31,452 nt of DNA from a virus. The notes under the pieces were generated by a model. That model had not been told where the DNA came from and searched no databases. It saw only the letters and a program-made list of their open reading frames with translations. This document shows positions 1 through 31,452 of this stretch, piece by piece (position 1 is the stretch's first letter; each line of letters begins with the position of its first letter). The stretch is from IMG/VR virus record IMGVR_UViG_3300046005_002020, positions 1 to 31,452 of that record. The stretch is one strand, 5' to 3'. The translations under genes and the position numbers were made by a program.

Positions 1-2732
1 GTCGAGCCAAAACTTATGACGGCTGGCGTTGCTGCAACGGCATTTGCATTTGTCGTTGCGAGTTTAAATGTATTTGCTGTCAATACCACTGCATAGTAAA
101 TAGTATTAACACTCAAGCCATTAATAGTTGTTCCAGTGTAGTAATATTGGACTGGAACACCTGTCGTTAATCCATGATCGATTGATGTTGTTAATATATT
201 CGAGGCGGAATTTGTTATCAATACCTGACTAGCTGCTTTAGAGATTCGGTAAAAAACATTATAAAGTGACGCCTGACCTTCCCAGGATGCGTGAACTTTG
301 CTCCCTATAACACCTGGTGCAATAAAATAGGTACTTTCTGTCAATGTTAAATTAGAAAGAGAGGTAACATAGGGTTGATCTATACCAGTTTTGGGCTTTT
401 GTAGCACTAATCCTGATTCAATTGCGCCAAACTTACTGGGATTATGCTCAACAGCCGATACGGTAAATAAATCTGCATGCTTGCCATCTTGTGCAATCGA
501 TACTACTCTTGCCAACATCGGCACAACTTCATCGCTCAATACAAACACTGCATTGTCTAGTGGCAGTGTTGTTAAGGCTGTTGTCCATGTTAAGGTGGTA
601 AAAGTGCCTGCTGTTTGTGTAAGTACCCTTTCAACAAATGAGCCATCTGCCATCGCTATAAAGATGGATACGGATGCTACAGCAGTTAAGCCTGAGCCTA
701 GCGATAAGGTTACTGGGGCATCTAATGTTGCGGATGTAGAAGAGCATGCAACTATTCTTCCACCTGTTCGTTTGCCTGCTCTAAATGAATCACAAATTTT
801 TATTATTTCACCAGGAAATAACAAGGAGGAATCCAGCCCCACATTGAAGGTAATAATGTTGGATTCGTATTTTTCGCTATAGAGTATCCAGCGCCCTACT
901 CGCTGCGCCTGACCTCTGCTACTGCAACCAAATGCAACAGTGTCAACCTTCTTAATGCCCATCGATGAATTAACCAAATCATGATCTTCAACATACTCGA
1001 CACGTTGCTTGTAATTGTAGTCAGGGTCATTCCATGTCACATTAACAACGCTGTGACGATCTCTTCTTGATGAGCTTGAGTAATTAAACTCGCCATTAAC
1101 CACATTAGCTTGATTAAATATCATTGTGGGTGTGGCTGGAGAATCTTGCCTAAAACAAACCATGCCTCCATTCCAATATGCCATACCTCTAAATACAGAA
1201 GTTATATCAGAAATAATTTTGTAAGCTTCAGCTTGCGTCTGTAACTGTGTATTAATGGTAAAGCGCGCTTCTTTTCCTCCAAAGCCATCATCCACCAATT
1301 CATCACAATATTTGCCAATGGTGTACAACATTGACTTATCAACCTGCACTGCTCCAATGTAGTTACCTAAGCCATAACGTGAGCTTGTTAACAAATCATA
1401 CAGTATCCACGCAGGGTTGCTTGATATCGCTGTAGTAAAGCCGCCATTCCATATGCCTGTATAAATGCCTGTCGCCTTACCATCGCCATCTATTGTGATA
1501 TTGTTGGGAACTTGTATGTACAAGCCATTAACTAAGTAGCCACGACTGGGTACGCTTGAAAAGGTTGTTGGGTCTAAATCAACTGATATTAATGCAGAGT
1601 TAGGGTAATTTAAGTTAGCATCGGTTATTTCAACATAGCTATCAAAATAGGTTTTGTTTTGAAGAGCGGCAGTTGTACTGTCGGCAGTAACCCTTATAAC
1701 TTTTATCGTCCAGCCAATTGTTGCTGTAGGTAACGTCAAAACAGTGCTTTTTTGATATTTTGATTTTGTTTTACCCTTTATTGTTACATCTGTGCCAAAG
1801 GGAACGTAAGAGCCGCCATCGACTGATATCTGAAAATTGTAAGTGACGCTACTTCCGCTAATGTCACCTGTTGACATATCTTGAGAGGTTAGAGCGGCTA
1901 TGTTGATAATAATTCGAACTCGATCAACATTTAAATTGGTAATAGAAAACGTCTTTGGCGAAAGTGTTGTAAACTCAATACTGGACATACTGGTGGGTGT
2001 CTCAATGCTTGAGAAACCAGGTATAACCTCCTGATCAGGACTGCCATCTCTTGAGTCAAAACTGGTTGCTGGAAAATTATAATCACCTGCCTCATTTAAC
2101 AATGCTGTGTTGTTTAGAAATATTGACTGAGCGCCATTAACTAAACCACCAATCTTACCTTCGCCTATCAAGTCAATAACCGATATTTTAGCTTTTGATT
2201 GTAGCGTATCAGCTGCCTCAACCGCTTGTCTTGCCGCACCGCCAGAACCCTTTCCACCACCTCCAGAACCTGTTACAGCCGCGAAACGTTGTCTGTGACC
2301 ACCATTGTGAACCCTTATGCCATCAGCTATAAAAGTGTGATGAGGCTCGACTGTCAAGTTGTAGACAGACTCGCTTTCAACAGCGGTCATGCTGATAATA
2401 GGTCGCAAATGTCCCATGCCATCGACAACTGCATCATGCTCTGTGAGTGTGCCTATTTCAACAAAAGCATTGTATTGGTTTAACACCCAGTGATTAGGTG
2501 TTATAACTATCTCACCATTCCAAAATTTAACATTTAGTAGCGGCTGTGGATCTTCGTGAATATGTAATTTAGTAACCTTTGCAAGATGAATATTATTGTA
2601 CTCATCAAATGCCAATACCGAATCACCCTCCTTAATTAATTCGATAGCAACCGTTTTTCCATGCTCTAACTGAACTTGTGTACCCGCTTTAAAACAGCCA
2701 CCACCTGACCCTATAATTTTTTCAATAGTCAT
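1..2732 (-). CDS. J: Phage tail tip protein J (TipJ family) with N-terminal Hint domain; 3' end cut by window edge
   Basis: This is the central tail-hub and host-specificity protein, at the tail tip where it contacts the receptor. The frame is open from an ATG at 2732 to the left edge (910 codons visible). After a Gly-rich start, residues 13-143 form a Hint (intein-like) domain. The J protein proper resumes with another Gly-rich stretch and then segments that line up by eye with lambda gpJ: SVIDLIGEGKIGGLVNG, ITIKGKTKSKYQKS, YVEITDANLNYPNSALI, SSRYGLGNYIGAVQVDK and RDRHSVVNVTWNDPDYN. The last visible ~200 residues look like fibronectin-type or beta-rich repeats. The ATG overlaps the stop of gene I by one base (TAATG), implying translational coupling. 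The TipJ assignment is firm from these segments. Whether the Hint domain splices or cleaves is not known from sequence. Confidence 0.93.
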   Translation of the reverse strand, partial: MTIEKIIGSGGGCFKAGTQVQLEHGKTVAIELIKEGDSVLAFDEYNNIHLAKVTKLHIHEDPQPLLNVKFWNGEIVITPNHWVLNQYNAFVEIGTLTEHDAVVDGMGHLRPIISMTAVESESVYNLTVEPHHTFIADGIRVHNGGHRQRFAAVTGSGGGGKGSGGAARQAVEAADTLQSKAKISVIDLIGEGKIGGLVNGAQSIFLNNTALLNEAGDYNFPATSFDSRDGSPDQEVIPGFSSIETPTSMSSIEFTTLSPKTFSITNLNVDRVRIIINIAALTSQDMSTGDISGSSVTYNFQISVDGGSYVPFGTDVTIKGKTKSKYQKSTVLTLPTATIGWTIKVIRVTADSTTAALQNKTYFDSYVEITDANLNYPNSALISVDLDPTTFSSVPSRGYLVNGLYIQVPNNITIDGDGKATGIYTGIWNGGFTTAISSNPAWILYDLLTSSRYGLGNYIGAVQVDKSMLYTIGKYCDELVDDGFGGKEARFTINTQLQTQAEAYKIISDITSVFRGMAYWNGGMVCFRQDSPATPTMIFNQANVVNGEFNYSSSSRRDRHSVVNVTWNDPDYNYKQRVEYVEDHDLVNSSMGIKKVDTVAFGCSSRGQAQRVGRWILYSEKYESNIITFNVGLDSSLLFPGEIIKICDSFRAGKRTGGRIVACSSTSATLDAPVTLSLGSGLTAVASVSIFIAMADGSFVERVLTQTAGTFTTLTWTTALTTLPLDNAVFVLSDEVVPMLARVVSIAQDGKHADLFTVSAVEHNPSKFGAIESGLVLQKPKTGIDQPYVTSLSNLTLTESTYFIAPGVIGSKVHASWEGQASLYNVFYRISKAASQVLITNSASNILTTSIDHGLTTGVPVQYYYTGTTINGLSVNTIYYAVVLTANTFKLATTNANAVAATPAVISFGS
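2304..2696 (-). other. Hint (intein-like / BIL-type) domain inside TipJ, 131 aa
   Basis: The domain runs from Cys13 to Asn143 of the J reading frame. Block A begins C-F-K-A-G-T directly after GSGGG. Block B is ITPNHWVL, with the T-x-x-H signature (His81). Blocks F and G read YNLTVEPHHTF followed by IADGIRVHN, ending in the His-Asn pair that cyclises in inteins. The residue after Asn143 is Gly, not Cys, Ser or Thr, so the canonical +1 nucleophile is missing. This matches bacterial intein-like (BIL) domains rather than classic inteins. There is no room for a homing endonuclease. Gly-rich sequence on both sides (GGG before, GGH after) looks like one Gly-rich J N-terminus split by the insertion. 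Confidence 0.88.
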
Positions 2733-3676
2733 TATGCCGCTCCTGTTGTAAAGCTATAGATGGATGTACCTAAATACTTATTATTTACCCAATCTTTAAA
2801 ACAGCCTGATGGTAGCACTACAAAATAAGTAGTATTTGCTGCCAAATTAGTTAATGGATTGATCGTCACTTGCGAGCCATTAATGGTCACTGAGCCGCTT
2901 GTTGCAACATTAATGCTTTCAAACACTGTTCCACTTTTTTTATCTTTACGAATGCGAATAGTGCCTGCGCCCTTTTTGACCGTTTCAGAGAAAGTTAAAA
3001 CAATATTTGTAGTTGTTGCGACACCAACAGCGCCATTTGAGGGGCTGAAAGTAACTATAGTTGGGGCAATTTCATCTTCTGACGAATCATCAACGGTTAA
3101 TGACGCTGATATAGGATGAGAGCCTACTAAACAAGTGCCATAAATAAGCGAGACTGGAACGCCTTGCGCGACTGTATTGGCTGGACCATTAAAGTAGTAA
3201 GAGGTTTTATCAACTCTTGATGAGGTATCATAAGTACCCATCGAAGGTTGAGGTGTTAAGATGGAAACAATGCCCTGTGCCATCATTGCTACGCCACCGA
3301 GACCTGCCATTACAGCTTGTCCAATGGTTAAAAACCCATATTGCTGCAAGGCAACAGCGGCAATAATGATCACTGCCCCTAGTATTATTGCGCCAAACTT
3401 GCCACTACCTTTTAAAACTGGCGTAAAACGGATGCTGATGATTTTTCCATCCATGAACAGTTCTTGCTCGGTAATATCGCTTGTTATGCCATTTTCATAT
3501 TCGCAAGTGACCTGATAACCTTCATAATTAACTAAGTTATCCCTTACCCAATAAGGCAAAGAAGGCTCATTACAACCAATCATGCGTATAGCTTCTGCGG
3601 GTGAATTGACACATAAATCCCACCGTTTACCAAATTTCTTGCCCATTGCGCCATCTAAAATTACCGCTGTCGTCAC
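2732..3676 (-). CDS. I: Tail tip assembly protein I with C-terminal bacterial Ig-like (Big_5-type) domain
   Basis: This is a lambda gpI-like tail-tip assembly protein of 314 aa, sitting between K and J as in lambda. Its start is GTG inside a GTGA overlap with the K stop. Residues 1-200 hold the I-family core, including a strongly hydrophobic Gly/Ala-rich pair of segments around 95-145. Residues ~205-312 are a separate domain: PTIVTFSPSNGAVGV, then NIVLTFSETV, then TYFVVLPSG, ending SIYSFTTG. That is the signature of SbsA/Big_5 Ig-like domains. Lambda gpI is shorter and I do not recall it carrying this module, so the Ig-like domain is an addition here. Phage Ig-like domains are thought to bind surface carbohydrate weakly, but that role is inference for this protein. 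Confidence 0.85.
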   Translation of the reverse strand: MTTAVILDGAMGKKFGKRWDLCVNSPAEAIRMIGCNEPSLPYWVRDNLVNYEGYQVTCEYENGITSDITEQELFMDGKIISIRFTPVLKGSGKFGAIILGAVIIIAAVALQQYGFLTIGQAVMAGLGGVAMMAQGIVSILTPQPSMGTYDTSSRVDKTSYYFNGPANTVAQGVPVSLIYGTCLVGSHPISASLTVDDSSEDEIAPTIVTFSPSNGAVGVATTTNIVLTFSETVKKGAGTIRIRKDKKSGTVFESINVATSGSVTINGSQVTINPLTNLAANTTYFVVLPSGCFKDWVNNKYLGTSIYSFTTGAA

Positions 3677-4443
3677 GCTGTTTTCTCCATAAATGATTGA
3701 TGACGCAAATGATGCGTAGTATGCTTTTGATAAAAACCGCCACCGTAAACATCCGTCCTTGATAGACGACCCATGCAGTGATGTAAAATTCGGTCATCGC
3801 CTACATAAATAGCAATATGATCGGTAACAGCAGGCGATATTTTGATCAAAAATAAATCCCCGACATTTACTTCTTTATCTAACAGCGAAACAAAGCCTGC
3901 TTTTTTATAGCTATCAACTAACATGTTGACGCCTTGCTGCTCCCAATCTAATAATTCAGGATAACCTTTAGCTCTAAAATCGATAGCGATTGAAAATTCT
4001 TTTTGGTAGTAGTCTCTTGCCAATGTAAAGCAATCCTTAACACCATAGATATAAGGTCGCTCTAAATAACCCTCTTCAATATCTTCTGGGGCAACATGCA
4101 CGATGTCGCTAAAGTAAACTCTACCAAAATCACCTTCATTGATGCCTATAATGAACCAATCCACACCTGTTGCATTACATGCCGCAATATCGGTCTGAGA
4201 GGGCTGTGGTGACTCGTTTACATGCGAGTGCCAAATGCCATAAACTTCACCATTATCGATGTGCTGACGGTACTCATCAGTCGCTATGACAAAACGCTGT
4301 TCAGGGTTGTCGGCAACATTATTGCAACGAACAGCTATCAGTTTTTTACCAACTTTGGTGATAACACCACAGGATTCATTCGGGTAATCTTGCTCTGCAA
4401 ATTGTTTAATAGCAGTCTCTATCTGCTTACCTAATTTAGCCAT
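3673..4443 (-). CDS. K: Tail tip protein K: JAMM (Mov34/MPN) plus NlpC/P60 peptidase domains
   Basis: This 256-aa tail-tip protein has two enzyme-like domains. Residues ~10-115 are a JAB/JAMM metalloprotease-like domain with E23, H72-x-H74, S82 and D85 (WHSHVNESPQPSQTD). Residues ~125-255 are NlpC/P60, with candidate catalytic C138 (YGVKDCFTLA) and H209 (TDHIAIYVGDD). Lambda gpK has the same pair. The NlpC/P60 half is expected to cut peptidoglycan cross-links during DNA entry; both putative active sites look intact. I prefer ATG 4443 over a more distal TTG at 4494. ATG 4443 overlaps the L stop by eight bases and gives the family's normal N-terminus. The gene overlaps I by four bases at its end. 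Confidence 0.9.
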   Translation of the reverse strand: MAKLGKQIETAIKQFAEQDYPNESCGVITKVGKKLIAVRCNNVADNPEQRFVIATDEYRQHIDNGEVYGIWHSHVNESPQPSQTDIAACNATGVDWFIIGINEGDFGRVYFSDIVHVAPEDIEEGYLERPYIYGVKDCFTLARDYYQKEFSIAIDFRAKGYPELLDWEQQGVNMLVDSYKKAGFVSLLDKEVNVGDLFLIKISPAVTDHIAIYVGDDRILHHCMGRLSRTDVYGGGFYQKHTTHHLRHQSFMEKTA

Positions 4444-5206
4444 ATTGCATAGAGCCTGGAAAGCCACCATAAGGTAGAACTGCTGTTGTTCCAAAACGCG
4501 CTTCGCAAGAGGTTAAACGTTTGCCGCAGACATCCGAGGCTAACGTATAAACTTGCGTATCTACTGCGTTAAATAGCTTTGCCCCTACTGCATTGGGGTT
4601 ATAGCCACATTCTGCACCTGCGTATTTCCAGGGACAAGAGTTTTGATGCACCTGTCTTGATGGCAGCATGACGCCCATCAAATCAAAAGCAGAAGCTAAT
4701 TCCCACTCGATCATATAGCGTGTTTCTGACATTTTTTGATCTATAAACCAGACATCATCAGGGTAATGCTGATTAGGATCAGCAGTCGTATTGATACCGC
4801 CGACAAAGTTGACTGCATCCAAATACTTAACAAATGTTCTTTTGCGAATTAATTTTGCGCCAATCAAGTCATCGAATTGATAAACGGTTGCGCTAAATGC
4901 GCCATCAACATTAGCTAATCGTATTTTGGGTCTAGGTAGCGCACCTGTTGTTCCCGATGCGAACCCTTCTGATTCAATAGGTAAAGCAATGTAAGTTTTA
5001 CCTTGCCAAATAACATTTGCCGACAGTTTATTTGTGCCTGCATAAAAATACATGTAGTTGTTTGCGATACCTGTCAATACGCTCACATCCAATACATAAA
5101 GCTCCATTAGTGCGCTAGGTGATAACGATTGTATTTCTGCTTGTATCAGAGCTGTTGTGGAGTCTGATATGTCCATAACATTGGCAACGTTACTATCAAT
5201 AGCCAT
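4436..5206 (-). CDS. L: Minor tail protein L, four-cysteine iron-sulfur type
   Basis: This is a lambda gpL-like tail-tip protein of 256 aa. The C-terminal third holds four conserved cysteines, C191, C200, C227 and C234 (CPWKYAGAEC and then DVCGKRLTSC). Lambda gpL is known to hold a [4Fe-4S] cluster, so the same ligand set is likely here. The gene starts at an ATG overlapping the M stop by one base (TAATG), and its end overlaps K. This packed M-L-K-I-J order is the diagnostic lambda tail-tip block. Nothing looks truncated or frameshifted. Confidence 0.9.
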   Translation of the reverse strand: MAIDSNVANVMDISDSTTALIQAEIQSLSPSALMELYVLDVSVLTGIANNYMYFYAGTNKLSANVIWQGKTYIALPIESEGFASGTTGALPRPKIRLANVDGAFSATVYQFDDLIGAKLIRKRTFVKYLDAVNFVGGINTTADPNQHYPDDVWFIDQKMSETRYMIEWELASAFDLMGVMLPSRQVHQNSCPWKYAGAECGYNPNAVGAKLFNAVDTQVYTLASDVCGKRLTSCEARFGTTAVLPYGGFPGSMQYG

Positions 5207-5559
5207 TACGCATTAGCCTCATACACGCGATTAAACTTAACGGCAACTTGTCCAATTTTTGCTGACACTTTTGCGAATGCATACTCCCTACAAACATACA
5301 CACCTAACTCTCCAAATGGATTTGTCCATTGAAAGCTGGTAACAGCGCCCATACTTCTTAAAAAGGTTCTGATCGCCATAATGTCACCTCCTGCTACTGA
5401 GCTACCCGTAAACGTCATTGTCCATTCAACGACTTCTGAATTGATACCTCTTGCTGTGCGCTGCTCATAACCATCGCCAAACTTGGTAATGTTTACATCA
5501 GGTTTGATACTTTCATTTGCACCCTCATCGGGATACCAAGTAAATATTTGCTTTGCCAT
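5206..5559 (-). CDS. M: Minor tail protein M
   Basis: This is a lambda gpM-like distal tail protein of 117 aa. Family signatures include FTWYPDEGAN near the start, the VNITKFGDGYEQRTARG segment at ~24-40, and an SFQWTNPFGELGVYVCREY block at ~95-113. It is the first gene of the tail-tip block. The 69-bp gap to the tape measure gene holds a -35/-10-like pair and an 18-bp palindrome ending seven bases before the ATG. I see no Shine-Dalgarno sequence just upstream of the ATG; the palindrome occupies that place, so expression may depend on the palindrome or on leaderless-like initiation. Confidence 0.9.
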   Translation of the reverse strand: MAKQIFTWYPDEGANESIKPDVNITKFGDGYEQRTARGINSEVVEWTMTFTGSSVAGGDIMAIRTFLRSMGAVTSFQWTNPFGELGVYVCREYAFAKVSAKIGQVAVKFNRVYEANA

Positions 5560-5565
5560 AAATAA

Positions 5566-5583
5566 TAAGTCACTGGTGAATTA
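5566..5583. promoter_or_regulatory. 18-bp palindromic operator-like site, upstream of M
   Basis: TAAGTCACTGGTGAATTA matches the recurring 18-bp palindrome with one broken arm base. On the minus strand it follows TTGACG, a 17-base spacer and TATTCT (about 5607-5590), so it would lie near the transcription start of the M-L-K-I-J block. See the operator finding for the full list of copies. Confidence 0.7.
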
Positions 5584-5628
5584 CTTTATAGAATAAACGC
5601 TTAGGCTTCATTCGTCAATTTTAAATTG

Positions 5629-8600
5629 CTATGTAGACCACAGTGCGCCGCCTGGTCGTTTTTGCTCAACAATAGTTTTAACCACCATGCCTTTTATATT
5701 GTCAGCCATTTTTGACCACATTTCATCTTGTGTGCCATTTTTACCTGCGCCATCTTGTTTGGTAGACCCATCGCCTTTGTTATCAACATTAATAACAATT
5801 GAAACGCCGCCAACAGCTAATCCCGCATTGCCCGCATTCATACTAGACGATAGCCCACTCACCTTATCACTTGATATATTTCCCGCTATGCCGCCTACCG
5901 CGAACGAGTTGAAGTTGGACTCTTGAATGGTAGCTGGGATTGATTTTCCACCAGGCAACAACGCCTTCGCGGTTAAGTTACCAGTTACATCACGCATGAC
6001 AGAAAGGGGAATGCTTCTGCCGTCATGCATGGGTATAAATGCTTCAGGCACATCTGCTTCTGCAAAGAGCGCAATCTGCGGTGTATTTTTTACACCCCCT
6101 GCCAACATCTGCCCTCTTGTCATTTTAGTGGCATTGTTTAACATCGCACCGCCACTTGCAAACGCATAAGCGCCACCAACAATACCACCATATTTTTTAG
6201 GCATTAATGAGGCGTCGAAGCTCCAATTCATTCCTGATGAAGGCGTTGCGGACATTGTTGAACCACCACCACTTCCACCGCCGCCAAACATACCAATTGC
6301 AGACTGTAGGGCTTGCAGCATCAGCATCTTGATAATCATTTGAGAAATACCAGTCAAAACTGTCCGTGTAAAGTCCTTAAAATTTGATGTGCCATTGACT
6401 ATCATATTAGCTAGACCATCTACCATACCATTGGTAAAGTCCGCCGCAGCTTGTCCAGCTACCATATTAAAATCAATGGTATCTTGCGTCATTTGTTGAA
6501 ACGCATTTCTATGGTTGTAAGCAATCTCTGCTTGTTTTTCTATATATATATTTTTCTCATTTTCAAGATCAGCAGCCAATTTGCCAGAGTCATTGCCTTG
6601 AAGTTTTAAGTTAGTTACCGTGTAATTGTAATTTTCTTCAGCGGCTCTTAAATCTCTTTGTTTTGAAGTAAGTCCAACCCCTCTTGCTATTTTACTGCTT
6701 GCGATAGTGTGATTGGATGCCGCCCTCTTATCTTCAATGTAAATCTTATTGTTGTAATCTCTAACAGCATCGTATTGCTGCTCCAATGATGCTTTTAATG
6801 CCGCTTTTTCTTTATCGAGTACAACGCCTTTATCATGAGCCGCTTCCATCGCAGCAGTTATGCTGGCATCTTTAGTTTGTTTTTGTATAGCCAATGCATC
6901 TCTGCTGGCGGCTATTTTGGAAGTATTTAACTCTCGATTCATTTTGATATCGAGATCCATCAAATATTCGTCTTTTTGATTTGCCTGCGCTATTTGTTGA
7001 TTATCAATTCGCTCTTTTTCAGCAATAGTATGATTAATGCCTTTAAGTATTTCCGCATCGTGCTTTTTCGATGCACTTTGTGAATCCGAGTTGTACTCTT
7101 TTTGTGAGGCGATTTGCGCATCATAACTGGACTCTTGATTTTTTAATGCAATTTGACGATCAATATTAGCAGTATCTTCACCTTTTTTGACCATCTCCTC
7201 TCTTTGATAGTCCAACTTAAATGCTTCTGAATCTTTGTAGACAAACGCTTTGGGGTCTTTGCTTTTTAAACCTTGTAATTTGTTTGCTTTTGCCGCGTTA
7301 TCAGCCCGTTGATCGTTAATTGCCTTTATTTGTTTTTCAAGCTCTTTATCATTGACGCCTGACAATGCGCCATCACTGGGCAATATATTCTTTTTAACCA
7401 AGCCAAGACTTGTGCCAACATCTTTTAGTTTTGCGGTAATTGCGTTAATGAATGTGTTGGCTGATTCAAACTTAAGAATGTTTTGCCAATCAATTTGATT
7501 AGACTTGATCTTATCTATTTCATTATTGACACCCAATAAATCAGCATCGACTACTTTTATCGCTTCTTCATTTTGTGTTAAATTTTTTGCCAACTCTGCT
7601 TTTTTTGCAACATCCGCTGTCTTGTCTATTTCACTTTGTATTTGAGCCAAGTTAAACACATACTGTTGCTTTAAAGACTCCAATGCTTGTCTTTCCTCGT
7701 TAAAGCCGACAAACAAAGTGATGCTATCTTTTTGACCCTTTGGTGCAATTGCTTTTGCTGTATTAATGGCTTCGAGCTTTAATCTTTCTTGGTTTTTTAA
7801 ATCTTGATTTAATTTAGCATCCTGAAGTGTGAGCGTTTCCTCATGCAACTTAAGCATTGCCGCTCTTTTGTAAGCATTAACCTCATCATCTGTCTTCTTT
7901 GAAATCTCTTTAAACTGATCGGCATTTTTATTAATCGCATCAACCTTAATTTTATATTCGGTCGTTGTTGATGCTAATACAGTCTCCACTTCAGCTTGCG
8001 CCAATTGCTTTTGTTTGGCAATTTGATTGTTGAAATTCTCTCTTTGACTTTCTTGAATTGCTTGCTGTGATACTTTAATGATGTCGTTGTAAGAGGCAAG
8101 CTGATCTACCATTTCTCTTGGCGCATCGCGCGTTTTGCCATCAGCCAATTGATTACCCATTAAGCCTTTGTGACGCTCTTTTTCAATATCTGCACTTAAC
8201 TTATCCCTAATGGCAGTTAACTCTTCGAGATTTTGTTTGGCTAAATTAATGTCTTCAATTGTCTTAAGTGCGGCATCACCATCTACCCTGAGTGGTTTTG
8301 CATTTAACTCACGCTGTTTTGCGGCAACGTCATCCAATGAAGTTACAGCTTTATTACCAAACTCTATAAACTGATAGCCTACTAACGCGACTGCTGTTGC
8401 AATTGCACCTAGTGGACCTGGAATTAATTTCAATGCAGCGCCAACAATACCAACCGCAGCAGCCCATGAGCCAATATCTTTAGGAAGTGATTCAGATATT
8501 GCCGACATTCTGCCACCATTTTGGCTAGTAACGCCTTCATTGATACCACCCGTCATTGAATTGTTGCCCCAATTTGACAACTTTCTTGTGCCAACAGTTG

Positions 8601-9741
8601 GGTTCATAATTGCGCCAACTTCTGTTTTAAAGCTATTGTGTGCGGCAGATACCTCTCCTGCAATACTTTTTCCTGCGCCAAACAATGCACCAGCGCCTTT
8701 CAAAGCTTTTGATATTGCCCAGAACTCTAAAAATATTTTTAATGTTTTGCCAATCGCTTCACTATTACTTTCCCATGCCTTCGATAGTTTACCAACGGTA
8801 TCGATGACTGACTTCAAACCATCGCCAAATTTTTGCGCGTATTTTGAAGCCTCGTCACCCTGCAAAAATTCATTCAATCCTTTTAATGAGTCTTTCACTG
8901 CATCAAATGAACCATTGTCGCCCACTTTCTTTTGCAGCAATGTCCAGTTGGTTTCAAGTTGAGACATCAACCCATTCCATGTATTCATCATTCTTGCTGA
9001 TGAGCCTGACATAGAGAATTCCATCTCTTTCATCATGCCGTCAATGGCGGGAATAGCCCTAACCTTGCCTTCTGAAATAGCTTTGACCATCGACCCCATT
9101 GTCATGCCCATGCCATCTGCCATATTTTGCATAGCTGAAGGCACAGACTCGCCTAATTGCTGACGCAACTCTTCCATTGAGATAACGCCTTTCGATGCCA
9201 TCTGTTGAAGGGCAACAGTCGTTCTATGAAGTGATTCGTCATTGCCACCAAAATTAGCAATGGCGTTGGTGATAGCTTTTAGTTTTGACTCAACATCAAC
9301 CATGCCGACTACTTTCATTTTTACAAAAGAGTTGGATAGTTCTTTTAAGGCAAATGGGGACTGTTTTGCCGCCTCGTACAAAAAGTCCATGTCTTTAGCA
9401 GCGTCTCTTAATTTGCCCTGCGAATCGACCGATTTTGATAAACCTTGAAGTAATACAGAGGTTCTTTCAACTTCTGCATTTGCTTTGACTAGCGAATGAA
9501 CAAATGAACCGACAGTGTCACTTGCCATTGAAAAGACCGAATGCAGTCCTGACGTAACGACTGCAATATCTCTTAAGTGCGGTATTGCACCTGAAATTCC
9601 TTTTTCTATGCCGCCCAGCTTAGTATTAAGCTGACCTAGTTGACCGGATAGTTGCTGTGCTGTAGTGCCAGCTTGACGCATTCTGCTGGTATATTGACCA
9701 TCCTTAAGTTCAAGCTCAACAACTAAACGACCGATACTCAT
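5629..9741 (-). CDS. H: Tail tape measure protein
   Basis: At 1370 aa this is the largest gene in the window. It sets tail length and is ejected with DNA. The N-terminus (IGRLVVELELKDGQYTSRM, then TTAQQLSGQL) is the tape-measure N-terminal domain. Residues ~417-460 form a Gly/Ala-rich hydrophobic pair, probably membrane-active. About residues 480-1080 are Lys/Glu/Gln-rich and predicted coiled coil. Residues ~1087-1157 (DFTNGMVDGLANMIVNG, then FKDFTRTVLTGISQM) match the lambda-type C-terminal tape domain, followed by a Gly-rich linker. Using the usual ~0.15 nm per residue gives a tail of roughly 200 nm; that is inference and longer than lambda. An AGGA Shine-Dalgarno precedes the ATG. The position after the G/T chaperone pair is canonical. 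Confidence 0.95.
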   Translation of the reverse strand: MSIGRLVVELELKDGQYTSRMRQAGTTAQQLSGQLGQLNTKLGGIEKGISGAIPHLRDIAVVTSGLHSVFSMASDTVGSFVHSLVKANAEVERTSVLLQGLSKSVDSQGKLRDAAKDMDFLYEAAKQSPFALKELSNSFVKMKVVGMVDVESKLKAITNAIANFGGNDESLHRTTVALQQMASKGVISMEELRQQLGESVPSAMQNMADGMGMTMGSMVKAISEGKVRAIPAIDGMMKEMEFSMSGSSARMMNTWNGLMSQLETNWTLLQKKVGDNGSFDAVKDSLKGLNEFLQGDEASKYAQKFGDGLKSVIDTVGKLSKAWESNSEAIGKTLKIFLEFWAISKALKGAGALFGAGKSIAGEVSAAHNSFKTEVGAIMNPTVGTRKLSNWGNNSMTGGINEGVTSQNGGRMSAISESLPKDIGSWAAAVGIVGAALKLIPGPLGAIATAVALVGYQFIEFGNKAVTSLDDVAAKQRELNAKPLRVDGDAALKTIEDINLAKQNLEELTAIRDKLSADIEKERHKGLMGNQLADGKTRDAPREMVDQLASYNDIIKVSQQAIQESQRENFNNQIAKQKQLAQAEVETVLASTTTEYKIKVDAINKNADQFKEISKKTDDEVNAYKRAAMLKLHEETLTLQDAKLNQDLKNQERLKLEAINTAKAIAPKGQKDSITLFVGFNEERQALESLKQQYVFNLAQIQSEIDKTADVAKKAELAKNLTQNEEAIKVVDADLLGVNNEIDKIKSNQIDWQNILKFESANTFINAITAKLKDVGTSLGLVKKNILPSDGALSGVNDKELEKQIKAINDQRADNAAKANKLQGLKSKDPKAFVYKDSEAFKLDYQREEMVKKGEDTANIDRQIALKNQESSYDAQIASQKEYNSDSQSASKKHDAEILKGINHTIAEKERIDNQQIAQANQKDEYLMDLDIKMNRELNTSKIAASRDALAIQKQTKDASITAAMEAAHDKGVVLDKEKAALKASLEQQYDAVRDYNNKIYIEDKRAASNHTIASSKIARGVGLTSKQRDLRAAEENYNYTVTNLKLQGNDSGKLAADLENEKNIYIEKQAEIAYNHRNAFQQMTQDTIDFNMVAGQAAADFTNGMVDGLANMIVNGTSNFKDFTRTVLTGISQMIIKMLMLQALQSAIGMFGGGGSGGGSTMSATPSSGMNWSFDASLMPKKYGGIVGGAYAFASGGAMLNNATKMTRGQMLAGGVKNTPQIALFAEADVPEAFIPMHDGRSIPLSVMRDVTGNLTAKALLPGGKSIPATIQESNFNSFAVGGIAGNISSDKVSGLSSSMNAGNAGLAVGGVSIVINVDNKGDGSTKQDGAGKNGTQDEMWSKMADNIKGMVVKTIVEQKRPGGALWST

Positions 9742-9760
9742 ATCTTTATCCTATATTTGA

Positions 9761-10063
9761 TTAACTCATAATTGCTTTTAATCTTTCCAATCCATCTCTA
9801 TCAATTTCATTGACTTTCGTAGCAATATCCCCGACCGAGCTTGATAAACTTTGTAAAGTTTTTTTGTAAGACTCGTCATCCAATACTGCCGCTGCAACTC
9901 TTATCGAGCGAATGTCATCAGCGGACTTCATTCGATCAATTGATCCTGAAAGTAGCCAAAATCGCTTAATTGGCATCTTTAATACATGCGTGTCGGTTAG
10001 TCCATAAAACGACAACACTCGGCAAAAAAGAAAGCCAAAATCAAGTGAAATTAGCTTGCCTAC
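9761..10063 (-). CDS. T: T-like part of the G-T tail assembly chaperone, reached by -1 frameshift
   Basis: This reading frame has no good independent start (the first candidates are GTG/TTG around 10018, without a Shine-Dalgarno) but is open from 10063, where it meets the end of the G-like gene in the -1 frame. If ribosomes slip at the A AAA AAG site, the product is ~207 aa: 107 residues of G followed by 100 residues beginning V-G-K-L-I-S-L-D-F. The T part has a hydrophobic/aromatic stretch (KRFWLLSGSIDRMKSADDI) and ends 19 bases before the tape measure ATG. In lambda and many other siphoviruses the GT fusion chaperones the tape measure protein onto tube subunits. The order tube-G-T-tape is exactly that arrangement. 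Confidence 0.82.
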   Translation of the reverse strand, partial: VGKLISLDFGFLFCRVLSFYGLTDTHVLKMPIKRFWLLSGSIDRMKSADDIRSIRVAAAVLDDESYKKTLQSLSSSVGDIATKVNEIDRDGLERLKAIMS

Positions 10064-10383
10064 TTTTTTTCACTTTCGTCCGATGAATCGTCTTCGGGCA
10101 ACGTCCCATCTCTTGCAAAAGCGGCAATCAAATTCAGTTCGTGCAAGGAGCGTTTCATCAATATCTCTCTTGGGCAACTCGGCACACTAATGAAAACAGT
10201 TTCAGCCAAAAACAACACACGGTCTGATGTGGTTGGGTTATCTTTTTTATCAGCTTCTTCTGCCATTTCATTTATTCTAATGAAATCCTCCACCGATACG
10301 TCCTTAATCGGGTAACTAACTCCCTCTAGTGTAATTACTCGCTCTTCCTTGCTAAGTGCATCAATGTTTAAAATTTTTGTCAT
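10060..10383 (-). CDS. G: Tail assembly chaperone, G-like
   Basis: This 107-aa acidic protein lies between the tail tube gene and the tape measure gene, the fixed position of lambda gene G. The C-terminus is Asp/Glu/Ser-rich and ends E-K-K-stop. The last codons, GAA AAA AAG TAG, contain the slippery heptamer that extends it into T. G-type chaperones coat the tape measure during tail assembly and are absent from mature virions (family knowledge). The N-terminal segment (ILNIDALSKEERVITLEG) is a typical beta-type start for tail tube chaperones. An operator-like palindrome (10444) and a hairpin (10402) lie in the leader. Confidence 0.85.
   Translation of the reverse strand: MTKILNIDALSKEERVITLEGVSYPIKDVSVEDFIRINEMAEEADKKDNPTTSDRVLFLAETVFISVPSCPREILMKRSLHELNLIAAFARDGTLPEDDSSDESEKK
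10063..10069 (-). promoter_or_regulatory. Programmed -1 ribosomal frameshift site A AAA AAG
   Basis: Read on the minus strand in the G frame, the last codons are ..GA(A AAA AAG) TAG, the most efficient class of bacterial -1 slippery heptamer (as in E. coli dnaX). Slippage bypasses the TAG at 10062-10060 and enters a frame open to 9761. The stop codon directly follows the heptamer, which itself favours slipping. I did not find a strong Shine-Dalgarno-like stimulator just upstream. Confidence 0.85.
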
Positions 10384-10401
10384 ATTGTTACCAATAGTTG
10401 C

Positions 10402-10425
10402 AAGCCCCTTTTAAGCAAGGGGCTT
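10402..10425 (-). terminator. Hairpin between tail tube gene and G
   Basis: A perfect 9-bp stem, AAGCCCCTT with AAGGGGCTT, encloses a 6-base loop. On the minus strand it is not followed by a T-run, so it may attenuate or protect the 3' end of the tail tube transcript rather than terminate fully. A drop after a highly expressed structural gene is a common use. Confidence 0.55.
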
Positions 10426-10443
10426 TATATAAAATATCAAAGT

Positions 10444-10461
10444 TAAGTCGGTAATGACTTA
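10444..10461. promoter_or_regulatory. 18-bp palindromic operator-like site, upstream of G
   Basis: TAAGTCGGTAATGACTTA has strong outer arms and a less symmetric centre. It sits between the stop of the tail tube gene (10466) and the hairpin at 10402, with a TTTAAT hexamer three bases upstream on the minus strand. Confidence 0.65.
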
Positions 10462-10465
10462 CTAA

Positions 10466-11311
10466 TTAAACCGCAGCTAAATCACCTAATTTGAATAGCA
10501 CTTTTGTCTCTGGGTCAGGATAACCATTAAACTCAGTGTTAAAAATGCGCTCATCATTGTACTTAAATGAGAATTTCATTGCGCCTGGGGTTGCCGCTAA
10601 TGGCACTGTTAAATCTTCAGCAGTTGATGCGCCATTTGCGATAGGGTGTAATGTTAATACGCCAGCAGTTGCCAACAAATTGGTGCCTACTGCATTAGTA
10701 ACGTCAACGCGAATTAGTGTTCCATCAATTCCACCTGTCAATTTAGCGCCTGACATAGTGACTTTTGTAGCCGCAGTGCCTGTTGCCAATGTGAAATCAT
10801 TGCCAGCAATTGATTTTGTGTTGTAAGCAATGCCAACTACTGAAGATGCCGCCACATAAGAAAATGTTGCGTAGTTGATTGACTCACTTAAAGCAATTTT
10901 TAAATTTGCAGCAGTTGCCGCAGCACTTCCACCCAATGTTACTTCGTTGGCATTGGCTGCAAATGTTTTAAAAGTAATTGTTTTTCCATTTACAATGATA
11001 GTTTCACCGTTTGATGGATTTGTTGCGATTGTGATAGAGCCTGTCGCCGCAGTTCCATTACTAACCATTGTTGATCCTGGCATAATTGCAACCAAGTTAT
11101 CAACAGTTGTTTCTGCCAATGGGCAAGTAATTTTGATATTACGTTTAGTGATCCATTCATTAACAATAGATTCACCAAATTGATCAACAGTTGTTTGGTG
11201 CGTGTCAGTTGTTACATCAACGTCAACACCGCCTTTTGTATAGCCTAAATCAAACCCTTTGTAAGTGATTGAGCAAACACCCAATTTTACATTATCAGTA
11301 TTACTAGCCAT
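10466..11311 (-). CDS. V: Major tail tube protein (gpV-like) with inserted Ig-like domain
   Basis: This 281-aa protein sits in the tail-tube slot (tail terminator - tube - G/T - tape). The fold appears split. Residues 1-90 and ~197-281 (ending KYNDERIFNTEFNGYPD, then TKVLFKLGDLAAV) resemble a phage tube protein. Residues ~91-196 are a Gly/Ala/Thr-rich insert with GETIIVNGKTITFKT and AANLKIALSESIN. I recognise this insert type from many phage structural proteins as an Ig-like or surface-decoration module. It would display on the tail surface, which is inference. An AAGGA Shine-Dalgarno precedes the ATG. There are no membrane segments. Confidence 0.82.
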   Translation of the reverse strand: MASNTDNVKLGVCSITYKGFDLGYTKGGVDVDVTTDTHQTTVDQFGESIVNEWITKRNIKITCPLAETTVDNLVAIMPGSTMVSNGTAATGSITIATNPSNGETIIVNGKTITFKTFAANANEVTLGGSAAATAANLKIALSESINYATFSYVAASSVVGIAYNTKSIAGNDFTLATGTAATKVTMSGAKLTGGIDGTLIRVDVTNAVGTNLLATAGVLTLHPIANGASTAEDLTVPLAATPGAMKFSFKYNDERIFNTEFNGYPDPETKVLFKLGDLAAV

Positions 11312-11336
11312 TTTCGTTCCTTATAAGTTTTAAAAA

Positions 11337-11711
11337 TTAATGTTCAACATAAACCGTCTCAAAATTGACGGAAAATTCGATAAAATTTCCTTCCGATGTA
11401 GGGAAAGAAATTGGGTCATGAAGAGGTTGAATAAAATGAATCAACATGATTCCGTCTGAGTATTTCAAAACTGCTTTAAATGCACTTATTACTCGCTTTG
11501 CTAAGTCATAACCACTCTCGTAATCATTGCTTCTTACGACTGTTTGAAACTTTGCCCTTTTATAATCAGGCAAATCAGCATAAAGCTTTGCCCCATTGCC
11601 ACTATGTGTAATCAATACCCCTTCGGAAAACGTTTCAGGAAGGTGATATATAAATATCTCTTGATCGGTAATTGCGCTGGATAATATGCTCCAAAATGGC
11701 ATCAAGTTCAT
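11337..11711 (-). CDS. Tail terminator / minor tail protein (gpU position)
   Basis: This 124-aa protein lies between the HK97 gp10-like gene and the tube gene, the position of the tail terminator that caps the tube and joins head to tail. It is aromatic-rich (ILSSAITDQEIFIYHLPETF, ending FIEFSVNFETVYVEH), as terminators usually are. Its ATG overlaps the preceding stop by one base (TAATG), so translation is coupled. The assignment rests mainly on gene order and size. A minor capsid protein of similar size is the alternative. Confidence 0.65.
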   Translation of the reverse strand: MNLMPFWSILSSAITDQEIFIYHLPETFSEGVLITHSGNGAKLYADLPDYKRAKFQTVVRSNDYESGYDLAKRVISAFKAVLKYSDGIMLIHFIQPLHDPISFPTSEGNFIEFSVNFETVYVEH

Positions 11712-12160
11712 TAGTGTCCAACCCCTTGATGTACTTTTGATTCGGTTTTGCGCTTTATTTCGTCATCCAAATCATCTAATGCTCTTTCTAGGAATTTTCT
11801 TCCCACTGTTACGCCTAATGAATCTTCTTTGTCTTGCGATAGAACGCCTAAATTGTAGACACCCTCATGCATTTGTAGTGCATAGTCGCCCACTGTTCCA
11901 CCTTTTGCATTGGGGGCAGCCACTTCATCATCAACATAAACCGCATAGGTATTTCTTCTGTTATTACTGACATCTGCAAACTTTTGCACCTTAATTGCTT
12001 TTTCGAGATTACCCTCGTCAATAGGCGCGTATAGCACAGCCAAATCTTTAATATCTTCAGCGCCTTTTGCTAATTCTTCTCTAGCGCCTGAACTACTTCT
12101 GTCTGCGACATTCATTAATGATGCGGTCAAATCATTGAACCCTGTCAATACTACGCCCAT
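11711..12160 (-). CDS. HK97 gp10-like head-tail connector protein
   Basis: This 149-aa protein looks like the HK97 gp10 / tail-completion family: GVVLTGFNDLTASLMNVA, a Ser/Ala helix, KDLAVLYAPIDEGNLEKAIKV, and a long charged C-terminal helix (KFLERALDDLDDEIKRKTE). I chose ATG 12160 over GTG 12169 because GGAG lies eight bases upstream of it. The gene overlaps the preceding head-tail joining gene by ten bases and touches the next gene by one. Its role is to form part of the neck between portal and tail tube. Confidence 0.75.
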   Translation of the reverse strand: MGVVLTGFNDLTASLMNVADRSSSGAREELAKGAEDIKDLAVLYAPIDEGNLEKAIKVQKFADVSNNRRNTYAVYVDDEVAAPNAKGGTVGDYALQMHEGVYNLGVLSQDKEDSLGVTVGRKFLERALDDLDDEIKRKTESKVHQGVGH

Positions 12161-12492
12161 ATTGAACACTCCAATTGATAGTGGTCATCCTTGCCACTTA
12201 CATCTGTTCTGAAGGTCATTTTATCGACACGCAATTTGATACCTTTAACCGTTAGTCGATCACCTACGCTGACAGAAGGTGTTAAATTAGCCAATAATGT
12301 AGTGTCCGATACAATCTCATGAGCATTACCCATCGATGCAGATTGGCTGCCTCTTCCTGCCGTCTTTGCCCTTTCGCTTGTTAACTTAACAATTGAGCAA
12401 TACGATGAAAAAGTGGCAGACACGGTGGGTTGACCATACGCATCGTGGCTTGACAGCTTTTCAATCTTCATCAAAACATTACCTTTAAACAT
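12151..12492 (-). CDS. Head-tail joining / head closure protein
   Basis: This small beta-rich protein (113 aa) lies directly upstream of the gp10-like gene. Its C-terminal LTVKGIKLRVDKMTFR, then DHYQLECSIWA resembles phage head-closure proteins (SPP1 gp16 / HK97 gp9 type). The internal ATG at 12471 (MKIEKLSSHD) is preceded by AAAGGT and may be the true start; ATG 12492 has no visible Shine-Dalgarno. The best operator copy in the window lies 29 bases before ATG 12492. The function is by position and fold-like features rather than a recognised motif. Confidence 0.65.
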   Translation of the reverse strand: MFKGNVLMKIEKLSSHDAYGQPTVSATFSSYCSIVKLTSERAKTAGRGSQSASMGNAHEIVSDTTLLANLTPSVSVGDRLTVKGIKLRVDKMTFRTDVSGKDDHYQLECSIWA

Positions 12493-12520
12493 GAAGACAT
12501 TCTAACAGGCTATTGACAAA

Positions 12521-12546
12521 AAAGTAAGTCATTTGTTACTTACTTT
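12521..12546. promoter_or_regulatory. Extended palindromic operator-like site (26 bp)
   Basis: The core TAAGTCATTTGTTACTTA (12525-12542) is extended symmetrically by AAAG and CTTT. It fills the gap between the 220-aa gene and the head-tail joining gene. A TATATG hexamer lies just upstream on the minus strand. The A- and T-tracts on its sides would also allow a bidirectional terminator, but the core sequence is shared with copies that have no T-run. Confidence 0.7.
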
Positions 12547-12547
12547 T

Positions 12548-13210
12548 TCATATAACTAATTGAATTGGTATAAGTTTTGTATTGGGGTGGTTGTATTTGT
12601 CAACCACACTCAATGCAACAACCTCATCATTAGACAGTTTTAACGCCTCTGCATTTTTACTAGAAGCTGCCAACATGAAGCTAAAATAAATAGCCTTTAT
12701 GATTTCACTTCGAGTAACAGTTGCCACATAGCGTTCTGAATTCCATTTTTTACCCGCTCTATCAACAAAACTAAAGCGCACAGATTGATTGGCGGCAATT
12801 TTCGCCGCTATCTGAGAAGTGCCTGCATCGACTCGTCTTACTACCATTAGCATGTATCTAAACAAATCGGCTCTAGCTGCCTCTATATCTGAGCGCATCT
12901 GATTTTGATAAGCGAGCTTGAGCGTGATGGCGCTCTCTGCAATCAACTTAGACAAGTCCTTAGCGTCACTTGTTGTCATTGTCTGCTCAATAACCGACAA
13001 CCCTTGACTCAACGCTATATCAATAGCCTTTAGCGAATTGCTCTGAATCAATTTACAGGATTTCATAAACTGCCTTACCGTCATCTTATTGACTTCAAGC
13101 ACAACGAATCGATTAAACTCGCCAATGACGGAAGTTAAAAACAATTTATAAACGCTAGTAACGCCTATTAAGCAGTTATCAATAGCGAGTAGTGTATTAG
13201 CCCCGTCCAA
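12548..13210 (-). CDS. Putative minor capsid or connector protein with a head-morphogenesis-like motif
   Basis: This 220-aa, mostly helical protein is in the head-connector region. Residues ~148-170 (FVDRAGKKWNSERYVATVTR) resemble the 'D-x-A-G-x-x-W, Y-x-x-x-V-x-R' stretch of phage minor capsid / Mu gpF-type head-morphogenesis proteins. The rest is not recognised. The start is TTG 13210 with CGGAAG five to ten bases upstream, and it overlaps the stop of the preceding gene by 14 bases. It may be a reduced head-morphogenesis protein or a connector; the family call is tentative. Confidence 0.45.
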   Translation of the reverse strand: MDGANTLLAIDNCLIGVTSVYKLFLTSVIGEFNRFVVLEVNKMTVRQFMKSCKLIQSNSLKAIDIALSQGLSVIEQTMTTSDAKDLSKLIAESAITLKLAYQNQMRSDIEAARADLFRYMLMVVRRVDAGTSQIAAKIAANQSVRFSFVDRAGKKWNSERYVATVTRSEIIKAIYFSFMLAASSKNAEALKLSNDEVVALSVVDKYNHPNTKLIPIQLVI

Positions 13211-14045
13211 GTATGCTTCCGTAATACAGATAGCCAGTTAATGCTTCCAATGCTCTTTTTGATACAGGTAGCGACAACATCTTTGTTGAACGCCATGTGG
13301 TTGTTGATTCACCTATTTTTCGAGTCGTGATGCCATTTTGTCTATCTTCTGACGCGTCATCACCACCTAAAATAAAGTCTGCTTCTATTACCTGAGCCGC
13401 TTTCAGCTTTGCTATAAAAACAGCAGGTAACAAAGTGGTATAACCCATAGGCAACAGATTTAATTTGTTAATAACCACGCTGCGTCTACCCATATTATTT
13501 AATGGAATTGCGCCTGATGCCATTGTATTTACTTCCGTGACGTAATTTAACGTGCCACCTAAATAGTTATAATCAACCAAATAGGTTATTCTGCCCATTC
13601 TATTAAATGCTTCTTTTAGAGCCACTAACTTATCTGCCGCAGATGCTGTGTTGAATGAAGGCAGATTAGGTATGTCATAAGCGGTTAATTCAGCTTCTTG
13701 TACGGTTTGATAAGAGTCGACCATAAAAGAGATTTCATTAGCACTATTGATAATGTATGTTTGATCGACCCGAACGTTATTCCCCGCTGCTGCGGTTACA
13801 AACACTGTTATCTTTCTGACGCTTTTTAATTCGCCCGCTGATAGCACATTGGCAGTGCTTGGTATCACAATGCTCGCTGTGGTATCGCCTGCTGAAAAAC
13901 CTGTTACTGGCGTGTTTGCGATAACTACGGCATTATTTTTATCAAATAATGTATAGGTCGCAGAAAGCGTATCAATTGAAGATCCATCTTCATATAAAAG
14001 ATCAAGTGTTAGTGTTGCAGAAGACCCATTCAGATACGCTATCAT
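13197..14045 (-). CDS. Hypothetical structural protein with N-terminal Ig-like/beta domain
   Basis: I do not recognise this 282-aa protein. Residues 1-110 are beta-rich and Ser/Thr/Val-rich (SATLTLDLLYEDGSSIDTLS, then VFVTAAAGNNVRVDQTYIIN), like an Ig-like or adaptor domain. The C-terminal half is mixed alpha/beta and holds a DEFILGG-like acidic patch (EADFILGGDDASEDRQNG) and a basic end. A GGAG Shine-Dalgarno, formed partly by the end of the preceding gene, lies seven bases from the ATG. It lies between the capsid-proximal 147-aa gene and the minor capsid-like gene, so a head or neck component is likely. Confidence 0.5.
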   Translation of the reverse strand: MIAYLNGSSATLTLDLLYEDGSSIDTLSATYTLFDKNNAVVIANTPVTGFSAGDTTASIVIPSTANVLSAGELKSVRKITVFVTAAAGNNVRVDQTYIINSANEISFMVDSYQTVQEAELTAYDIPNLPSFNTASAADKLVALKEAFNRMGRITYLVDYNYLGGTLNYVTEVNTMASGAIPLNNMGRRSVVINKLNLLPMGYTTLLPAVFIAKLKAAQVIEADFILGGDDASEDRQNGITTRKIGESTTTWRSTKMLSLPVSKRALEALTGYLYYGSILGRG

Positions 14046-14049
14046 CTCG

Positions 14050-14493
14050 TTACTCCGTAACTGAAAGTAAAGCTGAGATAATGCTGGCTACTGATTTTGC
14101 CTTGATGTCATGCTGTTCGGCAATCTCTCTAAGCCCTTGTATGCCTGAGCTATCCGCCACTGACTCTAAATATTCCCGTGTGTACTTGGCAGGACTTGCA
14201 ACAATAGGCAACTCTTCTTGCACTTCAGGAATCTCAGACAATTGCTCAACCACGCTACCCTCTTGCTCTTTAGCAAGAAGTGACTGCATAAATTCGATAG
14301 CTGCTTGGTCAATGACAATCGGTCCAACCTGAAATGATGAACCATCTTCAAGTATTTTATGAAGAATATAATTACCACCAATCATGTTGATTTGTTTAAC
14401 GGTCAACTCATCATTAGTTATGCTATCTTCAAAAACAGCACCACCAATTTCATCACTTATTAGTTCGCAACCTTCTGTTTCTATTTTGTACAT
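14050..14493 (-). CDS. Hypothetical head protein with C-terminal SAP/HeH-like helical motif
   Basis: This 147-aa protein directly follows the major capsid gene. The N-terminal ~70 residues (YKIETEGCELISDEIGG onward) are beta-rich. The last ~45 residues (YTREYLESVADSSG, then LREIAEQHDIKAKSVASII) read like a SAP / HeH / Rho-N-type helix-extension-helix, common in small phage head proteins such as lambda FI-position proteins. I chose ATG 14493, which has GGAG seven bases upstream, over a TTG at 14508. A hairpin terminator lies between it and the capsid gene, so it is probably made at lower levels than capsid. Confidence 0.5.
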   Translation of the reverse strand: MYKIETEGCELISDEIGGAVFEDSITNDELTVKQINMIGGNYILHKILEDGSSFQVGPIVIDQAAIEFMQSLLAKEQEGSVVEQLSEIPEVQEELPIVASPAKYTREYLESVADSSGIQGLREIAEQHDIKAKSVASIISALLSVTE

Positions 14494-14526
14494 CTTAATG
14501 CTCCACAATTAAAATTCATTAAAACA

Positions 14527-14547
14527 AAGGGGCAATAAATGCCCCTT
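14527..14547 (-). terminator. Intrinsic terminator / attenuator after the major capsid gene
   Basis: On the minus strand an 8-bp stem, AAGGGGCA with TGCCCCTT, has a 5-base loop and is followed by TGTTTTAATG. It lies 26 bases after the capsid stop. It probably trims capsid mRNA while some polymerase reads through to the connector genes. Confidence 0.75.
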
Positions 14548-14572
14548 CATCATACTTGTCTAATTGCTTAGA

Positions 14573-15595
14573 TTAAAGATTTGTAATACCAGTAATACGA
14601 GCTAATGATTTAGTAGATTTTAGAGCTAATCCACAATACCATTTCAAACGTGTACGAGTTGCATCTTTGTTTTGAACAGTACCTAAATCTTCAACAACGA
14701 TACCAGCAGAGTCACCACCGTATAAACCGTGAAGACCATCCATTTCGTTGAAACGAACTGCATAAATTGAAGTACAAACGCCAGATGCAGTACCTTGAGT
14801 TTCATTGTTAGGAATGAACTCGTTGATCAAAATAGGTACGCCATTGTGAGTCATTACTGGCAAACCAAAGTTTTCAATCATTACTGATTCAGCAGACAAG
14901 CCGCCTAACCCACTTGATCTCAACAATGCGCGGTAAGCTCTCAAAGTGCCTGGACGCATGATGATTGCATCAGCACCAGTTGGTACTAAGTCAAGCAATT
15001 GGTCAAGCATAGAGAAAGTAATGGTTGCGCCATTAGTTGCTGCTGCAAAAGTTTGGTTAGCGTTAGAATACGCATCAGTAGTTAAACGAGCTAAACCGCT
15101 GAATTCTAAAGAATTTACAGTGTTGTTGCCTTGAATCAATGTTCTGCGGAATTTACGAGCAATGGCTTTTGCTTTTTGAGCAATTTGAATAGCGCGTTGG
15201 TCGTTAGTGTTGCTGTAAACTGATTGCAAGAATTTATCTACGTCAACATCGCCAATCAATGTACGAAGGTTGGTAGTAATTTCTACCATTTTCGCGCCAG
15301 ATTCTAAGATGTTGGTACCAACATCTGTAAAGTCAGGCTCTACAGTGTTTGAAGTTCTGTTGCCATAAGCATCAGTGGTAATTGACACTGTTGCGGATGC
15401 AGGGTTGCCATTACCTACGTTTGCAGAAGCATCCCAAGAAGAAGCATCTTCTCTGTTGTAGACATAAGCTTTACCATCTACACGAGTAAAAGGTAATTGT
15501 GCGAACATTTGGTCGCGGTCGATGATTTCTTCAATTACGCCAGCAACTAAATCATTGTTAGTTAACGTAGCGGCTACAGATTTTAATAAAGGCAT
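14573..15595 (-). CDS. Major capsid protein (HK97 fold, SU10-type)
   Basis: This 340-aa shell protein has a clear start (MPLLKSVAATLTNNDLVAGV) and the long helix region (DVDKFLQSVYSNTNDQRAIQ) seen in the SU10-like major capsid family. Position fits: scaffold upstream, connector genes downstream. It has the best promoter in the window (TTGACA, 16 bases, GATAAT), its own operator-like palindrome, a GGAG Shine-Dalgarno seven bases from the ATG, and a terminator after it, all expected for the most abundant virion protein. There is no cleaved delta domain evident; a separate scaffold gene is present instead. Confidence 0.88.
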   Translation of the reverse strand: MPLLKSVAATLTNNDLVAGVIEEIIDRDQMFAQLPFTRVDGKAYVYNREDASSWDASANVGNGNPASATVSITTDAYGNRTSNTVEPDFTDVGTNILESGAKMVEITTNLRTLIGDVDVDKFLQSVYSNTNDQRAIQIAQKAKAIARKFRRTLIQGNNTVNSLEFSGLARLTTDAYSNANQTFAAATNGATITFSMLDQLLDLVPTGADAIIMRPGTLRAYRALLRSSGLGGLSAESVMIENFGLPVMTHNGVPILINEFIPNNETQGTASGVCTSIYAVRFNEMDGLHGLYGGDSAGIVVEDLGTVQNKDATRTRLKWYCGLALKSTKSLARITGITNL

Positions 15596-15716
15596 TTCAG
15601 TCTCCGAATAAAGTATAAAATAGTGTTTTTTAACCTTTACTGAAGCTCTCTTATCAGCAGGCAGCTTTGTTACTGGTTAGTTACTCTATTTCGCAAGTTC
15701 TCTTATGCTGAATAAG

Positions 15717-15736
15717 GTAAGTCATCCGTGACTTAC
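15717..15736. promoter_or_regulatory. Perfect palindromic operator-like site at the capsid transcription start
   Basis: GTAAGTCATCCGTGACTTAC has perfect 8-bp arms around TCCG. It begins one base after the -10 GATAAT of the capsid promoter, so a bound protein would cover the transcription start. This copy best links the palindrome to transcription control. Confidence 0.8.
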
Positions 15737-15764
15737 ATTATCCACTTAAATAATTGATTGTCAA
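15737..15764 (-). promoter_or_regulatory. Sigma70-type promoter for the major capsid gene
   Basis: The -35 is TTGACA (15759-15764, minus strand), the spacer is 16 bases, and the -10 is GATAAT (15737-15742). The transcript would have a leader of ~135 bases before the capsid ATG. Confidence 0.8.
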
Positions 15765-15771
15765 CAATTAT

Positions 15772-16617
15772 CTATGATTGTTTGCCTAACGCCTTTGCTA
15801 TTCTGTCCATGCCCTTTAATTGCACTTGTGAAGCAAGATTAACGCGGTCTCCCGTTGTTGAAGAACCTGATCCCGCTTTCACTTTTGACTTAATCAATCG
15901 CTCTTTATCAGGGTCAGCTTCTATAATTTTACGCAATGAATCTTCAAAACTTAATGGCTCACCACTGGCATCAACCAATTGGACGCGATTTTGCGCACCT
16001 TTAGGTTTGTCATAAGCCACCACTTTGTCGCCCTCCAATTCAAAATGCGATCCGTAAATAATGCGAGTCTTTTCTGAAGATAGAGTCAATTCATTATTGA
16101 TAAAGTTTGAAGTGCTAAATGAATGACCTAATGTTAGCTTATCAATTTTTTGCTGTTGAAAATCTGCCAATGCTTGTAACTCAACTGCCTTATCCGCATG
16201 CGCTTTGACTAATTTTGAATTTTCTTCAGCCATTTGCTTTTTCAACAAGTCCCATTGACCTTGATCTTCAAGCTTTTTATTCTCCATATCTTTTTTGTTG
16301 TTAAGCAATTCTTTTACTTCATCAAGATTAATGCCTTCAAATTTTGATAATTGCTCTTTCATTACCAACAAAGCGGCTTCGCTTTCTTTGTTTTTTGTTT
16401 TTTGCTTCATCAAGTCTTTAAGAAGATCGGCTTCCTTATCTGACATCTTAGCAGGGTCAACAGTGGTATCTGTCGTGGGTGTAGCAGGCTTGTTCGCGTC
16501 CACCACAGGTGGTACAACAGGGTCTGGCAAACCGCCTGAGCCACCTGCGCCATCACCTGCGTTTGCCTCTTCCCAGTAACCTTTTGTTGATAGTTTGTTT
16601 TTTAAAATAAATGACAT
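15772..16617 (-). CDS. Head scaffolding protein
   Basis: This 281-aa protein lies between portal and capsid. It has a Pro/Gly/Asp-rich low-complexity start (~20-55), a Lys/Glu/Gln coiled coil (~58-160) and a C-terminal part with HFELEGDKVVAYDKPKGA, then LRKIIEADPDKERLIKS. I recognise that C-terminal part as the DUF6651-type scaffold family. The scaffold guides shell assembly and then leaves or is degraded. An AGGA Shine-Dalgarno precedes the ATG by eight bases. The protein is acidic overall with a basic tail, as scaffolds usually are. Confidence 0.8.
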   Translation of the reverse strand: MSFILKNKLSTKGYWEEANAGDGAGGSGGLPDPVVPPVVDANKPATPTTDTTVDPAKMSDKEADLLKDLMKQKTKNKESEAALLVMKEQLSKFEGINLDEVKELLNNKKDMENKKLEDQGQWDLLKKQMAEENSKLVKAHADKAVELQALADFQQQKIDKLTLGHSFSTSNFINNELTLSSEKTRIIYGSHFELEGDKVVAYDKPKGAQNRVQLVDASGEPLSFEDSLRKIIEADPDKERLIKSKVKAGSGSSTTGDRVNLASQVQLKGMDRIAKALGKQS

Positions 16618-16641
16618 TGTGTTTCCTATTGTTAAAATTAA

Positions 16642-18180
16642 TTATTCGCCATCGGTATTGTTTTCACCCTGCGTATTGCCTTTAAAACCTGTGTTAACTG
16701 ATTTTTCAGACAATCTGGTAGGCGACTCTTGTTCATTTGCAGTTACAATTGTATCCTCCGTTTCCATCGCATCAATTGCTGTGTACATAACGCCAACAGC
16801 TTTTGAGTCCAATGTCGGAAATAATTTATCAACCACATTCTTCATCTGCTGACGCACTATCTCGATAGGTGCTTCAACTAAAATTAGATTTTGGGCAATT
16901 GAAAATTCATCACTGATGCCACGAACATCAAACGTTTCTGGATAAGTAATAAATTTTGCAATATCTTCTTCGATCATGGGTGTGCCATTCCACAAAGTTA
17001 CCAGATGTGCCATCTTCACTTCTGCTCGCTTTAGAGCAACTGCTTTTGTGGTCAATAATGCATTTACACGTTCAAAGTCATAGGCTTTTGCAACGCCTGA
17101 TGAATTATCAATACCAATCGAGTTATCTTGCTTGGTACGCTCACCTGCCATTCCCACTGTGTGATATATCTCATTGATAATCTTACCAATTGCGGTAATG
17201 ATCAACTCAGCTTGTTTAGGGTCAGGTGATAAATAAAATGGCTGCGCGCCGCCCTCGCCATCAAATAAGAAAATACGCTTAGTACCGACCTCTAACATTT
17301 TGTTGTAAGAGTCCTCACCTGGCATCATGTTTTGCGCAGGCATTGCCAATTGAGAAAACGATTGATCCTGAATAATCGCATCTAAATTAGATAAGTAATT
17401 GGCACAAGCTCTATCAAGATAAGCAATATCGGCAATCAATGATGGTGAAGAATATAACTGATCGGTATCGTTATGATCATGAGGGAATACAGGAACGATG
17501 CCTAAATTATGAGAGCCGCTATCGATAACACTAAGCTGACGTTCTGAAACTGATCTGTCATTGGTTTGTTCAATTAAAAACCAGTCCATTTTTGTCCACA
17601 GACGAAAACGTGTATTGATACAATCTTCTTTGGAAAAGGGGTCAGCATTGTCTCTGAAGGTTTCCGTGATCATGATCCAATTAAGTTCATCATCATCGTC
17701 ATAGCTCATATCCAATACATGTTGCGGCTTCACAATGTAGGCATACTCTCTGCCTTCATCATCTTCATCACCATCAAGCATTCGATTGTTATCTACTACA
17801 ATCCAAATTCTGCCATAGATGGAAGAGTCTCTTGCCACTTGACGTATGAATTTATCAATATTTGATCGACCATTTCTGCTAGTGCTTTCCCAAAAATCAG
17901 CAATTTCTTCAGGCACATCGTTTACATTTCTGTAGATTTTTGACTTAAATAGGTACTTACAAACCAAGTCAACAATCTCTTTTGAGTGATTAAAGCGATA
18001 AGCCCTTACCAATCGCTCTTTGTACTCTAAATCACCCTCTTTCATGTATTTGAAGATGTTGGTCTTAAACCAATCTCGACCCCCTTCATAACATAATTCG
18101 AGAAACTCCCAATGAGGCAATCTCATCTCGTATTCGGGATGCCTCTTTTTGATCAATGTTGTTAAATTTTCATTATTCAC
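16642..18180 (-). CDS. Portal protein
   Basis: This 512-aa protein, downstream of TerL and upstream of scaffold, is the portal by position, size and composition. It has the N-terminal wing (PHWEFLELCYEGGRDWF, then RAYRFNHSKEIVDLVCKYLF), an IYGRIWIVVDNN strand segment, and a long C-terminal helix region. Portals form the dodecameric DNA channel at one capsid vertex. The start is GTG 18180 with AAGGTG eight bases upstream. The C-terminus is acidic and Asn-rich. Two operator-like palindromes lie in the 135-bp gap before it. Confidence 0.85.
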   Translation of the reverse strand: MNNENLTTLIKKRHPEYEMRLPHWEFLELCYEGGRDWFKTNIFKYMKEGDLEYKERLVRAYRFNHSKEIVDLVCKYLFKSKIYRNVNDVPEEIADFWESTSRNGRSNIDKFIRQVARDSSIYGRIWIVVDNNRMLDGDEDDEGREYAYIVKPQHVLDMSYDDDDELNWIMITETFRDNADPFSKEDCINTRFRLWTKMDWFLIEQTNDRSVSERQLSVIDSGSHNLGIVPVFPHDHNDTDQLYSSPSLIADIAYLDRACANYLSNLDAIIQDQSFSQLAMPAQNMMPGEDSYNKMLEVGTKRIFLFDGEGGAQPFYLSPDPKQAELIITAIGKIINEIYHTVGMAGERTKQDNSIGIDNSSGVAKAYDFERVNALLTTKAVALKRAEVKMAHLVTLWNGTPMIEEDIAKFITYPETFDVRGISDEFSIAQNLILVEAPIEIVRQQMKNVVDKLFPTLDSKAVGVMYTAIDAMETEDTIVTANEQESPTRLSEKSVNTGFKGNTQGENNTDGE

Positions 18181-18218
18181 TGTTTCACCTTAATTATGAT
18201 TTGCTGAATTCAGATCCA

Positions 18219-18244
18219 ATAGTAAGTCATTACATACTTACTAT
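18219..18244. promoter_or_regulatory. Extended palindromic operator-like site upstream of portal gene
   Basis: The core TAAGTCATTACATACTTA (18223-18240) is extended symmetrically by ATAG and CTAT to 26 bp. On the minus strand a TAATAG hexamer abuts it. It lies 39 bases before the portal GTG. Confidence 0.7.
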
Positions 18245-18291
18245 TAGGGAAATAAATGCAACTGCTGATACTTATACCTGATAATTTAAAA

Positions 18292-18309
18292 TAAGTCACT
18301 AGATACTTA
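18292..18309. promoter_or_regulatory. 18-bp palindromic operator-like site, end of TerL gene
   Basis: TAAGTCACTAGATACTTA lies just after the TerL stop (18316), 69 bp (centre to centre) from the previous site. A pair of sites in one gap could allow cooperative or looped binding; that is inference. Confidence 0.7.
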
Positions 18310-18315
18310 CTTATC

Positions 18316-19539
18316 TTACAAGGACATGCCTGCAATTTCAATTTTTCGAGCAGGATATTCATACTCAATAAAGTAACCCGCCGCATCAGTAATATGCTCT
18401 ACGCTCATTGCTTTATCTATTTCTCGTCCACCTTCTCTGTATATCGTTTGCTCTAACGAATCGATAAGGTTCTTACATTTACTGTCTACACGCATTCTGA
18501 TTGAGCCATCTGCTGTCAATAGCATTTTATTTACAGCATTAACACGATCAGCAATTCTAGGGTGTTTACGATGATGCTTAATTCGCTTAAAGCCCTTTTC
18601 TCTAAAAATATCTAAATCAGTTTCGCCACGCGCGTGCTGTCTTGCGCCGCCCGCTGGGTCAGGATAAATAGTGATCTGATTTAAATGTCGCCAATACTTT
18701 CTTTCCAACTCTTCACAAACCTCTTGCGTGTTCGATGAAAATAAAACAATTTCATCAACCGCCCAAATATCACCATTAGGCTGCACTTGAAAAATCGCAC
18801 TGCTCATCGGATCAATGTTAAAGTCTTGTCCGACATAAATGTGCAACTTAGGATTAAAGGGGTAATTGCCTACATGTATTTTTCTATCAAACGTGTGATA
18901 AACCCTGCCTGACATACTTTCAAAAGAGGCTTCCATTTCTTGACGAAATGTTTTTGGATCCATATCTTGACGCGCTTGCTCTATTTCCTCCGCTGGCACA
19001 AAAGGCGAACTGATTGTTTTGAACTGCCATGACTTCCAAGCCTTTGATTCTCCTGACATTCCTTTTACCCAAATATCATAAAAGTGATTATAAGACTTTG
19101 ATGTTCCAATAAATAATCCAGTTCCGCCAGTTGTTGCCAGCGTTGGTCTTAATACTGTTCTCCATACGCCAGGTCGCATATCTTGCATTTCGTCCATTAC
19201 CAGGTGATTTAAGCCAACACCTCGTAAACTATCTTCATTGTCAGCGCCTTTCAGCTCAATAATAGATTCATTAATTAACTCAATCCGCATGAACGTTTCA
19301 TTCTTGCGCTTAATCCATTTATTAGGAATTAAACGATTCATGTCGTCCCACATGATTTGCTTCGCCATACGATATGAAGGCGCTACATACCAAACCAATC
19401 GCCCACCTTTCTCTATCGCTTTGTCAATAAGCGACACCTGAGATAGCATGGATTTGCCCCAACGCCTTCCTGCTGCAACTACCTTGAATCTTGTTTTGTC
19501 ATGAAATACCTCATGCTGCTTTGGGTGTAGACGAATCAC
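18316..19539 (-). CDS. terL: Terminase large subunit
   Basis: This 407-aa packaging motor has an N-terminal ATPase with Walker A G24-R-R-W-G-K-S30, Walker B LVMDEMQD at ~113-120 and a coupling-like GGTGLFIGTS at ~140. The C-terminal RNase H-like nuclease starts at YVGQDFNIDPMSSAIF (first catalytic Asp) and includes YPDPAGGARQHARGETD. It pumps DNA into the prohead through the portal and cuts concatemers. The start is GTG in a GTGA overlap with the TerS stop. The length is on the short side of the family but both domains appear whole. Confidence 0.95.
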   Translation of the reverse strand: MIRLHPKQHEVFHDKTRFKVVAAGRRWGKSMLSQVSLIDKAIEKGGRLVWYVAPSYRMAKQIMWDDMNRLIPNKWIKRKNETFMRIELINESIIELKGADNEDSLRGVGLNHLVMDEMQDMRPGVWRTVLRPTLATTGGTGLFIGTSKSYNHFYDIWVKGMSGESKAWKSWQFKTISSPFVPAEEIEQARQDMDPKTFRQEMEASFESMSGRVYHTFDRKIHVGNYPFNPKLHIYVGQDFNIDPMSSAIFQVQPNGDIWAVDEIVLFSSNTQEVCEELERKYWRHLNQITIYPDPAGGARQHARGETDLDIFREKGFKRIKHHRKHPRIADRVNAVNKMLLTADGSIRMRVDSKCKNLIDSLEQTIYREGGREIDKAMSVEHITDAAGYFIEYEYPARKIEIAGMSL

Positions 19540-20213
19540 TCATCGTCCTCATAATCATCGTCAAGATAGTCTTCATCATCGTCATTGGTATCTTCCCGCA
19601 AACGATTTTGGACTTCCGCTATATCTTCATCAGTCATTTTTACAATGGTTAGAACGGGTGCGTCCGCCGCTGTGTCAAATTTTCCATTTTCAAAGCCCAG
19701 ACAAAGACCCGTTAAGCGCAATTGCTTTTCAAACAGCGTTTGACAATCCAACAATGTTTTGATGGTATCTTTGATGCTATCAACATTGCCCTCTCGAAAT
19801 GCCTTCGTCATCGCATGTTCGGTAAGTTTGCCAATTAGCTCACCGCGTCTGAAGGTTTCTCGTTTGGCTTCAGTTATCAAACGCCCTGCCTCCATCGTGC
19901 TAAAGCCAATAGCTCCTTCCATTGCCATAACCGTTTTATCAATCGCAGACAAAGTAGTTTTCTCTGTTGACGCTTCACCTATCTTGATACCGCCTAACTT
20001 CTTTCGCTTTGCTAAAATGGCATTAACCGATACGCCATAAGTTTCGGCAAGTTCATTTTGCGTATAGTGACCTGACTTCAGTAAGGCAATTAACTCGCCC
20101 CACTGATGATTATTTAGCCGCGCTTTTCTGGGTCTTTTAACTTTCTTTTCGCCAGAATCGCCCCTTGTTGTTCCGCTATCTAATTCGGAATTAGTTGTTA
20201 AATCATCATCCAT
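19536..20213 (-). CDS. terS: Terminase small subunit
   Basis: This 225-aa protein is adjacent to and overlaps TerL. The N-terminal ~25 residues are Asp/Thr-rich, followed by a basic patch (KKVKRPRKARLNN) and a helix-turn-helix (LIALLKSGHYTQNELAETYG, then SVNAILAKRKKLGG) typical of TerS DNA recognition. The middle is an oligomerisation-like helical region, and the C-terminus is a very acidic D/E tract, commonly used to contact TerL. TerS recognises the packaging site. The bipartite inverted repeat just upstream of its start (20238-20370) is a candidate target. A GGA-type Shine-Dalgarno precedes the ATG. Confidence 0.85.
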   Translation of the reverse strand: MDDDLTTNSELDSGTTRGDSGEKKVKRPRKARLNNHQWGELIALLKSGHYTQNELAETYGVSVNAILAKRKKLGGIKIGEASTEKTTLSAIDKTVMAMEGAIGFSTMEAGRLITEAKRETFRRGELIGKLTEHAMTKAFREGNVDSIKDTIKTLLDCQTLFEKQLRLTGLCLGFENGKFDTAADAPVLTIVKMTDEDIAEVQNRLREDTNDDDEDYLDDDYEDDE

Positions 20214-20237
20214 TACATTTTCCGATAGGTTTAAATA

Positions 20238-20370
20238 AAGCCGCTGAGTCTAGTGCGGGTAAGTTTTTCGACATCTCTGTATAAATACTTGTTAGAAGCT
20301 TATTAATAATTACAATACAATATGAAAAAACAAAACTTACCCGCACTTTCTTCAACAGCGGTTTACGTTT
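20238..20370. repeat. Bipartite inverted repeat upstream of terS (candidate packaging or regulatory site)
   Basis: AGTGCGGGTAAGTTTT at 20252-20267 is repeated exactly in reverse complement at 20332-20347. Each copy is flanked 5-8 bases outside by CCGCTG. The arms are 64 bases apart, around an AT-rich spacer. The repeat fills the gap between the winged-helix gene and terS. It does not match the 18-bp operator. A TerS binding site or an autoregulatory site for the neighbouring HTH protein are the two obvious readings. Confidence 0.7.
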
Positions 20371-20626
20371 TGATATGTGATTCTGCAATGCGATATCCTT
20401 CGGATGTTAAAGCCAATACTCTTCTTTTCTGTCCTCTTCTCGGCTCAAGCTCTTGCTTAGTTACCCAGTTGTTTTTAATTAACGCGCGGATTGAAAATTG
20501 TAATGACGCCTTGCTGGTTTCATAATCCAAATTAGATAGCACTTGATCGATGTCGGGGAACTCCCCTAACTCACCACCTTTTCTAATTGCTATTAATAAT
20601 AAAATTTGTTTCTTAGTGACTCTCAA
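20363..20626 (-). CDS. Winged-helix DNA-binding protein
   Basis: This 87-aa protein has a winged helix-turn-helix layout: helix 1 (TKKQILLLIAIRKG), helix 2/3 (ASLQFSIRALIKNNWV) and a basic beta wing (LEPRRGQKRRVLALTSEG). It resembles small phage MarR/PadR-like regulators but I cannot name a family. The start is TTG 20626 with AGGA eight bases upstream. It lies immediately upstream of the terS inverted repeat and downstream of a degenerate operator copy. It could therefore be a late-gene regulator or help packaging; both are inference. Confidence 0.6.
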   Translation of the reverse strand: MRVTKKQILLLIAIRKGGELGEFPDIDQVLSNLDYETSKASLQFSIRALIKNNWVTKQELEPRRGQKRRVLALTSEGYRIAESHIKT

Positions 20627-20669
20627 AACTAATATCCTAATAAAATAGAGCTTGCTGACGCTACGATAA

Positions 20670-20687
20670 TAAATAAGCGGTGACTTA
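20670..20687. promoter_or_regulatory. Degenerate copy of the operator-like palindrome
   Basis: TAAATAAGCGGTGACTTA has one good half-site (GGTGACTTA) but a poor left half. It lies 44 bases upstream of the winged-helix gene. I include it only because position and half-site agree with the others. Confidence 0.4.
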
Positions 20688-20722
20688 TTACATCTTTAGC
20701 AAAAAACAAGCTTAAATCGCTT

Positions 20723-20854
20723 CTAAGCATGACCATCGTCATCATCGTCGTCATAGTCTCTAAAATGATTCGAGTAAATGGCTAACAAGTAAAATGCGCA
20801 GCCATAACTAAAAACGGAAACTATTATGTTTATATCAAACAGAACTGGATTCAC
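20723..20854 (-). CDS. Small single-pass membrane protein with poly-Asp tail
   Basis: This is a 43-codon ORF starting at GTG 20854 with GGAG six bases upstream (GGAGACAAGA-GTG). It overlaps the last 20 bases of the ABC/GNAT gene in another frame. Residues ~4-27 (VLFDINIIVSVFSYGCAFYL onward) would form one membrane helix. The C-terminus carries a run of six Asp and ends G-H-A. The good Shine-Dalgarno and the clean helix-plus-acidic-tail design support it. No function is recognised. Confidence 0.5.
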   Translation of the reverse strand: MNPVLFDINIIVSVFSYGCAFYLLAIYSNHFRDYDDDDDDGHA

Positions 20855-21944
20855 TCTTGTCTCCGATATATTCAAATGATGCGGTTACTCTGTTTGCAGA
20901 GCTTTTAAATATGCCTGTTTTGCCATTAACAGGTACGCGTCCAGGCTTTCTTGTCATTGCCCATTTTTTTGAACGAATGCGATGAGCAATCATTGATGGG
21001 TGACTGGTAACACTGGAGTAACGTTTACCTTGATCAATAAAGTGTTGAGCAATAGCCTCGCTAAATGCGTTGCCAATGCCTACGCCTTGATAATCTGGCA
21101 AACAAACGGTTCGATGCGCACGCCACATGTTCTTCAACTTAGGGTGTGGGAATGGAATAGCTGCGCAAAAAGCAACAGGTTGACCATCAAGAAATGCGAC
21201 AAAACAATGTGCAGATTTGTTAACGGATGCATCTAAATAATGATGGTTTTTGAAAATTCCCCATGCAGAGTGATGTACCCTGCGTATGACGAGTTCGATA
21301 GCTGGTCGCTTAAGTAACCCCCTAGTGATTTTAAATTCACCGGTATCAACGTGATAAATCCAATCAGGCTCTAACCATTCAGCTATGTCGTAATGACAAG
21401 AGATGGCTACCATTTTTCGATTGGTTGAGCGAATCATCTTTTGCACAGCAGATGAACAAACTTTAGCAACTGTTCTGTCAACCACCGATGTGAACTCATC
21501 AATCATAATGGTTTCACCTTCCTTTGACTCTAAGATTAGGCGAGCTATCTCGGTTCTAAATTTTTGACCATTGCTTAAAACTGAAAATGGCAATACCCAA
21601 GATGGTGGCGAACTAAAGCCAACCTTTGATAATGCTTCGACAATTTCTTGCACCTGCAACTCTTTAGCAAAATCATCAACAAAACAATTGGCATTCCAAT
21701 TGTCATGACGCGAGCCGTCAAATAATTTAGCTTCTGGAAAAGCAGCTTTGCCAACAGTTGTCTTGCCGCAACCAGAGGGTCCCACTATTAAACCGATAGA
21801 CCACTCCTCATTCTCTATAGGAATATCGATATCCCATGACTTTGAGAGCTTTTTCTCAACAGGCACATCGAACATACCTTCAATGCAAGCAGATCGAAAG
21901 GATTGTTGGTAATCTACTTCTAACTTATGAGTAAACTTTGGCAT
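20835..21944 (-). CDS. ABC-type ATPase fused to a GNAT (Mom-like?) acyltransferase domain
   Basis: This 369-aa two-domain protein has residues 45-205 as a soluble ABC ATPase: Walker A GPSGCGKT (55-62), signature LSNGQ (123-127), Walker B TIMIDEFTSVVD (145-156) and H-loop H184. There are no membrane segments. Residues ~215-365 are GNAT-like, with HHSAWGIFKNHHYLD, AFCAAIPFPHPKLKN and the acyl-CoA loop DYQGVGIG (284-291). I recognise this GNAT type from phage proteins related to Mu Mom, which makes N6-carbamoylmethyladenine; that assignment is from memory. The ATG is two bases after the ParB-like stop, so both are co-translated. The likely role is ATP-driven DNA base modification or protection. 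Confidence 0.75.
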   Translation of the reverse strand: MPKFTHKLEVDYQQSFRSACIEGMFDVPVEKKLSKSWDIDIPIENEEWSIGLIVGPSGCGKTTVGKAAFPEAKLFDGSRHDNWNANCFVDDFAKELQVQEIVEALSKVGFSSPPSWVLPFSVLSNGQKFRTEIARLILESKEGETIMIDEFTSVVDRTVAKVCSSAVQKMIRSTNRKMVAISCHYDIAEWLEPDWIYHVDTGEFKITRGLLKRPAIELVIRRVHHSAWGIFKNHHYLDASVNKSAHCFVAFLDGQPVAFCAAIPFPHPKLKNMWRAHRTVCLPDYQGVGIGNAFSEAIAQHFIDQGKRYSSVTSHPSMIAHRIRSKKWAMTRKPGRVPVNGKTGIFKSSANRVTASFEYIGDKSESSSV

Positions 21945-21946
21945 AA

Positions 21947-22579
21947 TTATGTCGTCATGATGCTACAGTCACGACCATCAGCTTTAAGTTGTTGCCATAA
22001 CTCAAACTGCTCTGCTTCGCCTGAACACTTAATTGATACTATGTAAGATTTTTCGTATTCAACATCTTTGATTGTTGGCTTAGGCTTATCAATTTCTTCA
22101 AAGTTGTCGATATCTACTGGCAGCATCCTACTAATGTCGTCTGTTGAAAATTTTTCTAAAATGGACTGAACTTCAGTTGTTTCCATGCCAAATAGTTCAA
22201 CATCTAAAAGCGAAAAATCGTAGCCTGAAGTTAGCTGTTTAATTTCATTAGCCAATAATGCGTCATCGTAATCGTTGCTTGACACTTTGTTGTCGGCAAT
22301 TCGATAAACGCCCTTCTGCACTTCGGTCAGATTTCTTTTAACGATGACAGGTACTTTTTTGAACTTGAGTTTTAGCGCGGCTAAACGTCTTCCATGACCT
22401 GCTAAAATTATGCCATCCTCATCGATAAGAATAGGAACGTTAAAGCCAAACTCTTTAATAGTTTTTGCTAATTTATTAACCTTTTCTTTTGTATGAATCT
22501 TGGCATTGTTTTCATAGGGTATAATTTTTTCGATATCCCACGATTCAATTTTAAGAATTTCTGAATTCTTTTCCGTCAT
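21947..22579 (-). CDS. ParB/Srx-fold (ParB N-terminal-like) protein 1
   Basis: This 210-aa protein has a ParB/sulfiredoxin-like domain at residues ~10-100: IIPYENNAKIHTKEKVNKLA, then FNVPILIDEDGIILAGHGRR (G61-H-G-R-R65), then VPVIVKRNLTEVQ. The pattern matches phage ParB-like nuclease or CTPase domains rather than partition ParB; no HTH of the ParB type follows. The C-terminal half (~105-210) is acidic and mixed and not recognised. An AGGA-type Shine-Dalgarno precedes the ATG. It forms an apparent operon with ABC/GNAT; in phages such proteins often travel with DNA modification enzymes. Confidence 0.8.
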   Translation of the reverse strand: MTEKNSEILKIESWDIEKIIPYENNAKIHTKEKVNKLAKTIKEFGFNVPILIDEDGIILAGHGRRLAALKLKFKKVPVIVKRNLTEVQKGVYRIADNKVSSNDYDDALLANEIKQLTSGYDFSLLDVELFGMETTEVQSILEKFSTDDISRMLPVDIDNFEEIDKPKPTIKDVEYEKSYIVSIKCSGEAEQFELWQQLKADGRDCSIMTT

Positions 22580-22685
22580 TGTTTTTCCTACAAGTTACTT
22601 TGTTAAAGTTGGTAACGATCAAGTGCGCAAACAATATCGATAACCACATAAATATACACAGCGTTCCTATTGCCATCTCTGACAT
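22551..22685 (-). CDS. Small single-pass membrane protein
   Basis: This 44-aa ORF has one strong membrane helix (MAIGTLCIFMWLSILFAHLI) and a basic C-terminus. The frame extends to ATG 22733, but the operator-like palindrome (22702-22719) lies inside that longer form, so I prefer ATG 22685 (M-S-E-M-A-I-G), 17 bases downstream of the palindrome like other genes here. It overlaps the ParB-like start by 29 bases. No Shine-Dalgarno is obvious, so confidence is limited. Confidence 0.4.
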   Translation of the reverse strand: MSEMAIGTLCIFMWLSILFAHLIVTNFNKVTCRKNNDGKEFRNS

Positions 22686-22701
22686 GTGATGGGTATAAGA
22701 A

Positions 22702-22719
22702 TAAGTCATCAATGACTTA
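22702..22719. promoter_or_regulatory. 18-bp perfect-arm palindromic operator-like site
   Basis: TAAGTCATCAATGACTTA has perfect 8-bp arms. It lies three bases beyond the stop of the Cys-rich mini-gene and upstream of the small membrane gene and ParB-like gene 1, so it could control the ParB-ABC/GNAT segment. Confidence 0.75.
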
Positions 22720-22722
22720 CTT

Positions 22723-22896
22723 TTAATTATCATTTTCTATCCCGTAATCGCTTAAGTATTCGGAGGGACCCTCTTGTTCGTCAAATCTAATGGGTTCTGC
22801 TTCAGCAAACAATTCTCCATAGCAACACAGATCGCAAATTTTCTGATCTTGTCGGTTAGCGCAGATTTTGCAATCAATAGAGCTTCTTTTATCCAT
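22723..22896 (-). CDS. Cys-rich mini-protein, probable zinc ribbon
   Basis: This 57-aa protein has Cys at 9, 12, 21, 24 and 25 (DCKICANRQDQKICDLCC), a compact CxxC-x8-CxxC layout that would bind one zinc. The C-terminal half is acidic. The ATG is one base after the stop of ParB-like gene 2 (TGAGATG), with AGAAG as a weak Shine-Dalgarno, so it is translated with that gene. Mu Com, the zinc-finger activator of mom translation, is of similar size and also sits near a modification gene. The spacing of its cysteines is different, so a Com-like role is only a hypothesis. Confidence 0.6.
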   Translation of the reverse strand: MDKRSSIDCKICANRQDQKICDLCCYGELFAEAEPIRFDEQEGPSEYLSDYGIENDN

Positions 22897-22897
22897 C

Positions 22898-23584
22898 TCA
22901 TCGCACTTCTTCTGAGGTGTAAGAAGTTGCGCTTAATAAGTGATGCACTAATGCATCCCCTGCGTTTGTTAATGCGTCACTTTCTGTAAATCCGTTAATC
23001 TTTATGGTGTCTTTTAGCATCTGCTCAATATTGGCAGCATCTTCTAAAGAAACTTTAAATCGCATGATGGTATGTGTTTTTGGCAATGATGTTTTATCGC
23101 CTAATTCTTCAATATCATCTTCGTCAAACTCCAAACCAATTAAACTGTTTAAATCTATCTTAGATGCCGACATCAAGGTTTCGATTTCAATAACGCTTAA
23201 TGGCATGATGTCTGAAAGAATGTTTGCATCTTCTAATGAATTTAACAAATCTGAGAGCTTTAGACTGTCATCTGAGCCATAACGTGCGTTATGCGTTAAG
23301 CTTATCTCCTTCGCTTGATTGTCGTTAATGTTTTTCAACACAATGACTGGCAATTCCTTTATGCCAATTTTTTTTGCAACCCTCGTTCTATGTTCTCCAC
23401 CTAGTATTTGATAACTGCCATCAAATAACTCTCTTGCGATAATGGCATCGTACATGTTATTTCGCTTTAGACTCTCTGCTAACTTCGCTTCATTTTCTAA
23501 GCTCATAACATTGGAGTTCCAGGGATTGCTTGTCAGTAATTCTGTACTAATGTAGGTGATGTCTATTTTTTTCGTCTGTTCCAT
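22898..23584 (-). CDS. ParB/Srx-fold (ParB N-terminal-like) protein 2
   Basis: This 228-aa protein has a ParB-like domain at residues ~8-110: STELLTSNPWNSNVMS, then DAIIARELFDGSYQILGGEH (62-66), continuing R-T-R-V-A-K-K, then LPVIVLKNINDNQAKEI. It differs from protein 1 in length and sequence, so the pair is not a recent duplicate. Residues 110-228 are mixed, ending in an acidic helix. It leads the leftward cluster; the 80-90 bp to its left-right partner, the helicase gene, contains one operator-like palindrome serving both. I see no Shine-Dalgarno. Confidence 0.75.
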   Translation of the reverse strand: MEQTKKIDITYISTELLTSNPWNSNVMSLENEAKLAESLKRNNMYDAIIARELFDGSYQILGGEHRTRVAKKIGIKELPVIVLKNINDNQAKEISLTHNARYGSDDSLKLSDLLNSLEDANILSDIMPLSVIEIETLMSASKIDLNSLIGLEFDEDDIEELGDKTSLPKTHTIMRFKVSLEDAANIEQMLKDTIKINGFTESDALTNAGDALVHHLLSATSYTSEEVR

Positions 23585-23596
23585 ATATATTTATCG

Positions 23597-23620
23597 TATA
23601 ATTAAGTCACTACATACTTA
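23597..23620. promoter_or_regulatory. Divergent control region: -10 TATAAT abutting operator-like palindrome
   Basis: On the plus strand TATAAT (23597-23602) is followed without a gap by TAAGTCACTACATACTTA (23603-23620), which would cover the start of the helicase transcript. On the minus strand TATAAG (ATATATAAGATAAG) lies three bases from the same palindrome, toward ParB-like gene 2. One bound protein could thus control both divergent operons. I found no good -35 for either. Confidence 0.75.
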
Positions 23621-23673
23621 TCTTATATATGATGCTATCATCAAATACCTATTAAAACAAATACTTGTTAACA

Positions 23674-25122
23674 ATGGCAGTCATTCAAATAATTTCAAAC
23701 GCAGTAAAAGCAAAAATAACTAACCCCACAAGGGACGTTAAGTTGTTTATTTCCGATGCGTTATCCTACGAAGTTGAAGGTGCTGAGTACAGCGATCAGT
23801 TCAAAACAGGCAATTGGTCTGGCATATCTTCATTCTTTAAAATGACCGACAGCACATTTCCTGCGGGCTTCGCATTACATATAAAAGCTTTGCTTGAAAA
23901 GCAAGGTCACATTGTTCAACTTGTAAAAAAGCCTTTACCTGAGCCATTAGGCGATTGGCTTCCTAAAGTTGACAACTTCCCTGAAGAGGAAAGATATGAC
24001 TATCAGATCGAAACAATTCGATGCCTTGAAGATAGAGGCAGAATGGTTGCGCATGTTGCAACAGGTGGTGGTAAATCAAGAATTGCAAAATTAGCCTACA
24101 AACGCATCAATAGAATGACTCTGTTTTTAACAACGCGAGGCGTTTTAATGTATCAAATGAAAGATGCATTTGAAAGCATGGGAGAAAAGGTCGGAATAAT
24201 TGGGGATGGAAATCTTTCTATAAAAAGGGGTTTTAATGTTGGCATGGTGCAAACTTTTGCTTCTATGCTAAAAGATCCTGAAAGGGTTGAACAAACAAAG
24301 CGTCTGTTGGAAAAGTTTGAGTTCGTCATCTTGGAAGAAGCTCATGAAATAAGTGGCAATAGCTATTACGAAATTCTAAAGCTATGCACAAATGCAAATT
24401 ATCGGCTTGCGCTTACCGCAACTCCATTCATGAAATCAAATGGCGAAGATAATATGCGACTTCATGCGGCAGTTGGTGGTGTTGGAATTCATGTTGATGA
24501 AAATACGCTCATCGAAAGAGGAATTCTGGCAAAACCTTATTTTAAATTTATTTCTACCGACAAGCCTCGATTCTTATTTAAAACAACTTCATGGCAAGCC
24601 GCTTATCGTATTGGCATTGTGGAAAATGAATTTAGAAACAAAGCCATTGTGTTTGAAGTCGAAAGAGCAACAAAGTACGGCTTAAAGTCAATGATACTGG
24701 TGCAACATAAAGCGCATGGCGCTCATCTTAAAGAGATGCTAAGTAAAATAGGCATTAAATGCTTATTTATGTACGGAGAACACTCTCAGTACGAAAGAAA
24801 ATCCGCACTTGATCAACTAAAGACTGGAAAAATTCACGCACTCATAGGCTCTACCATTTTAGATGTTGGGGTTGATGTGCCAGCAGTTGGCATGATTGTT
24901 TTAGCCGGTGGTGGCAAAGCAGAGGTCGCTTTAAGACAAAGAATAGGAAGAGGACTTAGAGCAAAGTCAGGTGATGTTGAAAATGTTGCCTATATTGTTG
25001 ATTTTATTGATGAATATAATAAGCATCTGCGGCTACATGCCATCACCAGAAGAAAAATTATTGAATCGACTAATGGATTCGCTCAAGGAATATTGTCAGT
25101 AGGTGCTGATTTTAAATTATGA
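23674..25122 (+). CDS. SF2 DNA helicase, UvsW-like
   Basis: This superfamily 2 helicase of ~482 aa has (counting from a TTG three codons upstream) motif I ATGGGKS at 132-138, motif II EEAH at 224-227, motif III TATP at 251-254 and motif VI QRIGRG at 425-430. The N-terminal ~110 residues form an accessory domain with a WSGISSFFKM segment, like T4 UvsW. UvsW-type enzymes unwind branched DNA and R-loops in phage replication and recombination. Neither the ATG nor the TTG has a visible Shine-Dalgarno. The DEAH motif is EEAH here, as in several phage members. The stop overlaps the next gene by four bases (ATGA). Confidence 0.9.
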   Translation: MAVIQIISNAVKAKITNPTRDVKLFISDALSYEVEGAEYSDQFKTGNWSGISSFFKMTDSTFPAGFALHIKALLEKQGHIVQLVKKPLPEPLGDWLPKVDNFPEEERYDYQIETIRCLEDRGRMVAHVATGGGKSRIAKLAYKRINRMTLFLTTRGVLMYQMKDAFESMGEKVGIIGDGNLSIKRGFNVGMVQTFASMLKDPERVEQTKRLLEKFEFVILEEAHEISGNSYYEILKLCTNANYRLALTATPFMKSNGEDNMRLHAAVGGVGIHVDENTLIERGILAKPYFKFISTDKPRFLFKTTSWQAAYRIGIVENEFRNKAIVFEVERATKYGLKSMILVQHKAHGAHLKEMLSKIGIKCLFMYGEHSQYERKSALDQLKTGKIHALIGSTILDVGVDVPAVGMIVLAGGGKAEVALRQRIGRGLRAKSGDVENVAYIVDFIDEYNKHLRLHAITRRKIIESTNGFAQGILSVGADFKL

Positions 25123-25607
25123 ACAAACGGGTTTTTACTGGCAATAAAAAAGCCGTGATGACTGGCTGGAAAAGAGTTAGTTATGATGATATTACCAAGA
25201 CAGCAATTCAAGCCAATCTTTCATCTTACGCAACCATGCTTATAAAAGACTTCTCTCACAATTTAGGAATAAGCGAAACTCGATTCATTGAAATAGCGAT
25301 AACCAGTGCCACTATCGGTTCGAGCAATTGGAATACAGCTTCAAATCGCTTTGAGCGAGTAAGGCAAGAAAGAAGTTATTTAAAAATGCTAAAAGGGAGA
25401 CTAATTAAACGTCAAAACAAAGATAGTGAAGATATAAAGCCCGAAAGTAGTGAATTAAAAGAGCTGTTTGAACGAATTGTTAATGACAATATATATGGAA
25501 AACAACTTGAGCAACTTCTTCACTCAAAAGGACTGGCTTTTACATCAAAAAATATAACCTATGAAGAGACTGACGGGAATGAGGACGATGAAGAAGAAGA
25601 AGGTTAA
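25119..25607 (+). CDS. Hypothetical protein, helicase operon
   Basis: This 162-aa protein is not recognised. Residues 1-20 are basic, ~25-70 hold a helical region (YATMLIKDFSHNLGISETRF, then IEIAITSATIG), and 80-110 are basic (RQERSYLKMLKGRLIKRQN). The last residues are almost all acidic (GNEDDEEEEG). The basic body plus acidic tail fits a nucleic-acid-binding protein. It starts in the helicase stop (ATGA), so the two are translationally coupled, and its end overlaps the next gene by ~20 bases. Confidence 0.65.
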   Translation: MNKRVFTGNKKAVMTGWKRVSYDDITKTAIQANLSSYATMLIKDFSHNLGISETRFIEIAITSATIGSSNWNTASNRFERVRQERSYLKMLKGRLIKRQNKDSEDIKPESSELKELFERIVNDNIYGKQLEQLLHSKGLAFTSKNITYEETDGNEDDEEEEG

Positions 25608-25929
25608 GAAAAAAGAGCCTGAGATTTTTATACGAGCATCTGTAACTTTGGAAACAAAGAACATGATCGTCACAATGGCTAGAAAGTTGGGCGTATCGCA
25701 AGCTGTATTATGCGGAATGTGGGTATCTCAGTTTAATCCCAATGATGAAATGCTGGTTGAAAAAATCCGACATGCTAAAGCAAAGGCTGAAGTTGATCGA
25801 CTTACCAAAACACGAATATCACTAATGGCACAACTGCGAACAAAAGGCATTATGCAAGAGCTTGTGGATTTAGATAATTCAGACCTAAATATGATGTTGC
25901 ATAAAATAAAGAATCGTTTAAATAAGTAA
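25588..25929 (+). CDS. Ribbon-helix-helix-like basic protein
   Basis: This 113-aa protein starts with a Lys run (MKKKKVKKKEPE) and has a segment like a ribbon-helix-helix: EIFIRASVTLETKNMIVTM, ARKLGVSQAVLCGMW. I chose ATG 25588, with GAGG just upstream; ATGs at 25561 and 25579 are also possible. The C-terminal part is a helical Lys/Leu/Arg region. Its start lies within the preceding gene: the repeated GAA-GAA-GAA reads as Glu in that frame and Lys in this one. It may be a DNA-binding regulator of this operon, and is one candidate for the operator-binding protein. Confidence 0.6.
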   Translation: MKKKKVKKKEPEIFIRASVTLETKNMIVTMARKLGVSQAVLCGMWVSQFNPNDEMLVEKIRHAKAKAEVDRLTKTRISLMAQLRTKGIMQELVDLDNSDLNMMLHKIKNRLNK

Positions 25930-25940
25930 CTGGTGACTTA
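25923..25940. promoter_or_regulatory. 18-bp palindromic operator-like site overlapping a start codon
   Basis: TAAGTAACTGGTGACTTA overlaps the stop of the preceding gene and the first base of the ATG at 25940. On the plus strand TTGCAT (about 25898-25903) and TAAATA lie upstream at near-promoter spacing. Binding here would affect the small-gene cluster to the right. Confidence 0.7.
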
Positions 25941-26134
25941 TGCTTTATAAATATATTGTGTCTTTTAGCATTATTGGGGCAAACAAATACATCTCTACCG
26001 TAATTCACTCGGAAAAGGACGCTCTTTTAATAAATGATAGCGATATAAACAAAATTCTTGAGCGTATATATGGAATTAAACGCTCTTACATTTCCAACGT
26101 TAACTACAGCGAATATCACAATGAAACGATTTAA
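25940..26134 (+). CDS. Hypothetical 64-aa protein
   Basis: This small protein has a beta-like hydrophobic N-terminus (LYKYIVSFSIIGANKYISTV) and a mixed C-terminus. It is not recognised. The start ATG overlaps the operator-like palindrome. The stop lies inside the following gene (14-base overlap), typical of compact phage operons. Confidence 0.5.
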   Translation: MLYKYIVSFSIIGANKYISTVIHSEKDALLINDSDINKILERIYGIKRSYISNVNYSEYHNETI

Positions 26135-26363
26135 TATAAGAAGTCAGATGGATAAAATTTTATATGAGGAAAATAATGCAAATGGAGATTGGTGTAGATA
26201 CGAAGATGTTTTGGCAGGCGAGTTAGAAAATCGAACTTATTGGCTAAGTATTGCCGATCTTTACATAAATAAGGCTATTAAAAATACCAGCTTTTGGAGA
26301 ATTACAGCGTTAACCTGTTTTTCTTTATTTTTAGCCACCTTTGTTGTGCTAATTGAAAAATGA
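26121..26363 (+). CDS. Small tail-anchored membrane protein
   Basis: This 80-aa protein starts at ATG 26121 (MKRFNIRSQMDKILYEENN). The longer frame to 26058 lies wholly in the preceding gene and lacks a better start. Residues ~58-78 form one membrane helix near the C-terminus (FWRITALTCFSLFLATFVVL), so the N-terminus would be cytoplasmic. Phage proteins of this form include lysis-control and superinfection-exclusion factors; nothing here distinguishes them. Confidence 0.55.
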   Translation: MKRFNIRSQMDKILYEENNANGDWCRYEDVLAGELENRTYWLSIADLYINKAIKNTSFWRITALTCFSLFLATFVVLIEK

Positions 26364-26533
26364 CTTACGTTGAACAAGTTGGCAAATATTTTGTAGTGAT
26401 GATCGAATCGGTCGGATTGATGGGCGATTATCAATTGGCTAAATTCAAAAGCAAAAGTATTGCCAAAGAATATTCAAAAAAGGCAAATAGAGAAATTGAA
26501 AAGTTCAACAAGAGAATTGAAGATAGGGATTAA
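26360..26533 (+). CDS. 57-aa basic protein, translationally coupled
   Basis: This is a short ORF whose ATG overlaps the TGA of the preceding gene (ATGA). The first half is hydrophobic/aromatic (VEQVGKYFVVMIESVGLMGD) and the second half is a Lys/Glu helix (IAKEYSKKANREIEKFNKR). The perfect coupling and strong helix support it. It ends just before the attP repeats. No function is known to me. Confidence 0.55.
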   Translation: MTYVEQVGKYFVVMIESVGLMGDYQLAKFKSKSIAKEYSKKANREIEKFNKRIEDRD

Positions 26534-26601
26534 TCGTTGCAACTGTTTTTGCAACGATTTGAAATATACCTATCACGGTTTACAACGGTTTGCAACGGCT
26601 T
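26534..26601. repeat. Candidate integrase arm-binding sites, left arm of attP
   Basis: Four copies of a TTGCAACG-like motif occur: 26534-26543 (inverted), 26549-26560, 26580-26591 (TTACAACGGTTT) and 26590-26601. Two further copies lie at 26752-26777 on the other side of the tRNA core. Repeats on both sides of a core are what tyrosine integrase arm sites look like. Confidence 0.6.
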
Positions 26602-26655
26602 ATTAATCTTTGGCAAGATGTAAGCTATTGATTATATTAACATTTATATACGTTT

Positions 26656-26706
26656 ACGGGATTCATAACCCCGGGGTCGGTGGTTCAAATCCACCTATCG
26701 CCACCA
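26656..26706 (+). other. attP core: 3' half of a tRNA with CAT anticodon
   Basis: The sequence continues from an anticodon-loop-like ATTCATAA, through the variable region, a perfect T-arm (GGTGG-TTCAAAT-CCACC, 679-695), acceptor strand TATCGCC, discriminator A and encoded CCA (26704-26706). The 5' half (acceptor strand, D-arm) is missing, so it is not a functional tRNA. Phages that integrate at the 3' end of a tRNA gene carry exactly such a piece. The host target would be an elongator tRNA-Met or a CAT tRNA-Ile. Confidence 0.8.
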
Positions 26707-26720
26707 TATATATCAAGGGC

Positions 26721-27740
26721 TTAGGTGAATTTCAGTCTCGTTACATTTCCGCTTGCAACCGTTTTTGCAACGATTCCTGAAATACTGTTAGCATGTTTAG
26801 AAAGATGTTCAGGTGCGAGATGGGCATATCGAAGGACCATCTCGTAGCTTGACCATCCACCCAATTCCTGTAAAACATTTAAAGGTGTTCCTGCTTGTAC
26901 ATGCCAACTTGCCCATGTATGTCGCAAACCATGCCAACAAAAATCTTCAATACCCACTCTATCTAATGCATTTCTCCACGCCTTTGTGGATACCTGCACT
27001 ATCGGCTTACCTTTATAAGTGAATACTCGTCTTTTGTGATTGCCTATTTGCTGACGCAATATATCTAAGGCATCTTGATTTAACGGTACTCTGATTGATT
27101 TGCCATTTTTGGCTTGATCCGCATGTATCCACGCAATTCTATTTTGCATATCAATCTGCGACCACTCCAACCCTGTGACATTACTTGCTCTCAATCCTGT
27201 CGATAATGTAAACAACATCATCGCACGACTATGAGGTTGTAATTCAGCAGCCAATTTCTCCGCTTCTGACCTCGTTAACCACCGAAGTCGCTCATTAGAC
27301 TCTTTAAACTGTCTAACGTAAGGCGCTGAATCAATCCATAACCATTTCTTACATGCCTTATTTAAAATGGCTCTGACAATGCCCGTTGTTCTGTTGCATC
27401 GTGTAGTTCCTGCAACTTTTAGCTTTGCCTTGATGATGCGTTCAATAACATCAGTAGTAATATCATCAAGAGCCATATCATTTAGATAAGGCGCTAACCA
27501 TCTTAAGTGCCCCTTCTCTGTTTCAATCGATTTGTTTTCAGACTCCTTTAACCAACGAATAACTGCATCTTGCCACAAGTAAATTGGCTTAGATGTTTGA
27601 GGTGCATTTAGTTCATCTGAGTAAGCTTGTGCCTCGATTGCTCTTGCTTCCTCTTTGTTGCTGGTGCCAGTAGATCGATATACAACTTTTCCTTTGACGC
27701 TGAACTTGTAATACCAGATTTCTTTTCTTTTAAAGAGCAT
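26721..27740 (-). CDS. int: Tyrosine-family phage integrase
   Basis: This 339-aa site-specific recombinase has an N-terminal arm-binding/SAM-like domain (~1-150) and catalytic residues R184 (TGLRASNVTGLEW), a Lys near 213, H270-x-x-R273 (HGLRHTW), W296 (GGWSSYE) and nucleophile Y305 (LRYAHLAP). It cuts and joins att sites. Its stop lies 14 bases from the tRNA-derived core, and its last ~20 codons contain GCAACG-type repeats, so coding and arm sites overlap. Its 5' end overlaps the excisionase-like gene by 133 bases in another frame. All key residues are present. Confidence 0.95.
   Translation of the reverse strand: MLFKRKEIWYYKFSVKGKVVYRSTGTSNKEEARAIEAQAYSDELNAPQTSKPIYLWQDAVIRWLKESENKSIETEKGHLRWLAPYLNDMALDDITTDVIERIIKAKLKVAGTTRCNRTTGIVRAILNKACKKWLWIDSAPYVRQFKESNERLRWLTRSEAEKLAAELQPHSRAMMLFTLSTGLRASNVTGLEWSQIDMQNRIAWIHADQAKNGKSIRVPLNQDALDILRQQIGNHKRRVFTYKGKPIVQVSTKAWRNALDRVGIEDFCWHGLRHTWASWHVQAGTPLNVLQELGGWSSYEMVLRYAHLAPEHLSKHANSISGIVAKTVASGNVTRLKFT
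26752..26777. repeat. Candidate arm-binding sites, right arm of attP, inside int
   Basis: CTTGCAACCGTTT and TTGCAACGATTCC lie back to back in the codons for S-G-I-V-A-K-T-V-A-S. Together they repeat ~31 bases of the left arm (26537-26567), with one substitution and a two-base insertion. Confidence 0.6.
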
Positions 27741-27940
27741 TTTATTACCTTCTCCTTGCTCACATCTTGCCGACTATTAGTGTACTGCGATCTTAACCAG
27801 TCAAACAAGTCGCTCTCAATGAATACCCAACGCTTTCCTGGCTTTGCCGCAGGGATTTCTCCCGATGCCGCTTTTGCCTGTAGTGTCGATGGATGAATTT
27901 TCAGAAGCTCTGCGGCTTCTTCAAGATTTAGCGTTACCAT
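27608..27940 (-). CDS. Excisionase-like HTH protein (probable recombination directionality factor)
   Basis: This 110-aa protein starts with an HTH_17/MerR-type DNA-binding domain: LNLEEAAELLKIHPSTLQAK, then KPGKRWVFIESDLFDWLRSQ. The C-terminal ~60 residues are Lys/Ser-rich and poorly structured. I chose ATG 27940; the frame continues upstream only into tRNA-Thr. It lies upstream of int and overlaps it by 133 bases. Proteins of this type next to int commonly act as recombination directionality factors (Xis). The exact role is inferred. The overlap makes the two proteins strictly linked in evolution. Confidence 0.75.
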   Translation of the reverse strand: MVTLNLEEAAELLKIHPSTLQAKAASGEIPAAKPGKRWVFIESDLFDWLRSQYTNSRQDVSKEKVIKCSLKEKKSGITSSASKEKLYIDLLAPATKRKQEQSRHKLTQMN

Positions 27941-28015
27941 ATATATAGAGTCACAACTAACCCTTGCATCAGAGTTGCAATATTTTTCATAGTAAATTAT
28001 TTCGCTGTTTAGAAT

Positions 28016-28091
28016 TGGAGCCACCGAGAGGAATCGAACCCCCAACCCTCTGATTACAAGTCAGATGCTCTACCGATTGAGCTACAGTGGC
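28016..28091 (-). tRNA. tRNA-Thr(TGT)
   Basis: This is a 76-nt tRNA with acceptor stem GCCACTG/CGGTGGC, D-arm TAGCTCAATCGGTAGAGC, anticodon loop CTTGTAA (anticodon TGT) in a 5-bp stem, a T-arm with GTTCGATTC, discriminator T and encoded CCA (28018-28016). It reads ACA codons (and related Thr codons). It lies just upstream of the excisionase-like gene on the same strand. Confidence 0.95.
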
Positions 28092-28554
28092 ATTTTGGAA
28101 AAACATACTTAATATTCATTTATTCTGACAAATAAATCTTTCGCAGTGTGTCAGCACCACCGATTGCCCCCATGCCATTTGTTTGCACTAGAACAACCGT
28201 CAAATATGTTTTTCTAAAATTAAAAGTATTTCAACACAACATCGTCCTACTGTGACCTTAGAGTGTGTAATAGTTGATTGATACAATCAACCCAAATACT
28301 TTTAATAAAACACACTATAGAATAGTTTTAGTCGCCTCTATTCTTAACGAGTAAGCGAATTTATATAAACTCGATTAATGTGTTTTATTAAATACTTTTA
28401 AGAATATACTGATTCGCATTAACACTGCGATTCGATCAGTTTTACCCAACCCTTATGGTCATGCTCCATAGCTCAGTATATTCTTAAAAGTGCCGTCTTT
28501 GACTTCCGCTACGCAGTTATCACATCTTTCGACATTGATGTTTTTTTGCAAGTT
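28092..28554. other. 463-bp non-coding stretch with three abutting large inverted repeats
   Basis: There is no ORF of interest. It contains three consecutive stems: 28220-28231 with 28294-28305 (12 bp, 62-base loop), 28301-28314 with 28379-28392 (14 bp, 64-base loop), and 28394-28412 with 28473-28491 (19 bp, 60-base loop). Each loop holds two smaller hairpins. Flanking parts (28092-28219 and 28492-28554) show nothing recognisable. The neighbouring stems share AAATACTTTTAA, so alternative pairings are possible. See findings. Confidence 0.8.
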
Positions 28555-28629
28555 TGGCTGGCAAGGCAGGGATCGAACCTGCGACAATCTGATTAACAGT
28601 CAGGTGTTCTACCGCTGAACTACTCGCCA
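28555..28629 (-). tRNA. tRNA-Asn(GTT)
   Basis: This is a 75-nt tRNA with acceptor stem TGGCGAG/CTTGCCA, a D-arm starting TAGTTCAGC, anticodon loop CTGTTAA (anticodon GTT), a T-arm with GCAGG-TTCGATC-CCTGC, discriminator G and encoded CCA (28557-28555). The base pair closing the top of the anticodon stem (27-43) is C.A, a small flaw. It reads AAC/AAT codons. Confidence 0.92.
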
Positions 28630-28636
28630 ATAAACT

Positions 28637-28792
28637 TTATTTTTTAAGACTTAAAACCTTTAACCTATTGATAATCTTATCTTTATCTCTAGGTCGCTTA
28701 CTTTCGCTTAACAACTTTTCCAACTGTAATTGATTCAAAGGCTTAATTCTGGCTTTACCGCCAATAGTTGTCTTAGGATTTCTTTTACGCAT
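28637..28792 (-). CDS. Small basic protein, 51 aa
   Basis: The protein starts MRKRNPKTTIGGKARIKPLN and is strongly basic, with a Leu/Lys/Glu helix (QLEKLLSESKRPRDKDKI). I have no family name for it. An operator-like palindrome lies 14 bases upstream of the ATG, with TATAAT overlapping its first base. It is followed by tRNA-Asn, so gene and tRNA may share a transcript. Confidence 0.6.
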   Translation of the reverse strand: MRKRNPKTTIGGKARIKPLNQLQLEKLLSESKRPRDKDKIINRLKVLSLKK

Positions 28793-28805
28793 CTTAATTC
28801 AAAAG

Positions 28806-28828
28806 TAAGTAATTGGTGACTTATTATA
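28806..28828. promoter_or_regulatory. Palindromic operator-like site with adjacent -10 TATAAT
   Basis: TAAGTAATTGGTGACTTA (28806-28823). On the minus strand TATAAT (28828-28823) shares its last T with the palindrome. This is the same -10/operator geometry as at 23597 and 29241. Confidence 0.72.
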
Positions 28829-28843
28829 ACCAATAATTTTAAA

Positions 28844-29233
28844 TCAGTGTTTTATTTTTTCTTTACTGCCTTTACAGTTAAACACTTGCCTTGTAGGTGT
28901 AGAGTTCGTTGGCGTACAAAATTGAGCTTTTCCATAAGCTGTTCTTTCTACCCTATCCTTCTTTTTTCCTTCTTCTGCTGTTTGATATTGCATATTCACC
29001 ACATTATCTAATCCGCCCATTTCTAAAGCGCAAACATGATCAACCACATATCCTTTTCTGCCTGTTGGATAGCCATTTTGTTTATCAAATTGATGCTTTA
29101 CAGAAGCCGATCGACAAGCGGTTGCCGCTTCTGCCTCTTCATCTCCTAAAAATAACATCGCTAAAATGATAAAGAATGCCATCAACGATAAGGCATCAAT
29201 AATATTATCTCTGTATCTGTTTTCCATCTTCAT
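28844..29233 (-). CDS. Membrane-anchored HNH endonuclease-like protein
   Basis: This 129-aa protein has one hydrophobic segment at ~13-29 (ALSLMAFFIILAMLFLG) directly after the start, then an HNH-type domain: VKHQFDKQNGYPTGRKG, then VVDHVCALEMGGLDNVVNMQ, with Asp65-His66, Asn80 and EEGKKKDR. The helix could be a signal peptide or a membrane anchor, placing the domain outside the cytoplasm. I chose ATG 29233; ATG 29227 is also possible and a GTG at 29248 lies inside the operator. HNH proteins of this 'NMQ-Q' type are common in phages, but the exported form is less usual. Confidence 0.8.
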   Translation of the reverse strand: MKMENRYRDNIIDALSLMAFFIILAMLFLGDEEAEAATACRSASVKHQFDKQNGYPTGRKGYVVDHVCALEMGGLDNVVNMQYQTAEEGKKKDRVERTAYGKAQFCTPTNSTPTRQVFNCKGSKEKIKH

Positions 29234-29240
29234 AATCTCG

Positions 29241-29263
29241 TAAGTCACTGATTACTTATTATA
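29241..29263. promoter_or_regulatory. Palindromic operator-like site with adjacent -10 TATAAT, HNH gene
   Basis: TAAGTCACTGATTACTTA (29241-29258). On the minus strand TATAAT (29263-29258) shares its last T with the palindrome. The site ends eight bases before the HNH gene ATG. Confidence 0.75.
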
Positions 29264-29303
29264 TTACAAATAAAAAGCTTTGTAATCTCATTACCAAATC
29301 AAA

Positions 29304-29327
29304 TGCAGTAAATAGTGTTATACTGCA
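29304..29327. promoter_or_regulatory. Separate inverted repeat with -10-like TATACT, upstream of the RHH-like gene
   Basis: TGCAGTA (29304-29310) and TACTGCA (29321-29327) form a perfect 7-bp inverted repeat across a 10-base spacer. TATACT (29319-29324) lies in its right arm. A related half-site, TGCTGTATA, occurs at 29338. It is different from the 18-bp operator and probably serves the gene to its right, perhaps by autoregulation. Confidence 0.6.
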
Positions 29328-29353
29328 ATTTTTAATTTGCTGTATAAAATACT

Positions 29354-29674
29354 ATGACTATTACCAAAAAAATTGCTGACTCAAGAAGAACCATCACCCT
29401 AACATCGGAAACTGGAGATAAGCTTAAAGCCTTCGCTAGAAAACATAATTTAAAAATGTATGAAGCCGTAGACTCTATGGTTGATGTTATTAATGACAAT
29501 GAAGAAGTTGGTAACATGGTCGCTAAATTAACTAAAGAACGATCTCATTTTAAAAAAGCCGACAACGAAATCTTTTCAAAGAAGGTGGGTAAGTTACCTA
29601 CTGATCTTCAGGACAAACTTAAATCCATGTCAACTGAACAACTCTCGGCTTTTCTGAGCAAAGCTGGCTTATAA
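29354..29674 (+). CDS. Small ribbon-helix-helix-like protein
   Basis: This 106-aa protein's residues 10-50 (RRTITLTSETGDKLKAFARK, then LKMYEAVDSMVDVIND) have the strand-helix-helix pattern of ribbon-helix-helix DNA-binding proteins. The rest is Lys/Glu/Ser helical. It is the only plus-strand gene in this stretch. It has its own inverted-repeat promoter region and a strong terminator after it, so it is a one-gene unit. It could be a regulator (candidate for the operator protein) or a plasmid/phage copy-control type factor. No Shine-Dalgarno is obvious. Confidence 0.65.
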   Translation: MTITKKIADSRRTITLTSETGDKLKAFARKHNLKMYEAVDSMVDVINDNEEVGNMVAKLTKERSHFKKADNEIFSKKVGKLPTDLQDKLKSMSTEQLSAFLSKAGL

Positions 29675-29710
29675 AAGGGCTATTTAGAAACTATCTCGAT
29701 TGACAAAGAT

Positions 29711-29733
29711 AAGGGGCTTTAGCCCCTTTTTTT
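29711..29733 (+). terminator. Intrinsic terminator after the RHH-like gene
   Basis: An 8-bp stem AAGGGGCT / AGCCCCTT with a two-base loop is followed by TTTTT on the plus strand. It is a textbook Rho-independent terminator, 37 bases after the stop. Confidence 0.9.
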
Positions 29734-29770
29734 GTTCGACTAAGTTTAATGTCCAAAATAATCAAGTGGT

Positions 29771-29875
29771 TAGGCGGTTAATGGGTATAAGGATTCAATT
29801 GTAAATAGGTCGGCTAGGGTATAAGGATTCATAATCCAGATAGGCGGCTAGGATATAAGGGGTCGTTATTTTCGA
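29771..29875. repeat. Three imperfect 35-bp tandem repeats
   Basis: The units start at 29771, 29806 and 29841, each opening TAGG(T)CGG and containing TATAAGG. The first two share GGGTATAAGGATTCA and the third is degenerate toward its end. The rest of the 29675-29986 gap holds terminators on each side and a purine-rich stretch (29870-29896). Exact 35-bp phasing suggests protein-binding iterons. Confidence 0.75.
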
Positions 29876-29944
29876 GGAGGAATGTTGGGGTGGAGGTAGA
29901 CCACACAGCAAAATCGCTCTAGGACTTCGACTATTTTAAAAATA

Positions 29945-29979
29945 AATAGTGAGCGAGTTTTTTAGACTCGCTCACTATT
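29945..29979. terminator. Strong terminator after the 173-aa gene
   Basis: A perfect 14-bp stem (AATAGTGAGCGAGT with ACTCGCTCACTATT) with a 7-base loop. On the minus strand it is followed by TATTTTTAAA, 7 bases after the stop of the 29987-30508 gene. It could work in both directions. Confidence 0.85.
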
Positions 29980-29986
29980 AACAAGC

Positions 29987-30508
29987 TTAATTGATCATCA
30001 ATCTAGTATCTTTACTCAATTTATTGATGATCATAGTTTTTTCATCAATTGAAGTATCAACACTGATAATTTTAAAAAATGCTAACGCTTTAACTGCGTT
30101 AGATATTCTACTGTAACATTGTGTCGTGTCGATCATGATACGTTCAATGCTAGCACTAACATTTTGATCTTTGCTTGTTAGCTTGTTAATTGACGCGATA
30201 GCATAATCAATTATTGAGCTATATTTTGCGTCATTATTTAGATACTTTGCAACGTCAAGTATACGTTGCGCAGTCTTATAATTTTTAGCATCAAGTAAAT
30301 ATTCAAGTGCTTGCTCACTGCTAGCATTGACAATTATTGTTAAAACTTCAATTGAAGTTTTGCAAAAAATTGCATTCACTTTTAATCTATTAATCATGTT
30401 TTTTTGCAGTGCAATTGCTTTGTCATCTGACACTGCAATTAAATTAGATTGCAAAGATACTTCTACTTCATTAGCTTTAAAAGATACTGCGTTTAATAAT
30501 TTGCTCAT
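29987..30508 (-). CDS. Hypothetical 173-aa helical protein
   Basis: I do not recognise this protein. It is mostly helical, with segments TSIEVLTIIVNASSEQALEY, KTAQRILDVAKYLNNDAKYS, SIERIMIDTTQCYSRISNAV and a basic/hydrophobic C-terminus. There are no membrane segments or known motifs. It has a private terminator and a pair of palindromes (30539-30579) at its 5' side, so it is a separately regulated unit. It lies in a gene-poor area, possibly lysogenic or host-interaction genes. Confidence 0.55.
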   Translation of the reverse strand: MSKLLNAVSFKANEVEVSLQSNLIAVSDDKAIALQKNMINRLKVNAIFCKTSIEVLTIIVNASSEQALEYLLDAKNYKTAQRILDVAKYLNNDAKYSSIIDYAIASINKLTSKDQNVSASIERIMIDTTQCYSRISNAVKALAFFKIISVDTSIDEKTMIINKLSKDTRLMIN

Positions 30509-30538
30509 TTTAATATACTCATATTAGAGAAAAAGAAG

Positions 30539-30579
30539 CTTAACAAGCTTGTTAAGCAGTTAAGCGAATCACTTAACTT
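30539..30579. promoter_or_regulatory. Two adjacent palindromes upstream of the 173-aa gene
   Basis: GCTTAACAAGCTTGTTAAGC (30539-30558) is a perfect 20-bp palindrome. Directly beside it, AGTTAAG and CTTAACT (30559-30579) pair across a 7-base spacer. The half-site GTTAAG/CTTAAC thus occurs four times in 40 bp, as expected for a dimeric regulator binding twice. It is unlike the 18-bp operator. Confidence 0.65.
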
Positions 30580-31060
30580 GCTGACTATTTTACAGAAAAA
30601 AACAAATAATGCAAATTATTTTTTAGTTCATTTTTTATGCTTGCAAGCTATTGATTTATATAATAAAAAAGTGAATTTAAACGAAAAAGAAAAAGTAATA
30701 CTAACACATGACTTTCGTATAAACGTCGCTCAAATCGCTTATTTGATAGCTTAAAATCGATTTAATGATTTTATTCTATGCTCAAAATAAAAAATTACTG
30801 TAAAATTATTTTCACTTCAATTATTGCAGTTTTTTTATTTGTCAATCTTTTTTGTAATTAAAAATAAATTTGCATTATATTTTTTTTTGTGATAGTGGCA
30901 ATAACATACTATTTTACTATGTTATTATTGTAACTTATTGATTTTTATACATTTTTAATAATTACTTAGTATTTTACTCTGTTATTATTTGTAAGTTATT
31001 GATTTTGTTGATTTATTTTTTTTCCAGAAAAAATCTCCTAATCTGTACAAATTTCCACCC
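30580..31060. other. AT-rich non-coding stretch with one direct repeat
   Basis: I see no gene. A ~36-bp unit, starting TATTTTACT and containing GTTATTATT, occurs at 30910-30945 and again at 30970-31006, 60 bases apart, with few changes. ATAACATA/TATGTTAT (30901-30925) is a small inverted repeat on its left side. Poly-T and poly-A runs dominate the rest. It could be an AT-rich replication or control region, but no origin motif is visible. Confidence 0.6.
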
Positions 31061-31366
31061 ATCAAGTTGCCCCCGATCGCATCCGATTCCGCAGCCGATT
31101 TCAGCAGCCGATCGACCACCTAGGTCAAACCTATATAAGCCCGTCCCATGACTCGCCCCAGCTCGGGCAATCATGATGCGGGGCAGCCGATCACCAACAG
31201 GCATTTGCCGAGGTAGCTCCAACTTGGTAAGATCAAATCTGTACGGAATTCCAGACCCGATCATTTAGCGGTTATTCCAGACCCGATCACACATGATCAA
31301 GCCTGACCGATCGCATGACCTTGGGCATGTAGCAGACAAAAGAAAGGGAGCGTTTAGCTCCCGATC
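31061..31366. other. GC-richer island dense in CCGATC / GATC motifs
   Basis: The composition changes abruptly from the AT-rich DNA to its left. There are nine GATC sites in about 290 bp, seven of them preceded by CC, plus GCAGCCGAT three times (31091, 31104, 31183) and a 16-bp direct repeat ATTCCAGACCCGATCA at 31248-31263 and 31274-31289. An 83-codon frame exists here, but it is made of these repeats and I do not consider it a gene. Confidence 0.7.
31346..31362 (-). terminator. Intrinsic terminator for the partial gene at the right edge
   Basis: On the minus strand GGGAGC-TAAAC-GCTCCC is a 6-bp GC-rich stem followed by TTTCTTTT. It lies seven bases after the stop of the partial gene. Confidence 0.75.
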
Positions 31367-31368
31367 AA

Positions 31369-31452
31369 TTAGAAAGATTTGGCTTTTTTAAACAGAAACA
31401 GAGATGATGCGGTTAATGCCATCATAATTAGAATGTCTATCATCTTAGATCT
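31369..31452 (-). CDS. Partial or very short hydrophobic peptide at window edge
   Basis: The frame is open from the right edge to a TAA at 31371-31369. From ATG 31443 it reads M-I-D-I-L-I-M-M-A-L-T-A-S-S-L-F-L-F then K-K-A-K-S-F, a membrane helix with a basic tail. It may be a complete 24-aa peptide (the type-I toxin or small membrane protein kind) or the C-terminus of a gene lying to the right. A terminator follows at once, which supports transcription through it. Confidence 0.4.
   Translation of the reverse strand, partial: RSKMIDILIMMALTASSLFLFKKAKSF

Follow-up and report, generated by a model that had tools for sequence, protein, structure and literature searches.

The DNA analyzed here, referred to as the window, is the whole 31,452-base IMG/VR virus record IMGVR_UViG_3300046005_002020. 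As assigned with Pfam and PHROG, its genes follow the order tape measure, M, L, K (with JAB and NlpC/P60 domains), I, J, head genes and integrase, and the phage is judged from its sequence to be a temperate siphophage of the lambda type. The last tail gene in this order, J, is cut off at the end of the window. Its product matches FNIII-A_GpJ (E = 1e-29) and Phage-tail_3 (E = 1e-25), and the PHROG central tail fiber J matches from residue 156 with E = 1e-224. The PHROG J families begin at residues 156-159, within a Gly-rich linker that follows a Hint domain. The protein that carries the Hint domain is a lambda-type tail-tip J, as given by its FNIII-A and Phage-tail_3 domains and by the location of its gene after M-L-K-I. 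The gene directly upstream encodes a gpI-like protein, matched by phrog_32 (E = 3e-47) and weakly by Pfam Lambda_tail_I. This protein (2735-3676) also displays an additional C-terminal bacterial Ig-like domain, Big_5, at residues 201-311 (E = 2e-19), past the usual end of gpI. The features of the locus are as follows.

2732 to 3676, minus strand: gpI-like tail assembly gene, directly upstream of J, its stop overlapping the J start by one base
2732 down to 3, minus strand: J gene, incomplete, cut off at the window end
2730 to 2732, minus strand: J start codon ATG, from the translation, with an AGGAG ribosome-binding site at 2740-2744
2697 to 2732, minus strand: N-terminal extein, J residues 1-12, MTIEKIIGSGGG, from the translation; its C-terminal end is the conserved [IV]-x-G-x-G-G-G motif
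2304 to 2696, minus strand: Hint domain (type A BIL-like), J residues 13-143, from profile searches, AlphaFold2, structure matches and the family alignment
2694 to 2696, minus strand: Cys13, Hint residue 1, predicted thioester former, invariant (76/76)
2490 to 2501, minus strand: block B, T78-P-N-H81, with T, N and H each 76/76
2337 to 2339, minus strand: block F His132 (His 69/76, Gln 5, Lys 2)
2304 to 2309, minus strand: His142-Asn143, predicted C-terminal cleavage via Asn cyclization (Asn 76/76; TIGR01443 above cut-off)
2298 to 2303, minus strand: +1 Gly144 and +2 Gly145, the +1 side chain non-nucleophilic (+1 K/G/A, +2 Gly 76/76)
2232 to 2303, minus strand: C-extein linker, J residues 144-167, GGHRQRFAAVTGSGGGGKGSGGAA, from the translation, mostly disordered in the model
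2253 to 2276, minus strand: VTGSGGGG, J residues 153-160, repeating the end of the N-extein
3 to 2231, minus strand: J body (tail-tip protein), from FNIII-A_GpJ, Phage-tail_3 and PHROG J families, truncated at the window end

The Hint domain of the window is complete at 131 residues, running from C13 through T78-P-N-H81 and HHTF (131-134) to VHN (141-143), after which G144 follows. The original prediction had described a self-contained Hint domain at J residues 13-143 with C13, TPNH and HN143, followed by Gly at +1 and located in the Gly-rich N-terminus of J. Its coordinates proved exact, all of these residues are present in the translation, the fold is modelled, and the domain is inserted in the Gly/Lys linker. 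In the AlphaFold2 model, which had been proposed as a check, residues 13-143 reach a pLDDT of 94-98 and both flanks are disordered. Pfam models of the Hint clan match with E values of 5e-6 to 4e-5, which lie under Pfam's own cut-offs, and TIGR01443 (intein_Cterm) passes with a score of 24.2 against a curated cut-off of 15.6. The best PDB sequence match of the Hint profile is 2LWY, a type A BIL of Clostridium thermocellum (E = 1.6e-18), followed by BIL2 of Tetrahymena BUBL1 (approximately 2e-16), with the best true intein at approximately 1e-12. Foldseek superposes the model on 2LWY with a TMt of 0.87 and an rmsd of 1.6, and VIA-align gives Z scores of approximately 21-22 against BIL and intein structures (21.1 for 2LWY). 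Structure alone ties BILs with inteins, and the sequence is closer to BILs.

Relatives were found by scans with the Hint and with the J body, the latter free of selection on the Hint. Because the initial scans for Hints and genomes required TxNHW or VHN patterns, the J-body scans are the basis for calling these residues invariant; in loci retrieved by J-body patterns the block B T-x-N-H is also retained. In total, 175 open frames with both Hint and J were acquired, mostly from metagenomic contigs of which some were fetched repeatedly, corresponding to 76 distinct Hints. None of the 175 contains an incomplete Hint, and all 76 distinct Hints occupy the same Gly/Lys linker of J. Cys1, Thr78, Asn80 and His81 of block B and the terminal Asn are each found in 76/76. 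The penultimate residue is His in 71 and Ser in 5, block F holds His in 69, Gln in 5 and Lys in 2, and the -1 residue is Gly in 75 of the 76. Statistics of the +1 residue in TipJ/J proteins had likewise been suggested, and they give Lys in 38, Gly in 33, Ala in 5 and Cys, Ser or Thr in none, always followed by Gly at +2 (76/76). With these counts and 2LWY as the best sequence match, the earlier assignment as BIL-like rather than canonical intein is borne out. The Hint sequences diverge to approximately 26% identity. Among close pairs the median dN/dS is 0.11 for the Hint and 0.135 for the J body, values that indicate purifying selection on the Hint. An inert Hint, retained in J as a decoration, is extremely improbable: the site is a flexible linker tolerant of insertions, but the catalytic residues are invariant throughout the distinct Hints and the junction residues are limited to G, K and A.

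Two J lineages carry the Hint, clade A, which includes the window, and clade B, of the 'LFSTDIL...PNGPQDIEFNE' type. One Hint lineage of clade B (L172-L175, L183, L184 and L188) displays a Ser-Asn end instead of His-Asn and a TDNHY block B, with the +1 Lys kept. A mid-chain Hint was also observed in a hub protein from a Magnetococcales MAG (L132, 4383-6839), where it is followed by HN-GGGGKGSSTVDSPG; this C-extein is nearly identical to that of the J protein of L027.

Comparison with known systems places the J Hint nearest to type A BILs. It shares with the C. thermocellum domain the fold, the size, the Cys1/TxxH/His-Asn set (His in 71/76), the absence of a +1 nucleophile, the absence of a homing endonuclease and the nearer sequence. 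The usual context of type A BILs, a reported distribution that lies outside the sequence definition, is different: known BILs have been reported from bacterial proteins that are not conserved, in hypervariable regions, whereas the J Hint occupies one constant position in an essential virion protein, in many phages and two J lineages, always followed by [G/K/A]-G. BIL2 of BUBL1 (6Y75, 6TMM) resembles the J Hint in its fold (Z 21), in the thioester and Asn chemistry expected, and in amine ligation, which is predicted in J; it differs in being located between ubiquitin-like domains, in acting via a lysine side chain, in zinc control and in its eukaryotic origin (PMC8616854). The class 1 mini-inteins SspDnaB and NpuDnaB share the fold (Z approximately 22), C1, TxxH, HN and a precise insert with intein-less alleles, and J likewise shows presence and absence at one exact site. 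These mini-inteins, however, require Cys, Ser or Thr at +1, which none of the 76 J Hints has, and the J Hint differs further in its insertion in a disordered linker. A homing endonuclease is absent from the J Hint, as it also is from mini-inteins, and an origin by endonuclease homing was rejected, given a 131-residue pure Hint with no endonuclease domain. PT-HINT and MafB-type toxin Hints belong to the same superfamily but precede a C-terminal toxin, while the J Hint stands at the start of J; identity with PT-HINT was rejected, since the window Hint scores 24.2 against the Pfam cut-off of 27.7 and the J body instead of a toxin lies behind it.

Comparison with J proteins that have no Hint indicates that the domain is a precise insertion in the Gly/Lys linker. 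Among loci retrieved by the J body, the Hint is present in 44 of the 79 from clade B and in 9 of the 80 from clade A, corresponding to 3 changes on the J tree of clade B and at least 10 in clade A, where the distribution is patchy. The clearest pair consists of L278, which carries the Hint, and L268, which does not. Their DNA identity is 90.7% upstream and 90.8% downstream of the insert, and the difference is 432 bp, exactly 144 codons, between 15-bp direct repeats GGTGCTGG(T/C)GGTGGT in the Gly tract, with approximately 2 kb upstream aligned unbroken. Since the two differ by the exact insert between the same flanks, J is carried by phages in both states, which argues that the Hint is not generally required. 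It appears that the Gly-codon repeats allow the insert to be gained or lost. Free mobility as the only explanation was rejected, because Hints group largely by J clade in their tree, with 5 changes against 23 when shuffled. Some mismatches between Hint and J dS values point to recombination, and the pairwise identities of Hint and J across the whole set, for which rough J alignments were used, correlate weakly. A role as a timing switch, in which the Hint would mask the J N-terminus until an assembly partner triggers excision and so makes J competent for tail-tip assembly, is improbable. The Hint does lie at the boundary along which the hub, a single chain in T5, is divided into gpL/gpI/gpJ in lambda (PMC10721106), and it has been retained through the deep divergence of clade B; its patchiness in clade A and the unbroken upstream alignment of L278 and L268 count against such a role.

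The Hint is probably a type A BIL-like domain that excises itself from the J precursor after translation, a proposal drawn from sequence and fold. For type A BILs, the proposed mechanism consists of a Cys1 thioester, Asn cyclization and attack of the freed amine on the thioester (PMC4031507). By analogy, Cys13 would attack the Gly12-Cys13 bond with the help of Thr78 and His81 of block B, giving a Gly thioester. Asn143, aided by His142, would then cyclize and release the C-extein, whose amine at Gly144 (in relatives, Lys or Ala) would be free and unhindered. Finally, this amine would attack the Gly12 thioester, joining the N-extein to J with no participation of a +1 side chain; alternatively the thioester would be hydrolyzed and J would start at Gly144. 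Gly at -1 and G/K/A-Gly at +1/+2 may serve as unhindered partners for aminolysis. Departures from the canonical residues, namely Gln or Lys at block F in 7/76 Hints and the penultimate Ser in 5/76, count against the proposal. Published type A BILs give mostly cleavage products (PMC4031507), so that efficient ligation in J would be unusual.

The exteins of clade B bear on the last step. The P-x-I-x-G motif is found in 35 of 36 N-exteins of Hint-carrying proteins and in 17 of 17 Hint-less J proteins, and the predicted ligated linker would measure 17-23 residues, compared with 11-20 in Hint-less J. The dN/dS of the N-extein is 0.138 (17 pairs); at positions -20 to -9, away from the Gly junction, it is 0.177 (bootstrap 0.12-0.24), against 0.180 for the J body. 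Purifying selection acts on the N-extein as it does on J, so that mere loss of the whole segment up to the Asn is unlikely in this clade. Together with the invariant catalytic set, this constraint favors excision with ligation, the joined product of which would resemble Hint-less J. Conservation of the N-extein could alternatively reflect a released peptide that stays bound to J.

The arrangement in clade A, the lineage of the window, is different. All 29 N-exteins end in [IV]xGxGGG, a motif shared with Hint-less J N-termini, and the sequence ahead of it is variable. The C-exteins repeat the J start motif in 25 of 29 cases, often as GGHRxRYPVIxGAGGGGK, close to the Hint-less J start of, for example, Salmonella phage SSU5. 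Cleavage alone would therefore leave a native-looking J from Gly144, ligation is not needed there, and ligation would leave a tandem motif. Cleavage as the only outcome throughout the family, in which Asn143 cyclization plus thioester hydrolysis removes residues 1-143 and discards the N-extein as a leader, is rather unlikely. It draws on the native-looking start GGHRxRYPVIxGxGGGGK behind the clade A Hint, on the variable N-extein and on the mainly cleaving behavior of type A BILs (PMC4031507). Against it stand the clade B N-exteins, which are constrained like J and carry a J start motif that cleavage would strip, and the retention of [IV]xGxGGG in every clade A N-extein. In the clade to which the window belongs, ligation and plain cleavage appear about equally likely. 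Cleavage, splicing and covalent attachment had been listed by the original prediction with no weighing between them; in this list, removal of residues 1-143 stands as plausible as splicing in the clade of the window, while for clade B removal is unlikely and ligation is favored.

Attack on the Gly12 thioester by a lysine of another tail-tip chain, which would leave the N-extein as an isopeptide cross-link in the tail tip, is very improbable. The second-closest solved relative, BUBL1 BIL2, ligates through lysine and forms such an isopeptide bond (PMC8616854), Lys occupies +1 in half of the Hints, and lysines are common in the linker. However, no conserved acceptor was found, an amine of the same chain would become free right at the active site, and L268, a close relative of L278, is entirely devoid of the Hint. 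For clade B, splicing within J is the preferred form of the proposal. In a broader sense, it is conceivable, at somewhat less than even likelihood, that phage tail maturation employs splicing or ligation with no +1 nucleophile, by which an essential virion protein is joined through aminolysis or, at the extreme, a J-terminal peptide is transferred to a neighboring tail-tip chain as an isopeptide cross-link.

Hint domains in TipJ had been said to be annotated but not explained. This agrees with our searches: database entries exist, and no description of Hint or BIL domains in tail-tip J was found in openly searchable papers. Five Hint-J queries in tblastn gave no Hint-J in cultured phages, where the hits, if any, were Hints of other proteins, many of them annotated as helicase, and no plasmid record held Hint and J together. 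Apart from the Oxalobacter genome itself, a family search around it gave J without Hint or Hints without J. A structural match from an uncultured virus, A0A218MKA3 (1016 aa, 34% identity), is probably another Hint-J. The kind of domain is known; what is new to us is that it occupies a constant position in a conserved virion protein, with uniform junctions and natural Hint-less controls. The natural role of BIL domains and their splicing in vivo are poorly settled, and most are known from variable bacterial proteins. A constant site in an essential and well-mapped virion protein, natural Hint-less controls and two insert geometries with different predicted outcomes make the question directly testable. 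If ligation were efficient, these 131-residue domains with Gly-Cys and Asn-Gly or Asn-Lys junctions would represent natural tools for splicing without a Cys, Ser or Thr scar.

Elsewhere in the window, two genes with ParB_N-like matches are located at 21947-22579 and 22898-23584, the first below the Pfam cut-off, and are adjoined by a phrog_11143 gene at 20835-21944. Near the integrase (26721-27740), tRNA-Thr (28016-28091) and tRNA-Asn (28555-28629) may mark an attachment site or the host flank of a prophage.
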